From assembly GCF_024397975.1 (NCBI RefSeq), contig NZ_CP073745.1:3622501-3686500 (forward strand): a DNA stretch of 64,000 nucleotides, written 5' to 3'. Both the position numbers and the translations under genes were made by a program. The DNA comes from Bacterioplanoides sp. SCSIO 12839. Lineage in GTDB: Bacteria > Pseudomonadota > Gammaproteobacteria > Pseudomonadales > Oceanobacteraceae. Below, one piece after another: positions 1 through 64,000 of this stretch. Numbering within the stretch: position 1 is the first letter of the stretch; every line of letters starts with the position of its first letter. The notes under the pieces were generated by a model. The model searched no databases. It was not told where the DNA came from and was given only the letters and a program-made list of their open reading frames with translations.

Positions 1-202
1 TCTTGTGACTTTTACGTAATTCACGAAATTGCTTGTGATATTTGTCTTCGATGGCATCAATCTGATCTTCCTGTTGTTCAGTCAGATCCAGCTCATCTTC
101 CCAGTCGATCGCACGCTGGGAGCCATCAAACGCCAGTGCCTGAGCGCTTAACAAAGTACCGGCCGCGAGGCTAGCTAAAGGCTGCAAGAAAAATCGTTTC
201 AT
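1..202 (-). CDS. Spy/CpxP-like periplasmic protein, 5' part only
   Basis: Reading leftwards from the ATG at 202, the frame stays open to the window edge (67 codons), so the C-terminus is missing. It begins with a signal peptide (MKRFF start, hydrophobic stretch, AQALA cleavage-like site). The mature part starts acidic and contains the motif LTEQQ followed by a charged helix (DQIDAIEDKYHKQFRELRK). LTxxQ is the signature of the Spy/CpxP family of periplasmic chaperone and envelope-stress proteins. The family call rests on the motif, the signal peptide and the helical charge pattern. It is divergent from the smrA unit. The exact role (CpxP, Spy or a metal-resistance relative) cannot be decided from this fragment. 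Confidence 0.6.
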   Translation of the reverse strand, partial: MKRFFLQPLASLAAGTLLSAQALAFDGSQRAIDWEDELDLTEQQEDQIDAIEDKYHKQFRELRKSHK

Positions 203-327
203 CGTTGTGTTACCTCGTTCGTCAGAACACACAAAGTTTTGTTGCGGCGACATTCATCAATGTCTGCATGAAGACAAGACCTATAGTACGGATATCGCTA
301 CATAGTTGTGTTTTCCTTCGCAAAGAT

Positions 328-358
328 TTGTCACCCTGATCGTCGGCAACGGTATAAT
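328..358 (+). promoter_or_regulatory. Candidate sigma-70 promoter for smrA
   Basis: TTGTCA at 328-333 and a perfect TATAAT at 353-358, separated by 19 bp, which is longer than ideal. Transcription would begin near 365, leaving little leader before the ATG at 376 and favouring the ATG at 394 as the start. Confidence 0.4.
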
Positions 359-393
359 GGCGGCAGTTCCACCCAATGCGAGTAATACCAGCC

Positions 394-1727
<1,334 letters not shown>

Positions 1728-1806
1728 CACGGCACGGATTCAGTGGCGCTCAGTCAGCGGCATTACATTAAAGAAACGCTAAAACCGGAAAAAGTTCATT
1801 GATATC

Positions 1807-1846
1807 GCGCCGCGAGGCTTCCCTTACGGCGCTATTTAACTACAAT
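1807..1846 (+). promoter_or_regulatory. Candidate promoter and hairpin before rpoZ
   Basis: The gmk-rpoZ gap holds a hairpin GCGCCG/CGGCGC (1807-1812 with 1827-1832). It is followed by a good -10-like TACAAT at 1841-1846 with only a poor -35 match. This suggests a separate promoter for rpoZ-spoT, or a partial terminator followed by re-initiation. Evidence is by eye only. Confidence 0.35.
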
Positions 1847-1897
1847 ACTCGGTTCTATCAAATTTGATCGTCATTCACCTAATTTGCAGGAAATACC

Positions 1898-2131
1898 ATG
1901 GCACGCGTAACCGTAGAAGATTGCTTAAACAACGTTGATAACCGTTTTGAGCTGGTAATGCTGGCAACCAAACGCGCTCGTCAGATCGCCGTACAGGGTG
2001 CTGAGCCACTGGTGGCTGAAGAAAACGACAAGCCAACGGTACTGGCTCTGCGTGAAATTGCTGAAGATCTGGTTACTCCAGAAAGCATGGCGGCTCAGGA
2101 AGCGGCTGCTGCTCGCGCTGAAGAATACTGA
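1898..2131 (+). CDS. rpoZ: RNA polymerase omega subunit
   Basis: A 77-residue omega subunit. The start [20 protein letters not shown] and the block [13 protein letters not shown] are highly characteristic of RpoZ, which wraps the C-terminus of beta-prime, helps assembly of RNA polymerase and forms part of one ppGpp-binding site. Length is slightly shorter than E. coli omega (91 residues). A ribosome binding site (GCAGGAA) precedes the ATG. It lies directly upstream of spoT, with a small 7-bp hairpin (TAACAGC/GCTGTTA, 2132-2149) in the gap. This neighbour pair couples a ppGpp target to the enzyme that makes and degrades ppGpp. Confidence 0.97.
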
Positions 2132-2178
2132 TAACAGCACCCGCTGTTAACGCCATTCACAAGAGGTAACGTGCCCCC

Positions 2179-4299
2179 GTGCCCACTCTTGATGCCTTAG
2201 AAGAGCGACTCGCCAAATACCTGAGCAACAGCCAGATCAAACAGGTGAGTCGCGCTTATTATTACGCCGAACAAGCCCACGAAGGCCAACGCCGCCGCAG
2301 TGGCGAGCCCTACATCATTCATCCCCTGGCTGTCGCCAACGTCCTTGCCGATATGCACCTCGATCATCAAAGCCTGATGGCGGCAATGCTGCATGACGTA
2401 ATTGAAGACACCGGCATTCCCAAAGATGCGCTGCAACAACAGTTTGGCAGCGTGGTGACCGAATTGGTGGATGGCGTCTCAAAGCTGACGCACATTCATT
2501 TCGAGAGCAAAGAAGAACAGCAGGCTGAAAACTTCCAGAAAATGGCCATGGCCATGGCGAAAGACATCCGCGTCATTCTGGTGAAGCTGGCTGACCGCTT
2601 ACACAATTTGCGTACGTTGGGCTCATTACGCCCGGAAAAACGCCGTCGTGTTGCCCGCGAAAGCCTCGACATTTATGTCCCGATCGCCAATCGTCTGGGC
2701 TTGAATGATATTCGCATCGAAATGGAAGAGCTGTGCTTTGAAGCCATCTATCCGATGCGTTCCGGCATGATTGCCAAAGCCGTTAAGGCGGCACGCGGCC
2801 ATCGTTCGGAAGTGGTCGATAATATTTCTGCTTCAATCCGTAATCGCTTAAACGAAGCCAACATTCAGGCGCGGGTGGTTGGTCGCGAGAAACACCTGTC
2901 CAGCATCTATAACAAGATGAAGGAAAAGCGGAAGTCGCTGGCGGACATCATGGACGTGTATGGCTTCCGGATTATCACCAGCTCCATCGACGACTGTTAC
3001 CGCATTCTCGGCACCATGCACTCGCTGTATAAACCGATTCCAGGGCGCTTCAAAGACTACATTGCTATTCCCAAAACCAACGGTTATCAGTCACTGCACA
3101 CCACACTGATCGGCATGGCTGGTGTACCGATCGAAATTCAGATCCGCACCGAAGAAATGGAAGCCATGGCTAACCATGGTATTGCCGCCCACTGGCTGTA
3201 TAAATCCGAAAGTGATCAAACCAGCGGCACTCAACGCGCTCGTCAGTGGGTTCAGAATCTGCTGGAGCTGCAAAAAAGTGCTGGCAGCCCAATTGAGTTT
3301 GTTGAACACGTTAAAGTGGATTTATTCCCGGAAGAGATTTACGTCTTCACGCCAAAAGGGAAAATCCTCGAATTACCGGCCGGTGCAACCGCCGTTGACT
3401 TTGCTTACGCGGTGCATACCGATGTCGGTAACCGTTGTATTGCCTGCCGTATTAATCGTCAGCTGGCACCACTCAGTGCACAACTGCAGAATGGCCAGAC
3501 CGTACAGATTGTTACCGGCCCGAATACCAGCCCGAATCCGGCTTGGCTCAACTTTGTGGTTACCGGCAAAGCCCGCTCCAATATCCGCAGCTACCTGAAA
3601 AATCAGCGCCGCAGCGAATCGGTTTCGTTTGGCGAACGATTGCTGAACAAAGCACTGAATGATCTGGGTAAAACGCTGGACGATATCGACCAGACTCATA
3701 TTGATCTGGTGCTTAAAGAAACCAGCCTGGAAACCTTCGACGACATTCTCGAAGACATTGGCTCCGGCAACCGCATGGCACCAATTCTTGCCCGACGCTT
3801 ATTGGTTGCCAATAAAGATACTGATATTGATCTGGATGCGTTTGAGCAATCACCACTGGCTATTAAAGGTACCGAAGGCCTGGTGGTCAGCTTTGCCAAA
3901 TGTTGCAGCCCGATTCCCGGTGACGCGATTGTGGGTCACGCCAGTTCCGGACGTGGTCTGGTGGTGCATACCGAAACCTGTAAAAACGTTCAGGACTTCC
4001 GCGACAATCAGGAAAAATGCGTCATCCTGTCATGGGATAAAGACATCGACAGTGAGTTCACCGTTGACCTGAAAGTCTTCCTGGAAAATCGTCGTGGCAT
4101 TGTTGTCGAACTGGCCTCCGCGATAAACCAGGCCGATGCCAATGTCGAAAAAATTGATGTTGAAGAACGCGATGCACGCCTGAGTGTGGTTCATATAAAA
4201 ATCAGTGTTCAGGGTCGCCGTCATCTGGCCCGTGCAATTCGTCGCCTGCGAAATATTCGCGGTGTAAATAAAATTGTTCGTAGAAAAAATAAGGATTAA
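2179..4299 (+). CDS. spoT: Bifunctional (p)ppGpp synthetase/hydrolase SpoT
   Basis: A 706-residue RelA/SpoT homologue starting at GTG, with AAGAGG upstream. The N-terminal hydrolase domain has the intact metal-binding pattern H48, H72-D73 (LHDVIEDTG) and [13 protein letters not shown], so hydrolase activity is expected. The synthetase domain (about 240-350) includes [20 protein letters not shown]. It is followed by a TGS domain (about 388-450, [19 protein letters not shown]), a helical/zinc-finger-like segment with CCSPIPGD, and a C-terminal ACT domain (about 630-706). The intact HD motif separates it from RelA. It controls the stringent response and sits with gmk, rpoZ and ridA in one transcription unit. 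Confidence 0.96.
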
Positions 4300-4301
4300 T
4301 C

Positions 4302-4685
4302 ATGGCTCGCGAAATCATCGCCACCGAAAATGCACCGGCTGCCATTGGCACTTACTCTCAGGCCGTCAAAGTGAATAATACGGTTTACCTGTCAGGCCAG
4401 ATTCCTTTGGTTCCTGCCACCATGGAAATGGTTGATGGTGATATCGAAGCGCAGATCCACCAGGTATTTAAAAACCTGACGGCTGTTTGTGAAGCAGCGG
4501 GCGGTACACTGCAGGATATCGCCAAGCTGAATATCTTCCTGACCGACCTGAGCAACTTCGCGACCGTTAACCAGGTAATGGCGCAATACTTCGAACAGCC
4601 TTATCCGGCTCGCGCCGCCATTGGTGTCGCGCAGCTGCCTAAAGATGCTGGCGTTGAGATGGATGGTATTTTAGAGCTGGGTTAA
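4302..4685 (+). CDS. ridA: Reactive intermediate deaminase RidA
   Basis: A 127-residue YjgF/YER057c/UK114 family enzyme that hydrolyses reactive enamine/imine intermediates released by PLP enzymes such as threonine dehydratase. Family features are visible: [23 protein letters not shown] at the N-terminus, the conserved arginine in YPARAAIGV, and the ending VEMDGILEL. Length is typical (about 128). The ATG lies 3 bp after the spoT stop, so translation is probably coupled. A ridA gene after spoT is common in pseudomonads and relatives. Confidence 0.93.
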
Positions 4686-4701
4686 CTGGCTTTGCATCAC
4701 C

Positions 4702-4791
4702 CATGTATTTTTCAGCCGCTGCGCCGAAGGGCCATCCATGGCCCTGCCCCGCAGTCGCAACATCCATGTTGCTGCTTTTGAAAAACACATG
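4702..4791. repeat. Family-1 intergenic palindromic element, copy 1
   Basis: Outer arms CATGTATTTTTCA and TGAAAAACACATG are complementary with one mismatch. Inside are two apical hairpins built on the core octamer CATCCATG: GGGC-core-GCCC (about 4729-4744) and GCAA-core-TTGC (about 4757-4772). It lies between the co-directional ridA and RNA methyltransferase genes, just upstream of a terminator. Confidence 0.8.
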
Positions 4792-4810
4792 ACCGCTGCT
4801 TGCCAATCTG

Positions 4811-4845
4811 AACCCCAGGGTTTTTAACTGCTGGGGTTTTTTATT
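4811..4845 (+). terminator. Rho-independent terminator after ridA
   Basis: Stem AACCCCAG (4811-4818) with CTGGGGTT (4831-4838), loop of 12 nt, followed by TTTTATT. It would end the smrA/gmk-rpoZ-spoT-ridA unit. Confidence 0.75.
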
Positions 4846-4865
4846 ATTTAAATACCCAAATAATT

Positions 4866-5375
4866 ATGAGCAAACCCAAAATCACCATCGGTTTAACCAA
4901 CCCCAAAAGCCCTTCAAACGTTGGCTCAGTAATGCGTGCCGCAGGCTGTTTTGGTGCTGACGAGGTGTATTACACCGGCAAACGCTACGATATTGCCGCT
5001 AAGTTCAGCACCGACACCCGAAATATGAGCAATAAAATTCTGCTTGAGGGGGTTGAATCGTTAATTGACTGCGCCGACCCGAATGCAAAAATTATTTGTG
5101 TTGAACTGGTGGAAGGGGCGACCTGTTTACCAGAGTTTAACCATCCGGAAAATGCTCATTATATTTTTGGCCCGGAAGATGGAAACATCAGCCAGGCCAT
5201 TATCGATCAGGCCGATGAAGTGGTTTATTTACCAACCGTTGGTTGTTTAAATCTGGCAGCGACGGTTAACGTTGTGCTGTACGATCGGGTGGCGAAATCG
5301 GATTTAAGCTTTGCCGGTGATGAATTAATTCGCTCCAGCCGCGATGTAAATAACCGAGCGAAAGTTAAGCGTTAA
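4866..5375 (+). CDS. SPOUT (TrmH-type) RNA 2'-O-methyltransferase
   Basis: A 169-residue compact SpoU/TrmH-family methyltransferase. Motif 1 appears as NPKSPSNVGSVMRAAGCFGA, motif 2 as YIFGPEDGNIS and motif 3 as VGCLNLAATVNVVLYDR; these form the trefoil-knot SAM-binding site. It lacks an N-terminal substrate-binding extension, as in the short tRNA methyltransferases. The exact modified nucleotide (tRNA wobble position or another) cannot be read from the sequence. It is flanked on both sides by family-1 repeat elements. It follows a terminator, so it probably has its own promoter in the AT-rich stretch 4838-4865. Confidence 0.8.
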   Translation: MSKPKITIGLTNPKSPSNVGSVMRAAGCFGADEVYYTGKRYDIAAKFSTDTRNMSNKILLEGVESLIDCADPNAKIICVELVEGATCLPEFNHPENAHYIFGPEDGNISQAIIDQADEVVYLPTVGCLNLAATVNVVLYDRVAKSDLSFAGDELIRSSRDVNNRAKVKR

Positions 5376-5406
5376 ACACCACTAGATGATGGAATGATAT
5401 CGTGTG

Positions 5407-5485
5407 TTCTTTCAATAGCAGCAACAGGATGTTGCGGTAGCGCGGCAGGGCCAGGGATGGCCCTTCGGCGCGGCGGCTGAAAGAA
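5407..5485. repeat. Family-1 intergenic palindromic element, copy 2
   Basis: Inverted orientation relative to copy 1. Outer arms TTCTTTCA/TGAAAGAA. Internal hairpins GCAA-CAGGATG-TTGC and GGGC-CAGGGATG-GCCC. It lies between the methyltransferase and NYN genes, which are co-directional. Confidence 0.75.
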
Positions 5486-5519
5486 TTCCGATAGCATTCG
5501 GAATATTCAGAGAAAAATT

Positions 5520-6014
5520 ATGCCCGCCGAAAAAGTTGTTCTTCTGGTTGATGTACAAAATATCTATTACACCTGTCGCCAGGGTTTTGGCCGTAATTTC
5601 GATTACAACCAGTTCTGGAAAATGGCAACACACAACGCAGATGGCACGCCACGCGAAGTGGTAAAAGCCATCGCTTATGCTGTCGACCGGGGTGATGAAA
5701 AACAAAAGCAGTTTCAGAATATTTTGCGCGCCATTGGTTTTCAGGTAAAACTCAAACCCTATATTCAGCGTGCCGATGGCACATCTAAAGGCGACTGGGA
5801 TGTCGGTATCACTCTCGATGCAATGGAATATGCACCAGAAGCTGATACGGTTGTACTGGCTTCAGGGGATGGAGACTTTGGTATTCTGGTGCAACGTATG
5901 CAGCACAAATTTAATACCCACGTGGAAGTTTATGGGGTTGAACAACTCACCGCAGACTCATTAATTTCAGCAGCCGATCATTACGTTCCGGTTCAGGCAG
6001 AACTGTTATTATGA
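5520..6014 (+). CDS. NYN domain protein (LabA/DUF88-like)
   Basis: A 164-residue single-domain NYN protein of the PIN-like nuclease superfamily. Acidic active-site candidates are visible at VDVQN (near residue 10), KGDWDVGITLDAM (near 92-103) and ASGDGDFGILVQ (near 115-126). These are the usual positions of the metal-binding aspartates in the LabA/DUF88 family. Such proteins are thought to be ribonucleases, but no substrate can be deduced here. It overlaps the next gene by 4 bp (ATGA), implying translational coupling to a cytochrome b561; no functional link is evident. Confidence 0.8.
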   Translation: MPAEKVVLLVDVQNIYYTCRQGFGRNFDYNQFWKMATHNADGTPREVVKAIAYAVDRGDEKQKQFQNILRAIGFQVKLKPYIQRADGTSKGDWDVGITLDAMEYAPEADTVVLASGDGDFGILVQRMQHKFNTHVEVYGVEQLTADSLISAADHYVPVQAELLL

Positions 6015-6589
6015 ACATCCATAATGTCGAGAATAAACATGAATCCGAAAAGGTTTGGGATCTTTTTATTCGCCTGTTTCATGTCCTGTTGATTGGCAGT
6101 ATTGGCTTTGCCTGGTGGAGTGCCGAGCAAGGTGGTGATTGGATGGAATGGCACTTGCGCTGTGGATATCTGATCATTGTATTAATCACAGCAAGAATCA
6201 CCTGGGGTTTTATCGGTAGCTTTCACGCACGATTTAAAAACTTTGTTGCCTCCCCCAGCCGTACGGCCTCGTACACACAGCAGCTAACTAACGGCTCCGC
6301 TCCAACATTTAAAGGCCATAATCCACTCGGTGGCTGGATGGTTCTGTTACTGCTTGGCTTATGCCTGCTGCAAGGCATCAGTGGATTATTTTCCAACGAT
6401 GATATTTTTACCGAAGGCCCGCTGGTCGCATGGATCAGTTATGACCTGAGCCTTGAGATCACACAATGGCACAAAAGCCTGTTTAATATTCTGCTCGGTG
6501 CGATTGGATTACATATCAGTGGTGTCTTGTTTCATCAACTGGTTAAGAAAGAGAAGCTGATCCAGGCAATGTTTCACGGTAGAAAATAA
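6011..6589 (+). CDS. Cytochrome b561-type membrane protein
   Basis: A 192-residue integral membrane protein of the Ni-Fe-hydrogenase/cytochrome b561 type. It has four hydrophobic segments and histidines suited to ligate two b haems: RLFHVLLIG (segment 1), EWHLRCGYLIIVLITARITWGFIG (segment 2), and ITQWHKSLFNILLGAIGLHISGVLFH towards the end. Such proteins pass electrons across the inner membrane, often to a c-type cytochrome. The convergent neighbour encodes a cytochrome c', a pair I have seen together in proteobacteria. The start codon overlaps the stop of the NYN gene. Confidence 0.8.
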   Translation: MNIHNVENKHESEKVWDLFIRLFHVLLIGSIGFAWWSAEQGGDWMEWHLRCGYLIIVLITARITWGFIGSFHARFKNFVASPSRTASYTQQLTNGSAPTFKGHNPLGGWMVLLLLGLCLLQGISGLFSNDDIFTEGPLVAWISYDLSLEITQWHKSLFNILLGAIGLHISGVLFHQLVKKEKLIQAMFHGRK

Positions 6590-6590
6590 A

Positions 6591-6615
6591 AAGCACCGGT
6601 ATGATTCCGGTGCTT
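6591..6615. terminator. Bidirectional terminator
   Basis: Perfect stem AAGCACCGG (6591-6599) / CCGGTGCTT (6607-6615) with a 7-nt loop between the convergent cytochrome b561 and cytochrome c' genes. The upstream A-rich run (6583-6592) provides U residues for the minus strand; the plus-strand tail is less T-rich. Confidence 0.65.
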
Positions 6616-6623
6616 TCATCGTA

Positions 6624-7061
6624 TCAGTCTTTGAATTTTTTATGGCAGGCTTTACAGGTCTTGGCCACATCTATAAAGGCCGGTTTTATTTGTCCTTTAT
6701 CACCGGTCTTCGCTACTTCAGCCAACGCCTGGGTGTTTTTCTGGAAGTCGCCCATTAAACCAGTGAAGGTTTCCCAGTCTTCTTCAATCGTCGGTAAAGC
6801 ACGCGTACCACGGCTATAACTGCCCGCTACAAAACCTTCCAGAGGCATACGGCTGAGTGCCGCTAAATTCTCAGCACGCTGACTGAACTCCGCACCATCA
6901 AACTCTTTTTTGCCCTTCATCATGTCGGCGATCGGGCCAAATTGCCATTTCACCGCTTTAAAAACACCACGGCGATATTCGGTTGCCTGAAACGGTTTAA
7001 TTTCCGCAACGGAAGTGAATGTCACCGCAGCCAACAGACTGGCAATCATCATTTTTTTCAT
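6624..7061 (-). CDS. Cytochrome c'
   Basis: A 145-residue exported monohaem protein. A signal peptide (MKKMMIASLLAAVTFTSVAE) precedes a four-helix-bundle sequence that starts FQATEYRRGVFKAVKWQFGP. The single haem-binding motif CKACH is five residues from the C-terminus, the class II cytochrome c arrangement. Cytochromes c' bind NO or act in electron transfer and stress protection in the periplasm. The frame extends to 7079, but the ATG at 7061 gives a proper signal peptide and has a GAGAGAA stretch upstream. It is convergent with a cytochrome b561, a plausible electron partner. Confidence 0.85.
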   Translation of the reverse strand: MKKMMIASLLAAVTFTSVAEIKPFQATEYRRGVFKAVKWQFGPIADMMKGKKEFDGAEFSQRAENLAALSRMPLEGFVAGSYSRGTRALPTIEEDWETFTGLMGDFQKNTQALAEVAKTGDKGQIKPAFIDVAKTCKACHKKFKD

Positions 7062-7107
7062 CGCTGTTCTCTCTGTCATCGAGGCTTATCAACAAGCTTT
7101 TTAGGTA

Positions 7108-7707
7108 TTATTTAATGGCTAACTGTAATGCGTCTTCCGCCAGCTGCTCAAGCGTCATTTCACCATCCGGCTTATACCAATTGGTCGTCCAGCTTAATGC
7201 ACCGGTTAAAAATCGACGCAAAATAAAAGGTTCAATCTGAACCATATCTGCTTCACGCGCTTCCTCCAGCGTATCTAACCACAGCTGTTCATAAGCATCA
7301 CGCAACGCCAGAATATGCTTCTGACTGTCCGGTTTTAACGAACGCCATTCATACACCAGCACACTCATCGCCTCCCCGGTATCACCCAGAATGGACCGAA
7401 GCTCGCAACGAATTAACGCTAACACTTTATCGCGCGGGTTATTCACATCTGCGATGGCATCCCGCATCAGCGCCATATTGAGCGCGATGGTTTCTTCCAT
7501 CACTGCCTGCAAAATGGCTTCTTTCGACTTGTAATGGTGAAAAAGGCTGCCGGACTGAATACCAATTTCCGACGCCAGATCGCGCACCGTTGTACGTTCA
7601 TAACCTTTGTTTTTGAAAAGACGTGCCGCAGCAACCAGCAACCGACCCTTTGCCGTTTTAGGGTCGGTAATCTGACCTGCTTCGATAAGTTTCTGCACAA
7701 CGGTCAT
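7108..7707 (-). CDS. atuR: TetR-family repressor, probable AtuR
   Basis: A 199-residue TetR regulator. The N-terminal helix-turn-helix is clear: AKGRLLVAAARLFKNKGYE, then TTVRDLASEIGIQSGSLFHHYKSKEAIL. The C-terminal ligand domain is typical of acyl-CoA-type TetR proteins. It is divergent from atuA and a 7+7 bp palindrome lies in the shared intergenic region. In Pseudomonas aeruginosa AtuR represses the atu cluster and binds inverted repeats between atuR and atuA, so the same role is inferred here. A GTG start at 7719 is possible, but the ATG at 7707 has GGAA at suitable spacing. Confidence 0.75.
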   Translation of the reverse strand: MTVVQKLIEAGQITDPKTAKGRLLVAAARLFKNKGYERTTVRDLASEIGIQSGSLFHHYKSKEAILQAVMEETIALNMALMRDAIADVNNPRDKVLALIRCELRSILGDTGEAMSVLVYEWRSLKPDSQKHILALRDAYEQLWLDTLEEAREADMVQIEPFILRRFLTGALSWTTNWYKPDGEMTLEQLAEDALQLAIK

Positions 7708-7781
7708 GAGGGGTTCCACATAAAAGGATGAATTGTAGGGGTCTTTTTACGACAGTCCATAGTGTACCTCGTCAAAAGTGT

Positions 7782-7811
7782 TTTACAAACCAAGCGCTTG
7801 CTTGGTAATCT
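7782..7811 (+). promoter_or_regulatory. Operator and overlapping atuA promoter
   Basis: Inverted repeat ACCAAGC-GCTT-GCTTGGT at 7789-7806, a good TetR-type operator. A -35-like TTTACA lies at 7782-7787 and a weak -10-like TAATCT at 7806-7811. The palindrome fills the spacer, the usual layout for repression. Confidence 0.55.
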
Positions 7812-7868
7812 GTTTCACCAGTTATTAAAACAAATCCCAATCGTGACCCCCCGGGATTGAAAACAGAC

Positions 7869-9746
7869 ATGAGCGTTGATATGAGTAAAAGCATTCGAAT
7901 TGGCTGTGCATCAGCCTTCTGGGGCGATACCGGCGCCGCCGCTCACCAGCTGGTGAATCAGGGCAAGCTGGATTACCTGGTGTTCGACTATCTGGCTGAG
8001 GTCACCATGTCGATCATGGCCGGTGCTCGCCTGAAGAACCCGGAAGCCGGTTTTGCCCCGGACTTCGTACAGGTGTTGAAGCCGCTGTTGCCAGCCATTG
8101 CCGATCAAGGCATGAAGGTTGTCAGTAATGCGGGCGGTATCAACGTTTCCGGTTGCGCCCAGGCGCTACAAGCGGTCATCGATGAAGCGGGTTTAAACCT
8201 GACCGTCGCTGCCGTTGAAGGCGATAACCTGACCATGAATCAGGCGCAGTTCGCAGAGGCAGGAGTCACCGAGATGTTTTCCGGTGCTGAGCTGCCTGCC
8301 AAGTGCTTGAGCGTTAACGCTTATTTAGGTGCGCCTTCCATCGCCCAAGCGCTGGCCGCTGGCGCCGATATCGTGATTACCGGTCGTTGTGTCGATTCTG
8401 CCGTCACACTCGGCCCCTTAATGCACGAGTTTAACTGGCAAAACACTGATTACGATAAATTGGCTCAGGGTTCACTGGCGGGTCATATCATTGAGTGTGG
8501 CGCCCAATGTACCGGCGGTAATTTCACCGATTGGCAATTAATTTCGGCCGATAAACAAAGCGCCCAAGCTGGCGGTTTTGCCAATATGGGCTTCCCGATT
8601 GTGGAATGTTCCGAAGACGGCAGCTTTATTGTTTCGAAACCAGAAAATACCGGCGGTATTGTCACGGTGAATACCGTCGGCGAACAACTGTTGTATGAAA
8701 TTGGTGACCCAGCCGGTTACTTATTACCAGACGTTAATTGCGATTTCAGCCAGGTAACACTGGAACAGGTTGGCAACAATCAGGTGAAAGTCAGCAACGC
8801 TAAGGGCCGTACTCCAAGCGACCAATATAAAGTATCAGCCACTTACATGGATGGCTTCCGCTGCACCGCTACTTTTATGATTGGCGGGCGTGAAGCGGCA
8901 CAAAAAGGTCAGGCGGTTGCCGATGCGATTATTCAACGCGTTAATTTTTTGCTGAAGATGCAGAAGTTTGACGGATTGAAAGATACAAACATTGAAATTC
9001 TTGGCAGCGAAAGCACTTATGGCGCTCACTCTGCAGGCTCCAATAGTCGTGAAGTGATCGTAAAAATTTCGGTACAACACAATGATAAACGTGCTTTAGG
9101 TGTTTTCGCCCGCGAAATTGCACAGGCGGCGACAGGTATGGCACCGGGCATTACTGGTTTGGTTGGCGGTCGTCCTAAGCCAAGCCCAAGCATCCGTTTA
9201 TTCTCCTTCCTTTGGCCAAAGGATCAGGTGCCGGTCAGCATCAAGCTGATGAAGTCAGAACAAAGTCAGGCTGTTGCTATTAATACCGATAGCCAACTGG
9301 AAAGTGCGACGACTCGACCTCTCACTACTAAAATTCAGCCAGAAAATAATGCAGACATTGCTGCATTAGCCGATGAAATTCCACTGATTTATCTGGCAGT
9401 CGCCCGCAGTGGTGATAAAGGTAATCACTGTAATATTGGTGTTATGGCACGTGAGGCTGAATACCTCCCTTATATTCAACAAGCATTACGCCCAGAAGCT
9501 GTTGCGGAATATTTAAGCCATTTATTAGATGACCAGAACAGTGCTGTAAACCTGTTCGAGCTACCGGGTTTAAATGCGTATAACCTGCTGCTGGAAAATG
9601 CGTTAGGTGGCGGTGGTATCGCAAGCTTACGTATTGATCCACAAGGTAAAGCGGCTGCACAACAGTTGCTGGATATGCCGGTGAAAGTGACAGCAGACAT
9701 CGTAGAAAAAGCGAGCTCGGCTTACAACGAATTAATCAATAAGTGA
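7869..9746 (+). CDS. atuA: AtuA family protein (DUF1446), acyclic terpene utilisation
   Basis: A protein of about 625 residues. The N-terminal DUF1446/AtuA domain begins [16 protein letters not shown] and contains [31 protein letters not shown] and [16 protein letters not shown]-terminal AtuA-type domain begins [19 protein letters not shown] (about residue 500). AtuA is the first gene of the P. aeruginosa citronellol/geraniol cluster; its biochemical function is unknown. Possible starts are TTG 7857, ATG 7869 and ATG 7881; homologous starts favour 7869 or 7881 and no ribosome binding site is decisive. The stop is 7 bp before atuC, so the two are co-translated. Confidence 0.85.
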
Positions 9747-9753
9747 AATTTTT

Positions 9754-11382
9754 ATGATTTATTTATCTTCAGATATTGATAGCAACAGCGCTGAATTTCA
9801 GGCCAATCGTGATGCCATGTTAGCAGCACTGGAAGAGTTTCGCAGCATCGAGCAGAAAGTGCTGGAAAAAGCTCAGGAAGCCAAAGAGAAATTCCGTAAA
9901 CGTGGCAAGTTATTACCCCGCGAACGTCTGAATTTATTGTTAGATCCGGGTTCAGAATTTATCGAACTGTGTTCACTTGCTGGCTTCCGTATGCACGATG
10001 ATAAAGATGGTAGTGCTGCTGGCGGCGGCATTATTGCTGGCTTGGGTCATATCGCCGGTATTCGTTGTGTGATTCAGGTAAATAACAGCGCGATTAAAGG
10101 CGGTACTATTTCTCCGGCCGGTCTGGATAAAACCCTGCGTATTCAGGAAATTGCCCGCGCCAATAAATTACCCGTAGTGACGCTGGCAGAAAGTGGTGGT
10201 GCTAACCTGAACTACGCTACAGACGTGTTTGTTCCGGGCGCTCAGGCATTTGCTAATCAGGCGCGTTTAAGTGCCGCTGGCATTCCTCAGGTGACGGTTG
10301 TTCATGGCAATGCTACGGCAGGCGGCGCTTATCAACCGGGTTTATCCGACTACGTGATTGCGGTTCGTGGTAAAGCCAAAATGTTCCTGGCTGGCCCTCC
10401 CCTGCTTAAAGCCGCCACTGGTGAGATTGCTACCGACGAAGAATTAGGTGGTGCGGAATTACACGCTTTGGATGCGGGTACTGCAGACTATCTGGCGGAA
10501 GATGATGCCGATGGTATTCGTATTGCTCGCGAAGTGATGCAATCAATTCCATGGAACGAACAACTACCGGCGCAAAACGAAGCACAATTTGAAGAGCCAC
10601 TGTACTCACCAGAAGAGCTCATTGGTGTGGTGCCATCAGATTCAAAAACACCGTACGACGTACGTGAAATTGTTGCCCGTATTGCAGACGGTTCGAAATT
10701 CCAGGACTTTAAACCCGAGTTTGATAATCAGACCGCGTGTGGTTTCACCCATATTGGTGGCAAAGCCTGCGGCATTATTGGTAACAACGGCCCAATCACC
10801 GCAAAAGGTGCGAACAAAGCAGCACAATTTATTCAGCTGTGTAACCAGAGCAATATTGCTTTATTGTTTTTGCATAACACCACTGGTTTTATGGTCGGTA
10901 CCGAATCTGAGCGTAACGGTATTATTAAGCATGGTTCCAAAATGTTGCAGGCGGTTGCCAATGCCACTGTGCCAAAAATTTCCATCGTTGTGGGTGGCTC
11001 TTACGGTGCCGGTAACTATGCCATGTGTGGCCGGGGTTTAGATCCTCGTTTTATTTTCGCCTGGCCAAACAGCAAGACTGCGGTAATGGGTGGCGCACAA
11101 GCCGGTAAAGTTCTGCGTATCGTGACCGAAGAAAAACAATTAAAAATGGGCATGAAACCGAATCAGGAACAACTGGATCAGTTAGAGCAAATGACCGCGG
11201 CCAAACTGGATGCTGGTTCGACTTCCTTGTTTGGTACTGCTCGTCTGTGGGACGACGGTTTAATTGATCCTCGTGATACTCGTCGACTGATGATTCACCT
11301 GTTAGATATTTGTGACAAAGAGAAGCAGCGCGCTCTTAGCAACAGCATCCAGACCAATAGCTTTGGTGTGGCGCGTTTTTAA
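9754..11382 (+). CDS. atuC: Geranyl-CoA carboxylase carboxyltransferase (beta) subunit
   Basis: A 542-residue biotin-dependent carboxyltransferase subunit with N- and C-terminal crotonase-like halves (about 30-290 and 300-540). Characteristic blocks include KFRKRGKLLPRERLNLLLDPGS, LAESGGANL, GNATAGGAYQPG, and FLHNTTGFMVG followed by GGSYGAGNYAMCGRG. With AtuF it carboxylates the gamma-methyl of cis-geranyl-CoA to isohexenylglutaconyl-CoA. The close relative LiuB (methylcrotonyl-CoA carboxylase) cannot be excluded from this protein alone. The flanking atuA and atuG genes and lack of liu genes favour the terpene pathway. Confidence 0.85.
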   Translation: MIYLSSDIDSNSAEFQANRDAMLAALEEFRSIEQKVLEKAQEAKEKFRKRGKLLPRERLNLLLDPGSEFIELCSLAGFRMHDDKDGSAAGGGIIAGLGHIAGIRCVIQVNNSAIKGGTISPAGLDKTLRIQEIARANKLPVVTLAESGGANLNYATDVFVPGAQAFANQARLSAAGIPQVTVVHGNATAGGAYQPGLSDYVIAVRGKAKMFLAGPPLLKAATGEIATDEELGGAELHALDAGTADYLAEDDADGIRIAREVMQSIPWNEQLPAQNEAQFEEPLYSPEELIGVVPSDSKTPYDVREIVARIADGSKFQDFKPEFDNQTACGFTHIGGKACGIIGNNGPITAKGANKAAQFIQLCNQSNIALLFLHNTTGFMVGTESERNGIIKHGSKMLQAVANATVPKISIVVGGSYGAGNYAMCGRGLDPRFIFAWPNSKTAVMGGAQAGKVLRIVTEEKQLKMGMKPNQEQLDQLEQMTAAKLDAGSTSLFGTARLWDDGLIDPRDTRRLMIHLLDICDKEKQRALSNSIQTNSFGVARF

Positions 11383-11391
11383 AAATTTAGT

Positions 11392-11500
11392 ATCCGATAC
11401 GGGTGAATGATGCTCACGACCGTCTATCGCAGGGATGCGATAGTCGAGTCTCCAGGGAAGGATTAACGACGAGTCGTGACGTTATTTACCCGTATTGGAT
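11392..11500. repeat. Family-1 intergenic palindromic element, copy 3
   Basis: Outer arms ATCCGATACGGGT/ACCCGTATTGGAT (one G-T pair). Middle arms TCACGAC/GTCGTGA. Apical hairpin CTATCG-CAGGGATG-CGATAG, then a conserved GAGTCTCCAGGGAAGGATT block. First of two elements that fill the 307-bp atuC-atuD gap. Confidence 0.75.
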
Positions 11501-11504
11501 GTAG

Positions 11505-11644
11505 TTTAAATCTGATTTATGGAACTACTATGCTCGACACGCTGTGAATCCATCCATGGACGCTCTGCTACGGCGTCCATGCCGTAGAAGGTCGATCACA
11601 GCAGTACCATAACTCAGATATATAAACACCGAGTCAGATTTAAA
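11505..11644. repeat. Family-1-related palindromic element, copy 4
   Basis: Outer arms TTTAAATCTGA (11505-11515) and TCAGATTTAAA (11634-11644) are perfectly complementary. Nested TTATGG/CCATAA follows inside. The core has CATCCATGGACGC and a CTACGGCGTCCATGCCGTAG hairpin. More diverged than other copies; it completes the atuC-atuD gap. Confidence 0.6.
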
Positions 11645-11689
11645 AATTGTAAATAATAAAAGAAGTACCCAGCTAAAACGGAGCAAACC

Positions 11690-12847
11690 ATGATCCTGAC
11701 ACAAGAACATAAAGAGCTGAAACGTACCGTCCGCAACTTTGTGGAAAACGAAATTAATCCTCATGTAGAACAGTGGGAAAAAGAAGGTATTTTCCCGGCG
11801 AAAGAACTGTTCAAAAAAATGGGTGACCTGGGCCTGCTGGGTATCAGCAAGCCAGAATCGGCTGGAGGCATGGGCTTAGATTTCTCTTACGAAATGGCGG
11901 CAGCGGAAGAATTTGGCGGTATCTTATGTGGCGGTGTACCCATGGCGATTGGTGTACAAACCTGCATGGCCACTCCGGCACTGGCACGCTTTGGTTCTGA
12001 CTACGTAAAAGAGACCTTCCTGGCACCAGCGGTAGCCGGTGATATGGTTGCTTGTATTGGTGTAAGTGAGCCGGGTGCTGGTTCTGATGTAGCGGCAATC
12101 AAAACCACCGCGGTAAAAGACGGTGACGACTACATTATTAACGGCACTAAAATGTGGATTACTAACTCCACCCAGGCCGATTTCGTTTGCCTGTTAGCCA
12201 ACACCTCTGAAGATAAACCTCATAAAAATAAATCTCTGATTGTTGTACCTCTGGATCTGGAAGGTATTAGCTTTTCCGAGAAACTGGACAAGCTGGGCAT
12301 GCGTTCTTCCGATACTGCACAAATCTTTTTCGATAATGTACGTGTGCCACAAAAGAACCTGATTGGCTCTGAAGGCGCAGGTTTTATGATGCAGATGATG
12401 CAGTTCCAGGAAGAACGTTTATACGTTGCAGCGATGTCGCTTAAATCTATGGAAGTTTGTGTCGACAGCACCATTGAATACGCGAAAGAGCGTCATACGT
12501 TCGGCCAGCCATTAATTAATAATCAGTCGGTTCACTTCCGTTTAGCCGAGCTGCAAACCGAAATTGAAGCACTTCGCTGCATGGTGTATCAGGCGTGTGA
12601 AGGTTATCTGAATAAAGAGGATATGACTCGTCTGGCTTCGATGGCGAAATTAAAATCCGGTCGTTTATCGCGCGAAGTATCCGATGCTTGTCTGCAATAC
12701 TGGGGCGGTATGGGCTTTATGTGGGATAACGTGGTGGCTCGCTTCTATCGTGATAACCGTCTGGGTTCTATTGGTGGTGGTGCTGATGAAATTATGCTCG
12801 GCATTATTTGTAAATATATGGATATTTTGCCGAAGCGCGCGAAGTAA
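11690..12847 (+). CDS. atuD: Acyl-CoA dehydrogenase, probable citronellyl-CoA dehydrogenase
   Basis: A 385-residue FAD acyl-CoA dehydrogenase. Signature segments are CIGVSEPGAGSDVAAIKT, MWITNSTQADF, FGQPLINNQSVHFRLAE and the C-terminal GGMGFMWDNVVARFYRDNRLGSIGGGADEIMLGIICKY. In the atu pathway AtuD oxidises citronellyl-CoA to geranyl-CoA, which AtuC/AtuF then carboxylate. The ATG has GGAG at good spacing. The gap upstream is filled by two palindromic elements, so expression relative to atuC may be modified post-transcriptionally. Substrate is inferred from cluster context. Confidence 0.82.
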   Translation: MILTQEHKELKRTVRNFVENEINPHVEQWEKEGIFPAKELFKKMGDLGLLGISKPESAGGMGLDFSYEMAAAEEFGGILCGGVPMAIGVQTCMATPALARFGSDYVKETFLAPAVAGDMVACIGVSEPGAGSDVAAIKTTAVKDGDDYIINGTKMWITNSTQADFVCLLANTSEDKPHKNKSLIVVPLDLEGISFSEKLDKLGMRSSDTAQIFFDNVRVPQKNLIGSEGAGFMMQMMQFQEERLYVAAMSLKSMEVCVDSTIEYAKERHTFGQPLINNQSVHFRLAELQTEIEALRCMVYQACEGYLNKEDMTRLASMAKLKSGRLSREVSDACLQYWGGMGFMWDNVVARFYRDNRLGSIGGGADEIMLGIICKYMDILPKRAK

Positions 12848-12864
12848 ATAACCTATAAATGCAC

Positions 12865-12973
12865 TTTTCCACTTCAGGGTTGTTTAGGCAGCACGCCGTA
12901 AATACATCCCTGTAGGCTCGTCCGGCGCATCCATGCGCCCGAGGGCTGCTACAACAACCCATGAAATGGAAAA
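12865..12973. repeat. Family-1 intergenic palindromic element, copy 5
   Basis: Outer arms begin TTTTCCACTTCAGGGTTGTT and end AACAACCC..GGAAAA, nearly complementary over 20 bp. Closing stem GCAGC/GCTGC, apical hairpin GGCG-CATCCATG-CGCC and the conserved block CATCCCTGTAGGCTCGTCC. It occupies most of the atuD-atuE gap, in inverted orientation to copies 8 and 12. Confidence 0.8.
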
Positions 12974-12994
12974 TACCAATATCAGGAATCATCA

Positions 12995-13816
12995 ATGAGT
13001 GCTTTTGAAGCTGGATATCAAACGCTGGAAATTATCGACCAGCAACCACTGCTGACGGTACGCCTGAATCGGCCGAAACTGGCAAACGCCATGAGCCTGG
13101 AAATGGTCACGGAGTTAGTTGCCGTAATGGAAGCGGTAAAAGAAAGCGGCCACCGCGTGTTATTAATTGAAGGTGCTGGCGATCATTTCTGCGCAGGCGG
13201 CGATATTAAAGATATGCAAAACGCCGGTGGTGATTCACAAAAGCTACGCGACTTTAACCGCGCTTTTGGCCACATGATTGAAACGGCTGATCAGTTACCG
13301 GCTGTCGTTATTTGTTCATTAAAAGGCGCTGTGATGGGTGGTGGTTTTGGTCTGGCGTGTGTTAGCGACTATGCCGTTGCTGATAATAGCGCTCGCTTTG
13401 CATTACCGGAAACCTCTCTCGGTATTATTCCGGCACAGATTGCTCCGTTTGTGGTGAAACGTATTGGTATGACTCAAGCACGTCGCTTGGCTCTGCTGGG
13501 CCAGAAAATTGCTGCAAACGAAGCATTAAGCCTGGGTTTAATTCACCAACTGGCAGACTCAGCTGAACAACAGCAGGAGCTGATTCAACAAGGTATTCAA
13601 TCGGCACTGAAGTGTGCGCCACAAGCAACCGCCAATACCAAAGCCTTGCTCCATGCGGTGAATAACAGTGTTGATACCAACAACGGGAAAACCGTCACCG
13701 AATTATTAGATCAGGCTGCTGATGATTTTGCCGCAGCCGTGGTTAGCGAAGGGCGTGAAGGCGCCAAAGCCTTTATGGAAAAACGTAAACCAAATTGGGC
13801 TTCTGAAGATGTTTAA
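12995..13816 (+). CDS. atuE: Enoyl-CoA hydratase family, probable isohexenylglutaconyl-CoA hydratase
   Basis: A 273-residue crotonase-fold protein. The first oxyanion-hole block reads HFCAGGDIKDM and the second KGAVMGGGFGLACVSDYAVA, followed by LPETSLGIIPAQIAP. In the atu pathway it hydrates isohexenylglutaconyl-CoA to 3-hydroxy-3-isohexenylglutaryl-CoA. AGGA precedes the ATG. Its 3' end overlaps the atuF start by 8 bp, so hydratase and carboxylase subunit are translationally coupled. The closely related LiuC is the main alternative identity. Confidence 0.8.
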   Translation: MSAFEAGYQTLEIIDQQPLLTVRLNRPKLANAMSLEMVTELVAVMEAVKESGHRVLLIEGAGDHFCAGGDIKDMQNAGGDSQKLRDFNRAFGHMIETADQLPAVVICSLKGAVMGGGFGLACVSDYAVADNSARFALPETSLGIIPAQIAPFVVKRIGMTQARRLALLGQKIAANEALSLGLIHQLADSAEQQQELIQQGIQSALKCAPQATANTKALLHAVNNSVDTNNGKTVTELLDQAADDFAAAVVSEGREGAKAFMEKRKPNWASEDV

Positions 13817-15779
13817 TAAAGTTGGGTTTAATAAGGTATTAGTAGCCAACCGTGGCGAAATTGCCGCGCGTGTTATCCGCACCGCTAAAGCACAAGGCTA
13901 CCGCACCGTTGCGGTATTCTCCGAAGCAGACCGGGAAGCGCCACATGTACAGGCAGCTGACGAAGCCGTTTGTATTGGCCCGGCAGCCGTTGGTGAAAGT
14001 TATTTATGCGCTGATAAAATTTTAGCTGCAGCGGCCAAAACCGGTGCCGATGCGATTCACCCGGGTTACGGTTTTTTATCAGAAAACTCTGAGTTTTCTC
14101 AGGCAGCAGAAAAAGCCGGTATTGTATTTATTGGCCCAACCGCTGCTGCTATCGAATTAATGGGCAGCAAGCGCCAATCTAAAATCGCCATGATTGAAGC
14201 TGGTGTACCTTGCATCCCTGGCTACGAAGGTGCTGATCAATCTGATGACGTACTGAAAAAAGCGGCGTTAGAAATTGGCATGCCTGTTATGTTAAAAGCC
14301 AGCGCCGGTGGTGGTGGCCGTGGTATGCGTTTAGTGACGGATGCTGACACGCTGGACGAACATATTCGCTCCGCCCGTTCGGAAGCACAAAATGCTTTTG
14401 GCAGCGGCGAATTAATTATCGAAAAAGCCGTGATGCAACCGCGTCACATCGAGATTCAGGTATTTGCCGATACCTTCGGCAATACCATTTATCTGGGTGA
14501 GCGTGATTGTTCGGTACAACGTCGTCACCAGAAAGTGGTCGAAGAAGCACCGTCTCCGTTTGTTGATGAAAGCCTGCGTAAAACCATGGGTGAAGCCGCC
14601 GTTGCCGCAGCCAAAAGCTGTAATTACCGTGGTGCGGGCACCGTAGAGTTTCTGGTCGACAGCGAGAAGAACTTCTACTTCCTGGAAATGAATACCCGCC
14701 TTCAGGTAGAACACCCGGTAACGGAATTAATTACCGGCCTGGATTTAGTTGCACTGCAATTGCAGGTTGCCGCTGGTGAACCATTGGGTTTAACCCAGGA
14801 CGATATCCAGTTAAATGGCCATGCGATGGAAGTGCGTTTATACGCCGAAGATCCGGCCAATAATTTCGTGCCACAAACCGGTGAGTTATTACTGTGGAAT
14901 CCGGCAGATACTGAAGATGGTTTACGCATAGACAGTGGAATCAAACAAGGCCAAACCGTAACGCCGCATTACGATCCAATGCTGGCGAAATTAATCAGCT
15001 TTGGTGATAACCGTGAACAATCTCGCCGTCGTTTGGTGCGCCTCGTAGAAGATTCCAGTTTATTGGGTATTCAGGATAACCGTGCTTTCCTGGCCGACTG
15101 TTTGAAACACCCTAAGTTTATTGCGGGCGAAGCCACTACAGCGTTTATTGCCGAGCATATGGAAACGTCGGATTGCATGCAGCCGTTAAAAGCACAGCCA
15201 GAAGATATTGCGCTGGCTGCGTTAATTCTGAATGCACCAGACGGTTTCCATAACAATGCGCTGGGCATTCGCTTCGGCAAAATTGCTCATAACGACGATG
15301 TGGTGGAAGTTGAGATTCAGCAAGACCGAGCAGATCGCGGTTTAATTAATGTGAAGTTAGCTGCGACAGAAGAAAGCTTTTCGCTACGTACCATTTCCCG
15401 CGATAGTAACAAGCTGCGTTATGAGTTAGACGGCATTCAGAAGACGATCAGTTTTGTTCAGTCTGCTGAAAACGAATGTTGGATCGATACCACTCGCGGT
15501 AACTTATTCCTGCGAGATGTCACCTTGATTTCTGCCAGCGCCCAGGCCGGTGGTTCGGATCAGGTTCGTGCATCAATGGACGGCGCCATGATTGCGGTAC
15601 TGGTCGAAGCTGGTCAGCAAGTTGAGCAGGGACAAACCCTGGCGGTATTGGAAGCGATGAAGATGGAGCATCCATTAAAAGCGGGCGTTAGTGGCACAGT
15701 GAAAGAAGTACTGATTAATGAAGGTGATCAGGTTAAAGGTCGTCAGCTGTTAATTCAGTTAGAAGAAGCTGACGCTTAA
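13809..15779 (+). CDS. atuF: Geranyl-CoA carboxylase biotin-containing (alpha) subunit
   Basis: A 656-residue biotin carboxylase/carrier fusion. The biotin carboxylase domain starts FNKVLVANRGEIAARVIRTA and includes the ATP-grasp segment KASAGGGGRGMR, RDCSVQRRHQKVVEEAPSP and EMNTRLQVEHPVTE. The C-terminal biotinyl domain has the attachment site EAMKMEH, with Lys carrying biotin. It pairs with AtuC. The frame is open upstream inside atuE, but the ATG at 13809 matches the family N-terminus and gives an 8-bp overlap with atuE. AtuF followed by atuG is the P. aeruginosa order. Confidence 0.87.
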   Translation: MFNKVGFNKVLVANRGEIAARVIRTAKAQGYRTVAVFSEADREAPHVQAADEAVCIGPAAVGESYLCADKILAAAAKTGADAIHPGYGFLSENSEFSQAAEKAGIVFIGPTAAAIELMGSKRQSKIAMIEAGVPCIPGYEGADQSDDVLKKAALEIGMPVMLKASAGGGGRGMRLVTDADTLDEHIRSARSEAQNAFGSGELIIEKAVMQPRHIEIQVFADTFGNTIYLGERDCSVQRRHQKVVEEAPSPFVDESLRKTMGEAAVAAAKSCNYRGAGTVEFLVDSEKNFYFLEMNTRLQVEHPVTELITGLDLVALQLQVAAGEPLGLTQDDIQLNGHAMEVRLYAEDPANNFVPQTGELLLWNPADTEDGLRIDSGIKQGQTVTPHYDPMLAKLISFGDNREQSRRRLVRLVEDSSLLGIQDNRAFLADCLKHPKFIAGEATTAFIAEHMETSDCMQPLKAQPEDIALAALILNAPDGFHNNALGIRFGKIAHNDDVVEVEIQQDRADRGLINVKLAATEESFSLRTISRDSNKLRYELDGIQKTISFVQSAENECWIDTTRGNLFLRDVTLISASAQAGGSDQVRASMDGAMIAVLVEAGQQVEQGQTLAVLEAMKMEHPLKAGVSGTVKEVLINEGDQVKGRQLLIQLEEADA

Positions 15780-15794
15780 TCAAATATTTAAATA

Positions 15795-15893
15795 AAAACC
15801 GGATTACTTTTTGCCGCCGCCCCGAAGGGCCATCCATGGCCCTGCCGGGCGGACGCGACGTCCTGTCGCTGCTTTCAAAAGTAACCCGGTTTT
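15795..15893. repeat. Family-1 intergenic palindromic element, copy 6
   Basis: Outer arms AAAACCGGATTACTTTTTG and CAAAAGTAACCCGGTTTT are complementary over about 18 bp and ended by T residues like a terminator. The core has GGGC-CATCCATG-GCCC and a second hairpin with GCGACG/CGTCC..GTCGC. It lies between atuF and atuG. Confidence 0.8.
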
Positions 15894-15935
15894 CATTCTC
15901 ACAGAATTTACGCATATATACGGGTATGAAAAGAA

Positions 15936-16820
15936 ATGGCTAATTTAAATAACAAAACCATTATTATTACTGGCGCCAGCCGTGGTATTGGTCGTGAAAT
16001 TGCACTGACCTGCGCCCGTGACGGCGCTAATATCGTCATTGCCGCTAAGTCTGACGAGCCACATCCCAAATTAAAAGGCACCATCCACAGTGTTGCTAAA
16101 GAAGTGGAAGAAGCCGGTGGTCAGGCGTTAGCGGTTAAAGTGGATGTTCGTTCCGAAGAAGATGTCGATAACCTGATTGCCAAAACCGTTGAACGTTTTG
16201 GTGGCATCGATGTGATCATTAATAACGCCGGCGCCATTGCTTTAGCTGGTGTTGAAATGACACCACTGAAAAAGCTCGATCTGATGATGCAGGTAAACTT
16301 CCGTGCGGTGTTCCTGTTAAGTCAGAAAGCATTACCACACCTGAAGAAATCCGAACACGGCCATATTTTAAGCCTGTGTCCACCGCTGGATCTGGATCGT
16401 CGCTGGTTGCGTAACCACTCGCCATACACCTTAACCAAATATGGCATGTCGATGCTGACTCTGGGTATGTCGGACGAATTTAAGCGTTATGGTATCGCCG
16501 TGAATGCGCTGTGGCCACGCACCGTTATTCATACTGATGCAACCTCGTTTGGTGGCAAACAATCTTTCGACCGTGCTCGTGGTCCAAAAATTATGGCCGA
16601 TGCCGCTTATGCTCTGCTGCAAAAAGCGGATCGCGAAGTCACAGGTCAGCTGCTGATTGATGAAGAATTCCTGCGCAATGAAGGTGTTACCGATTTTGAA
16701 CAATTCCGTGCTAATCCAGAAAGCGATAAAACCGATTTAATGCCGGATTTATTTGTTCAGGAACCGGAAGCTTACGTGCGTGGCACTGTGCCTCCACTGG
16801 CTGGTTTAGAAGACGAATAA
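15936..16820 (+). CDS. atuG: Short-chain dehydrogenase AtuG
   Basis: A 294-residue SDR resembling the AtuG/HSDL2 branch. The Rossmann motif is TGASRGIGREIA, followed by IVIAAKSDEPHPKLKGTIHS, which is typical of this branch, and NNAGAIAL. The catalytic region has SLCPPLDLD and YTLTKYGM (Tyr-x3-Lys). In P. aeruginosa atuG belongs to the citronellol cluster, but its substrate is not firmly known; oxidation of a pathway alcohol or a beta-oxidation intermediate is possible. The serine normally preceding YxxxK is within LSLCPP, a shifted context seen in this subfamily. Confidence 0.8.
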   Translation: MANLNNKTIIITGASRGIGREIALTCARDGANIVIAAKSDEPHPKLKGTIHSVAKEVEEAGGQALAVKVDVRSEEDVDNLIAKTVERFGGIDVIINNAGAIALAGVEMTPLKKLDLMMQVNFRAVFLLSQKALPHLKKSEHGHILSLCPPLDLDRRWLRNHSPYTLTKYGMSMLTLGMSDEFKRYGIAVNALWPRTVIHTDATSFGGKQSFDRARGPKIMADAAYALLQKADREVTGQLLIDEEFLRNEGVTDFEQFRANPESDKTDLMPDLFVQEPEAYVRGTVPPLAGLEDE

Positions 16821-16842
16821 CACGTCTTAAAAAGGAGTTTTT

Positions 16843-17559
16843 ATGAGCCTGATGAACTTAAGCAACGACGGTAACGTTGCCGTTATTACCTTTACCAATG
16901 GTGCCAACAGTCACAACCTGGCTTTTGCACAACAGCTTGAGTCCTTGTTAAAAGAGGTAGAAGCCGAAAAAAGCTACAAAGCCTTAGTGCTGGCTTCTTC
17001 CGATGAAAAAAGCTGGAGCCAGGGTATTGATGTGCCCTGGATGATGATGTCGATTCAGAGTGGCAAGCACGACGAGGTGAAAACCTTTCTACACACCATG
17101 GATAACTGCTACAAACTTATGCTGCAGTTTCCTATGCCGGTGATTGCGGCGATGAACGGCCATACGTTTGGTAACGGCTCTGTGCTGGCGTGTGCAGCGG
17201 ACTTCCGTTTTATGCGCTCGGACAAAGGTTATTTCTGCTTCCCGGAAGTGGATATGAGTATTCCGTTTATTCCGGCGCTGATCGATATTGTGCTGAAGTC
17301 ACTGCCTGCCTACCGCTATAATGAGATGCTGTTAAGTGGTCGTAAAGTGGGGGCACAGGAACTGCTCGATGATCACTTCCTGCAGGGGATCGCTGAAGGC
17401 AACGATGGCGTGTTACAGGCTGCGATTGAATATGGTGCCAGCTTTAATAAAAGCCGGGCGATTTTTGCTGAGCATAAACGTCGCTTCCACCAGCCAGTGC
17501 TGGATGCCTTGGAGGAAAAGAATCCGCCGATGATTAATGAAATGAATATTTTGCTGTAA
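16843..17559 (+). CDS. Crotonase-family protein, enoyl-CoA isomerase-like
   Basis: A 238-residue crotonase-fold protein with a strong ribosome binding site (AAAGGAG). The oxyanion-hole segments are SWSQGIDVPWMM and NGHTFGNGSVLACAADFRFM, followed by FPEVDMSIPF. The glutamate in FPEVDM and overall length fit the delta3-delta2-enoyl-CoA isomerase branch. The position directly after atuG suggests a role in isomerising unsaturated intermediates from the terpene backbone. It is not part of the P. aeruginosa atu cluster, where this position holds an acyl-CoA ligase (atuH). Exact reaction is inferred. Confidence 0.7.
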   Translation: MSLMNLSNDGNVAVITFTNGANSHNLAFAQQLESLLKEVEAEKSYKALVLASSDEKSWSQGIDVPWMMMSIQSGKHDEVKTFLHTMDNCYKLMLQFPMPVIAAMNGHTFGNGSVLACAADFRFMRSDKGYFCFPEVDMSIPFIPALIDIVLKSLPAYRYNEMLLSGRKVGAQELLDDHFLQGIAEGNDGVLQAAIEYGASFNKSRAIFAEHKRRFHQPVLDALEEKNPPMINEMNILL

Positions 17560-17660
17560 TTTCTTTTTCATAATTATATCGAGTAGCAGATACTGAATGA
17601 CAAAAGGTAATTCAGTATCTTGCCTGATATATCAGACTCCTCTCTTTCAATCCTCCTTAC

Positions 17661-18041
17661 ATGATGAACAATCTTGGTATTTCTGGCTTGTCTGCCTTAT
17701 CAGTTGGTGATAACTTCAGTATTAATAAACGTGCTCGAAATGATGTGTGCGAATTATTTTCTGGAAGGGAATGATCTTGCTAAGGAAGGTTTCAAAGTGA
17801 AATCAGTTAGTTACAGCCAAAAGTTCGAAAATTCCTCGCTAAGATATCAGGCGCGCACACGAATAAACTGTTAAGAGTCATCGGTAAATCTATGTCGAGT
17901 GCTATTTATGAAGAAAGCTGCAGTACCTGTATGAGTGATTTAGAGTGCAAGCTATGTCGAGAGTATTTATGTGAGCCCTGCGTAGTTAAAGTTGAGCGAG
18001 CAATGCTGTCGGCCATATTCAGCTTCGATAAGAAACGATGA
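17661..18041 (+). pseudogene. Frameshifted small Cys-rich ORF, unknown
   Basis: Three abutting open segments give one protein-like reading. 17661-17774 is open from ATG and ends CELFSGRE. The next frame continues GNDLAKEGFKVKSVSYSQKF and FENSSLRYQ to about 17850. The first frame resumes through an ATG at 17892 with CSTCMSDLECKLCREYLCEPC, ending at 18041. Two compensating frameshifts would restore about 125 residues ending in a cysteine cluster. The alternative is chance ORFs in an AT-rich spacer. I do not recognise the family. It is followed at once by an immunity-like ORF, so a decayed toxin tip is conceivable. Confidence 0.35.
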
Positions 18042-18045
18042 AAGA

Positions 18046-18348
18046 TTGGTCTCTTACTTTGTCGAGTGGCATCAAACAAAGAATCTTGGTGATATTGTTC
18101 TAACAAAATCTCCAGAGCTTCTGAAACACCAATACAAACAAGGTAGTACATTCTCCATGGCTGAATTCAAGAGTGACCAAGTTATCGGTTCTGTCACATT
18201 TCGCTCAGATGCACAGTGCGATGCTGAAACAATTTTTATCAACTCAAAACAGCCACTATTTACTGAATATTGTGTATTGGTAAACGAGAAAGAAATCGAC
18301 AATTTCCTAACATTGGTATATGCCAATATTCGGGAATTAAATACTTAA
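18046..18348 (+). CDS. Small hypothetical protein, immunity-protein-like
   Basis: The open frame runs from 17992 (TTG) to 18348; I place the start at the TTG at 18046, giving 100 residues beginning MVSYFVEWHQTKN. A nearby ATG (18038) is in another frame, so the natural start may have been lost by a one-base indel. The strand pattern around VIGSVTFRSDAQCDAETIF and the acidic ending KEIDNFLTLVYANI resemble small immunity proteins of polymorphic toxin loci, such as those I recall as the TriTu family. That match is from memory. Base composition is AT-rich, unlike atu. Could also be part of the upstream broken gene. Confidence 0.4.
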   Translation: MVSYFVEWHQTKNLGDIVLTKSPELLKHQYKQGSTFSMAEFKSDQVIGSVTFRSDAQCDAETIFINSKQPLFTEYCVLVNEKEIDNFLTLVYANIRELNT

Positions 18349-18432
18349 TAAGCGCAGTTTATCGGAACGCCTTTCCGCTGCGATCCAAGCCGTCTGCAGT
18401 TGCGGATGTTATAGTCAAAAGGAGAGTTCGAA

Positions 18433-19680
18433 GTGAAGCAACTTATTTTAGTATTGATTCTTGCCTTTTTGGGCAGCGTTTGTTTTGCAGAAGAATCTAA
18501 GTATTACAATATTGAATATGAAAACGGTGAACTAAAGCTTCCTAAAAAGGACCATTGGTTTATGAAGCTATTCAGGGATCAGGATAGGCAGGTAATTTTC
18601 ATAACAACCCTTATTAAAAGGAATGCCGTACTAAACAAAGACATCATCCTTGTTCCACCTAAGGTATTGGAAAATTTCAAGCTTACAAATAACAGAGTTG
18701 ATAGAGATAAAATTGGTGATTTTTCAATTTCTAAATCAGCATTAGTAAACCCATCAGAAGAATTATTAATAAAAGCTGAGTTCTTTAGTATTGATAAAAG
18801 CAAAGCTTCGTCTTTTGTATCAAGCATAAAGTCGTTATCTTCTGCATATATAAGCAGCTCAACATCACAAGGAGTATCAGAAGTAGCTAATTCAGCTCTA
18901 GAAGCACTCAGCAGCCTAGTTTTTTCATCTGACTCAGTATATGTCAGTTACACAATTCGTGTAGAAGAAGAGAAAAATGGAGGAAAGGTAAACTTGTTTT
19001 TTGATGACACCGGCAATATTTTGAGTAAGCCTTCTTCAGATGGGGATGTTAATGCAAATGTAAGTTTCAAAATCACCTCTTCAAATAATGTTGCAGTTGA
19101 CTTCTCAAGAACATTCCAGAACCAATCTGTTGGGCAAACGTCACTAGACATATTTGATGAACTTACGAATGCAAAAAACAATCAAGAAAAATACGCTGCG
19201 TGTAAAAAACTTGAAGGGGATTTGAATAGAAACTTTGACAAAGAAACCTCCAAGAATTTTTTGGCAATTGCACTAAATGACATAGAATGGGCACAAGATG
19301 AAACAAATAGCAACTGCATGGATCGAGATGACGCTCTTAACTACAAAGTAAAACACGGATTGTCTAATTTAGTTAATTGTGTAGAAGGCTTATGTGTCAA
19401 TACAAAAAGCATCTTATTGCTCCTCAAAGTTAATGCGAATGATCAAGATATTTCTCCTTTTGCTGGCGGTTCAAATGTAAGGGAAATGGATTGTAAATTT
19501 GATAAACTAAAAGCCTTTAAAACAATAAAAGATCAAAAGCTACCTGGTGGTTTGATTGTATACACAAGTAACACTTGTTTGGTTATGTCATCTAACGAGC
19601 ATACATACGAAAGTACATTTACTTGGTTGAATGACAAACTTTTAGGCCATGGATGCACAAAAATTTCATCTGGGTGCTAA
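18433..19680 (+). CDS. Secreted protein of unknown function
   Basis: A 415-residue protein starting at GTG with an AAAGGAG site 7 nt upstream. A clear signal peptide (MKQLILVLILAFLGSVCFA) directs it to the periplasm or beyond. The mature protein has a serine-rich middle (about 125-190, SSAYISSSTSQGVSEVANS), no further membrane segment, and paired cysteines in the C-terminal third (NCVEGLCVN, MDCKF, NTCLV, GCTKISSGC) that could form disulfides. I recognise no family. The DNA is visibly richer in A and T than the atu and fumC genes on either side, suggesting horizontal transfer. The next gene starts 7 bp later. Confidence 0.6.
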   Translation: MKQLILVLILAFLGSVCFAEESKYYNIEYENGELKLPKKDHWFMKLFRDQDRQVIFITTLIKRNAVLNKDIILVPPKVLENFKLTNNRVDRDKIGDFSISKSALVNPSEELLIKAEFFSIDKSKASSFVSSIKSLSSAYISSSTSQGVSEVANSALEALSSLVFSSDSVYVSYTIRVEEEKNGGKVNLFFDDTGNILSKPSSDGDVNANVSFKITSSNNVAVDFSRTFQNQSVGQTSLDIFDELTNAKNNQEKYAACKKLEGDLNRNFDKETSKNFLAIALNDIEWAQDETNSNCMDRDDALNYKVKHGLSNLVNCVEGLCVNTKSILLLLKVNANDQDISPFAGGSNVREMDCKFDKLKAFKTIKDQKLPGGLIVYTSNTCLVMSSNEHTYESTFTWLNDKLLGHGCTKISSGC

Positions 19681-19687
19681 GCGTTAA

Positions 19688-20119
19688 ATGCAAATGATCA
19701 TAGAGTCTTTACGCACAATCCATAAAAAGCACCGTCTGCAAGACGGTGATGTCTCTTCACATACAAAGTCAGCCCAACTTATAACGTCGCAATGGCAGCA
19801 AGCTGTATGTAAGAATAAGATAGAGCCAGAAGTTAGAGTTTCACCAGAAAACAATGAACGTATTGATATCGTTGATTATGGTGAAAATATCGCTTACGAG
19901 TTAAAGGTTTCAGGTAAGAATACTCACCATGAGTTTTATAAAGACCTGATTAAAGTTCTCACATATAACGAGTATCAAGAAACTCAAAACAAAATTACCA
20001 AATTAGTATTTATCAGTGAGCAAGACGGCATCAAGTCATTATCGGCACGCTTAGACTCAAAGTTTATTCAAATGCTATCAGCCAATCATAAATTATCTAT
20101 CGAGCTGGTCAGCATCTAG
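19688..20119 (+). CDS. Possible PD-(D/E)XK-fold protein
   Basis: A 143-residue cytoplasmic protein with no signal peptide. The central segment ERIDIVDYGENIAYELKVSG has the spacing of a PD-(D/E)XK nuclease core: an aspartate in the first strand, then E-x-K (ELK) in the second. It is preceded by a helix (SAQLITSQWQQAV) and followed by FYKDLIKVLTYNEY and the hydrophobic strand TKLVFISEQ, as in restriction-like folds. No exact family is recognised. It sits 7 bp after the secreted protein gene and is probably co-transcribed; that pairing is unusual. An ATG two codons later is an alternative start. Confidence 0.5.
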   Translation: MQMIIESLRTIHKKHRLQDGDVSSHTKSAQLITSQWQQAVCKNKIEPEVRVSPENNERIDIVDYGENIAYELKVSGKNTHHEFYKDLIKVLTYNEYQETQNKITKLVFISEQDGIKSLSARLDSKFIQMLSANHKLSIELVSI

Positions 20120-20207
20120 TAAACGACTGAAGTCGCTCCCTACTCTTCTGACCCATTGAAGCTTTCCCCCACCCCAGACACTTGACGACAACTCATTCAA
20201 AGAACAG

Positions 20208-20226
20208 AATGATATCAATTATCATT
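20208..20226. promoter_or_regulatory. Fur box upstream of fagA-fumC
   Basis: The 19-bp site AATGATATCAATTATCATT differs by only a few bases from the Fur consensus and lies about 30 bp before the fagA ATG. It predicts repression when iron is plentiful and induction under iron limitation. Confidence 0.75.
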
Positions 20227-20254
20227 TGCAAATGAGTATCTAAGAGCATCCATC

Positions 20255-20617
20255 ATGCACAACCCCAGCCCTTTTGCGAAACAGCTGCGCCAGAAGATCC
20301 GCCACGCTCAGGAGCCAGACAACCCAACCCTGTTGATGACCTGGTTCAATCTGGAAGAAAGCGAGTGTGCAAGCTCCAGCCTGGAGCAACAGTGGCAGCG
20401 CTATCGCTCATCGGTTGAGTTATTGCTGGATACCTTTGCCGATGATCTGAATCCGGCCCACTGGCGGGCATTGTGCCTGGATAACCTGGTGCGGCCACTT
20501 GGCTGCCTGCAGCGGCTGGCAAAAAACGACTGGCAAACCCGGGAGCTGCATCGTCTGCTCCAGGAGGTCAGCACCATCTCTCATTATTTTTGCCCTGATT
20601 TTCCCCAGGCTCATTAA
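20255..20617 (+). CDS. fagA: FagA-like protein (Fur-associated gene)
   Basis: A 120-residue soluble, helical, acidic protein beginning MHNPSPFAKQLRQKIRHA, with a Trp-rich body (TWFNLEESE, AHWRALCLDNLVRPLGCL) and no known catalytic motif. The identification rests on context. A Fur box lies just upstream and fumC directly downstream, as in the Pseudomonas aeruginosa fagA-fumC1-orfX-sodM operon. Molecular function of FagA is unknown. The sodM/sodA partner is absent here: after fumC there is a hairpin and then an ABC exporter operon. Confidence 0.65.
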   Translation: MHNPSPFAKQLRQKIRHAQEPDNPTLLMTWFNLEESECASSSLEQQWQRYRSSVELLLDTFADDLNPAHWRALCLDNLVRPLGCLQRLAKNDWQTRELHRLLQEVSTISHYFCPDFPQAH

Positions 20618-20658
20618 GCCACTGAACTAACAACCCCGAACCAAGTTAAGGAATCACA

Positions 20659-22035
20659 ATGACCACACGTATTGAACGCGATAGCATGGGTGAACTGGAA
20701 GTCGCCGAAAATGCACTGTACGCAGCCCAAACCCAACGCGCGATCAACAACTTCCCGGTAAGTGGCCAGAGCATGCCTCAGCCGTTTATCCGTGCCCTGC
20801 TGCTGGCTAAAAAAGCCGCGGCGCAAGCCAATACCAAGCTGGAGCTACTGAACGCCGATACCGGTGCTGCCATCTGCAAAGCGGTGGATGAAGTACTGGG
20901 CGAAGAAGGTTACATGAAACACTTCCCGGTTGATGTGTTCCAGACCGGTTCCGGCACCAGCTCGAACATGAACGCGAACGAAGTGCTGGCAACTCTGGCC
21001 ACCCGCACAGCGGCCGAACTGGTTTCTCCGAATGATCACGTGAACTATGGTCAGAGCAGTAACGATATTATTCCGTCCAGTATTCACATCAGTGCAGCGC
21101 TGGAAATTAATGAGAAGCTGATCCCGGCGCTGACTTACCTGGCGGACGCCATTAAAGCCAAAGCCGCGACGCTGAAAGATCAGATTAAAACCGGCCGTAC
21201 TCACCTGATGGACGCCATGCCGGTACGTATGGAACAGAGCCTGCTGAGCTGGGCAACTCAGATCGATCAGAATATCGAAGCCATCAAAAACACGCTGCCG
21301 ATGCTGCAAAGCCTGGCGCAAGGCGGTACGGCGGTTGGGACGGGCATTAACGCACACGAAGATTTCGCTGAGAAATTTAATCAGGAACTGACCGAGCTGA
21401 CCGGCGTGAAATTCACTAAAGCCGCCAACCTATTCACCCATATCGGCACTCAGGACATCGCGGTCTCTGTATCGGGTCAGCTGAAGATGACAGCGGTTTC
21501 GCTGATGAAAATTGCCAATGACCTGCGCTGGATGAACTCTGGCCCACTGGCTGGCCTGAGCGAAATCGAACTGGAAGCACTGCAGCCGGGTTCTTCCATC
21601 ATGCCGGGCAAAGTCAACCCGGTGATCCCGGAAGCCACTGCGATGGTTGCGGCTCAGGTGATGGGTAACGACACCACCATCACAGTGGCTGGCCAGTCGG
21701 GTAACTTTGAATTAAACGTGATGCTGCCATTGATTGCCCGCAATCTGCTGGAAAGCATTGAGCTGATTGCTAACGTTTCCCGTCTGCTGGCAGACAAAGC
21801 CATCACCAGCTTTAAAGTAAACGAAGACAGCCTGAAGCAGGCGCTGTCACGCAATCCGATTCTGGTCACCGCACTTAACCCAATTATTGGTTACTTAAAA
21901 GCGGCTGAAATTGCCAAGCAGGCGTACAAGGAGGGTCGGCCGGTGATTGATGTGGCGCTGGAGAATACTGACCTGTCTCGTGAAGAGTTAGAACGTTTGC
22001 TGGACCCGGCCAAACTAACGCAGGGCGGTATCTGA
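20659..22035 (+). CDS. fumC: Class II fumarate hydratase
   Basis: A 458-residue iron-independent fumarase that interconverts fumarate and malate in the TCA cycle. The superfamily signature GSSIMPGKVNP is intact, as are TGSGTSSNMNANEV, GRTHLMDAMPV and the N-terminal DSMGELEV. Length is standard. The Fur box before fagA suggests the oxygen-stable, iron-free enzyme replaces iron-sulfur fumarases during iron starvation. The fagA gap is about 40 bp and the ATG has AAGGA upstream. Confidence 0.96.
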   Translation: MTTRIERDSMGELEVAENALYAAQTQRAINNFPVSGQSMPQPFIRALLLAKKAAAQANTKLELLNADTGAAICKAVDEVLGEEGYMKHFPVDVFQTGSGTSSNMNANEVLATLATRTAAELVSPNDHVNYGQSSNDIIPSSIHISAALEINEKLIPALTYLADAIKAKAATLKDQIKTGRTHLMDAMPVRMEQSLLSWATQIDQNIEAIKNTLPMLQSLAQGGTAVGTGINAHEDFAEKFNQELTELTGVKFTKAANLFTHIGTQDIAVSVSGQLKMTAVSLMKIANDLRWMNSGPLAGLSEIELEALQPGSSIMPGKVNPVIPEATAMVAAQVMGNDTTITVAGQSGNFELNVMLPLIARNLLESIELIANVSRLLADKAITSFKVNEDSLKQALSRNPILVTALNPIIGYLKAAEIAKQAYKEGRPVIDVALENTDLSREELERLLDPAKLTQGGI

Positions 22036-22069
22036 TCACCACAAGCCTATGACGAGTTCATAGCAAACC

Positions 22070-22110
22070 GGCGCCACTCACTCGATGAGTGGTGCCCTCT
22101 GTCTCTTCTG
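22070..22110 (+). terminator. Hairpin terminator after fumC
   Basis: Stem GGCGCCACTCA (22070-22080) / TGAGTGGTGCC (22086-22096) with loop CTCGA and one G-T wobble pair, followed by a pyrimidine-rich stretch. The U tract is weak but the stem is long. Confidence 0.55.
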
Positions 22111-22251
22111 CATCCGATCTTATAAACATTAAAACAGTGCGTCCCGATATTGAAACAAACAGGCCACGAAATATTGATCTGCATCTCCACCATGAGCGTG
22201 ATCTGAACCCATAATCGGATGCTCGCTGACACGATTGTTCAAGGAACCGGC

Positions 22252-23235
22252 ATGAAAAAATTACTCTCTTTCGGGGCTCTGGCTGCCCTGCTGTTATGCG
22301 CTGCCATCGCCTGGGCGTTATGGCTGAAGACAGACAATGTCCCGCAAGGGTTCAGCTTCAGTAACGGACGTATCGAAGCAGAACACGTCACCATCGCTTC
22401 AAAACAAGCCGGCAGAATTGCCGAAGTATTAGTGAAAGAAGGCGATATGGTGAAAGCCGGTGAGGTACTGGTTTTGCTCGATAATCAGCAACTTCTGGCG
22501 AAACGTGCCGAAGCCGCGGCGATGATCACTCAGGCCGAGTTATCGGCGGAGGAAGCCGCAGCCGCGATCGCACAACGTAAAATCGTGCTGAAGCAGGCCA
22601 AAGCCGATCTGAAACGCGCCCGCTCCATGTATGAACAAAAGGTCGCCCCGGAAGAAACGCTGGAACAAGCCCAGACTCAACACGACTCCGCTGCAGCAAC
22701 GTTACGCCTGGCGATGGCCACGGAGAAAAGAACCCGTGCCAGTATTGATGCCGCCCGTGCCAGCCTGGCGCAATTAGAAACGCTGCTGGATGACACCATG
22801 ATTCGTGCGCCGAGGGATGGCCGGGTGCAATACAAACTGGTGCACGCCGGTGAGGTGATTCCTGCTGGCGGCCACGTGATTACCCTGCTCGATACCCGTG
22901 ATGTGTATATGGAGCTGTTTTTGCCCGCACACACCATTGGCCAGCTGCGTATGCAGGATGAGGCACGCATTATTCTCGATGTCGCACAGGATTACGTGAT
23001 TCCGGCACACATTACCTTTATTGCTGCCGATGCCCAATTTACTCCCAAACAAGTTGAAACCCGTGAGGCGCGTGCCGATCTGATTTTCCGCATCAAAATC
23101 AGCATCGATGAGGCATTGCTGCAACAGTATCAGGACGTGGTAAAAACAGGCGTCCGCGGTATTGGCTGGGTGCGCACCGATCATCAGGCCAACTGGCCTG
23201 ACAACTTACAAGTGAGATTACCGGCCAGCGAATAA
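22252..23235 (+). CDS. HlyD-type periplasmic adaptor of ABC exporter (YhiI/YbhG-like)
   Basis: A 327-residue membrane-fusion protein. It has an N-terminal anchor or signal (MKKLLSFGALAALLLCAAIAWAL), a first biotinyl-lipoyl half (NGRIEAEHVTIASKQAGRIAEVLVKEGDMVKAGEVL), a long alpha-hairpin (about 85-185) rich in Ala, Glu and Lys, and the returning half VQYKLVHAGEVIPAGGHVITLLD. The ATG at 22252 has AAGGAAC upstream and a proper N-terminus; the frame itself opens earlier. It connects the inner-membrane ABC transporter encoded next to an outer-membrane channel such as TolC. Substrate unknown. Confidence 0.85.
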   Translation: MKKLLSFGALAALLLCAAIAWALWLKTDNVPQGFSFSNGRIEAEHVTIASKQAGRIAEVLVKEGDMVKAGEVLVLLDNQQLLAKRAEAAAMITQAELSAEEAAAAIAQRKIVLKQAKADLKRARSMYEQKVAPEETLEQAQTQHDSAAATLRLAMATEKRTRASIDAARASLAQLETLLDDTMIRAPRDGRVQYKLVHAGEVIPAGGHVITLLDTRDVYMELFLPAHTIGQLRMQDEARIILDVAQDYVIPAHITFIAADAQFTPKQVETREARADLIFRIKISIDEALLQQYQDVVKTGVRGIGWVRTDHQANWPDNLQVRLPASE

Positions 23236-23245
23236 AGGACCGCGC

Positions 23246-26008
23246 ATGAAGTCTATTGTCGAAGCCTGTGATATTCGTCACCAATACGATGGGCAAACGG
23301 TGTTATCGCTTGAAACACTGAACATTCCGGCGGGTGTGATGGCCGGAATCATTGGCCCGGATGGGGTTGGTAAATCCACCTTGCTGGCACTGATCACCGG
23401 TGTTAAACAACTGCAGCAAGGGAGCCTTAAGGTATTGGATGGCGACATTCATGACCGGTCGTTCCGCAAGCAGCTGTTGTCGCGGGTGGCCTATATGCCC
23501 CAGGGCCTGGGCCGTAACCTGTACCCGACGTTAAGTGTGAGCGAGAACCTGGATTTTTTTGGCAATTTATTCGGCCAGTCGCAACAAGAACGTCAACAAC
23601 GTATTGAACATCTGACCCGGGCAACCGGACTCTTCCCGTTTCTCGATCGCCCGGCAGGCAAACTCTCCGGCGGCATGAAACAAAAGCTGAGCCTGTGTTG
23701 TGCATTAATTCACGACCCGGATTTACTGATACTCGATGAGCCAACCACCGGTGTTGATCCACTGTCACGCCAACAGTTCTGGCAACTGATCGATAACATC
23801 CGTCAGCAACGGCCAAACATGAGCGTGATTGTGGCCACCGCTTATATGGAAGAAGCCGAGCAGTTTGAGTGGCTCGCCGCACTCGACGACGGCAATCTGA
23901 TTGCCACCGGCAGCCCGCAACAACTGCTGCAACAAACCGGCAGCGAAAATCTGGAACAGGCTTTTATTCGACTCTTACCCAAGGCAAAACGCCAACAACA
24001 CCAACCGGTTGTGGTTGAACCACTCACGGTATTCAGCGACGAAGCCGCGATTGAAGCGCACAACCTGACGCGCCGCTTTGGCGATTTTATCGCCGTGAAC
24101 AATGTCTCGTTTAACATTCAGAAAGGCGAGATTTTTGGCTTTCTTGGCTCGAATGGTTGTGGCAAAACCACCACCATGAAAATGCTCACCGGCTTGCTGC
24201 CAATTTCTTCCGGTGACGCCCGGCTGTTTGGCCAACAACCCGATCCGAAGGATTTAGCCACCCGCCGCAAAGTTGGTTATATGTCGCAGAGTTTTTCTCT
24301 GTATTCCGAAATCAGCGTGCGCAAAAATCTGGAGTTGCATGCCAGCCTCTACGACCTCCAGGGCGAACAGGCAGACAACCGCATCGCTGAATTATTAACA
24401 CAGTACAATCTTGAACAGGTGGCCGACACCTTACCCGCCAGCTTGCCACTGGGCATTCGCCAGCGCCTGCAACTGGCCGTAGCGGTATTACACAAGCCGG
24501 AGATTTTGATTCTCGACGAGCCGACTTCCGGCGTTGACCCGGTCGCTCGGGATGTGTTCTGGCGACAGCTGATTGATTTATCCCGCAACGACGGGGTGAC
24601 GATTTTTATCTCGACACATTTTATGAATGAAGCCGAACGTTGTGATCGCGTGTCTCTGATGCACGCCGGTGAAGTGTTGGCAGTCGGTGAGCCACAACAG
24701 CTGGCGCAACAGCGTGGATTTGATTCGCTGGAAGGGGCATTTGTTGATTATTTATCCGAAGCCTCTCGGTCGTCAGAAGAAGCCTCTCTGCCGACCGCAG
24801 AAGCCTCGGAAGACGCTCCAGCCGCAGTAGCGGATACAACGTCAGATAACACGGCAGGTACAGTAAAAGAGGCAATCACAGGCGTGAGCCTGCGGCGTTG
24901 GTGGGCATACGCCCAGCGCGAAACACTGGAAATCCTACGCGATCCAATCCGTCTGGCATTTTCCCTGTTTGGGCCTTTATTTCTGATGCTGGCTTTTGGT
25001 TATGGTATTTCCTTTGATGTCGAGGAATTAACCTACGCCGTTCTGGATCATGATCACTCACTTGAAAGCCGCACATTAACCGCCAGCTTATCGGGTTCAC
25101 GTTATTTTCAACAACAAGCGGAACTGGCCACTTATCAACAAGGACTGGATTTAATTCAGCAAGGAAAACTGACGCTGTTTGTTGAAATTCCTCCCGGATT
25201 TGGTCGTGACTTTTTACAGGGTGATCACCCTACCGTTAATGTCACCATTGATGGTGCCATGCCCTTTAAAGCCGAAACCACTGAAGGTTATGTCACCGGG
25301 CTGACACTGACGGAACTGGAAAAAATAATGGCCGCCTCGCCGTATGGCAACCGGGATTTATTACCCCTGAATATTCAGAGCCGCTTTTATTTCAACCAAA
25401 GTTTTGAAAGTGTCTTTGCCATTGTTCCCGGGGTTGTCATGCTGATGCTGGTGATGATTCCGGCAATGATGACGGCATTAGGCATTGTGCGCGAAAAAGA
25501 AAGTGGCTCGATCGCCAATTTTTATTCCACCCCGGTGACCCGACTTGAGTTTTTGTGTGGTAAGCAAGCGCCCTATATCGCCATTGCGTTTATCAGTTTT
25601 ATTTCATTATTAGCGCTGGCGGTATTGCTGTTTGATGTACCCGTGAAAGGTTCTTTATCGGCATTAGCGCTGGGGGCTATTTTGTATGTTTGGGCAACCA
25701 CCAGCTTTGGCCTGGTTATATCGACCTTTACCAAAACTCAGATTGCCGCCATGTTTGCCTCGATGGTGCTGAGCATTATTCCGGCGGTGAATTTTTCCGG
25801 GTTATTAATACCGGTTTCCTCCCTGAGCGACAGCGGGCAAATGATTGGTATCAGCTTCCCTTCTTCCTGGTTCCAGCAAATCAGCATTGGTAGCTTTACC
25901 AAATCACTCAGCTGGACGGACCTGTGGTTTAACCATCTGATGCTGGCCGGGTTTATTGTTGTTTTTACCGGCCTGGCCTGGTTTGGCCTGAATAAACAGG
26001 AGCGATAA
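23246..26008 (+). CDS. RbbA-type double-ATPase ABC transporter with permease domain
   Basis: A 920-residue fusion. ABC domain 1 (about 1-240) has Walker A GPDGVGKST, signature LSGGMKQK and Walker B LLILDEPTTG. ABC domain 2 (about 275-500) has Walker A GSNGCGKTT, a degenerate signature (LPLGIRQR instead of LSGGQ) and Walker B ILILDEPTSG. A low-complexity Glu/Ser/Ala linker (about 505-545) joins an ABC-2 permease with six predicted membrane segments. This architecture is that of E. coli RbbA (YhiH), studied as a ribosome-associated ATPase, though the operon context (adaptor plus second permease) argues for an exporter. The next gene starts immediately after the stop. Confidence 0.87.
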   Translation: MKSIVEACDIRHQYDGQTVLSLETLNIPAGVMAGIIGPDGVGKSTLLALITGVKQLQQGSLKVLDGDIHDRSFRKQLLSRVAYMPQGLGRNLYPTLSVSENLDFFGNLFGQSQQERQQRIEHLTRATGLFPFLDRPAGKLSGGMKQKLSLCCALIHDPDLLILDEPTTGVDPLSRQQFWQLIDNIRQQRPNMSVIVATAYMEEAEQFEWLAALDDGNLIATGSPQQLLQQTGSENLEQAFIRLLPKAKRQQHQPVVVEPLTVFSDEAAIEAHNLTRRFGDFIAVNNVSFNIQKGEIFGFLGSNGCGKTTTMKMLTGLLPISSGDARLFGQQPDPKDLATRRKVGYMSQSFSLYSEISVRKNLELHASLYDLQGEQADNRIAELLTQYNLEQVADTLPASLPLGIRQRLQLAVAVLHKPEILILDEPTSGVDPVARDVFWRQLIDLSRNDGVTIFISTHFMNEAERCDRVSLMHAGEVLAVGEPQQLAQQRGFDSLEGAFVDYLSEASRSSEEASLPTAEASEDAPAAVADTTSDNTAGTVKEAITGVSLRRWWAYAQRETLEILRDPIRLAFSLFGPLFLMLAFGYGISFDVEELTYAVLDHDHSLESRTLTASLSGSRYFQQQAELATYQQGLDLIQQGKLTLFVEIPPGFGRDFLQGDHPTVNVTIDGAMPFKAETTEGYVTGLTLTELEKIMAASPYGNRDLLPLNIQSRFYFNQSFESVFAIVPGVVMLMLVMIPAMMTALGIVREKESGSIANFYSTPVTRLEFLCGKQAPYIAIAFISFISLLALAVLLFDVPVKGSLSALALGAILYVWATTSFGLVISTFTKTQIAAMFASMVLSIIPAVNFSGLLIPVSSLSDSGQMIGISFPSSWFQQISIGSFTKSLSWTDLWFNHLMLAGFIVVFTGLAWFGLNKQER

Positions 26009-27133
26009 ATGAATCTGAATAATATTGCTCGCCTGGGGATTAAAGAACTGTTCAGCCTGAAAGCCGATTTCATTCTGATGTTGCTGATTGTGTATATCTT
26101 TTCGCTTGCGATCCATTCGATTGCAACCAGCGTCAATTTTGAAGTGAAAGATGCCAGTATCGCGATTGTCGATGAAGATCGCTCTTTCCTCAGCCGTCGT
26201 ATCAGCTCGGCATTCTTGCCACCACAATTTAAGCCAGCCGGGTTTATTGCAGCCGATCGCATCGACACGGTGCTGAAAGATGGCGAATACGTGTTTGTGG
26301 TTGTTTTCCCGCCGAACTTTGAAAAAGATCTGCGCCTGGGTAACCACCCGGAAATACAAGTTAACATTGATGCATCCGCCATTGCTTTAGCCGGCAACGG
26401 TGCAGTTTATATTCAGCAAATCATTAACCGCGAAGTCATCAAATATCTGGCACCGAACCGCCCATTATCGGGCAATCTGCCGCTGACCGTGAATGTGCGT
26501 AAGCTGTTTAATCCCAACTCCAGCTCACGCTGGTTTAATGCCCTGATGCAGCTGGTAAACAGCATCACCATGCTGGGTATTATTCTGACCGGCGCAGCGC
26601 TGATCCGCGAACGGGAGCACGGCACCATCGAGCATCTGTTAGTCATGCCCGTGACCCCAGCTGAAATCATGCTGGCGAAAATCTGGGCCAATGGCCTGGT
26701 GATTCTGGTCGTGGCGTTATTGTCGTTGTGGTTGGTGGTGCACGGCTGGCTGGGAGTACCGATTCAGGGGTCTGTGTTGTTATTCACCGCCGGGGCGGTG
26801 CTGTATTTATTTTCCCTGACCTCGCTCAGCATCATGCTGGGTACGCTGACGTATTCCATGTCTCAGTTTGGCTTGCTGATTATTCCCGTGGTGGTGGTGA
26901 TGTATTTGTTATCCGGTGGTACAACGCCACAGGAGAGCATGCCGGACCTGGTGCGCTGGTTTATGCAGCTGTCGCCGTCCAGCCATTTTGTCAGCTTCTC
27001 ACAAGCGGTGTTGTACCGTGGTGCGGGGGTCAACAGCGTCTGGCCACAATTACTGACGCTTTCCATCAGTGGGGGCGTGTTTTTTATCATCGCACTGCGG
27101 CGTTTCAGAAAAGCAATAGAAGGCGCCGCCTGA
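26009..27133 (+). CDS. ABC-2 type permease (YhhJ-like)
   Basis: A 374-residue inner-membrane protein: one N-terminal membrane segment (ADFILMLLIVYIFSLAI), a large periplasmic loop (about 45-170) with VKDASIAIVDEDRS as in YhhJ/YbhR, and five C-terminal membrane segments. The cytoplasmic signature REREHGTIEHLLVMPVTPAEIMLAKIWAN is the ABC-2 permease motif that contacts the ATPase. It should form the transporter with the RbbA-like protein, with which it is directly adjacent. The order adaptor, RbbA, permease matches E. coli yhiI-rbbA-yhhJ. Substrate cannot be inferred. Confidence 0.85.
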   Translation: MNLNNIARLGIKELFSLKADFILMLLIVYIFSLAIHSIATSVNFEVKDASIAIVDEDRSFLSRRISSAFLPPQFKPAGFIAADRIDTVLKDGEYVFVVVFPPNFEKDLRLGNHPEIQVNIDASAIALAGNGAVYIQQIINREVIKYLAPNRPLSGNLPLTVNVRKLFNPNSSSRWFNALMQLVNSITMLGIILTGAALIREREHGTIEHLLVMPVTPAEIMLAKIWANGLVILVVALLSLWLVVHGWLGVPIQGSVLLFTAGAVLYLFSLTSLSIMLGTLTYSMSQFGLLIIPVVVVMYLLSGGTTPQESMPDLVRWFMQLSPSSHFVSFSQAVLYRGAGVNSVWPQLLTLSISGGVFFIIALRRFRKAIEGAA

Positions 27134-27146
27134 GACATCAGGCGGC
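27125..27146. terminator. Hairpin overlapping permease stop codon
   Basis: Perfect stem GCCGCCTGA (27125-27133) / TCAGGCGGC (27138-27146) with loop GACA; the stop TGA is in the 5' arm. No U tract follows, so it may be a 3'-end protective hairpin rather than an intrinsic terminator. Confidence 0.4.
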
Positions 27147-27194
27147 TAACATCGGATAAACGCGGTGTCAGATTAACTGACCGCGATGCCTGAT

Positions 27195-27848
27195 TTAACT
27201 GACCGCGATGCGAACCTGCTTCCAATCCCAATACGCGGTCAGGAAATAACAGCCGATAAACAGTGTTGCCCACCATTCAATAATGCGTTTGCCGTGGCTC
27301 ATTTCAATACCCACAGTAACACCGGCAAACGCCACAAACATAAACCACAGCACCGCCATTAACGCCACTTTGACACGATAGGATGGCACCGTCAGGCCCT
27401 GTTTCCGGGCTTTAAAAATCAACACAAAGTTAATCGTCAGGGCAATCAACATACCCTGAAAAAACAGGTTGGCACCACGAACATGAACGCCCCAACGAGT
27501 CGCGTCTTTTTCGGGTAACAACACAGCAGTACCCACTAACAAACCAACCGCCGCCAGGGTGCCAAAAAACTGCATAAAATTGAGTGCGACCTTACCACTG
27601 TAGGGCTGCAGCCAGCTGCGCATCAGCTGCCACCAAATCACAAAAAAGACCGTGGCGGCAATCATGCCCCCACGAAAAATAAAGCCACCGTCGCCTTTCA
27701 TGCCGGTGTGAGTGATATCGGTACAACCATCAAAAAACGGATTGCACAATTCCGCCGTGCCCTGGGTGGTGCCCACCCAGTAGGTAACTGCGATGGTTCC
27801 CATCGACAGAATAAAACTCAGCAGTGCCGTGACCTGACCAAATGACAT
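27195..27848 (-). CDS. Multi-pass membrane protein, possibly Frag1/DRAM-like
   Basis: A 217-residue protein with about six hydrophobic segments (SFGQVTALLSFILSMGTIAV at the N-terminus, then helices near 57-75, 85-110, 130-145, 165-182, 190-207). After helix 1 comes a loop with CNPFFDGCTDITHTG and GGFIFRGGMIAATVFFVIWW. That loop recalls the IS..G / iF..G pattern of the Frag1/DRAM/Sfk1 family, but the match is weak and by eye. The pair of cysteines could be structural. It is convergent with the exporter operon and divergent from the sensor kinase. Function unknown. Confidence 0.55.
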   Translation of the reverse strand: MSFGQVTALLSFILSMGTIAVTYWVGTTQGTAELCNPFFDGCTDITHTGMKGDGGFIFRGGMIAATVFFVIWWQLMRSWLQPYSGKVALNFMQFFGTLAAVGLLVGTAVLLPEKDATRWGVHVRGANLFFQGMLIALTINFVLIFKARKQGLTVPSYRVKVALMAVLWFMFVAFAGVTVGIEMSHGKRIIEWWATLFIGCYFLTAYWDWKQVRIAVS

Positions 27849-28036
27849 AACGCGCTCTCAATCGTCTATAAACCGTGTGCCCGGCAGTATAAATAAAAAA
27901 AACGTCAATCGTTACCAGTGTTGTGTCAAACCCGACAGCTGCCGTGTTTAGCGCTTCCGGACTCTGGTAAGTGCTTGTTAATTCAGGCAACATCGGTGCA
28001 CTTGTACGGAATGCAGAAGAATGGGAAACCTTGTGT

Positions 28037-31000
28037 ATGCTGGATCGCTATCTCATTTATCCAGGAGTTTCTGCAGCGGGGAACCATCTGCTCCGCCGAT
28101 CAAGGCTTGCTCTTCGCCTGGTGATGATAATTCTGTTATTTTTAAGCGGCGTGACAACCGCACATCAGACGTCCTCGTTTCACCCTTCATTTGATACCGA
28201 CCCACAAACACTGACGCTGACCCAGGCCGAAAAAGACTGGCTCAGTCGCAACACCGTAATTACGCTGGGGGTCGATGGCCGCTGGCCACCGGTTGATTTT
28301 TTTAATGATTCCGGCAAACACAGCGGTATGCTGGCGGAGTATCTGGATCATATTGAACGCTTTCTGGGAATACAGTTTGCGCTGAAGCAGTACCCCAGTT
28401 TTGACGATATGATGGATGCCCTTCAGGACGGCGATCTTGCTATTGCTGCATCTGTTGTCCGCACTCCGGAAAGAATGCAGTCGTTATGGTTCTCCGACAC
28501 CATATTCAGCGCCGGCAAGGTGATTGTCAGCCGGATGCAGGACCCGGTTCAGGACTCCGCTGCATTTGCTAACCGCGTTCTTGCGTTAGAAAAAGGGTAT
28601 TACTTTGAGCAGGAAATACGCGGCATATTCCCCGACATCCGGATTAAATATTTTGATAATTCCAAGCAAGCGATGTTGGGGCTGGCCGCCGGTGAAGCCG
28701 ACTTTTATATTGCCGAAAAAGTGCTGGTCGACTGGCTACGACACGAATTACATATCGGCAATCTCTATATTTCCGATCACACACCGTTTGACGTCGCACA
28801 CCAGGCATTTGCTATCCATCCGGATCAACACTGGCAGCCTTTTGTCACCATTCTGAATAAAGCCCTGCGTTCCATCCCGGGTGCCGTTAAGTCCGGCATC
28901 CAGTCACGCTGGAGCGGTATTACAGAAGAGGAGCAACCGCGACAAGGCTGGACAGAAGCGGAAACACGCTTATTACAATCCCTGCCACCGCTGAAAATCG
29001 GGGTCGACCCGGCCTGGCCACCGTTTGAATTTGTCGACGATCAGGGCCAGTTAACCGGCCTCGCCACCGAATACAACCAGTTGATTGAGGAACAGCTGGG
29101 CGTTCGCTTTGAAGCCGTTTCACACGCCAGCTGGCAGGAAACCTGGGAAGCATTTGAGAATGGCGAAATCGACCTGATCTCCGGTGTTAACCCAACAGCC
29201 AAACGCTCCGAGTACACCCTCTACAGTATTCCTTACATGGTGCACCCTTATATGATTCTGGTTCATGAAGATACGCGCTTTGTGAATTCATTATCCGATT
29301 TATCCGGCAAAAAAGTGGCCGTCGGTGCGAGTTTTGCCATTGAGGATATTCTGCAAAAACAAAACGATTACCAACTGGTGAGTTATGCCACCACTCAGGA
29401 TGCACTAATCGCGCTAAGCTCCAGAGAAGTCGATGCCTATGTTGGTTTGTTGGGTACATCGTCCTGGGTATTAGAGAAATATGGCATTCGTAATATTAAA
29501 GTGTCTGCGCCGATCGACCATAAATATTATCAAAGCATCGGGGTCAACAAAGACAAACAGGCGCTACTGCCTTTATTAAACAAAGCCATTGAAAACATCC
29601 CGGAGTATCAGAAAAAAAGGATCAAAAATCACTGGTTCCAGGTTGCATTTGATTACCACATTTCAAAAGAAGAAATTTTCCGTACCATTCTGTTAACCCT
29701 TGCCGTTTTATTACCGGTGATTGTTGTAATTTTATTGTGGAACCGAAAATTAAAACGAACCCAGGAAGCATTAAAGAAAAGCCAGAAAAATTTAGCCCGG
29801 GCCAAAGAAGCAGCCGAACATGCCAGCCAGTTTAAAAGTCAGTTTCTGGCGAATATGTCGCATGAAATCCGCACCCCGATGAATGCTATTATTGGCATGA
29901 ACCATTTATTATTACGTTCAGAACTCAGCCCTCATCAGGTGGGTTACGCCCATAAGATCAAGAAGTCAGCGACGGCGCTATTAGGCATCATCAACGATAT
30001 TCTGGACTTTTCTAAGGTGGAAGCAGGCCGGCTTGATATTGATAACCTGCCATTTAATATCCACAGTGTGTTTTCAGAACTGGCGGATATGTTATCTCTG
30101 AAAGCCAGTGAGAAAGGCATCGAAATTTTATTGGATGTCGATGCTCATATTCCACAACATTTAATGGGTGACCCGTTAAGAATCGGCCAGGTCTTAATTA
30201 ACCTGACGCAGAATGCTATTAAGTTCACTGATCAGGGAGAAGTGCGGGTCAGAGTCACGTCAATGACCGAAACACCAAATCCAGATCACAAAGTTCAATT
30301 GCAGTTCAGTGTTGAGGATACCGGCTCTGGTATCGACCCGGATTTTCTGCCGTATTTATTCGAACCCTTTGTCCAGGCCGATGGCAGCGTGACACGAAAA
30401 CAAGGGGGTACCGGCCTGGGTCTGCACATCGCCCGCCAGTTAATTCAGCTGATGGGCGGTGAGCTGTATGTTGAAAGTGAACTGGGGGTTGGTAGCCGTT
30501 TTTATTTCACGATTGAGCTTGAAGCAGAAGACAATGAATCCGACGCATCAAAGTTTGTCCCCTGTGAAGCCATACAGGGATTAAGGGTTTTAGCCATTGA
30601 TGACAACCCGTCTGCGCGACAGTTGTTGCAGGATATGCTCGAGTCCTTTTCTTTTCAGGTAACCACCTTAGCCAGCGGTGAAGATGCCGCATTTCTGGTT
30701 AAAAGCATGGACGATCAGGGCGAACCTTTTGGCCTGGTGATTGCCGATTGGCAAATGCCGGGACTGAATGGCATTGAAACCTTAAAGTCGATTGAACAGT
30801 TGTCGTTAAGCCGCGCACCTGCCCGGGTTCTGATCACTGCGTATGGTCGCGAGGATGTTTTCCGAAGTGCCGAAAATCATGAACTGGATGCACTGCTGAT
30901 GAAGCCGGTGAATGCATCCGTTTTATTCGACAGCATCATGAAAATATTTTCAGTAAACCCTGAACAGCGTGGCAAAGTACGCACCGACAAACCGGTCTGG

Positions 31001-32044
31001 TTATTAGGTGACGTACTGGTTGTTGAAGACCACGAAATTAACCAGGCGGTGGCGCTGGAGTTATTGCACTCAGTTGGCATTATGGCCGACACCGCCACCA
31101 ATGGTGTGGAAGCGATTGAAGCGATCCGCCAGAAACATTACGACCTGGTATTAATGGACCTACAAATGCCGGTGATGGATGGCTTACAGGCAACTGCGAT
31201 TATTCGCCAGGATGAAAAGTTAAACAGTCTGCCGATTATTGCCATGACCGCTCATACGATGCTGGGAGACAAACAACGCTGTCTGGCAACCGGTATGAAT
31301 GACCACATTGCCAAACCCATCGACCCGGATCACTTCATTGAGGTTCTCAGTCAGTGGTTGCCTCAGGGCGAAGCGCCAGAGCACGACCCTCAACATCATA
31401 CTGCCACCGGCGACACTGATAATCAGATTCAGGACATTCAGATTCCAGGCATTGATATTCAATGGGGCATTAGCCGGGTTGGTGGTAACCAAACACTGTA
31501 TTTCACTCTGCTCAATAGTTTTTATCAAAAGCACCGCAACGATCTGAATGACCTCAGTCAGGCCTTAAAAACGGGCGACCTGAAAAAATCGAAACGCCTG
31601 GTTCATACCCTGCTGGGAGTATCCGCGAATATAGGGGCCAGTGATTTTGAAAAAGATGCCGAGGCTTTTAATCAATTGCTGAAACAGCCTGGCAGATCCG
31701 TGGATTCAGTGATTACCAGCCTGCCCTGGAAACGTTTTTGCGAAAGCTTTAACGAGTTATTTGAAAATCTGGTACGCAGTGGCATTTTAATTCAGCCAGA
31801 TAACCCAACATTGGCTTCAGCTGACACCATACAAACCATTAATAATGATGCCCGCCAATCATTGGCGGAATTGACGACGTTATTGCAACAAGGCGATGCC
31901 TCAGCCCAAACGACTTTTGACCTGATTGCCCCTTCTTTGCCAGACTCTATCAGCATACCCTTAGCAAAAATGCTGGATGATTTTGACTTCGAACAGGCAC
32001 ACCAGTTTGTGGCCGCCGCTTTATCGGATGAAAAGGATGACTGA
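28037..32044 (+). CDS. BvgS/EvgS-type hybrid sensor histidine kinase
   Basis: A 1335-residue unorthodox kinase. Two periplasmic solute-binding-type (PBPb/SBP_bac_3) domains (about 40-285 and 300-530) begin [17 protein letters not shown] and [18 protein letters not shown] membrane segment (about 548-570) follows. The HisKA box has phospho-acceptor His609 in [10 protein letters not shown]. The HATPase has [17 protein letters not shown] and GTGLGLH. Receiver 1 carries Asp903 (IADWQMPG), receiver 2 Asp1041 ([11 protein letters not shown]), and an HPt domain carries His1190 (VHTLLG). The relay His-Asp-His-Asp therefore appears intact. I chose ATG 28037, with GGGAAA upstream; the frame opens at a GTG at 27971. 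The output is most likely the REC/HD-GYP protein encoded next. Confidence 0.88.
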
Positions 32045-32047
32045 CCT

Positions 32048-33130
32048 ATGACAAAACAGCGCATACTGATTGTTGATGATGAGGCGTTTTACATTAAAGT
32101 GCTGGTTGAATTACTCAGCCCCGAGTATCAGGTAACGCTGGCTAAAAGTGGTGACCAGGCACTGCGCCTACTTGAGTCAGACGTGTTACCAGATTTAATC
32201 CTGCTGGACATTGTGATGCCGGATGAAGACGGCTACCAGGTTTGTGAAAAAATCAAAGCCACACCAAGAACTCAGGATATTCCGGTTATTTTTCTCACCG
32301 TAAAAAGTGAGGTGGAAGATGAAATAAAAGGCTTTGCCAGTGGCGCCTGTGATTACATCATCAAACCATTCTCTCCACCCGTAGTGTGTGCGCGGGTGGC
32401 AACACACCTGTCACTGCAACAAACCCGCAAACAGTTAAAAGAATACAACGACCACCTGGAACAGCGTGTTTACGAACGCACGCAGGAACTATCGCGCACT
32501 CAGGACATGGCGATTTATTGCATGACCTCGCTGGCAGAAACCCGCGACAATGAAACCGGCATGCACATTCGCCGCACGCAGCATTATGTTAAAGCGCTGG
32601 CGGAACATTTACGCAGCAGCGGCCAATTTACCGAGCAATTAGATGATGCCTATATTGAGCTGTTATTTAAATCGGCCCCCTTACATGACATTGGCAAAGT
32701 CGGTGTGCCAGACAGAATCTTGCTAAAGCCCGGCAAACTGGATGCCGATGAATGGGAGGAAATGAAAAAGCACGTCGAATATGGCAAGGCCGCTCTGGAT
32801 ACCGCAGAAAAAGAATACGGTGATTCCAGTTTTCTGGCGATGGCTAAAGATATTGTTTATTACCATCATGAACGCTGGGACGGCACGGGTTACCCGAGTG
32901 GGCTCTATGGCGAACATATTCCTTTATCGGCTCGCCTGATGGCCGTTGCCGATTGTTACGATGCTTTGATCAGTCGCCGGGTTTATAAAGAGGCGTTTCC
33001 GTTTGAAACGGCAGGCGAGATTATTCGTGAAGGCAAAGGTAACCATTTTGATCCGGTGATGGTGGATGCCTTTGAATCACTGGAATCCACCTTTATCGCC
33101 ATTGCCAAACGCTTTGCGGATGATAATTAA
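32048..33130 (+). CDS. Response regulator with HD-GYP c-di-GMP phosphodiesterase domain
   Basis: A 360-residue two-domain protein. The receiver (1-120) has the acidic pair VDDE and phospho-acceptor Asp in LLDIVMPDEDGYQ. A coiled-coil linker (about 122-150, QQTRKQLKEYNDHLEQRVYERTQEL) joins the HD-GYP domain, which has HDIGKVGVPDRIL, HVEYGK, YHHERWDGTGYPSGL and ADCYDAL. All metal-binding motifs and the GYP motif are present, so hydrolysis of cyclic-di-GMP is expected. It starts 3 bp after the hybrid kinase, its probable phosphodonor. This pair would turn a periplasmic solute signal into lower c-di-GMP. Confidence 0.9.
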   Translation: MTKQRILIVDDEAFYIKVLVELLSPEYQVTLAKSGDQALRLLESDVLPDLILLDIVMPDEDGYQVCEKIKATPRTQDIPVIFLTVKSEVEDEIKGFASGACDYIIKPFSPPVVCARVATHLSLQQTRKQLKEYNDHLEQRVYERTQELSRTQDMAIYCMTSLAETRDNETGMHIRRTQHYVKALAEHLRSSGQFTEQLDDAYIELLFKSAPLHDIGKVGVPDRILLKPGKLDADEWEEMKKHVEYGKAALDTAEKEYGDSSFLAMAKDIVYYHHERWDGTGYPSGLYGEHIPLSARLMAVADCYDALISRRVYKEAFPFETAGEIIREGKGNHFDPVMVDAFESLESTFIAIAKRFADDN

Positions 33131-33507
33131 ACGCCGTCTTCCGCCAGCGCTTCTGTCGTTGCTTCGACTGCAGCTTCAGTATCAGCTTCAACTGCTGTTT
33201 CAGTAACGCTTTCTACAGCAGCAGGTAAGCCAGCGGTCGAGCATTCCCAACCCCAGCTTTGTTGCTTCTCAACAAACGCAGCGGCTTTTTCTTCGCAGTA
33301 ACCTTCGAGGTTCTGGGCGCTCCATAAAGTTTCGGTGCCAGTTTCTTTGGTGTATTGCACTTCGCAAGGCAGCTGGCTGTCATCACGGTACACCACTTCG
33401 ATCACACGTGTTTGAGTACCGTGGTTACAAGTCGTGGTGATATTTTCCAGAGCCAGAGCATTGGCCGACAGAAGCGTTAAAGCAGAGGAGATCAACAGGG
33501 TTTTCAT
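33127..33507 (-). CDS. Small exported protein of unknown function
   Basis: A 126-residue protein with a signal peptide (MKTLLISSALTLLSANALA), a compact mature part with four cysteines (TTCNHGT, LPCEVQY, GYCEEKA, WECSTA) that could form two disulfides, and a low-complexity Ala/Glu/Val/Thr tail (about 92-126). Two GAG-rich purine tracts precede the ATG. Its 3' end overlaps the end of the HD-GYP gene by 4 bp on the opposite strand. I do not recognise a named family. Confidence 0.65.
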   Translation of the reverse strand: MKTLLISSALTLLSANALALENITTTCNHGTQTRVIEVVYRDDSQLPCEVQYTKETGTETLWSAQNLEGYCEEKAAAFVEKQQSWGWECSTAGLPAAVESVTETAVEADTEAAVEATTEALAEDGV

Positions 33508-33670
33508 GGGTCCTTCCTTCAGGTTGATGATAAGTCATGTTTATTAAATAGGAATTGTGGCTGGGGTCAATATGTAGGGTGACTTTATTGCCACATGTTC
33601 AATGAATATACCTTTAATTTTTTTGAGGTGTTCAGATTATCGGATCTTAAATATGGATTTTTATGTAAAT

Positions 33671-34027
33671 CTAAAGCATGCAATATAATAAAACACAAAG
33701 AAAAGTCACAATTAAAACACCTAATTTAATTAAAATTTTATTAAAAAATCTCGTTGATAATTCTTGTGTTTTAAATTCAAGCTGAGTTATTTCTTCCTCA
33801 TTCAAGCCTGAAGTGACCTCATGCTTTGAGTTCCGAAGAACTGCACATGCATCGTCATACTGAAAATCCAGAACAGTCCAAAGCCCAACATTTAGTGCTC
33901 CTGTAGTCATTCTAGACAAGTTAAATGATCTTTTAGATGAAATGTGCGTAAGAATACCTCTTCTTCTTAGTTTTTCCGCAACATACTCTGCACGTGATAT
34001 ATCTCCATATTGCTCAATTAATCGCAC
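33671..34027 (-). CDS. DUF2007-like protein with C-terminal membrane anchor
   Basis: A 118-residue protein with GTG start and an AAGGAA site upstream. The N-terminal half (MRLIEQYGDISRAEYVAEKLRRRGILTHI... LWTVLDFQYDDACAVL) resembles the ferredoxin-like DUF2007 ('putative signal transducing') fold, with the pattern of shifting between proteins by A-x-x-L helices. The C-terminus has one membrane segment (ILIKLGVLIVTFLCVLLYCML). The gene is AT-rich. The 163-bp gap to the exported protein gene downstream holds nothing I can identify. Confidence 0.5.
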   Translation of the reverse strand: MRLIEQYGDISRAEYVAEKLRRRGILTHISSKRSFNLSRMTTGALNVGLWTVLDFQYDDACAVLRNSKHEVTSGLNEEEITQLEFKTQELSTRFFNKILIKLGVLIVTFLCVLLYCML

Positions 34028-34154
34028 ATAATTTCCTTATTAACTAACATTTTTTGAATTCATCATTGAAAAATCATAGAACCTATAAACTACTCCAGCC
34101 ACATAAAAGTAATATTCCAACTGCCATCAATTAAGGAAAAAGTACCAAAAACAA

Positions 34155-34188
34155 AAAAGCCCCGATATGTCTCCATATCAGGGCTTTG
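34155..34188 (-). terminator. Rho-independent terminator of rho
   Basis: On the minus strand AAAGCCCTGATATG-GAGA-CATATCGGGGCTTT followed by TTTTGT. A GAGA tetraloop tops a 14-bp stem with one mismatch. It lies 26 bp after the rho stop. Confidence 0.85.
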
Positions 34189-34213
34189 ATGATACTGCCA
34201 GAAATGCAAAAAC

Positions 34214-35479
34214 TTAGTTTTTGCCACCACGCATGGAGTCAAAGAACTCATCGTTGGTTTTAGTCTGACGCAGTTTATCCAGCATAAACTCAATCGCCTG
34301 TACGTCTTCCATCTCGCTCATCAGCTTACGCAGAATCCACAGACGTTGCAGGTCAGCTTCTTTAAACATCATGTCTTCACGACGGGTGCCAGAGCGACGG
34401 ATGTTAATCGCCGGGTAGATGCGTTTTTCAGCAATCTTACGATCCAGGTGTAATTCCTGGTTACCGGTACCTTTAAATTCTTCGAAGATCACTTCGTCCA
34501 TCTTAGAACCGGTATCCACCAGCGCTGTGGCGATAATGGTTAATGAACCACCTTCTTCGACGTTACGGGCAGCACCAAAGAAGCGCTTTGGTTTTTCCAG
34601 TGCGTTGGCGTCAACACCACCAGTTAATACTTTACCGGAGGAAGGCACTACGGTGTTGTAAGCACGCGCCAGACGAGTGATGGAGTCCAGCAGGATCACA
34701 ACGTCACGTTTGTGTTCAACCAGACGCTTGGCCTTTTCGATCACCATTTCAGCGACCTGAACGTGACGGGATGGTGGCTCATCGAAGGTCGACGCCACCA
34801 CTTCACCGCGTACAGAGCGCTTCATTTCGGTTACTTCTTCCGGACGCTCGTCAATCAACAGTACGATCAGCTCAGCTTCCGGATTATTGCGGGTAATGGC
34901 CTGTGCTGTGGTTTGCAGCAGCATGGTTTTACCGGCTTTTGGTGGTGCTACGATCAGGCCACGCTGACCTTTACCTATCGGAGCAATCAGATCCAGTACC
35001 CGGGAAGACAGGTCTTCGGTTGAGCCAGTGCCCACTTCCAGTACCAGGCGCTCATCCGGGAACAAGGGTGTTAAGTTCTCGAATAAGATTTTAGATTTGG
35101 CATTTTCAGGTTTGTCGTCGTTAATTTTGGCGACTTTAAGCATCGCAAAATAACGTTCGCCGTCTTTTGGTGGGCGAATTTTACCTTCAATTTTGTCACC
35201 CTTACGCAGGTTGAAGCGACGAATCTGGCTTGGAGATACATAGATATCATCCGGACCGGCCAAATACGAGCTGCTGGCGCTACGCAAGAAACCAAAACCA
35301 TCCTGAAGGATCTCAAGCACACCTTCGCCGTAGATATCTTCACCACTTTTGGCGTGGTTTTTAAGAATCGCGAAGATGATGTCCTGTTTACGCGTTCGGC
35401 TCACGTGTTCCAGGTTCATTTCTTTTGCGATGTTTAACAGCTCAGGGACGGATTTGAGTTTCAGATCAGAAAGATTCAT
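34214..35479 (-). CDS. rho: Transcription termination factor Rho
   Basis: A 421-residue hexameric RNA helicase that ends transcription at C-rich untranslated RNA. The N-terminal helical and OB-fold cold-shock-like domain includes [16 protein letters not shown] (primary RNA site). Walker A is APPKAGKT, Walker [10 protein letters not shown], the Q loop is [16 protein letters not shown] and the R loop [11 protein letters not shown]. Length matches E. coli Rho (419). It is downstream of trxA in the same direction, the order found in many gammaproteobacteria. The 170-bp leader could take part in rho autoregulation. Confidence 0.97.
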
Positions 35480-35592
35480 ACAGGTAGGTTTGTGTTGTTA
35501 GAAAATTAAAGATTTTAAATCTAGAAGAGGCGCCAGGACGGCGTTGAATGAAGAAAGACTATAGACAGGAAAGTGGGGGGTGTCTACAGCCA

Positions 35593-35632
35593 AACCGCAT
35601 AAAAAGCCAATAAAGCGCTTTTTTATGCGGTT
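35593..35632 (-). terminator. Hairpin between trxA and rho
   Basis: Long inverted repeat AACCGCATAAAAAGC (35593-35607) / GCTTTTTTATGCGGTT (35617-35632), with one unpaired base. It is a likely terminator or attenuator of trxA transcription ahead of rho. Confidence 0.55.
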
Positions 35633-35651
35633 ATTGCTTCAGGAAACAGTC

Positions 35652-35978
35652 TTATAAAGATTGTTCAATAAAAGCAGTCAGCTCAGATTTGCTCATTGCG
35701 CCAATTTTGGTCGCTTCGGCGTTGCCGTTTTTGAACAGAATCAGGGTTGGGATAGAACGGATACCAAACTTAGGCGCCGTCGCTTCGTTCTGGTCGATGT
35801 TCAGCTTCGCGATTTTCAGCTTGCCTTCGTATTCTTCAGCGATTTCTTCCAGTACCGGAGCAATCATCTTACAAGGACCACACCACTCAGCCCAGAAATC
35901 CACCAGTACTGGCAGGTCAGAACCCAGTACGTCAGCGTCAAATGAATCGTCGGATACGGTCAGGATTTGGTCACTCAT
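35652..35978 (-). CDS. trxA: Thioredoxin 1
   Basis: A 108-residue cytoplasmic thioredoxin. The active site WCGPC is in [13 protein letters not shown], and the cis-proline segment is [13 protein letters not shown], both canonical. It reduces disulfides in ribonucleotide reductase, peroxiredoxins and other partners. Length equals E. coli TrxA. It is divergent from ppx with 149 bp between, and upstream of rho. GGGGAAAC lies before the ATG. Confidence 0.97.
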
Positions 35979-36127
35979 GTGTTTCCCCTATGGAATATGT
36001 GAAATTTTGCAAATGCTGCGGCTATTGTACGCCCGGTTTGTCCGGAATCAATTCGAGATTTATCGTCAGGCGTGTATTCTGTGTTCCATCTATATAGTGT
36101 CAGAAAAAACAAATTCAAGAGTCTTTT

Positions 36128-37669
36128 ATGTCCGAAGCCCCATTTGAGCCCTCTGATTCCTTCACTCATGGTCACACATCACAGCAGTCAGATGATCTGA
36201 TTGCCGCAATCGATTTAGGTTCCAACAGTTTTCACATGGTGGTGGCCCAGGAGTTTCAAGGCGAAATCCGCACACTGGAGAAACGTGGACAAAAAGTACA
36301 ATTAGCGGCTGGCCTGGATGCTCAGAATCACTTATCCGAAGAGGCACAACAACGCGGGCTGGACTGCCTACGCGAATTTGCTCAACGGGTTCAGGGCATG
36401 AACCCAGAGCGGGTCAGCGTACTGGCCACCAATGCGCTGCGGGCAGCGCGCAACCGCCAGGAGTTTATTGTGCGTGCCGAAGAGATTCTCGGCTACCCGA
36501 TTGAGGTCATTGCTGGCCGGGAAGAAGCGCGCCTGATTTACCTCGGCGTGTCTCACACCCTGGCCGATGATCAGGGTAAGCGCCTGGTGGTGGATATTGG
36601 TGGCGGCTCGACCGAGTTTATTATCGGCTCCAAGTTTGAGCCCAAGGCACTGGAAAGCTTACACATGGGCTGTGTGTCGTTTACCCAGCGCTTCTTTATT
36701 GATGGCCTGATCACCGAGAGCCACTTCCGCGAGGCCGTAAACGCGGCCAAGCAAGAACTGCAGAATATTGAATCCGCCTATAAAAAGCTGGGCTGGAAAA
36801 ATGTGGTTGGCTCATCCGGCACCATTCGCGCGGCCGAACAAGCCGTTGTCGAAAACGGCTGGAGTAACGAAGGGCTGACCCGGGATGGACTGAGCAAGCT
36901 GCGCCAGCGGTTATTGCAATTCCATCATGTGGATGACGTTGACCTGCCCGGCGTAAAACCCGAACGTGCTCAGGTATTTGTTGGTGGCCTGGCAATTTTA
37001 ACAGCCATCTTTGAAACCTTTGATGTCGAAGTTATGACCTACTCCGACGGTGCGCTGCGTGAAGGCGCGTTATGGGATCTAGTCGGCCGCTCCACCCATG
37101 AAGATGTGCGTAATCGTGTGGTGCAGTCTCTGATGGAGCGTTTTTATGTGGATGATGCTCAGGCAGAACGGGTAAAAGACACGGCATTGTTGTTGTTTAA
37201 GCAGGTCAAAAAAGACTGGCAGCTGTCGGGCAGCTGGAAACACTGGCTGGCCTGGGCGGCGCAACTGCATGAAATAGGCCTGAGCATTGCGCATGCGGGT
37301 TTCCACAAACACGGCGCGTATTTGCTGCGCTATTCCGACTTATTGGGTTTTACTCGCCAGGGTCAGGCCACATTGGGATTCCTGGTGCGCAGCCATCGTC
37401 GCCGCTATCCGTTAGAAGAGATGGCGGTGTTATCTGCCACTCAGCGCGACACGGTGCTGAAGCTATCGTTATTACTGCGGCTTGCAGTACTACTGAATCA
37501 CAGCCGTGGTGCACATCCGGTTCCGACACCACAAATACAGCTGGGCGAACACAGTATTCATCTGGAATTACCGGAAGGCTGGCTCGAACAACACCCACTC
37601 ACCGCCAGAGACTTAACCAGCGAAGTCGACTATTTCAATGACATTGACTGGCAGCTGAGCTTTTCCTGA
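36128..37669 (+). CDS. ppx: Exopolyphosphatase
   Basis: A 513-residue Ppx/GppA-family enzyme. The ASKHA ATPase-like N-terminal domains show AAIDLGSNSFHMVVAQ, ATNALRAARN, VIAGREEARLIYLGV, VVDIGGGSTEFI and VGSSGTIRA. The C-terminal HD-like region (about 315-510) includes LHEIGLSIAHAGFHKHGAYLL. Ppx removes terminal phosphates from polyphosphate; length and the C-terminal domain agree with Ppx over the shorter GppA, although some enzymes do both reactions. The trxA/ppx divergent arrangement is common in pseudomonads. A short stem GGGCCT/AGGCCC (37678-37695) follows the stop. Confidence 0.9.
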   Translation: MSEAPFEPSDSFTHGHTSQQSDDLIAAIDLGSNSFHMVVAQEFQGEIRTLEKRGQKVQLAAGLDAQNHLSEEAQQRGLDCLREFAQRVQGMNPERVSVLATNALRAARNRQEFIVRAEEILGYPIEVIAGREEARLIYLGVSHTLADDQGKRLVVDIGGGSTEFIIGSKFEPKALESLHMGCVSFTQRFFIDGLITESHFREAVNAAKQELQNIESAYKKLGWKNVVGSSGTIRAAEQAVVENGWSNEGLTRDGLSKLRQRLLQFHHVDDVDLPGVKPERAQVFVGGLAILTAIFETFDVEVMTYSDGALREGALWDLVGRSTHEDVRNRVVQSLMERFYVDDAQAERVKDTALLLFKQVKKDWQLSGSWKHWLAWAAQLHEIGLSIAHAGFHKHGAYLLRYSDLLGFTRQGQATLGFLVRSHRRRYPLEEMAVLSATQRDTVLKLSLLLRLAVLLNHSRGAHPVPTPQIQLGEHSIHLELPEGWLEQHPLTARDLTSEVDYFNDIDWQLSFS

Positions 37670-37906
37670 GATTAACCGGGCCTCTTAACAGGCCCTAAGC
37701 TCTCCATCCTTCCCTCACCACAAAGCTATCCGCTCGGTCAGCTTTTAATGGCACTGCATTTGCTAACCCTTATTAAGAGTTTTAACAAACTGAACGGTTT
37801 GGGTGCATTTTGCGTATTCTTCGCCAGAAAAAGGCTCACAAACCGTTTATTAATCAGATTGCAGCGATCATTTTGGGGCACATCCTGAGAAATCGCTCAA
37901 TTTTGG

Positions 37907-37934
37907 TGCGTGATATTTTCAAAAGCATCACGCA
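37907..37934. promoter_or_regulatory. Inverted repeat upstream of ureD
   Basis: TGCGTGAT (37907-37914) and ATCACGCA (37927-37934) are perfectly complementary with a 12-bp spacer, ending 17 bp before the ureD GTG. It may be an operator or an mRNA hairpin near the ribosome binding site. A second inverted repeat AACGGTTTG/CAAACCGTT lies about 37792-37848, with a GGTGCA half-site between. No clear sigma-54 promoter was seen in this gap. Confidence 0.35.
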
Positions 37935-37951
37935 TCGAATGTGAGGACGGT

Positions 37952-38842
37952 GTGAACATAGCGCTTAACCCTATTGAAAAACATCCCGGGCTGGATACAC
38001 AACGCTGGCTGGCACGCTTCAGTGCGGAGTTTTCAGCACAGTATGGCGACACCCGCTTAGGGAAAACCGAACATTTCGGCCCGCTGCGGGTACAGCGTCC
38101 ATTTTTTCCGGAAGGTCCGGAATGTTTGCATTTCTATTTATTGCATCCACCGGGTGGCTTGGTTGGCGGTGACCAGCTTTCAATCGACTTAAGGCTACAG
38201 GACGGTGCACACGTATTAATGACCACACCCTCCGCCGGCAAGATTTACAACAACATCAGTGGTATTCCTCAAGGCCAACATGTCTCTATTGCCATTGGTG
38301 ACGGCAGTGTTCTCGAATATTTGCCTCAGGAAAATATCGTCTTCGATGGCGCCGATGGCCAGCTCACAACCACCATCGACATCTCAGGAAATGGTTTGTT
38401 TGTTGGTTGGGAAATTACCTGCCTCGGCCGCTTTGAAAGTGAGCAGTTTTTTGAGCAAGGGCAGCTAATGCAAAGCCTGATGTTACGTCGTGATGGTCTG
38501 CCGCTTTTTTCCGATCGATTGCAGTTTGTAGCACCCTCACCGCTTCAAACCAGTCATGTTGGCTTTCAGAACTTTCATGTGTTTGGCACATTTTTGATTA
38601 ATCGCACCGTGATGACAGACACCAATGAGCTGGGTGAAAAAATTATCGCCTGGCAGGAAGCGACCAATGATAGTGAACAACCATTAACGGTCGCGGTGAC
38701 ACAAAAGCCTGATGTATTTATTGCCCGGATTCTGGGCAATAAAGCTGAACAGGTACGTCATTGTTTTGAACAGTTATGGGCGCAACTGCGTAACGATGTC
38801 GTGGGTAAAGAACCCTGTGCTCCAAGAATCTGGCGTACTTAA
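37952..38842 (+). CDS. ureD: Urease accessory protein UreD (UreH)
   Basis: A 296-residue beta-helical accessory protein that binds apo-urease and, with UreF and UreG, forms the nickel-insertion complex. Family blocks are visible: VQRPFFPEGPECLHFYLLHPPGGLVGGDQL, TTPSAGKIYN and YLPQENIVFDGA. I place the start at the GTG at 37952, with GAGGA just upstream and a normal UreD N-terminus (WLARFSAEFSAQYGDTRLGKTEHFGPLRVQ). The frame is open back to 37910, which lacks a ribosome binding site. It is the first gene of the urease operon. Confidence 0.9.
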   Translation: MNIALNPIEKHPGLDTQRWLARFSAEFSAQYGDTRLGKTEHFGPLRVQRPFFPEGPECLHFYLLHPPGGLVGGDQLSIDLRLQDGAHVLMTTPSAGKIYNNISGIPQGQHVSIAIGDGSVLEYLPQENIVFDGADGQLTTTIDISGNGLFVGWEITCLGRFESEQFFEQGQLMQSLMLRRDGLPLFSDRLQFVAPSPLQTSHVGFQNFHVFGTFLINRTVMTDTNELGEKIIAWQEATNDSEQPLTVAVTQKPDVFIARILGNKAEQVRHCFEQLWAQLRNDVVGKEPCAPRIWRT

Positions 38843-38860
38843 AGTGCTATGAAATTTAAC

Positions 38861-38968
38861 GTGAGTTATTGAGATATTTTCTTACGGGGCGCTACCAGTT
38901 CGTCCCTGAAGGCTAATCCATCACATCCCTGTGATGGACCCCTTCAGAAAACACCATCAATCACTCAC
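38861..38968. repeat. Family-1 intergenic palindromic element, copy 7
   Basis: Outer arms GTGAGTTATTGAGATATTTT and the matching segment ending CAATCACTCAC pair over about 17 of 22 positions. GGGG/CCCC closing stem, conserved GCGCTACCAGTTCGTCCCTG block, apical CCATCA-CATCCCTG-TGATGG. It fills most of the ureD-ureA gap. Confidence 0.8.
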
Positions 38969-39023
38969 AAATAGTGTTCAGCAAAAAGTTAAATTAATTT
39001 AGAAATAAGACTGGAGAATAAAC

Positions 39024-39326
39024 GTGGAACTGTCTCCCAGAGAAAAAGATAAATTACTGTTGTTTGTTGCGGCTGAACTGGCGCAAAAACGCAAAGACCG
39101 TGGTGTAAAACTTAACTACCCGGAAAGCATTGCCTTAATCAGCGCTTTTATTATGGAAGGTGCGCGCGATGGCCGAACCGTTGCCGATTTAATGAATGCG
39201 GGTCGTCAGGTATTAAGCCGGGATGATGTGATGGATGGTATTGCTGAGATGTTGCCGGAAGTGCAGGTGGAAGCAACATTCCCCGACGGAACTAAGCTCG
39301 TCACCGTCCACAACCCCATCGCTTGA
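39024..39326 (+). CDS. ureA: Urease gamma subunit
   Basis: A 100-residue urease gamma subunit. It begins [21 protein letters not shown] and includes [41 protein letters not shown] and the ending [13 protein letters not shown], all highly conserved in UreA. It starts at GTG with CTGGAG upstream. With UreB and UreC it forms the (alpha-beta-gamma)3 apoenzyme hydrolysing urea to ammonia and carbamate. Confidence 0.97.
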
Positions 39327-39446
39327 AAACTATTTGCGTTGTCATAGCGGTGTTAAAAATGAACTCGAAAATGCTCACTTATAACCACATAAGCTCCACT
39401 TTCTCGTTCATTTTTTCCTTGCTCTGACTGCCTCAATGACGTTTTC
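39327..39446. repeat. Family-2 MITE-like intergenic element, copy 1
   Basis: About 120 bp with outer ends GAAAAC..TGCG / ..GACGTTTTC. Inner arms AAAAATGAAC and GTTCATTTTT are complementary; the loop has AATGCTCACTTATAA. It fills the ureA-ureB gap. Confidence 0.8.
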
Positions 39447-39468
39447 AATAGATAAAAGGAGAAGAAAT

Positions 39469-39774
39469 ATGATTCCAGGTGAAATTATCTGCGCCGATGG
39501 CGATATCGAAATCAATGTGGGCCGTAAAACGGTTGAAGTGGAAGTGGCTAACACCGGTGACCGTCCAATTCAGGTAGGCAGTCATTACCATTTCTACGAA
39601 ACCAATTTAGCGTTGCGGTTTGAACGCGAAGTCACAAAAGGTTTTCGTTTAAATATTGCTGCAGGCACGGCAGTGCGCTTTGAGCCCGGCCAGGTGCGTA
39701 CGGTAGAACTGGTTGAATACGCCGGTAAAAAAGAAGTTTATGGATTCCGTGGCGATGTGATGGGCAAAGTTTAA
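39469..39774 (+). CDS. ureB: Urease beta subunit
   Basis: A 101-residue beta subunit starting [16 protein letters not shown], with the conserved [19 protein letters not shown] block and [17 protein letters not shown]. The ATG at 39469 follows AAAGGAG closely; the frame reads open into the upstream repeat element to 39436, which is not a real N-terminus. Flanked on both sides by family-2 elements. Confidence 0.97.
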
Positions 39775-39780
39775 CAGGGT

Positions 39781-39901
39781 GAAAACTACCTGCGTTGCCA
39801 TAGCCGCGTTAAAAATCAGATATAAATGCTCATTTATGACTATAAACTGCGCTTTCTCTCTGATTTTTGCCTTGCTCTGGCTGCCTCGCAAACGTTTTCA
39901 C
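39781..39901. repeat. Family-2 MITE-like intergenic element, copy 2
   Basis: 121 bp. Terminal arms GAAAAC...TGCG pair with CGCA..GTTTTC; inner arms AAAAATCAGA/TCTGATTTTT. The loop has AATGCTCATTTATGACTATA. It fills the ureB-ureC gap and gives the clearest full-length copy. Confidence 0.85.
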
Positions 39902-39935
39902 TAGCCTGTTAAATAAAAAATAGGGGAGATTTAAG

Positions 39936-41639
39936 ATGGCTAAAATTGATCGTCGCGCTTATGCCGATATGTACGGCCCAACCGTGGGTGACAAAGTTCG
40001 TTTAGGTGACACCGAATTATTTATTTCGCCAGAAAAAGATTACACCGTTTACGGCGACGAAGTGAAATTTGGTGGCGGTAAAGTCATTCGTGACGGTATG
40101 GGGCAAAGTCAGGCGCTCAGTGCCGACGTACCGGATACTGTTATTACCAACGCGTTAATCCTCGATTATTGGGGTGTGGTTAAAGCCGATATTGCGATTA
40201 AAGCCGGACGTATTACTGCCATTGGTAAGGCGGGCAACCCGGATACTCAGGAAGGCATCACTATTGAAGTAGGTGCCGGTACTGAGGTGATTGCAGGTGA
40301 AGGACAGATTGTGACTCCGGGCGGCATCGACGCGCATATTCATTTTATTTGCCCACAACAAGTTGAAGAAGCCTTAATGAGTGGTGTCACCACTATGTTG
40401 GGAGGCGGTACTGGCCCGGCGACGGGTACTAATGCAACCACCTGTACTCCGGGGCCGTGGCACATTGGCAAGATGTTGCAAGCGGTTGAAGATTTACCGA
40501 TGAATATTGGTTTCTTAGGTAAAGGTAACGCCAGTTTACCGGGGCCGCTCAACGAGCAAATTGAAGCCGGTGCGATTGGCTTAAAATTGCACGAAGACTG
40601 GGGCACCACTCCGGCGTCGATTGATAACTGTTTATCGGTGGCGGAAGAATACGATGTGCAGGTGGCGATCCATACCGATACTTTAAATGAATCCGGCTTT
40701 GTTGAAGATACGCTGGCGGCATTTAAAGATCGTGTGATTCATACTTATCACACTGAAGGTGCCGGTGGTGGCCATGCGCCGGATATTATTAAGGCCTGTG
40801 GCTCGGATAATGTTTTACCGTCTTCCACCAACCCAACTCGCCCCTACACAGTCAATACCGTCGACGAACATTTGGACATGTTGATGGTGTGTCACCATTT
40901 AGATCCGAATATTCCAGAAGACGTTGCCTTTGCTGACTCCCGTATTCGTCGGGAAACCATTGCGGCGGAAGATATTCTGCATGACCTTGGTGCGTTCAGC
41001 ATGATCTCGTCTGACTCTCAGGCGATGGGCCGTGTTGGTGAAGTGATTACCCGTACCTGGCAAACCGCTCATAAAATGAAAGTGCAGCGTGGTGCCTTAC
41101 CAGAGGATTCTGCTGATAACGATAACTTCCGCTGTAAGCGTTACATTGCTAAATACGCCATTAACCCAGCGATTACCATGGGTGTTGCACACGAAGTGGG
41201 GTCGATTGAAGTGGGTAAATTAGCGGATCTGGTTTTATGGAAACCTGCGTTTTTTGGTACTAAGCCTTCGTTAATTTTAAAAGGCGGCATGATTGCGGGC
41301 GCACCGATGGGTGATCCAAATGCTTCCATCCCAACGCCGCAGCCAGTGCATTATCGTCCGATGTTTGGTGCGATGGGCAAAGCAGTGCATGAAACCAGCA
41401 TCAGCTTTGTGTCTAAAGCGTCGTTAGAAAAAGGTACGCTAGATTATTTAGGTTTGAAAAAACAATTAAGTGCGGTGCGTGATACGCGTTCGATTCGTAA
41501 AGCGGATATGAAGCTGAATGACTACCAGCCTGTGTTGGAAGTTGATCCACAAACCTATGTGGTTACAGCAGATGGTGTTGAATTGAAGTGTGAGCCAGCG
41601 ACAGAGCTGCCGATGGCACAGCGTTATTATTTGTTTTAA
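39936..41639 (+). CDS. ureC: Urease alpha (catalytic) subunit
   Basis: A 567-residue nickel metalloenzyme subunit. Nickel ligands and catalytic residues match the Klebsiella numbering: His134 and His136 in DAHIHF, the carbamylated Lys217 in GLKLHEDWG, His residues in VAIHTDT and [13 protein letters not shown], and the flap Cys319 in [18 protein letters not shown] carries the last Asp ligand. All are intact, so an active urease is expected once UreDEFG load nickel. Length is standard and AGGGGAG precedes the ATG. Confidence 0.98.
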
Positions 41640-41648
41640 AGACTATGA

Positions 41649-41755
41649 AGCATTATTTGATTGTTTATTAAGCAACCTTCGGCAGCATGGATGCTGCGGA
41701 CGAGCCTCCAAGGATGGATTCACGGCGTGTTGCGTATAAATGATCGAATAATGCT
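41649..41755. repeat. Family-1 intergenic palindromic element, copy 8
   Basis: Outer arms AGCATTATTTGATTGTTTAT and TATAAATGATCGAATAATGC are complementary at about 17 of 20 positions. Closing stem GCAAC/GTTGC, apical GCAG-CATGGATG-CTGC, conserved GGACGAGCCTCCAAGGATGG block. First of two elements in the ureC-ureE gap. Confidence 0.82.
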
Positions 41756-41764
41756 GAAAGATAA

Positions 41765-41872
41765 GTGCAATATTGAGATGTTGGTTTTCGGGGCGCTACC
41801 AGTTCGTCCCTGAAGGCTAATCCATCACATCCATGTGATGGACCCCTGCAACCAACACCATCAATATTCCAC
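41765..41872. repeat. Family-1 intergenic palindromic element, copy 9
   Basis: Outer arms GTGCAATATTGAGATGTTGG and CCAACACCATCAATATTCCA pair nearly throughout. GGGG/CCCC closing stem, apical CCATCA-CATCCATG-TGATGG. The core is almost identical to copy 7 but the outer arms are not. Confidence 0.82.
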
Positions 41873-41899
41873 AGAATGATTTGATAAATTAGAAAACAT

Positions 41900-42412
41900 A
41901 TGAAAATTTTTACTCAATTAGCCGAAGGCACATTGGCTGCGGACATACCGTCAGCAGAAATCGTGTGCCTGACGTTTGATGATCGCAAGCGTGGTCGCTT
42001 AAAGATTAAAACTGAATCCGGTTTGGATGCGGGCATTCAGATTGAACGTGGCCAGGTGCTACGCCACGGTACAGTATTAACCAATGCCGATGGTGATTTT
42101 TTAATTGTGAATGCACAAAGCGAAAAAGTATCCACTGCACACGTTGAAGATCCAACGTTATTTGCCCGTGGTTGTTACCATCTGGGTAATCGCCATGTGC
42201 CATTACAAATTGGCGAAGGTTTTTTACGCTTTCAGGAAGACTACGTATTAGACGACATGCTGCACGGTTTAGGCATTCATGTGACTCATGAGCTGGCAAC
42301 CTTTGAGCCAGAGAATGGTGCTTATGCTCCGGGTACGGGTGGTCATCATCACCATCATGGCGATGACGGTCATTCGCACGGGCATTCACATAGTCACGGG
42401 CACAGCCACTAA
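41900..42412 (+). CDS. ureE: Urease nickel metallochaperone UreE
   Basis: A 170-residue UreE. The N-terminal peptide-binding domain (1-75) includes CLTFDDRKRGRLKIKTESG and DAGIQIERGQVL; the metal-binding domain has RGCYHLGNRHVPLQIGEGFLRFQEDYVLDDML, with the conserved GNRH histidine. The C-terminus is a long His tail (GGHHHHHGDDGHSHGHSHSH), able to hold several nickel ions. The stop overlaps the ureF ATG (TAATG), implying coupling. No strong ribosome binding site is seen before its ATG. Confidence 0.93.
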   Translation: MKIFTQLAEGTLAADIPSAEIVCLTFDDRKRGRLKIKTESGLDAGIQIERGQVLRHGTVLTNADGDFLIVNAQSEKVSTAHVEDPTLFARGCYHLGNRHVPLQIGEGFLRFQEDYVLDDMLHGLGIHVTHELATFEPENGAYAPGTGGHHHHHGDDGHSHGHSHSHGHSH

Positions 42413-43092
42413 TGACGACTCAAAACGCGGCATCGTTATTGGCGTTATTGCATATCTCCAGTCCGGCATTGCCGGTGGGCGCGTTTGCGTATTCACAAGG
42501 GTTGGAATACGCCTTGGATAAAGGCTGGTGCAAAAACCGTGATGACGTACAGCAGTGGATTGACCACAGTTTTGAGTTTGGTTTAGGGCAATTAGATTTG
42601 CCGCTGTATTTGCGCCTTTATCGTGCTTGGAAAAACAGTGACTTTGAAGCCGTGAATTATTGGAATGAAACATTAATATCGTTCCGTGAAACTAAAGAAC
42701 TCTATCTGGAAGATATTCAGGTGGGAGGTGCCTTTGCTCAGTGGCATCTGGGTCAAGATGCTGAACGCCAACGTTATTTAGATCAGTGCCCACAACCTAC
42801 GGTTGTTGCGATGAACGCATTGGCGGCGGTGTTATCGGATATTGATGAGCCAACGGCGTTATTAGGTTTTGCCTGGAGCTGGGTAGAAAACCAGATCGCC
42901 TGCGCCAGTAAGGCGATGCCGATGGGGCAAACCGATGGTCAGAAAATTCTGCAGCAAATCATTCCGTTATTAACGCGGGTATGTGATGCCGCACAAAACA
43001 TTGAAGATGAACAAATAGGAACGGGCTTAATGGGATTGGCGATAGCGTCGTCGCTGCACGAGCAGCAATATTCTCGTTTGTTTAGGTCTTAA
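42412..43092 (+). CDS. ureF: Urease accessory protein UreF
   Basis: A 226-residue all-helical accessory protein that recruits UreG to the UreD-urease complex and acts as a fidelity factor for nickel insertion. Typical segments are LLHISSPALPVGAFAYSQGLEYALDKGWC, TKELYLEDIQVG, and ALAAVLSDIDEP followed by GFAWSWVENQ. The ATG overlaps the ureE stop by one base. The C-terminus (LHEQQYSRLFRS) is of the usual length, ending in the Arg-rich tail known to contact partners. Confidence 0.93.
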   Translation: MTTQNAASLLALLHISSPALPVGAFAYSQGLEYALDKGWCKNRDDVQQWIDHSFEFGLGQLDLPLYLRLYRAWKNSDFEAVNYWNETLISFRETKELYLEDIQVGGAFAQWHLGQDAERQRYLDQCPQPTVVAMNALAAVLSDIDEPTALLGFAWSWVENQIACASKAMPMGQTDGQKILQQIIPLLTRVCDAAQNIEDEQIGTGLMGLAIASSLHEQQYSRLFRS

Positions 43093-43101
43093 AGAATTTG
43101 A

Positions 43102-43216
43102 GGATTAAGAAGATGGATGCTTTTCCAAAGCAGCAACAGGATGTTGCGAGAGCACAAAGATCACAGGGACGTGGCTTTTTGTGCTCCGACTGGAAAAGTA
43201 TCCATCTTATTAATCC
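43102..43216. repeat. Family-1 intergenic palindromic element, copy 10
   Basis: Outer arms GGATTAAGAAGATGGATGCT and the partner GTATCCATCTTATTAATCC are complementary over about 20 bp. Hairpins GCAA-CAGGATG-TTGC and GCACAAA..TTTGTGC inside. First of two elements between ureF and ureG. Confidence 0.8.
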
Positions 43217-43229
43217 GGTTTGTATTAAA

Positions 43230-43336
43230 TGAAACATTGAGATTTTGGCTACCGGGGCGCTACAAGTTCGTCCCTGAAGGCTAATAAATCACATCCATGT
43301 GATTTACCCCTCTCGCCAAAAACATCAATATTTCAT
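43230..43336. repeat. Family-1 intergenic palindromic element, copy 11
   Basis: Outer arms AATGAAACATTGAGATTTTG and CAAAAACATCAATATTTCAT are complementary with few mismatches. Core as copies 7 and 9, but the apical stem is changed on both sides to AAATCA-CATCCATG-TGATTT. Confidence 0.82.
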
Positions 43337-43366
43337 CTGATAATAGCGAAGGAATCAGGTAGAAAA

Positions 43367-44062
43367 ATGAAACAAGTATTGCGCGTTGGTGTAGGTGGCC
43401 CGGTTGGTTCCGGCAAAACTGCACTGCTAGAAAAAATCTGTCAAACCATGCGCGAGCATTACAACATCGCCGTGGTAACCAATGATATTTACACCAAAGA
43501 AGATGCCAAATTCCTGATGCGCAAAGAGGCATTAGAAGAAGACCGCATTCTGGGTGTTGAAACCGGTGGCTGTCCACACACTGCCATTCGTGAAGATGCG
43601 TCGATGAACCTGGCTGCGGTTAAGCAACTGCAAGATGCCCACGACGGCTTAGAAATGGTGCTGGTAGAAAGTGGCGGTGATAACTTATCGGCGACGTTCA
43701 GCCCGGAATTATCCGACTTAACCATCTATGTCATTGATGTGTGCGCTGGCGATAAAATTCCGCGCAAAGGTGGCCCGGGTATTACCAAGTCGGATCTATT
43801 AATCATCAACAAAGTCGATATTGCCGAACACGTTGGCGCATCATTGGAAATTATGGATCGTGATACCCGAAAAATGCGTGGAGACCGCCCGTTTGTATTA
43901 GCGAATGTTGAAACCACCAAAGGTATCGGTGAAATTATCCGCTTTATTATCGACCACGGCATGTTAGAAAAGCGTGAATCCATTGAGCCTGCATTAGCCA
44001 ACATGATTCCAGGCCATGACCCAGCGAAAGATGGCAGCGTTGCCTCCACTCGATCTGAATAA
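43367..44062 (+). CDS. ureG: Urease accessory GTPase UreG
   Basis: A 231-residue SIMIBI-class GTPase that delivers nickel to urease on GTP hydrolysis. The P-loop is [14 protein letters not shown], the metal-binding motif [14 protein letters not shown] (Cys-Pro-His) and the G4-like motif [12 protein letters not shown]. The core is standard; the C-terminus (after HGMLEKRE) extends about 25 residues beyond the usual 205-210. GAAGGAA lies upstream of the ATG. A microprotein gene follows 19 bp later. Confidence 0.95.
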
Positions 44063-44081
44063 ATTGTAAGAGGAAGACACG

Positions 44082-44309
44082 ATGAATATTGTTAAAAAAT
44101 TACTGCTGACGGCTGCCGGTATAGCTGCTTCGGCGCAGGCATTGGCTCATGCTGATCATAGCCACTCCATTGGTGGTGTTTTCGCTAACCTGATGCACCA
44201 GCTGACCGAGCCAGATCACTTGGCCATGATTATCACTGGTGTGGTTGTTGCCGTTGTGGGCTATAAAACACTGAAAAACAAAAAGTCAGAGAATTCAAAA
44301 GACTTCTGA
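44082..44309 (+). CDS. HupE/UreJ-like microprotein
   Basis: A 75-residue protein with a signal-like N-terminus (MNIVKKLLLTAAGIAASAQALA), a histidine cluster (HADHSHSIGG), HQLTEPDHLAMIITGVVVAVVGY and a lysine-rich tail. The segment LTEPDHLA followed by a membrane helix recalls HupE/UreJ nickel permeases, which are about 190 residues with six helices; only one or two helices exist here. Strong ribosome binding site GAGGAAG. It lies 19 bp after ureG and before a terminator. A role in nickel handling for urease is inferred from position and histidines only. Confidence 0.7.
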   Translation: MNIVKKLLLTAAGIAASAQALAHADHSHSIGGVFANLMHQLTEPDHLAMIITGVVVAVVGYKTLKNKKSENSKDF

Positions 44310-44327
44310 TACAGCTCTATCTCATTG

Positions 44328-44352
44328 AAACCGGCGCAAGCCGGTTTTTTTG
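44328..44352 (+). terminator. Rho-independent terminator of urease operon
   Basis: Stem AAACCGGC (44328-44335) / GCCGGTTT (44340-44347) with GCAA tetraloop, followed by TTTTT. Ends the ure operon; the 321-bp stretch to urtA holds NtrC-like half-sites and a sigma-54 promoter. Confidence 0.88.
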
Positions 44353-44412
44353 TTTATTAGGACCTGTTAACTCTAAGTACAGAAGCGGAGTCATTCCTTT
44401 TCAGATCATAAA

Positions 44413-44460
44413 TGCACCACAACGAAATCAAATTGAAATTTAATGTTCACATTTAGTGCA
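44413..44460. promoter_or_regulatory. NtrC-like half-sites upstream of urtA
   Basis: TGCACCA at 44413-44419 and TAGTGCA at 44454-44460, each a good half of the NtrC consensus TGCACC(A/T)..GGTGCA, about 85-130 bp upstream of the sigma-54 element, the normal enhancer distance. Confidence 0.45.
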
Positions 44461-44542
44461 TCGAACCATAGACCTCAGAGTTATAAACACTAAATTGCCC
44501 AGTAATAGTCAGACAATGCTTTAAAAACAGGCATTTAAAAAA

Positions 44543-44559
44543 TTGGTACACCCCTTGCT
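44543..44559 (+). promoter_or_regulatory. Sigma-54 promoter of urtABCDE
   Basis: TTGGTACACCCCTTGCT: GG at 44545-44546, exactly 10 nt, GC at 44557-44558, with 13 of 17 bases as expected for RpoN promoters. Start of transcription predicted near 44570, about 100 nt before urtA. Confidence 0.8.
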
Positions 44560-44673
44560 CTAGGTTATTCAGCTTTAAAAACAACTGGTCTGATATTGCA
44601 ATACGTTAATCGACGTAGCTCTGTAGCAGATCAGAACTTCATTTAAAACAGTCCGTATAAAGGATGAATAATC

Positions 44674-45984
44674 ATGAAAAAAACTGGATTTAATGTTCTG
44701 AAGAAAGCAAGCAAAGTCATGGCAATCAGTGCGTTGGCAGCGGGGGTAAGTTTAGCCAATGCAGCCGATACGATTAAAGTTGGTGTACTGCACTCTCTGT
44801 CAGGCACCATGGCTATTTCCGAAACCACATTAAAAGATACTGTATTAATGATGGTTGAAGAACAGAACAAAAAAGGCGGACTGTTAGGTAAGAAGCTGGA
44901 AGCAGTCGTGGTAGACCCGGCTTCTAACTGGCCTTTATTTGCGGAAAAAACCCGTGAATTATTAGAAAAAGAAGAAGTAGACGTTATTTTTGGTTGCTGG
45001 ACGTCTGTTTCCCGTAAATCTGTTTTGCCCGTTGTTGAAGAATTAAATGGCCTGCTGTTCTACCCGGTTCAGTACGAAGGTGAAGAGTCTTCTTACAATG
45101 TGTTCTACACCGGTGCTGCGCCTAACCAACAGGCTATTCCCGCCGTTGATTATTTGATGGAAGACGGTGAAGTTGAACGTTGGGTATTGGCTGGAACCGA
45201 CTACGTTTATCCACGCACCACCAATAAGATTTTAGAAAGCTACCTGAAATCAAAAGGTGTTGCTGAAAAAGACATCATGATCAACTACACACCATTTGGC
45301 CACAGCGATTGGCAAACCATCGTTTCTGACATTAAAAAGTTCGGTAGCGCAGGTAAGAAGACCGCAGTTGTTTCAACCGTAAACGGTGATGCTAACGTTC
45401 CTTTCTATAAAGAGTTGGCGAACCAGGGCATCAGCGCTGAAGATATTCCAGTGGTCGCTTTCTCTGTGGGCGAAGAAGAACTGTCCGGTTTTGACACCTC
45501 TCCATTAGTGGGCCACTTAGCGGCTTGGAACTACTTCCAGAGTGCTGAATCCGATACTAATGATAAGTTCATTGAACAGTGGCAGGCTTACACTAAAGAT
45601 GAAGATCGCGTAACCAATGACCCAATGGAAGCGACCTATATTGGTTTCCAGATGTGGGCAAAAGCGGTTGAAAAGGCGAAAAGCGAAGACGTCGATAAAG
45701 TGCGTGCAGCCATGTACGGTATTGAAGTGCCTAACCTGACTGGTGGTATGGCGAAAATGAATGAAAACCACCATCTGTCTAAGCCAGTATTAATTGGTGA
45801 AATTCAGGATGATGGTCAATTTGATATCGTTTGGAAAACCGACGAAGTAGTTAAGGGTGATGCCTGGACCGATTACCTGCCAGAGTCTGCCAACCTGATC
45901 TCCGATTGGACAGCACCGGTTAGCTGCGGTAACTACAACACCGTAACTAAGAGCTGTGGTGGCGCTGCGGTAGCCGCGGAATAA
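44674..45984 (+). CDS. urtA: Urea ABC transporter substrate-binding protein
   Basis: A 436-residue periplasmic receptor of the branched-chain amino-acid/urea class. A signal peptide (to about residue 30, SLANAADT) precedes TIKVGVLHSLSGTMAISE, the standard UrtA start. GCWTSVSRKSVLPVVEE, LFYPVQYEGEESS, and GTDYVYPRTTNKI follow, characteristic of urea-binding UrtA. A hairpin terminator directly after the stop suggests that urtA mRNA is made in excess over the membrane and ATPase genes. AAAGGAT precedes the ATG. Confidence 0.95.
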   Translation: MKKTGFNVLKKASKVMAISALAAGVSLANAADTIKVGVLHSLSGTMAISETTLKDTVLMMVEEQNKKGGLLGKKLEAVVVDPASNWPLFAEKTRELLEKEEVDVIFGCWTSVSRKSVLPVVEELNGLLFYPVQYEGEESSYNVFYTGAAPNQQAIPAVDYLMEDGEVERWVLAGTDYVYPRTTNKILESYLKSKGVAEKDIMINYTPFGHSDWQTIVSDIKKFGSAGKKTAVVSTVNGDANVPFYKELANQGISAEDIPVVAFSVGEEELSGFDTSPLVGHLAAWNYFQSAESDTNDKFIEQWQAYTKDEDRVTNDPMEATYIGFQMWAKAVEKAKSEDVDKVRAAMYGIEVPNLTGGMAKMNENHHLSKPVLIGEIQDDGQFDIVWKTDEVVKGDAWTDYLPESANLISDWTAPVSCGNYNTVTKSCGGAAVAAE

Positions 45985-46004
45985 TTGCAACACCATTAGT
46001 GTGC

Positions 46005-46037
46005 AATAAGGAGCCTGATGTCAGGCTCCTTATTTTT
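46005..46037 (+). terminator. Partial terminator between urtA and urtB
   Basis: Long stem AATAAGGAGCCTGA / TCAGGCTCCTTATT with tight loop, followed by TTTT. It probably attenuates rather than ends transcription, because urtBCDE have no other obvious promoter. Confidence 0.75.
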
Positions 46038-46100
46038 TGCCCGCTTATTGATCTTTATTGGGCGACTCGTCCAACCTTATATTCGAAAAGGGATATTCCC

Positions 46101-47759
46101 ATGCGCGTAACTCAATCTCTCTCGATTTGGTTATTGGCTCTTCTTCTCTCTATTGCAGGTCCGTTACAAGCTCAAACAGAAAGCATTGAACCGACCGATG
46201 TATCAGGCAATAACGAGCTTGAGCTACTGGCACAACAGTTACCCAGTGCCAACTATAAGAAAAAAGCAAATATTATTGAGCAGATGTCTGCGATATCTGA
46301 CGAAAAAACACTGACGCTACTCCAGGCAATGCTGGATTCAGAGCTTTATTATCGAAAATCCGACAAGTTATTGGTGTTGGTCGAATCCTTTAAATCCGAA
46401 CAGGGCATTAAACAGGCCTTTGGTGACCAGCCTGTTGAAAATATCGGCAAACGTAAATTCAAAAAAATTGGCGTAAATAATAAAATTCGCCGTCAGTTAC
46501 GTTCGGCGATTGCGTTAATTCAGATTTCATCCGGCAATGATGAGCAACGCTTTAATGCTGCACAAAATCTGTTAAAAGCACCGGATTCAATCGCGTCTGA
46601 AGAACTGAGAAAACTGATTAAGGCTGAAGAAAGGCAAAAAGTTTCTGAGGTTTTATTGCTGTCTCAGGCATTACAGAACCTGAACAGTGCTGACGCCGAT
46701 ATCCGATTGCAAGCAATTAACGCGTTAGATCGTTCGTTATATTCCGAAGTGCGTGTGGCGCTGAGTAAATTTGCTGATGGCTTCTCTGAAGAGCAACAGA
46801 AAAGCCGCGCTGATGAATATCAGCTGGCCACTAAAACCATCGAAAATATTGATCAGTTATTAAAACTGAACAGCTATGCTGAAAATCTGTATTTTGGCCT
46901 GTCTCTGGGCGCAGTACTGCTGTTGGCCGCCATTGGTCTGGCCATTACCTTTGGGGTGATGGGCGTGATTAATATGGCCCATGGTGAAATGATTATGCTG
47001 GGTGCGTATACCACCTATGTGGTGCAACAGTTAATGCCGAATTCCATTGGTATGTCATTGGTCGTTGCGATTCCGGCTGCATTTTTAGTGAGTGGCTTAG
47101 TGGGCGTGTTAATTGAGCGCTCGGTAATTCGCCATTTATACGGCCGTCCATTAGAAACCTTGCTGGCAACCTTTGGTATCAGCCTGATTTTACAGCAAGC
47201 GGTACGTTCTATTTTTGGCCCATTAAACCGCGATGTCACAACGCCGGACTGGATGGCTGGCACCTTTATGATCAATCCAGCATTGGAACTTACCTTTAAC
47301 CGTTTATACATCATTATTTTCAGCTTATTGGTGCTGGCGGCTTTGGCGCTGGTGTTAAAACGAACCTTATTTGGTTTACAGATGCGTGCTGTGACCATGA
47401 ATCGTCCGATGGCAAATTCTATGGGGATTCGTACCGGTTGGGTCGATGCGCTGACCTTTGGTTTAGGCTCCGGTATTGCGGGCATTGCTGGTGTGGCATT
47501 AAGCCAGTTAACCAATGTTGGTCCGAACCTGGGACAGGCTTATATCATCGACTCCTTTATGGTGGTGGTATTTGGTGGCGTCGGTAATTTATGGGGCACT
47601 CTGGTTGCTGCCATGTCTTTGGGTGTAGCGAATAAATTCTTCGAACCACTGGCCGGTGCAGTATTAGCAAAAATTCTGGTACTGGTATTTATTATTTTAT
47701 TTATTCAGAAACGACCACGAGGGCTGTTTGCTCTGAAAGGTCGTGCGGTTGAAGGTTGA
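46101..47759 (+). CDS. urtB: Urea ABC transporter permease UrtB
   Basis: A 552-residue inner-membrane permease. Start at ATG 46101 with AAAAGGGA upstream gives a signal peptide (LSIWLLALLLSIAGPLQAQT). An exported helical domain of about 240 residues follows (HEAT-like helices around DADIRLQAINALDRS). The LivH-type permease proper (about 265-552) includes LAAIGLAITFGVMGVINMAHGEMIMLGAY and the ATPase-contact segment MGIRTGWVDALTFGLGSGIAG. The long N-terminal extension is found in proteobacterial UrtB and its role is unclear. Confidence 0.92.
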   Translation: MRVTQSLSIWLLALLLSIAGPLQAQTESIEPTDVSGNNELELLAQQLPSANYKKKANIIEQMSAISDEKTLTLLQAMLDSELYYRKSDKLLVLVESFKSEQGIKQAFGDQPVENIGKRKFKKIGVNNKIRRQLRSAIALIQISSGNDEQRFNAAQNLLKAPDSIASEELRKLIKAEERQKVSEVLLLSQALQNLNSADADIRLQAINALDRSLYSEVRVALSKFADGFSEEQQKSRADEYQLATKTIENIDQLLKLNSYAENLYFGLSLGAVLLLAAIGLAITFGVMGVINMAHGEMIMLGAYTTYVVQQLMPNSIGMSLVVAIPAAFLVSGLVGVLIERSVIRHLYGRPLETLLATFGISLILQQAVRSIFGPLNRDVTTPDWMAGTFMINPALELTFNRLYIIIFSLLVLAALALVLKRTLFGLQMRAVTMNRPMANSMGIRTGWVDALTFGLGSGIAGIAGVALSQLTNVGPNLGQAYIIDSFMVVVFGGVGNLWGTLVAAMSLGVANKFFEPLAGAVLAKILVLVFIILFIQKRPRGLFALKGRAVEG

Positions 47760-47796
47760 TATATTCACTTTAAGTTAACACCGTTGAATATTTCAG

Positions 47797-47905
47797 TCTG
47801 ACTGTATTGGAGTTTTATAAGCAGGCCTTTTTTGCAGGGATGCAAAAAGGGAGTCTACAGGGATGTATTTACGACGTCCTGCGTTAAAACTGCAATGCAG
47901 TCAGG
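47797..47905. repeat. Family-1 intergenic palindromic element, copy 12
   Basis: Outer arms TCTGACTGTATTGGAGTTTT and AAAACTGCAATGCAGTCAGG complementary with few mismatches. Closing stem GCAGG/CCTGC, apical TTTTTTG-CAGGGATG-CAAAAA, conserved GAGTCTACAGGGATGTATTT. Between urtB and urtC; open reading frames here spuriously extend urtC upstream. Confidence 0.82.
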
Positions 47906-47922
47906 CGATAAAGGAAATCTTT

Positions 47923-49095
47923 ATGAAAGATATAAAACTTGGGCCAATCACTTCATTATTGGCTAACGACAAAGCCGGGCAGCGATTGGTTATTGCTATT
48001 CTGGCACTGGCGATCATTGTTCCCTTCTGCAATCTGGTATTTCCGGAAGGGTCCATTTTTCACATCTCCACCTACACCATGACATTACTGGGCAAATACC
48101 TGTGTTATGCCCTGTTAGCGCTGGCGGTGGATTTAATCTGGGGCTACTGCGGTATTCTCAGCCTGGGGCATGGCGCTTTTTTTGCCCTGGGTGGTTATGC
48201 CATGGGCATGTACCTGATGCGCCAGATTGGTGATCGTGGTGTTTACGGTAATCCGGAACTTCCCGACTTTATGGTGTTTTTGAACTGGACCGAATTGCCT
48301 TGGTACTGGTTTGGTTTTGATCAGTTCTGGTTTGCCGCCATTATGATTCTGGCTGCGCCGGGCATTCTGGCGTTTGTTTTTGGTGCGCTGGCTTTCCGCT
48401 CCCGCGTAACCGGGGTGTATTTATCCATTATTACTCAGGCTCTAACCTATGCCTTAATGCTGGCCTTCTTCCGAAATGATATGGGTTTTGGCGGCAATAA
48501 TGGCTTAACCGACTTTAAAGATATTCTGGGCTTTGACCTGCAATCAGACTCGACTCGTGCGGCATTATTTATTGCTTCGGCGCTGGCGTTAATTCTGGGT
48601 TATTTAATCAGTCGCTTTATTGTTGACTCTAAACTGGGCCGTGTTCTGGTTGCTATTCGCGATGCTGAAAGCCGTACCCGCTTTATTGGCTATCGGGTTG
48701 AGCACTACAAACTCTTTGTTTTTGTGGTGTCTGCCATGCTGGCCGGTGTGGCCGGTGCTTTGTATGTTCCTCAGGTGGGCATTATTAATCCAGGTGAATT
48801 TGCTCCGATTTTATCCATTGAGATGATTATTTGGGTAGCGGTGGGTGGCCGTGGCACCTTATACGGTGCTGTGATTGGTGCCTTTATTGTGAACTACGCC
48901 AAAACCTATTTTACCGGTGCATTTGCTGAGTTGTGGTTATTCCTGTTGGGTGGCTTGTTTGTGTTATCCACCTTATATCTGCCAAAAGGTGTGGTGGGTT
49001 TAGTACAACAAATCAAAGAAAAACGGGCAGCAAAACAATTAAGCGATGACGCTGCCGATGATATTCCGGTAATTCCTCAAGGAGGTAACTCATGA
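47923..49095 (+). CDS. urtC: Urea ABC transporter permease UrtC
   Basis: A 390-residue LivM-type permease with about nine to ten membrane segments. YALLALAVDLIWGYCGILSLGHGAFFALGGYAMGMYLM is a hallmark of UrtC, as is RDAESRTRFIGYRVEHYKLFVFVVSAMLAGVAGALY (EAA-like ATPase contact). The ATG at 47923 has AAGGAA upstream; an upstream in-frame start at 47863 lies within a repeat element and is rejected. The stop overlaps urtD by 4 bp (ATGA). Confidence 0.94.
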   Translation: MKDIKLGPITSLLANDKAGQRLVIAILALAIIVPFCNLVFPEGSIFHISTYTMTLLGKYLCYALLALAVDLIWGYCGILSLGHGAFFALGGYAMGMYLMRQIGDRGVYGNPELPDFMVFLNWTELPWYWFGFDQFWFAAIMILAAPGILAFVFGALAFRSRVTGVYLSIITQALTYALMLAFFRNDMGFGGNNGLTDFKDILGFDLQSDSTRAALFIASALALILGYLISRFIVDSKLGRVLVAIRDAESRTRFIGYRVEHYKLFVFVVSAMLAGVAGALYVPQVGIINPGEFAPILSIEMIIWVAVGGRGTLYGAVIGAFIVNYAKTYFTGAFAELWLFLLGGLFVLSTLYLPKGVVGLVQQIKEKRAAKQLSDDAADDIPVIPQGGNS

Positions 49096-49856
49096 GTCAG
49101 GCACCTCTGCATATTGAAAATCCATCAGTCTTGTATCTGGATGGTGTTACCGTCAGTTTTGATGGTTTTAAAGCTTTAAACTCATTGTCTTTATTAATTG
49201 AGCCGGGAGAAATGCGCGCCATTATTGGCCCGAATGGTGCCGGTAAAACCACCATGATGGATGTGATTACCGGCAAAACCAAACCCGATGAAGGCACCTT
49301 GTTATTTAACAATCATCACGATCTGACCCAATACGATGAAGCCGCGGTAGCGAACTTAGGTATTGGTCGGAAATTCCAGAAACCGAGTGTCATCGAAAGC
49401 TTAACAATTTTTGAAAATCTGGAAATGTCGTTAAAAGGTGGTCGTTCTGTCTGGCAGGCATTACGCCATAAATTATCGTCAGCACAAAAGAACAAACTGG
49501 ATGAAATTCTGGGCATGATTGATCTGGGCGATCAATTGCACAATCTGGCGGGCAATTTATCCCATGGTCAAAAACAATGGTTAGAAATTGGCATGTTGTT
49601 GGGCCAGGAGCCGGAGCTGTTATTAATTGACGAACCCGCTGCGGGTATGACCGATGAAGAAACCATGAAAACCGCTGAACTGTTTAAAGAGCTGGCGAAA
49701 AGCCATTCACTGATGGTGGTGGAACACGATATGGACTTTATTGATGCGCTGGATTGTCGGGTGACGGTACTCAATGAAGGTAGCGTGCTCGCAGAAGGAT
49801 CATTAGCCTCAGTTAAGGCCAATGACGAGGTTATTGAAAAGTACCTGGGTCGGTAA
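49092..49856 (+). CDS. urtD: Urea ABC transporter ATPase UrtD
   Basis: A 254-residue LivG-type ATPase. Walker A GPNGAGKTT, signature NLSHGQKQWLEIG (LSHGQ variant usual in UrtD), Walker B LLLIDEPAAGM and switch histidine in MVVEHDMDFI. ATGA overlap with urtC. Hydrolyses ATP to power urea import with UrtE. Confidence 0.95.
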   Translation: MSQAPLHIENPSVLYLDGVTVSFDGFKALNSLSLLIEPGEMRAIIGPNGAGKTTMMDVITGKTKPDEGTLLFNNHHDLTQYDEAAVANLGIGRKFQKPSVIESLTIFENLEMSLKGGRSVWQALRHKLSSAQKNKLDEILGMIDLGDQLHNLAGNLSHGQKQWLEIGMLLGQEPELLLIDEPAAGMTDEETMKTAELFKELAKSHSLMVVEHDMDFIDALDCRVTVLNEGSVLAEGSLASVKANDEVIEKYLGR

Positions 49857-49858
49857 TA

Positions 49859-49976
49859 AAGCTATTTGCATTGCTGCTACGTTGTTAAAAATTGATTCAA
49901 AATACTCATTTATGATTTATAAACTCCGTCTTTTCATCAATTTTTGCCTCGTATCAGCTGCTTCAATAACGCTTTA
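49859..49976. repeat. Family-2 MITE-like intergenic element, copy 3
   Basis: About 118 bp; inner arms AAAAATTGAT and ATCAATTTTT differ from copies 1 and 2 but stay complementary. Loop with AATACTCATTTATGATTTAT. It fills the urtD-urtE gap. Confidence 0.78.
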
Positions 49977-49997
49977 TCAGAATTGAGATTAAGAATT

Positions 49998-50696
49998 ATG
50001 TTACGAGTCAACCAATTAAACGTCGCCTACGGAGCCAGTCAGGCGTTATACGATGTCAGCCTGCAGGCTGAAATTGGCAAAGTCACTTGTGTGTTAGGGC
50101 GTAATGGGGTCGGTAAAACCACCTTAATGAAAGCTTTATCCGGGCAACTGGATACCATGAACGGTCAGATTCGCTGGATCGATGGCCAGCTTGATGGACT
50201 ATCCCCGGCAGATCGGGCGCGTCAGGGCATTGCCTACGTGCCTCAGGGGCGCGATATCTTTGCTCAGCTGACGGTGGAAGAAAACTTACAAACCGCGTTT
50301 TCAGCGTTGCCGCGCAATCAGCGTCATATCGACCCGGAAATATTTTCACTATTTCCGGTGTTACAACAAATGTTGAAGCGCCGTGGTGGTGACTTATCCG
50401 GTGGTCAGCAACAGCAGCTGGCCATTGCCCGGGCGTTATTACTGCGCCCTAAGTTGCTGATTCTGGATGAACCGACTGAAGGCATTCAACCGTCGATCAT
50501 TAAAGATATTCAGCGGGTAATTGAACTGCTGCGGGATCGTGGCGAAATGGCCATTGTGTTGGTCGAACAATATCTCGACTTTGCTGCTGAGCTGGCGGAT
50601 GAGTTTATTATTCTGGAGCGTGGCCGCGTGGTGGCCTCCGGCGCAGGCCATGAATTAAAAACGTCTGAACAGGCCCGCGAACTGCTGGCGATTTGA
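49998..50696 (+). CDS. urtE: Urea ABC transporter ATPase UrtE
   Basis: A 232-residue LivF-type ATPase. Walker A GRNGVGKTT, signature LSGGQQQQLAIA, Walker B LLILDEPTEGIQPS, and VLVEQYLDFA in place of the usual EH switch, as normal for UrtE. The ATG at 49998 gives the correct N-terminus (MLRVNQLNVAYGASQALYDVSL); the frame runs back into the family-2 repeat and should be trimmed. Last gene of urtABCDE; it is convergent with ubiK. Confidence 0.95.
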   Translation: MLRVNQLNVAYGASQALYDVSLQAEIGKVTCVLGRNGVGKTTLMKALSGQLDTMNGQIRWIDGQLDGLSPADRARQGIAYVPQGRDIFAQLTVEENLQTAFSALPRNQRHIDPEIFSLFPVLQQMLKRRGGDLSGGQQQQLAIARALLLRPKLLILDEPTEGIQPSIIKDIQRVIELLRDRGEMAIVLVEQYLDFAAELADEFIILERGRVVASGAGHELKTSEQARELLAI

Positions 50697-50724
50697 TTTA
50701 ATACAAACCGCCAGAAAACAGGCT

Positions 50725-50964
50725 TTAATCGGCTTTCTTCTCTAACTCAGCTAAGCGCTGCTCCAGCTCAACCAATTGAGCCTGGGTGCGGCGCAGCACT
50801 TCTAACTGCACATCAAACTCTTCGCGAGTCACCAGATTAGCATTCGTCAGCATGGACTGAAGCTGCCCTCGCATCAGTAATTTCATATCTTCCGGAATGC
50901 CCGGTGTTGGTAACTTCTCCAGAAACTCATCAGCCATTTGTTTGATTTGGGCAGGGTTAATCAT
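50725..50964 (-). CDS. ubiK: Ubiquinone biosynthesis accessory factor UbiK
   Basis: A 79-residue helical protein of the YqiC/BMFP family: MINPAQIKQMADEFLEKLPTP at the N-terminus, then a coiled coil (about 50-79, REEFDVQLEVLRRTQAQLVELEQRLAELEKK) that drives trimerisation. UbiK assists the UbiJ-associated late steps of ubiquinone synthesis. Separated from the nitrogen genes by function and strand, with the large intergenic region 50965-51310 upstream. Confidence 0.88.
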   Translation of the reverse strand: MINPAQIKQMADEFLEKLPTPGIPEDMKLLMRGQLQSMLTNANLVTREEFDVQLEVLRRTQAQLVELEQRLAELEKKAD

Positions 50965-51128
50965 GTCAGATTCTCAATCATTCTTTAATTTTGACCCATA
51001 TTGTACCAGTGAATCACATTTATCAGCATACACAACGCTTACCGCCCCATTAAAAGGCCACCCGGCGACCCGTGTATTTTTTTAGTGCACACACCAGCAA
51101 GCAGACGCTCCAATTTAGTGCTCAATTA

Positions 51129-51142
51129 TGGTGCATGCACCA
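51129..51142. promoter_or_regulatory. NtrC-like palindrome upstream of barrel gene
   Basis: Perfect 14-bp palindrome TGGTGCATGCACCA. It contains GGTGCA and TGCACC, the two halves of an NtrC site in back-to-back orientation. GTGCAC at about 51085 and AGTGC at 51116 add half-sites. It lies about 75 bp upstream of the sigma-54 element. Confidence 0.5.
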
Positions 51143-51215
51143 AGATGAAATCACTTTTCTTTGCAAATTCGCTAAACCTGATCGTAAGAGTCTGTTTTTC
51201 TGCGGTTTTTAAAAG

Positions 51216-51232
51216 TTGGCACACCCGCTGCT
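51216..51232 (+). promoter_or_regulatory. Sigma-54 promoter of barrel-glnK-amtB
   Basis: TTGGCACACCCGCTGCT: the -24 block TTGGCAC is perfect, GG (51218-51219), 10 nt, GC (51230-51231). Transcription expected near 51243, about 68 nt before the ATG. Confidence 0.85.
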
Positions 51233-51310
51233 AATAGCTAATCACAGAATTAAAACGGTGCATCTGCATCGATCAATAAAGTTTGAAAATAACTGCGAAG
51301 GAAAAGAACG

Positions 51311-51976
51311 ATGAAAAAATTAACTCAAGCAATTGCTCTGGCTGGTGTAATGACTGCAGCAGCTGTACCAGCGGTACAAGCAGAAGTTGAAGTATCTGCA
51401 TCCGCAGCAGTAGCGAATATGTACCTGTGGCGTGGTCAGGATCTGGGTAACGGCGCTGCTGCTGTTTCTGGTGATCTGACTGTTAGCTCTGGTGGTGCTT
51501 ATGCCGGTGTTTGGACTTCATCTGGTGATACAGAACTGGGCCAGGAATACGACCTGTACTTGGGTTACGGTGGCGAAGCTGGTGACTTCAGCTATGACGT
51601 AAGCGCATGGACTTATGTTTATTCTGGTGATGATGCCGTTAATGGCCGTGGCAACACCTTTGAGACTTCAGACCTGATCATCTCTGGTGCATACGGCCCA
51701 GTATCTGCTTCTTACTACTATGTATTGGCTGGTAACGATGACTACAGCTACTTCACTTTAGGTGCAGAAGCAGGTGCCTTCTCTGCAACTCTGGGTCAGG
51801 CTGACGACGGTGATGAAGATTACACTCACCTGGACTTGAGCTATGCCTATAACGACAACATCTCTTTCACTTTGAGTAAAGTGGTCGATCAATCTCTGGA
51901 CATTGATGAAGATGCCGGTGCTGTTGATGAAGATACTAAAGTAGTTGTGTCTTATAGCCTGCCTATTGAGCTGTAA
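51311..51976 (+). CDS. Outer-membrane barrel protein of the Gcw_chp (TIGR02001) type
   Basis: A 221-residue exported protein. Signal peptide MKKLTQAIALAGVMTAAAVPA..VQAE. The mature start with ANMYLWRGQDLGNGAAAVSGDL and alternating aromatic/acidic beta-strands (YDLYLGYGG, YDVSAWTYVYSGD, ASYYYVLAGND) are as I recall for the Gcw_chp family of unknown function. Strongly biased codon use suggests high expression. The sigma-54/NtrC-like region and glnK-amtB downstream imply induction under nitrogen limitation; an outer-membrane channel for ammonium or small N compounds is a reasonable but unproven guess. Confidence 0.75.
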   Translation: MKKLTQAIALAGVMTAAAVPAVQAEVEVSASAAVANMYLWRGQDLGNGAAAVSGDLTVSSGGAYAGVWTSSGDTELGQEYDLYLGYGGEAGDFSYDVSAWTYVYSGDDAVNGRGNTFETSDLIISGAYGPVSASYYYVLAGNDDYSYFTLGAEAGAFSATLGQADDGDEDYTHLDLSYAYNDNISFTLSKVVDQSLDIDEDAGAVDEDTKVVVSYSLPIEL

Positions 51977-51984
51977 AAAGCATA

Positions 51985-52014
51985 CAATGGCCCGTGCCCC
52001 CGCATGGGCCATTG
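51985..52014 (+). promoter_or_regulatory. Intercistronic hairpin between barrel gene and glnK
   Basis: Stem CAATGGCCC (51985-51993) / GGGCCATTG (52006-52014), loop of 12 nt, no T tract. It may stabilise the barrel mRNA end or partly attenuate transcription into glnK-amtB. Confidence 0.5.
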
Positions 52015-52024
52015 ATCACACTGA

Positions 52025-52396
<372 letters not shown>

Positions 52397-52464
52397 TTCT
52401 CTCACTGAGAGCACTGTTTTAAGAACATCGAATAGCATCTAAAGCCTAATGCGGGGGGCTTAGC

Positions 52465-53745
52465 ATGGAACAAAATCTGAATCATATTTATGAACTGCAA
52501 TACGCCATGGACACCTTTTATTTTCTGGTGTGTGGCGCATTGGTAATGTGGATGGCGGCTGGTTTCGCTATGTTAGAAGCGGGCCTGGTTCGCTCTAAAA
52601 ACACCACAGAAATTCTGACTAAAAACGTCGCTCTGTTTGCGATTTCGTGCACCATGTACCTGGTATGTGGTTATGAGTTTATGTACGGCGGCGGTTTCTT
52701 CTTAAGCGGCACTGACAGTGTTGCAAGCATGACTGACGAAGCTGTAGCAGGCGTACTGGCCGCTTCTCATGAAGCTGGTTTCGGTGGTGACTCTGTTTAC
52801 TCTGGCGCTTCTGACTTCTTCTTCCAGGTAGTATTCGTAGCAACGGCCATGTCGATTGTTTCTGGTGCAGTTGCTGAGCGTATGAAGCTGTGGGCTTTCC
52901 TGGCATTCGCAGTAGTAATGACCGGTGTTATCTACCCAATGGAAGGTAGCTGGACCTGGAATGGCGATGCAGTATTTGGTTTGTACGAGCTGAGCTACTC
53001 TGACTACGCGGGTTCCGGTATTGTTCACATGGCAGGTGCTGCAGCCGCTCTGGCCGGTGTATTACTGTTAGGTCCACGTAAAGGTAAATACGGCCCGAAT
53101 GGTGAAGCACGTGCAATTCCTGGTGCAAACCTGCCTCTGGCAACCCTGGGTATGTTCATCCTGTGGATGGGTTGGTTCGGTTTCAACGGTGGTTCTACTC
53201 TGAAACTGGGTGGCATTGCGGTAGCTAACGAAGTGGCCAGCGTATTCCTGAACACTAACGCAGCTGCTGCTGGTGGCCTGATCGCCGCTCTGATTACTGC
53301 TTACGTTCTGTTCCGTAAGGCGGATCTGACCATGGCTCTGAACGGTGCACTGGCTGGTCTGGTTGCGATCACGGCTGAGCCTGCTGATCCAAGCCCATTC
53401 CTGGCAACCATCATTGGTGCTATCGGTGGTATTGTGGTTGTGTTCTCTATCCTGACTCTGGACAAGCTGAAAATTGATGATCCGGTAGGTGCTATCTCTG
53501 TACACGGTGTTGTAGGCATCTGGGGTATCTTCGCGGTACTGCTGTCAGACGCTGATGCAACCTTCATGGGTCAGCTGGTCGGTATGTTAACTATCTTCGT
53601 ATGGGTATTCGTAACTTCTCTGATCGTATGGAGCATCATCAAAGTTGTGATGGGTCTGCGTGTTACTGAAGAAGAAGAGTACGAAGGTGTGGATCTGTCT
53701 GAGTGTGGTATGGAAGCATACCCAGAGTTCACTGCTTCTAAGTAA
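52465..53745 (+). CDS. amtB: Ammonium transporter AmtB
   Basis: A 426-residue Amt/Rh/Mep channel with eleven predicted membrane helices. MAAGFAMLEAGLVRSKNT, FFFQVVFVATAMSIVSGAVAER, IVHMAGAAAALAG (first pore-type His), WFGFNGGSTL and ISVHGVVGIWG (second His) are canonical. The cytoplasmic tail ends EEEEYEGVDLSECGMEAYPEF, where GlnK docks. There is no separate signal peptide; the N-terminus enters helix 1 after about 17 residues. Co-transcribed with glnK from the upstream sigma-54 promoter. Confidence 0.96.
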   Translation: MEQNLNHIYELQYAMDTFYFLVCGALVMWMAAGFAMLEAGLVRSKNTTEILTKNVALFAISCTMYLVCGYEFMYGGGFFLSGTDSVASMTDEAVAGVLAASHEAGFGGDSVYSGASDFFFQVVFVATAMSIVSGAVAERMKLWAFLAFAVVMTGVIYPMEGSWTWNGDAVFGLYELSYSDYAGSGIVHMAGAAAALAGVLLLGPRKGKYGPNGEARAIPGANLPLATLGMFILWMGWFGFNGGSTLKLGGIAVANEVASVFLNTNAAAAGGLIAALITAYVLFRKADLTMALNGALAGLVAITAEPADPSPFLATIIGAIGGIVVVFSILTLDKLKIDDPVGAISVHGVVGIWGIFAVLLSDADATFMGQLVGMLTIFVWVFVTSLIVWSIIKVVMGLRVTEEEEYEGVDLSECGMEAYPEFTASK

Positions 53746-53783
53746 TCTGAAGCAGCCTCAACTCAACAGCATCTTAGCTGATT

Positions 53784-53816
53784 AAAAACCGCCCTGATTT
53801 ATCAGGGCGGTTTTTG
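53784..53816 (+). terminator. Rho-independent terminator after amtB
   Basis: Nearly perfect AAAAACCGCCCTGAT (53784-53798) / ATCAGGGCGGTTTTT (53801-53815), 15-bp arms with T run; functional on both strands. Confidence 0.9.
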
Positions 53817-53847
53817 CCGTTTTAAACCAGGCTGAAATTCCCCGCAC

Positions 53848-53883
53848 AAAAAAGCCAGTTGAGAGATCAACTGGCTTTTTTGT
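53848..53883 (-). terminator. Terminator of first OmpA-family gene
   Basis: AAAAAAGCCAGTTGA-GAGA-TCAACTGGCTTTTTT perfect stem, 31 bp before the stop of the minus-strand gene; the symmetric A/T flanks make it bidirectional. Confidence 0.88.
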
Positions 53884-53913
53884 ATTTATCGTATTGAACG
53901 ATCAATCGCGTTG

Positions 53914-56900
53914 TTAACGCTGCAACACTTTAAACTCAACCCGGCGATTTTTTGCCCGGCCTTCTGCTGTGTCATTACTCTCACGAGGCTGGCTTTCACC
54001 ATAACCCACAGCCGTTAATTGTTCGTTGCTAATGCCCTGCTCAACCATATAAGCAACAACAGCTTCAGCCCGACGTTGTGATAACGCCTGGTTGTATTTT
54101 TCCGACCCTTGGTTATCGGTATGTGCCTGCACTTCAAGCTGCGCTTGTGAGTGTTGTTGAATATCACTGATCAACGCATCCAATGTCTGTTTATCCTGAG
54201 ATGTCAGCTCAGCTGAATTCAACGCAAAACCGATTTCAACAATAACAACATCTAACTCTGCGATGGATTCCGATACCGCCTCAGCAGGCACAACTGCTAC
54301 AGCTTCTTCTACGATAACAGGTTCTGTAACCTCCGGAGCAATGGTGTCTTCAACCGGGAGAGGTTCAGCAACAGCGTTCACCACCATTGGCTCAGCTTCA
54401 GCAGGAACCGGTGTTTCTACAGCTTTGTATGCCGTATGATGACCAAAACGTTTGATCAGATTTAACGATAATAACGAGGCATCTTTATCGTAAGATTCCC
54501 ATTCCAAACGCACACTAAAGGCTTTTGGCAAATAATATTCAGCACCTAAGCCAAACATCAATTGAGCTGTTTTTTGTTTTTTATAGCTTAATCCTCTGCC
54601 ATCGTTGGTCATGTGATTAAAGCCACCTTTACCATAAAGCGCCAGGCTCCCCTCTTCCCTCGCCACACCGTACAACCAGTAATGGCCAATAACATCTGCT
54701 CCCAGCATACGGTAATCAATTTTACCTTGTGGGCTAAGACGAGACTCTCCCAACCGGGCGTAATAACCCTCAAACGACAGGAACTCAGTCCAGTCCCAAC
54801 CTGCCGTCAGCTTATACGCGGTATCTGTTTTATCTTTTACCCGAAAATCACCGGAGGTTTTTGGTTCCAGCCAACTATTGCCGATACCCGCGCCGACATA
54901 AAAGCCTGACTTGTCGGCATCAGCCGCATTGGCTGCCAGTGGTAACGCCAGCAGAAGTAAACGATAACGGCGGCCCAGCACCAGCGCCGCTAATACAAGA
55001 ATAAACAGCAGATTCAGACTACCGGCTCCGCGGATACCAGTTTCAACACCGCCTTGAGGCTCTGGTATAGATGTATCGTTACAGGGGGCACCCGGTAAAC
55101 AAACACCCGCATCGGAGATGCCATCATTATCAGAATCCTGATTTAACGGATCAGTACCTCGGCTTATTTCAATCGCTGTTGAGATTCCATCGCCATCATC
55201 ATCAGTATCTAGGGCATTAATAATGCCATCACCATCGGTATCCGGTTGGGTGCCCTGACCGTTATTGTTGAGCTCTGAAGCATCTTTAATCCCATCACCG
55301 TCAGAGTCATCACTGAGTGGGTTAAGGCCTAAGGTATTTTCGCGCAAGGTCAAAATACCATCGCCGTCATCATCACTGTCGAGCGCATTGATAGTCCCAT
55401 CACCATCAGTATCCGGCTGTGTACCCTGGCCATTATTTTCAAGCTCCGAAGCATCTTTGACCCCATCGCCATCGGAGTCATCACTGAGCGGATTAAGGCC
55501 TAAGGCATTTTCAGTTAGCGTGGGAATACCATCGTTATCATGATCAACAGCGGATGTCGTTGGTTCTGAGTCAAGGTTATTTGGCAGACCATCATTATCA
55601 GAATCATTATTCGGATTTTCTGGTTCAGCATCCTGATTGTTAGCAACACCGTCGTTATCACTATCATTCAGAGGGTTTGAAGGTTCATCATCATCAGCAT
55701 TCAAAACACCATCATTATCGATATCAGCATCGCTATTATCGGCAATGCCGTCGCTGTCAGTATCTTTGAGAATGGTTAATATCAGACTTTTTGAGTCCGT
55801 AATATTGTCATCAGTTGCCGATACGGTAATGCGTAATGGGTTATTCGGTAAGGAATCAAATACTAACGCAGATTTCTGAGTAATATTGCCGCTGTTATCT
55901 ATCTCAAATAAGTTGGCATCCGGGCCACTCAGGCTCCATGTCAAACTTCCTGTCGGGGTTCCTACAACTACTGCAGATGACGAAAATGGCTGACGCTCGG
56001 TTAGTTGCCTGCTAGTAGGATTAATATTAATAGTAAAGGCGCCCAGGTTATCCACAATATCCTGCAACTCCAACAAAGTATCTACATCTAGCTTCCCTTT
56101 GCTGGCAATTTCATTATTTAAAATATCAATATTAGATTGATTGACCCCGGTAACTCCCAGGCTGTTATACATTTCAACGGTCGGTTTTTCTGAGGCTCCA
56201 TTGGTATCTGCATAGGCCTGGATAATAGCTTCATGAACCACTTTCTGAACTTTCTCAACGGTATCCAAATCCATACCGTCTTTATCTAAAATAGCAGGAT
56301 TTACTACATCAATATTCTCATCGTCAACATCCCGAATACTGGCATCACGATAATCATCAGGTGTTAATGGCCCGGGGTTAACACCATCGCCGTCGGCATA
56401 ATCCTGAATTTCTTTTAATAAATCGGCAATACACGGGTCATTAATTAAAAGCGGCCCCCAAAAGTCATCGCGATATTTATCAGACAAAAACAAATTTAAT
56501 TTATGAACCTCACAAACATTTAATGCACGGTCATAAACAACCACTTCAGCAATATCGGCTTGGGCATAGTTGTTATCACCGTCCCAGCCAATTGCAAAAG
56601 TTGCCTGTTGATCAGTTAAATGAGTTGTATCTGTAAAAGGTGTAAACGAAGCACCATTATCGGAGCCGTTAAAACTTACAAATGACCCATTATTTGCTTG
56701 GTATTGATAACTCACTGTCACCAAGCGATTGGTATCGGCAATACCGGCATCAATAATGGGAACGTTCTGTCCAACAGGTCCGATACCAACAATACCGTCT
56801 TTGGGGGTTGAGCTACCAAATGAGTTAAAAAACATACGGTCCCAGTTGAGGTTATCAATCCCCCATAATGCACTGCCCTGGTCTTGGCTAGGGCCCGTTG

Positions 56901-57342
56901 TGCGATAAACCGTTAAGATCGTGATATCAGGAAGAGCTGTGGGGCGTAAATCCAATTCAGCATCATCGGCATTGCCTGCAATGCCATCCACACCGCGAGT
57001 TTTAATTTGGTACGCCACCTGATTGCCCGCAGAAAAACGAAAGGCAGGTTGTTGCCCAATATCGGATGACAGAACCCAAGGTGTTACGTTAGAGGATTGG
57101 CTCCCCACAGGAATCGTTACATAACCATTCCCACTTTTATCCTGCCAAGGAGTAGACGTGCTGATTTCATAGGTTGTCGGAGGTGTGCCATCGTTTTCCG
57201 GATCCGACGCATCCAGCCATAATAATAAACCGTTACTGATATCCGCCGGGGCACTGCTTGCCATAACAGAAGCCGTGCCCGTCATCGATAAAATACCAGC
57301 CAAACTGCACGCGATTGACGCACGGCAGACCATTCTTCTCAT
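53914..57342 (-). CDS. Giant OmpA-family protein with LamG-like and thrombospondin-3 repeat regions
   Basis: An 1142-residue modular surface protein. ATG 57342 (AAGGG upstream) gives a signal peptide (MRRMVCRASIACSLAGILS). A LamG/concanavalin-like domain (about 35-300, GLLLWLDASDPEND) and a cadherin-like segment (about 440-530, ITVSATDDN) come next. TSP3 repeats DxDxDG (about 530-750) follow. Near 765 is TGIRGAGSLN, a hydrophobic helix and GRRYR, like a C-terminal sorting signal. Right behind lies a second signal-like stretch (LLLLALPLAANA), then an OmpA-type barrel (about 800-960), a Pro/Val/Glu linker and an OmpA peptidoglycan-binding domain (about 1035-1142, VQAHTDNQGSEKYNQALSQRRAE). Likely anchored in the outer membrane with a calcium-stiffened stalk. 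Confidence 0.83.
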   Translation of the reverse strand: MRRMVCRASIACSLAGILSMTGTASVMASSAPADISNGLLLWLDASDPENDGTPPTTYEISTSTPWQDKSGNGYVTIPVGSQSSNVTPWVLSSDIGQQPAFRFSAGNQVAYQIKTRGVDGIAGNADDAELDLRPTALPDITILTVYRTTGPSQDQGSALWGIDNLNWDRMFFNSFGSSTPKDGIVGIGPVGQNVPIIDAGIADTNRLVTVSYQYQANNGSFVSFNGSDNGASFTPFTDTTHLTDQQATFAIGWDGDNNYAQADIAEVVVYDRALNVCEVHKLNLFLSDKYRDDFWGPLLINDPCIADLLKEIQDYADGDGVNPGPLTPDDYRDASIRDVDDENIDVVNPAILDKDGMDLDTVEKVQKVVHEAIIQAYADTNGASEKPTVEMYNSLGVTGVNQSNIDILNNEIASKGKLDVDTLLELQDIVDNLGAFTININPTSRQLTERQPFSSSAVVVGTPTGSLTWSLSGPDANLFEIDNSGNITQKSALVFDSLPNNPLRITVSATDDNITDSKSLILTILKDTDSDGIADNSDADIDNDGVLNADDDEPSNPLNDSDNDGVANNQDAEPENPNNDSDNDGLPNNLDSEPTTSAVDHDNDGIPTLTENALGLNPLSDDSDGDGVKDASELENNGQGTQPDTDGDGTINALDSDDDGDGILTLRENTLGLNPLSDDSDGDGIKDASELNNNGQGTQPDTDGDGIINALDTDDDGDGISTAIEISRGTDPLNQDSDNDGISDAGVCLPGAPCNDTSIPEPQGGVETGIRGAGSLNLLFILVLAALVLGRRYRLLLLALPLAANAADADKSGFYVGAGIGNSWLEPKTSGDFRVKDKTDTAYKLTAGWDWTEFLSFEGYYARLGESRLSPQGKIDYRMLGADVIGHYWLYGVAREEGSLALYGKGGFNHMTNDGRGLSYKKQKTAQLMFGLGAEYYLPKAFSVRLEWESYDKDASLLSLNLIKRFGHHTAYKAVETPVPAEAEPMVVNAVAEPLPVEDTIAPEVTEPVIVEEAVAVVPAEAVSESIAELDVVIVEIGFALNSAELTSQDKQTLDALISDIQQHSQAQLEVQAHTDNQGSEKYNQALSQRRAEAVVAYMVEQGISNEQLTAVGYGESQPRESNDTAEGRAKNRRVEFKVLQR
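55125..55760 (-). repeat. Thrombospondin-3 repeat region of first OmpA-family gene
   Basis: Short acidic repeats of D-x-D-x-D-G type coded in minus orientation. A duplicated block of about 180 bp is visible: NALGLNPLSDDSDGDGVKDA and its near copy NTLGLNPLSDDSDGDGIKDA, each followed by the same NNGQGTQPDTDGDG run. Confidence 0.75.
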
Positions 57343-57451
57343 AACCACACCCTTGAATAACTATTCAGTTAGTAAGTGATTATCAGACTAGTCCATCAGC
57401 GCTAGGTCGCCAGCGCCATTCGTTTTAAAGTCATAACTTTTTACATCATCA

Positions 57452-57486
57452 AAAAAGCCTCCAACCGTTTCCGGTGGAGGCTTTAA
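57452..57486 (-). terminator. Terminator of second OmpA-family gene
   Basis: Minus strand AAAGCCTCCACCG-GAAA-CGGTTGGAGGCTTT followed by TTTG; GNRA tetraloop, one G-T mismatch. It separates the two paralogues. Confidence 0.85.
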
Positions 57487-57509
57487 AGGTTTTGCAGATG
57501 ATTGGATGA

Positions 57510-60500
57510 TTAGCGCTGTAACACTTTAAACTCAACCCGACGGTTTTGCGCCCGGCCTTCTGCGGTTTCATTGCTCGCCCGAGGCTGACTTTCACCATAA
57601 CCGATCGCGGTTAATTGCTCAGCATTAACACCCTGCTCAATCAAGAAAGCGGCTACCGATTCAGCACGGCGCTGTGATAACCATTCGTTGTATTTAGCCG
57701 AACCAGAAGCATCGGTATGCGCCTGAACTTCAACCTGAAGGTTTTCACTTTGTTGAATGTCAGCTGCTACCTGTTTCAGCAAGTCTTGCTCTTTTTCAGC
57801 CAGCTTTGATGAGTTAACCGCAAAGCCGATATCCGCAACAATCACATCCACGTCTTTAATGGATGGCTCTGCGGCTACTGCTTCTTCAACAACCAAAGCT
57901 TCTACGACCGGCTCTTCTGCGATTGCTGGCTCCACAACCTCAGCAACAACCGGTTGAGGTTCAGTGGCTTTTGCAGCAGGCTGATACTGGCTGCTTGCTC
58001 CAAAACGTTTAATCAGGTTAAGCGATAATAACGAGGCATCTTTATCGTAAGACTCAAATTCCAAACGCAGACTAAAGGCTTTTGGCAGGTAATATTCAGC
58101 CCCCGCACCCAACATTAATTGAGCCACTTCCTGTTTTTCATAAGCCAGGTTTTTGCCATCGTTGGTCATATGGTTCAAACCACCTTTGGCGTAAAGAGCG
58201 ATGCTGCCCTGACGGCGCGGCTCCCCCATTAACCAATAATGGCCAATCACATCACCGCCCACCATGCGGTAATTGATCGAACCTTGCGGGCGGAACTTCG
58301 CATCGCCCAGCTCAGCGTAATAACCTTCAATTGAAATATGATCATTCCAATCCCAGCCAGCGGTTAATTTCCAGCCCGTATCATGATCATCTTTCTGATC
58401 CAAATTAGTATCGGATGTATCAGGATCCAGTGTGCTTTGACCTACACCAGCCCCCACATACACATTCATTTCATCCCACCATTCGGCATGAGAGGTTAAT
58501 GGCAGAGCTGCCATCAACATAAAACCAAAAGAGCGTACTCGGCGAGTCCGACCCAAGATCACCAGCAATGCCAGAACCAGCAGCAGGTTAACGCTCATAT
58601 TACCAGCACCGCTAACACCGGTTTTCACTTTGCCAGGCTCCTGAGCACCCGAGTTATCACCTGCACCAGGCGCTGGGCTTGGTTCAGGTGTTGGAGTTGG
58701 CCCAGGTGTTGGCGCGACTGGAGAAGTATCCGGATCAGCAGAGCCGTCTATGTCGTTATCCAGATAGTCCGGTGTGGTATCGTCATTATTGTCGTTACAC
58801 GCCGACGCATCCGGGCACTCTTCAGCATCCGTCTTGCCATCATTATCGGAGTCTTCATCGCGGTAATCCGGTGTACCGTCTTCATCGGTATCACGAGGTG
58901 TTTCAGAATCACCTTTTTCATCTGAATCTTTGATGCCATCGTTATCCGAGTCGTCATCCATGTAATCCGGAATATTATCGCCATCACTGTCACGCGGCTC
59001 TTCGCCATCACCACGCTCGACCTCGTCACTGATACCGTCTTTATCCGAATCACCTGAGTTATCCGAAGTACCGGCTTCATTAGCCTTATCGTCGGCATCT
59101 TTGTAATCATCGATACCATCCGCATCCGAGTCCACAGCATTGCCAGGATCAGTCACGCCATTCAGTTCGTCCGTATCCGAAGTACCGTCGTTGTCATCGT
59201 CGGTATCGGCGAAATCAGCCGTGCCATCACCATCAGTATCGATCAGCGGAGCATTTTCATCTTCATCTTTGATGCCGTTGTTATCGGAATCATCATCCAT
59301 AAAGTCTGGAATACCGTCTTGGTCGCTATCGGCACAGTTTGGCGCAGATGCACATTCTTGCTTATCGGTCAGACCATCGTTGTCCGAATCACCACCGGTA
59401 CCATCCGTCGTGTCATCACTGTTATCCAGATAATCTGGGATATTATCGCCATCGGTATCCATGACCGGTGTTAATGGATTGTTATCCGCGTCATCATTGT
59501 TATCACTCAATTCATCAGCAGTCGGAGTACCGTCACCATCATCGTCATTGTCCAATGCATCGATGGTACCGTCACCGTCTGTATCACGCTGAGTACCTTC
59601 ACCATTGTTGGTGATTTCATCAGAGTCTTTGATGCCATCGCTGTCAGAGTCTTCATCCAGAGGGTTCAGACCCAGCTCAGTTTCTTTTTCATCCGAAATA
59701 CCGTCGTTATCGGAGTCACTGTTTTTATCATTCGGGTCGACATCGTCCTTATCGTTCACGCCATCGCCATCAGTGTCTTCTTTTAACGGATCAGTCCCTG
59801 CAGCAACTTCAGCATTATCATCAACACCGTCACCATCACTGTCCTTCTTCTCAGGATCAGTGCCCGCTGCAACTTCGTCTTCGTTTGAAATACCGTCGCC
59901 ATCGGTGTCGTTCGTACCGTCTTCTGGTGCTGTATCACCTGAATTCGGGACACCATCATTATCAGAATCATTTTCTGGATTTAATGGCTCAGAATCATCT
60001 TTGTCATTAACACCATCGTTATCGGAGTCGTTATCCAGCGCATCGATTTCATCTTCACCGTCGGTGTTACGCGGATTATTCAGATCATCGCCGATTTCAT
60101 CTTTATCGTTGATGCCGTCGTTGTCTGAGTCCTCTTTTAACGGATCCGTACCAATGCGTTTTTCATCGGCATCGCTAACACCGTCGTTATCGGAGTCGCT
60201 GTCCAATGCATCGATTTCATCTTCACCATCGGTGTTACGAGGGTTATTCAGATCATCGCCGATTTCATCTTTATCGTTGATGCCGTCGTTGTCTGAGTCC
60301 TCTTTTAACGGATCCGTGCCAATGCGTTTTTCATCGGCATCGCTAACACCGTCGTTATCAGAGTCGCTGTCCAATGCATCGATTTCATCTTCACCGTCGG
60401 TGTTACGCGGATTATTCAGATCATCGCCGATTTCATCTTTATCGTTGATGCCATCGTTGTCTGAGTCCTCTTTTAACGGATCCGTACCAATGCGTTTTTC

Positions 60501-63500
60501 ATCGGCATCGCTAACACCGTCGTTATCGGAGTCGCTGTCCAATGCATCGATTTCATCTTCACCGTCGGTGTTACGAGGATTATTCAGATCATCGCCGATT
60601 TCATCTTTATCGTTGATGCCGTCGTTATCTGAGTCAGACTTCGTCGGATCGGTACCAATGCGTTTTTCATCGGCATCGCTAACACCGTCGTTATCGGAGT
60701 CGCTGTCCAATGCATCGATTTCATCTTCACCGTCGGTGTTACGAGGATTATTCAGATCATCGCCGATTTCATCTTTATCGTTGATGCCGTCGTTATCTGA
60801 GTCAGACTTCGTCGGATCGGTACCAATGCGTTTTTCATCCGCATTTGAAACACCATCACCATCATCATCGTTGTCAGAGTTAGTAGGCTCAGCATCATCT
60901 TCATCTTTAACGCCGTCGTTATCATCGTCATCGTCAGCGTTGTTACCAATACCATCACCATCGGTATCAACCGATTCATCTTTATCGGTTGGGAAGGCAT
61001 CTTCATTATCGTTTACGCCATCGTCATCCGTATCTTTCTTCAGCGGATCAGTGCCGTTAGTGGCCTCGTCTGTATCCGATACACCGTCGTTATCATCGTC
61101 GGTATCGGCATTGTTACCCGTACCGTCGCCGTCGGTATCGACCTGCTCGTTGCGGTCATTCGGGAACGCATCAACGCCGTCGTCAGAACCATCGCCGTCA
61201 GTATCTTTTTTCAGTGGGTCGGTGCCGTTAGTGGCTTCATCCGCATCCGATACACCATCGTTATCATCGTCGGTATCAGCATTGTTGCCTGTGCCATCAC
61301 CATCAGTATCAACTGATTCGTCTTTATTCGTTGGGAAAGCATCTTCGTTATCGTTTACGCCATCATCGTCGGTATCTTTCTTCAGCGGATCAGTGCCGTT
61401 AGTGGCCTCGTCCGCATCCGATACACCGTCGTTATCATCGTCGTCGTCAGCGTTGTTACCAATACCATCACCATCGGTATCAACCGATTCATCTTTATCG
61501 GTTGGGAAGGCATCTTCATTATCGTTTACGCCATCACCATCAGTGTCTTTCTTCAGCGGATCAGTGCCATTGGTGGCTTCATCCGTATCCGATACACCAT
61601 CGTTATCATCGTCGGTATCGGCATTGTTGCCCGTACCGTCGCCGTCAGTATCTACCTGCTCGTTGCGGTCATTCGGGAACGCATCAACGCCGTCGTCAGA
61701 ACCATCGCCGTCAGTGTCTTTCTTAAGTGGGTCCGTGCCGTTAGTGGCCTCGTCCGCATCCGATACACCATCGTTATCATCGTCGGTATCGGCATTGTTG
61801 CCAGTACCGTCGCCGTCGGTATCAACTGACTCGTCTTTATTCGTTGGGAAAGCGTCTTCGTTATCGTTTACGCCATCGTCATCGGTATCTTTCTTCAGCG
61901 GATCAGTACCGTTAGTGGCCTCGTCTGTATCCGATACACCATCGTTATCATCGTCGGTATCGGCATTATTGCCCGTACCGTCGCCGTCGGTATCGACCTG
62001 CTCGTTGCGGTCATTCGGGAACGCATCAACGCCGTCGTCGGAACCATCGCCGTCAGTGTCTTCCTTCAGCGGGTCAGTGCCGTTAGTGGCTTCATCCGCA
62101 TCCGATACACCGTCGTTATCATCGTCGGTATCGGCATTGTTGCCCGTACCGTCGCCGTCGGTATCGACCTGCTCGTTGCGGTCATTCGGGAATACATCAA
62201 CGCCGTCGTCAGAACCATCACCATCGGTATCTTTCTTAAGTGGATCGGTGCCGTTGGTTTTTTCCTGACCGTCTTCGATACCGTCACCATCGGTATCTTT
62301 TTTCAGAGGGTCAGTGCCATCTGTTTTTTCCTGGCCATCTTCAACACCATCTTCATCGGAGTCTTTTTTCAGTGGGTCGGTGCCATCCGTTTTTTCCTGG
62401 CCATCTTCAACACCATCTTCATCGGAGTCTTTTTTCAGCGGATCAGTGCCATCAGTATTAATTTCCTGCGCATCATTAACACCATCACCATCAGTATCGG
62501 CTTTATTCGGGTCGGTACCATGAACTGTATTTTCATCAACGTTGCTCAGGCCGTCGCCATCAATATCGTTATCATTGATATCTGCAGTACCATCGCCATC
62601 AGTATCTTTTAAAATAGTGAGAACAAGGTTTTTAGAGTCGGTATTACCACCATCATCCGTCGCAGTAATCGTAACCTGGATAGGGTTATTGGTTAACGTA
62701 TCGAAATCAGCCGGAGTTTTCAGTGTTAAACGGCCGGTATTCTCATCGATTGAAAATAAGGCTGCATCGATTCCTGATATGCTCCAACGGACATTACCGT
62801 TAGGAGTACCTGAACGCGCTGGAGTGACGGCAAAAGCTTCACCTTCGACCAGGTTTCGATTCAGCGGATTAATATCAATAACAAAAGCACCAATCGCATC
62901 AACAATCGCCTGTACCTCTGCCGTTGTATCAACCTCTTCTTTTGTTTTCCCTGCAATTTCAATATTAACTTGATTAATATTGCTATCAGTTACACCTGTC
63001 ACACCAATGGAGTCATACATTTCAGGCGTTGGCACAGGCTTAGAGGTACCATTTGTATCCGCATAATTCTGAATAATGGATTCATCAATAATGCGCTGAA
63101 CATCAGCAACAGTATTAATATCTGAAGAAGATTTAGCCAGGATGGCAGCATTAACGGCAGCCAGATTTTCAGCAGAAACGTTGTCACCACTAACATTAAT
63201 ATAATCTTGTACGGTTAGTGCTGCTGGACTGGTGCCATCGCCATCGGCGTAATCTTTAATTTTTTGAAATAAGTCGACCAGACAAGGTTCGCTGTCCGGA
63301 ATTGGGCCCCAAAAATCATTTTTATACTTTTCAGACAGGAAGAAATTAACTTTGTGCGCTTCACAAGCCGTTAACGCTTTGTCAAAAACAATAATTTCAG
63401 CAATATCAGCTTGAGCATAGTTATTATTACCATCCCAACCAATAGCAAATACAGGCTGCTGACCGAGAGGGTTAGAAGGGTCAGTATCTAAATCATCCGA

Positions 63501-64000
63501 AGTAGTATCGGTAAAACGGGTAAAAGCCGTACCACCCGTTACCCCATTAAAGCTCACAAATGACCCATTGCTTTCACCAAACTGATAACTGACGGTTACC
63601 AGACGGTTTTCATCAGCAATACCCGCATTGGTGATCGAGATGTTTTGCGAGACAGGACCAATACCTACAATGCCGTTTTCTCTATTGCTGCTGAAATTAA
63701 AGGAATTGAAGAACATTCGATCCCAGTTATTGTCATCCAGCCCCCATAAAGCACTGCCCTGTGAAGTACTGACACCGGACGTGCGGTAAACGGTAAAAAT
63801 AGTAACGTCAGGCTCCACACCTGAGCGCAGATCTAAGGCTTCGTCGCGGCTGTTTTTGATCTGATAAGCAACAGCATTAGCTTCTCTGAAAGAAAATGCT
63901 GGCTGATCACCAATATCTGACTGATTATTCCATGGGGTCGTGTTGCCAGGGCTGGAACCAACCGGTACCGTCAAATACCCGTTCGATGTTTTATCTTTCC
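57510..64000 (-). CDS. Second, larger OmpA-family TSP3-repeat protein, N-terminus beyond window
   Basis: At least 2163 residues, open to the right edge; the frame reads [15 protein letters not shown] there, aligned with QDKSGNGYVTIPVGS of the first paralogue, so roughly 60-70 N-terminal residues are missing. Same order as the paralogue: LamG-like domain, cadherin-like segment, TSP3 repeats, sorting-signal-like [12 protein letters not shown] plus hydrophobic helix and GRTRRVR, second signal-like [13 protein letters not shown], eight-stranded-type barrel, linker, OmpA domain ([20 protein letters not shown]). The TSP3 part is expanded to about 1250 residues by three tandem arrays. Highly acidic; calcium should stiffen it into a long rod. 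Possible adhesin or cell-spacing protein. Confidence 0.82.
60010..60850 (-). repeat. Tandem array, 5 units of 168 bp (56 residues)
   Basis: Five units that carry [30 protein letters not shown] and [16 protein letters not shown] in sequence. The exact 168-bp spacing was checked between GTCGGATCGG at 60643 and 60811. Two N-terminal units have TDPTKSD, the other three TDPLKED. Confidence 0.85.
60910..62270 (-). repeat. Tandem array, 8 units of 171 bp (57 residues) in two types
   Basis: Each unit has [15 protein letters not shown] and [13 protein letters not shown]. Type A has [14 protein letters not shown], type B has NDNEDAFPT[ND]KDES; B' carries the variants TDKDES and [11 protein letters not shown]. 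Order from the N-terminus: A A B A B' B A B'. The block B-A-B' is duplicated, giving a 513-bp higher-order period (TCTTTATTCG at 61321 and 61834). Confidence 0.85.
62235..62460 (-). repeat. Tandem array of about 3.5 units of 66 bp (22 residues)
   Basis: Units [20 protein letters not shown] + EK. The two central copies are nearly identical at DNA level, indicating recent duplication. Confidence 0.8.

Follow-up and report, generated by a model that had tools for sequence, protein, structure and literature searches.

The stretch of DNA analysed here, hereafter the window, comprises 64,000 nucleotides from Bacterioplanoides sp. SCSIO 12839 and includes two adjacent open reading frames of the plus strand, orf1 (18433-19680) and orf2 (19688-20119), which are separated by 7 bp (19681-19687) and which, as an earlier note on this DNA had claimed, are real. 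The former encodes a putatively secreted orphan protein of 415 aa with a GTG start and eight C-terminal cysteines, and the latter a 143-aa integron cassette protein with the motif D60 and E71-x-K73. Both genes lie in an AT-rich insertion (approximately 17560 to 20146), found between an enoyl-CoA-hydratase-like gene and a 120-aa gene upstream of fumC, so that the interval of 18433-20119 given in the earlier note is correctly placed within AT-rich DNA, but is too short. Ahead of orf1, the insertion carries an attI-like leader copy on the plus strand (17680-17873), which ends at the GTTA of positions 17870-17873, followed by a possible small Cys-rich ORF of 49 aa (MSSAIYEESCSTCMSDLECKLCREYLCEPC..., 17892-18041, plus strand), which is the first after the leader and was delimited by eye within the stop-to-stop ORF 17811-18041. 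An ORF of 118 aa with an uncertain start (17992-18348, plus strand) is weakly similar to the immunity protein TriTu (PF24689, E 0.0051, 17.1 bits against a cut-off of 27), and the hairpin-bearing stretch behind it (18349-18412) may be the attC remnant of a first cassette.

This insertion has an empty counterpart in G001, a genome of the same genus, in which the enoyl-CoA-hydratase-like gene and the 120-aa gene are separated by about 280 bp, in comparison with 2.7 kb in the window. The flanks of the two loci are syntenic (blastn identities of 77-84% for the left flank and 84% for the right one), with five flanking proteins that are 62-98% identical, and the homology picks up again near position 20147, while the comparison places the left edge only to within 17560-17680. 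The GC content is 0.34-0.37 in seven 500-base segments starting at positions 18250 to 19750 and 0.38-0.40 in the preceding three (17500-18499), as against 0.46-0.51 in segments starting at 15000 to 17000 and 0.53-0.55 in those starting at 20500 to 21500, at fumC, which bears out the contrast with the atu and fumC neighbours that had been remarked upon. Given that G001 lacks the segment from about 17560 to 20146, it was either acquired here or lost in G001, and the AT-rich composition favours acquisition, in agreement with the earlier description of a foreign cassette. Immediately to the right, before the 120-aa gene, positions 20170-20250 contain GATATCAATTATCATTTGC, which we take to be a Fur-box-like string, and its core ATCAATTATCATTT is retained in G001.

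In other bacteria, orf2 is an integron cassette gene. A scan of a genome collection, which relies on short exact patterns and detects close relatives only, produced 24 pattern matches, among which seven are relatives of orf2 with 62-83% identity over nearly the full length, found in distant bacteria, namely Marinomonas, Tepidicella, Gilvimarinus (two), a Marinobacter MAG, an epsilonproteobacterial MAG, and a Thermodesulfovibrionales MAG. Five of these (loci L003-L006 and L009) are flanked by a GTTAAAT box on the 5' side and by an attC site on the 3' side, the latter, TTTAAC...CGTTR, coming directly after the gene, and four of the five attC sites were also listed by the pattern scan. The string GTTAAATG is found immediately 5' of the gene in L003, L004, L005, and L006, and its place is taken by GTTAAATGTGAAATAATG in L009. 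The bottom strand of the attC sites forms hairpins with z-scores of -1.7 in L003 (15 of 200 shuffles being as good) and -2.3 in L004 (6 of 200). The copies in L007, which is broken by a stop, and L008 have neither the GTTAAAT nor the attC boxes.

No match to orf2 was found in plasmids, phages, or viral contigs, and an orf2 profile run against 390 genomes of the order, 369 of the class, and 398 of the phylum recovered only its own genome and two weak partial matches. One of the latter (L018) matches no Pfam or PADLOC family, and the other was dropped, as by eye it resembles an unrelated enzyme. In the Thermodesulfovibrionales locus (L009:591-2628), a phage-type tyrosine recombinase (Pfam Phage_integrase, 3.1e-41) comes after the orf2 relative, together with what appears by eye to be an IS91-family transposase.

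In the window, GTTAAATG also stands directly 5' of orf2, and a cassette boundary therefore lies between orf1 and orf2. The corresponding GTTAAAT (19684-19690, plus strand), which overlaps the ATG of orf2, conforms to the GTTRRRY core box and is the R' box of the boundary. The sequence AAGCGTTAAAT ahead of orf2 looks by eye like the 3' end of an attC site. On the other side of the gene, the best match in 17500-20700 of the second of two attC models described below falls at 20114-20186 on the plus strand (10.4 bits, E 0.28), as far from the stop codon as the attC sites of L003, L005, and L006, and probably represents the decayed attC of the orf2 cassette; the next-best match in this interval reaches 8.4 bits. 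All the attC-model matches in the window are weak, and no hairpin in it beats shuffled sequences. The attC models give no match in the stretch behind the TriTu-like ORF (18349-18412), and positions 18335-18425 fold no better than shuffles (z -0.9 and -0.7).

As for orf1, its product begins with MKQLILVLILAFLGSVCFA, a putative signal peptide by eye, and its cysteines (17, 257, 295, 316, 321, 354, 382, 408, and 415) comprise one in the leader peptide and eight in the last 160 residues, so that both the signal peptide and the Cys-rich end attributed to this protein were recovered. Neither orf1 nor orf2 reaches any curated cut-off in Pfam or NCBIfam, as expected from the statement that no family could be recognised in either. 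For orf1, PADLOC returned no match and PDB sequences only chance-level ones, and its single-sequence structure model (pLDDT 36.5) is useless. Its own copy apart, no relative was found in 55 related genomes (one of them its own) or in 390 genomes of the order, nor among plasmids, phages, or viral contigs, and a tblastn search of 22 loci, all seven orf2 loci among them, gave no match at E 0.5. A possible decayed attC, ATCTAAC GAGCA ... TGCT AAGC GTTAAAT (19590-19689, plus strand), overlaps the end of the gene; according to a pattern scan, its boxes at 19590 and 19683 are complementary at 6 of 7 positions, and its fold is no better than that of shuffles. With this one possible boundary, together with its position, orf1 may be a cassette in its own right.

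The leader upstream of these genes is a repeat that ends at a cassette junction. The full-length form has about 240 bp, from the middle of which the window copy lacks approximately 42 bp, and the part from about 17731 to 17873 recurs in six more copies of 138-151 bp, with 81-87% identity, in the same chromosome. Four further matches of 42-71 bp, which are short or diverged, bring the chromosomal total to 11, seven of them long, the window copy included. Six of the seven long copies, that of the window among them, terminate in GTTA and one in ATTA, and the long copies end at or just before at least one small ORF; at c392 the listed ORF starts inside the leader, and at c1086 just one small ORF follows. 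The window leader has no match in plasmids. By eye, an inverted repeat, GTGTGCGTGC ... GCACGCACAC, is present inside the leader (for example in L039 and L040), with its arms about 115 nt apart, and is perfect in some copies and broken in others.

The 3' end of the leader was compared with junctions, chosen by eye, at three intI loci, for which the long copies and the diverged copies c2414, c2702, and c1131 were taken in and c1592 was left out. The last 19 nt of the window leader agree at 16 positions with the junctions of both L024 (Marinomonas foliarum) and L023 (Gilvimarinus), two loci of other genera whose intI exceeds the cut-off and whose intI frames each hold one stop. Across the seven long copies, the agreement is 15-16 of 19 with L024 and 14-17 of 19 with L023, and is lower (12-13 of 19) with L028, in which the intI frame is open. 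The diverged copies c2702 and c1131 agree with L024 at 15 and 16 and with L023 at 13 and 12 of the 19 positions, and c2414 with both at seven. When 647 GTTA sites in 11 stretches of the genome were considered, seven reached at least 15 of 19 to L024, which is the number of GTTA-ending leader copies that do so (six long and one diverged), and five reached this value to L023, where the matching leader copies are also five. Over its full length, the likeness of the leader to the attI region of L024 is marginal, given that one copy beats all 200 shuffles and another is equalled by 40 of 200, and its likeness to the attI regions of L022, L023, and L028 does not rise above shuffles. The leader is described here as attI-like, a designation that derives from its 3' end and its position.

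The search for attC sites connects these leader copies with cassettes. A model of nine attC sites built from the orf2 loci re-finds its own sites by construction and adds weak extra sites in L003. This first attC model, which was built exclusively from other genomes and thus provides an independent check, and with which 150 of 708 whole-genome candidates were scored, gave seven matches in the entire genome (E <= 10), six of which fall within 1.6 kb after a leader copy and on its strand. With a second model, built from 14 sites, matches at E < 0.01 were obtained behind the leader in L039 (three), L040 (two), L041 (three), L054 (one, with an additional match at E 0.04), and L059 (one); five of these ten matches went into the building of this second model, and these five score 17.8-28.6 bits with the first model, for which none of them had served. 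The leader is thus followed on its own strand by attC-model matches in 5 of the 11 copies, and the six others, the window copy included, have none behind them. No integron integrase over the cut-off is found in the genome, which is a single contig, and no intI stands beside the leader as in a complete integron; the best match to TIGR02249, a 332-aa frame, scores 22.2 bits against a required 265, and matches below the cut-off are likewise given by all 14 control genomes.

A parallel arrangement occurs in a second genus. In Marinomonas foliarum, the orf2 relative (L003) lies behind a 306-bp copy, with 76% identity, of the intI-attI interval of its own genome, and this match stops at the cassette junction. 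The sole intI over the cut-off in that genome is on a different contig, at coordinates that exceed the length of the L003 contig, so that attI is duplicated here at a distance from intI, and orf2 is the first cassette behind the duplicate.

Taken together, these observations make it probable that the region holds an integron cassette array which is in decay and has no integrase, and which is headed by one of the 11 dispersed attI-type leader matches. The array would consist of the leader (17680-17873) and two or three cassettes, namely the TriTu-like or the small Cys-rich ORF, orf1, and orf2, which would have been inserted by an integron integrase that either was supplied in trans or has disappeared in the meantime. 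Transcription of the cassettes may start at a promoter within the leader or ahead of it, to which a promoter scan of the insertion lent no support (7 found, compared to 9.1 in shuffles).

The nature of the orf2 product can be approached through its sequence. It contains ERIDIVDYGENIAYELKVSG, as the earlier note had stated, and D60, E71, and K73 are invariant in all seven aligned rows (the window protein and six relatives, L007 being left out), and the D-x10-E-x-K motif that is kept in this way corresponds to the conserved D-x(n)-E-x-K of PD-(D/E)XK nucleases, so that the restriction-like motif pointed out in the earlier note is well founded. All seven rows also match Tox-REase-9 (PF15650) weakly, with a best E of 7.3e-5, in a Pfam scan that also yields chance-like matches, in one row down to E 0.0025; the window protein matches over residues 26-87, and its 16.2 bits are below the curated cut-off of 27.3. 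PADLOC returned no named system protein and no nuclease family, and only the "HTH" model PDLC01153 (E 6.7e-4; 4 of 7 aligned rows, E 5e-4), which gave no signal, controls included, when it was pursued in 93 genomes.

The gene is under purifying selection, with a dN of 0.086 for the comparison of the window with L003, in which dS, at about 2, is close to saturation, and dN/dS pairs of 0.04/0.34 for L004-L005 and 0.031/0.11 for L005-L006. Structure prediction, which had been proposed as a check, was of little help, given that the AlphaFold model from the 7-row alignment is too weak (pLDDT 62.1) and has no Foldseek match at E <= 0.001, and that the orf2 profile finds nothing better than E 0.26 among PDB sequences. 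The best VIA neighbours of the model are RNase H/integrase-like rather than PD-(D/E)XK, with a top Z of 5.6 to a retroviral integrase, and these neighbours, RNase H-like and others, do not speak for a PD-(D/E)XK fold and, given the poor quality of the model, were not taken further. A PD-(D/E)XK fold is plausible, and the protein would probably fold as a small nuclease of this type, with a metal site at D60/E71/K73.

Defence genes are found in the surroundings of the orf2 family. A PADLOC scan of ten chosen neighbouring proteins from five of the seven loci (L003 and L005-L008, with L004 and L009 left out) revealed strong defence matches within 2 kb of the orf2 relative in three of the seven, represented by Lamassu LmuB in L006 (6e-69), a type IV restriction enzyme in L005 (2.4e-31), and PDC-M27C (2.5e-72) and a type I methylase (7e-163) in L007, where a helicase and type I RM surround the locus; the matches of the neighbours in L003 and L008 are weak. 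Among nine chosen proteins from the arrays of the window's own genome, two gave strong defence matches, two weak ones, and five none. One of the strong matches is a fused AriAB of the PARIS system (L059:2801-4417, that is, 1132800-1134416 of the chromosome; E 1.5e-196); its array follows a diverged copy of the leader, and a weak attC-model match lies just ahead of the gene. The other, in L058 (2413800-2414500 of the chromosome, minus strand), is a 222-aa HNH protein (2.2e-27), similar to CBASS-type effector endonucleases (8.7e-27); it is encoded by the first gene after a diverged leader, and many small ORFs come one after another behind it.

Orf2 most likely works alone, and it is tentatively predicted, at somewhat less than even chances, to be a single-gene cassette directed against DNA in phage defence. 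The defence character put forward in the earlier note survives to this extent, for the strong matches lie near three of the seven relatives, and not as a property of the pair of genes. A competing possibility, itself doubtful, is that the cassette carries a housekeeping-like or stress DNA-repair nuclease, or an immunity or antitoxin protein. The weak likeness to Tox-REase-9, together with the TriTu-like ORF nearby, points to toxin/immunity biology, and no nuclease family of PADLOC was matched, whereas the defence genes at three of the seven loci and in the sister arrays argue in the other direction.

The leader could also be a host-specific repeat of another kind, such as a promoter or RNA repeat or a non-autonomous mobile element, at which foreign genes settle. 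The marginal or absent likeness to attI regions over the full length would be in line with this, as would the sharp left end of the leader within unrelated flanks and the inverted repeat GTGTGCG/CGCACAC seen by eye in several copies. Nevertheless, the ending of six of the seven long copies in GTTA (and of the remaining one in ATTA) close to where the first small ORF begins, the match of all seven to two attI-type junctions at 14-17 of 19 positions, and the location of six of the seven whole-genome attC-model matches behind a leader copy make such a repeat a rather unlikely explanation.

Even less likely is the insertion of a lone orf2 cassette at an attG site, neither attI nor attC, at the end of an older foreign gene, orf1, with the leader present by coincidence. 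Cassette insertion at attG has been described (PMC12901181, PMC12444791), and no convincing attC precedes orf2; against this, the insertion itself contains, 1.8 kb upstream and in the same orientation, a leader of the kind that heads arrays elsewhere, and the AAGCGTTAAAT before orf2 resembles, by eye, the 3' end of an attC.

Finally, the functional two-gene cassette that the earlier note had envisaged, in which a secreted protein and a cytoplasmic nuclease act jointly in defence or competition, is largely refuted and highly improbable in spite of the 7-bp gap, the common strand, and the shared AT-rich composition, given that orf1 is missing from all seven orf2 loci and, its own copy apart, from all the collections searched, so that no conserved linkage of the two was found in any genome, that a cassette boundary separates them, and that orf2 is first behind an attI copy in L003 and comes after another attC in L004. 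The adjacency of the two genes looks like an accident of cassette order, and orf1 would act apart from orf2, outside the cytoplasm.

Returning to the cassette array headed by an attI-type leader, a broader interpretation, which we regard as evenly balanced, is that the genome harbours a distributed integron, in which about ten attI landing pads each seed a small cassette array, some with defence genes, and the integrase is absent, lost, or borrowed, acting in trans. Clusters of at least two attC sites without a neighbouring integron integrase are known as CALINs, and the arrays at L039, L040, and L041, each with two or more attC-model matches (E < 0.01) and no nearby intI, belong to this class, with L054 approaching it through one clear and one weak match. 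The window array falls outside it, having no clear attC. CALINs are defined by attC alone, whereas each array of this genome has a copy of the repeated attI-like leader at its head.

Neither integron cassettes nor attC clusters that lack an integrase are new, and defence genes in integrons are known from work of 2025, as described in PMC12409362. According to that description of Darracq 2025, Getz 2025, and Kieffer 2025, sedentary chromosomal integrons are presented as anti-phage biobanks, which resemble the present arrays in their small single-gene cassettes without known function and in the presence of some defence genes; they differ in having one array at the integrase, in contrast to several short, scattered arrays with no intI found. 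The attG insertions of Loot 2024, as described in PMC12901181 and PMC12444791, similarly place cassettes outside the integron platform, but attG is said there to diverge from classical att sites, whereas the landing sites considered here are repeats with 81-87% identity that end like attI. Tox-REase-9, in turn, is a restriction-endonuclease-fold toxin domain, and orf2, which matches it weakly in all seven aligned rows, departs from it in being a free-standing protein of 143 aa with no toxin delivery part and, in the window, a score below the cut-off. No description of dispersed attI copies was found in the titles and the beginnings of abstracts among the matches listed, a search that lay mostly outside the subscription literature.

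If the leader is indeed an attI site, integron capture would not be bound to a single array beside intI, and duplicated attI sites would provide several first positions, which could explain some of the integrase-less attC arrays. The attI duplicate away from intI in Marinomonas foliarum suggests that the duplication of attI may be a general route by which cassettes are spread around a genome. In addition, orf2 defines a cassette family that is small and has been transferred widely, that probably has a nuclease site, and that has defence genes among its neighbours.

Elsewhere in the window, a pattern scan detected two similar hairpins with long inverted repeats, of about 120 bp each, at 39324-39447 and 39780-39900 (TGAAAACTA...GTTTTCA), which are probably a dispersed repeat without relation to the insertion.

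Follow-up and report, generated by a model that had tools for sequence, protein, structure and literature searches.

Two tandem gammaproteobacterial genes that probably encode precursors of a sorted surface adhesin and an OmpA-type outer-membrane anchor

The window analysed here, a 64,000-nucleotide stretch of the Bacterioplanoides sp. SCSIO 12839 genome, contains two tandem genes on the minus strand; in the product of each, a passenger with TSP3 repeats is joined to an OmpA-type barrel and then to an OmpA peptidoglycan-binding domain. The cell probably cuts the single long chain from each gene into two proteins, because a sorting tag and an export signal are both kept at the seam between the halves. 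With a probability of roughly 0.8, judged from sequence, rhombosortase and signal peptidase I would make these cuts and yield a surface adhesin and an outer-membrane anchor. The anatomy of the genes, its conservation, the alternation of fused and split forms among relatives and the rhombosortase and type II secretin genes of the genome are directly observed.

The features of both genes are listed in Table 1. In gene 1, AAGGG lies just ahead of the ATG, and the N-terminal signal shows, on inspection, a basic n-region, a hydrophobic core and small residues at -3/-1. The passenger calls rest on sub-threshold matches to Laminin_G_3 and TSP3_bac. PF13505 (64 bits), PF01389 (27 bits) and PF00691 (83 bits) all exceed their gathering scores and together define the eight-stranded barrel and C-terminal domain of the OmpA family. 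AlphaFold, with two window sequences as input, gave a pLDDT of 38 for the barrel half, and this model was set aside. The seam reads VETGIRGAGSLN-LLFILVLAALVLG-RRYR-LLLLALPLAANA from 55047 to 54925 and, after the predicted cut, continues with ADADKSGFYVG. About 350 residues lie downstream of the Gly motif, that is, the tag is not C-terminal. An earlier note on this DNA had described a GlyGly-CTERM-like segment in gene 1, followed by a second signal-like stretch and a complete OmpA-type barrel; the layout is exactly as it described, with Gly motif, helix and basic tail all present and a TIGR03501 match at the cut-off. RRYR would form both the end of the sorting signal and the n-region of the second signal.

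Table 1 Features of the two fused genes (window positions)
Feature	Position	Strand	Basis
Gene 1, fused adhesin/OmpA precursor, 1142 aa	ATG 57342 to stop 53914	-	open frame
Gene 1 N-terminal signal peptide MRRMVCRASIACSLAGILSMTGTASVMA	57259..57342	-	by inspection
Gene 1 passenger: LamG/ConA-like region and TSP3 Ca-binding repeats	55048..57258	-	
Gene 1 Gly-rich sorting motif VETGIRGAGSLN	55012..55047	-	TIGR03501 match; G-x-G conserved in relatives
Gene 1 sorting-signal hydrophobic core LLFILVLAALVLG	54973..55011	-	sequence and hydropathy
Gene 1 basic patch RRYR	54961..54972	-	sequence
Gene 1 internal signal-peptide h-/c-region LLLLALPLAANA	54925..54960	-	predicted signal peptidase I site between A and A
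Gene 1 eight-stranded OmpA-type barrel	54442..54924	-	PF13505, PF01389 above gathering score
Gene 1 OmpA peptidoglycan-binding domain	53917..54252	-	PF00691, 82.7 bits
Gene 2, paralogous precursor, ~2223 aa	57510..64000, on past window end	-	TSP3 repeats, PF00691, PF01389
Gene 2 Gly-rich motif, 12 residues	58593..58628	-	sequence
Gene 2 hydrophobic helix	58551..58592	-	sequence
Gene 2 basic patch RTRRVR	58533..58550	-	sequence
Gene 2 internal signal peptide, 16 residues	58485..58532	-	predicted site between A and E
Gene 2 OmpA-type barrel	57999..58484	-	PF01389, 25.8 bits

Gene 2 repeats the plan, as the earlier note had also recognized, with the Gly motif, helix, basic patch, signal-like segment and barrel in the same order, and its barrel half is 60% identical to that of gene 1. 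It starts beyond the window edge, at genome position ~3686681 (locus L067), with its own signal peptide MGRNIVLQVALGLSLVAPVQA; the TTG listed as its start at 63974 is therefore not real, the frame extending beyond the window. Between the two genes (57445-57485), an inverted repeat GCCTCCACCG...CGGTTGGAGGC followed by T's resembles a terminator by eye, and the paralogues may thus be transcribed separately. An 887-codon open frame with Ser-rich repeats on the plus strand (59605-62268), antisense to the TSP3 repeats of gene 2, is almost certainly an artefact of repeat composition. The region beside the fused genes (47863-53745) holds branched-chain/urea-type ABC transporter genes, an ammonium transporter gene (52465-53745) and a candidate for a small TorF-like porin (51311-51976).

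Across Gammaproteobacteria we collected 71 fused open frames, and in 68 of them two hydrophobic stretches flank a basic loop. An [ASVTG]xA site follows the second stretch in 65 of these 68. Among 40 fused relatives the site is present in 38, against a mean of 27.6 when the residues of each segment were shuffled 5000 times, and none of the 5000 shuffles reached 38. The second seam element has the basic n-region, hydrophobic h-region and small-x-small c-region of an internal signal peptidase I substrate. In addition, the unfused homologues L018 and L022 open with Met and a signal peptide of their own, and their mature barrels start at the same EWW. Two hydrophobic passes rather than one are what export of both a passenger and the barrel behind it would require; the two stretches around the basic loop would return the barrel to the periplasm.

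Split relatives with a stop at the seam provide the strongest evidence. In about 23 cases the adhesin ends in a sorting tag and a stop codon, and a barrel gene with its own signal peptide comes directly after; seven pairs are from the order sample (L100, L101, L103, L121, L126, L127, L128) and 16 more from the class sample, the two genes overlapping or lying at most ~70 bases apart. In L101 the passenger ends in LKTAVSGVGSFEPVLSLLLPLLLLLRRRR and a stop, followed by AFMKLRAPFLMSLIGLTSVHTFA. The stop falls exactly at the seam, and the codons after it, AFMKLRAPFLMSLIGLTSVHTFAHDS, form the signal peptide of the separate barrel gene. These relatives support the proposal of the earlier note that an exported, sorted protein was fused to an outer-membrane anchor, and each half has unfused homologues, frequently encoded by neighbouring genes that overlap and are divided right at the seam. 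In a quick barrel tree with many weak branches, fused and split forms interleave with at least five changes, or eight if solo barrels count as separate. Within genus g96, the fused L091 groups with three split members at 99% support, and the passengers of these genes are alignable, mostly across the TSP3 repeats. A separate search for related loci returned only two distant OmpA matches.

A conserved family gene cluster was seen at L055:16-6729 (G000:C1 ~2468016-2474729), L056, L058, L060, L061, L052 and L053. Its members, named by inspection, are the adhesin/OmpA gene, a response regulator, a LysM/FecR-like protein and a large CHASE2-like membrane sensor; in L052 (with a transposase upstream) and L053 a solo OmpA gene stands in place of the fused gene. 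The cluster, with its regulator and sensor, offers a lead for function.

The chain might instead stay intact, with the two stretches forming an inner-membrane hairpin and the protein tying a periplasmic rod to the outer-membrane barrel. The open frame is indeed continuous, cleavage being deduced from sequence, and three fused genes (L044, L072, L079), with a single hydrophobic stretch and lacking the basic loop, keep adhesin linked to barrel. L044 is the third paralogue of the window genome and L072 its counterpart in the other genome of the genus. All three retain the Gly motif and an AxA-like site, and a single stretch, if it acted as a stop-transfer, would leave their barrels in the cytoplasm. 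L079 looks like a secondary collapse, because L080, a close relative in the same genus, has the full two-stretch form. Against an uncleaved chain stand the signal peptidase-type site in 65 of 68, the split relatives that yield two proteins divided at the same place, and a rod of >2000 residues that would have no evident periplasmic role; we regard it as improbable.

The first seam element resembles a GlyGly-CTERM in its Gly-rich motif lacking Cys, Leu-rich helix and basic cluster. The position at the extreme C-terminus is found in the split relatives and not in the window genes. TIGR03501 (GlyGly_CTERM) matches window positions 54967-55029 with 15.5 bits, which equals the curated cut-off and ranks second in the 3.9-Mb genome, and scores 17.0 bits on the isolated gene 1 segment. 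This short model alone is weak evidence, and the gene 2 segment falls below it and is not reported. We also derived a profile exclusively from 24 internal seam segments. Its ten matches in the window genome comprise the two window seams, five C-terminal tails, each within 24 residues of a stop codon, the third paralogue and two stray matches. A reverse profile, made from the tails of 20 split passengers, places its best match in the seam for 64 of 72 fused frames (a set filtered slightly differently from the 71), 33 of them at E<0.01, with a median of 8.7 bits as against 0.4 bits on reversed control sequences.

The earlier note would have counted the absence of a rhombosortase-type protease against its proposal. 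The genome encodes one (TIGR03902, 143.5 bits; cut-off 84), together with the type II secretin GspD (532 bits) and unfused proteins bearing C-terminal GlyGly tags, including a trypsin-like protease named by inspection. Directly upstream of the rhombosortase gene, L057:3995-6781 (G000:C1 ~1271994-1274780) encodes an M6-type metalloprotease, also named by inspection, with a textbook GlyGly-CTERM tail. The window proteins carry no MYXO-CTERM or JDVT-CTERM signature scoring above cut-off, and their motifs lack Cys. A JDVT-CTERM search of the window genome gave no match at E<=1, and rhombosortase is therefore the best candidate enzyme.

Rhombosortase co-occurs with the architecture. In the order sample of 390 genomes, 32 carry a fused or split unit, and rhombosortase is present in 31 of these and in 101 of the 358 others (Fisher p ~4e-15); by genus, it occurs in 17/17 with the architecture compared with 60/142 overall (p ~1e-7), both p-values being too small because the genomes are related and not independent observations. 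The direction is clear despite this relatedness. The sole architecture genome without the enzyme in this sample is a 65%-complete draft, and of 17 genomes in which the family is represented by solo barrels alone, 5 have rhombosortase. In the class sample, the enzyme is present in 38 of the 39 strongly matching genomes, a count that weighs less because the strongest matches were chosen and several genomes carry JDVT-CTERM instead. One fused gene, in G028, comes without a rhombosortase match; its motif is weakened (SLPVLGS), Val replacing the first conserved Gly. Genus g2 has several fused genes per genome and a second rhombosortase-like gene that scores slightly under the model cut-off, at 68-77 bits (G018:C34:4388-4882, G013:C22:5594-6088, G009:C29:24361-24855, G002:C30:1103-1591).

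Moreover, the tag appears to have been exchanged within this one protein family, a JDVT-type tag standing in place of the GlyGly type. JDVT-CTERM scores above cut-off at the C-terminus of the split passengers L165, L179 and L159, and internally in the fused frames of G482, G552 and G618 (the internal matches being at L172, G552:C6:98637-98729 and G618:C99:5112-5198). The slot thus holds whichever sorting tag the lineage uses, which argues that it serves sorting. These observations bear on a second alternative, in which signal peptidase I makes the only cut, the Gly motif and its helix serve as an ordinary C-terminal membrane anchor of the passenger, and the product is a polyprotein without sorting. 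The internal signal peptidase site is the better conserved element of the two, and Bradyrhizobium FbcH, a cytochrome b/c1 precursor cut at an internal signal, provides a precedent. But the Gly motif is conserved too, rhombosortase co-occurs, the internal-site profile matches rhombosortase-type tails and relatives place another sorting tag in the slot, which makes this alternative quite unlikely.

Internal translation initiation could also supply the barrel half separately, leaving the fused chain of little importance. A GTG codon in gene 1 would yield MLGRRYRLLLLALPLAANA, a plausible signal peptide, but no Shine-Dalgarno match lies ahead of it and neither start position nor spacing is conserved in the fused set, so we give this option very little weight. 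Loss of a stop codon between two genes through a sequencing or assembly error, conceivable given that split versions exist, is already refuted by the recurrence of the fusion, which is present in both window paralogues and in the set of 71 open frames spread over many families, and is extremely improbable.

In the favoured reading, cleavage by both proteases, the gene would be an in-frame fusion of a two-gene unit composed of a GlyGly-CTERM-tagged TSP3-rod adhesin and an OmpA-type anchor with its own signal, in which the stop between the halves is absent and both membrane signals are kept. The N-terminal signal would direct the passenger through Sec, and the Gly-motif helix would halt in the inner membrane with the Arg patch on the cytoplasmic side. 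The second hydrophobic stretch would then act as a new signal peptide, bringing the barrel back to the periplasm. Cleavage after AxA by signal peptidase I, an established enzyme, would release the barrel for the outer membrane, and rhombosortase would cut at the Gly motif, so that the adhesin could be joined to lipid and carried to the cell surface by type II secretion. What this scheme predicts is the topology, the two cuts, the lipid and where each product ends up.

The scheme draws on known systems and departs from each. According to a 2011 survey, the GlyGly-CTERM tag lies at the extreme C-terminus, and the stretch from signal peptide to tag contains no further transmembrane segment (PMC3237569). 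In Vibrio cholerae, cleavage of VesB at its Gly motif is accompanied by attachment of a glycerophosphoethanolamine-containing moiety, and the protein is then handed to the type II secretion system (PMC6219818). The window genes share with GlyGly-CTERM/rhombosortase systems (TIGR03501/TIGR03902) the tripartite signal, the exported protein and a genome with rhombosortase and type II secretion, whereas their signal lies inside the chain, with a second signal peptide and then an outer-membrane barrel behind it. A similar plan is that of Myxococcus xanthus MXAN_5598, in which an internal MYXO-CTERM separates an adhesin from a barrel-OmpA half, and for which a 2025 paper proposes a fusion of two genes with a processed N-terminal part and draws a likeness to TraA plus TraB (PMC11980579). 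Both plans combine a large adhesin, an internal sorting tag, an outer-membrane barrel and an OmpA domain. However, MXAN_5598 has a MYXO-CTERM with an invariant Cys, pairs with a myxosortase and was reported as an atypical case, while in the window system the Gly motif contains no Cys, the genome encodes rhombosortase, and fused and split examples are numerous. The window genes appear to be a GlyGly/rhombosortase version of the MXAN_5598-type plan, numerous and with natural split forms. An archaeosortase substrate with a tripartite signal away from the C-terminus (Abdul Halim 2017, cited in PMC11980579) is similar in having a sorting signal that works inside a protein, and different in its enzyme, its domain of life and the lack of a downstream outer-membrane barrel. 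Our literature search on internal GlyGly-CTERM and OmpA/TSP3 sorting signals found no report of such an arrangement for GlyGly-CTERM.

The split relatives also recall TraA/TraB, an overlapping gene pair in Myxococcus (PMC3325183) whose products act 1:1 (PMC12045341), in that both comprise overlapping genes for a CTERM-tagged surface protein and a barrel-OmpA partner. No PA14/variable domain match, and with it no TraA receptor domain, and no Cys-rich stalk was found in the passengers, and the TraB equivalog NF033763 (cut-off 700 bits) gives 77 bits, in the OmpA domain only. We tentatively suggest, at slightly under even odds, that the family is the equivalent of TraA/TraB in Gammaproteobacteria and is widespread there, that many members are produced as a single polyprotein which two membrane proteases resolve, and that the tags of the GlyGly, JDVT and MYXO types can replace one another in the slot; a tagged surface adhesin would then work 1:1 with a peptidoglycan-bound barrel.

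The genes described here would represent a predicted bacterial precursor in which a single chain gives rise both to a surface protein secreted by the type II pathway and to an anchor in the outer membrane. The fused genes offer a natural substrate for asking whether rhombosortase requires a free C-terminal tail, and the model can be put to a direct test with the natural fused/split pairs and with pairs in which another tag occupies that position. Our analysis suggests that TraA/TraB-like adhesin-plus-anchor units are common well outside the myxobacteria.
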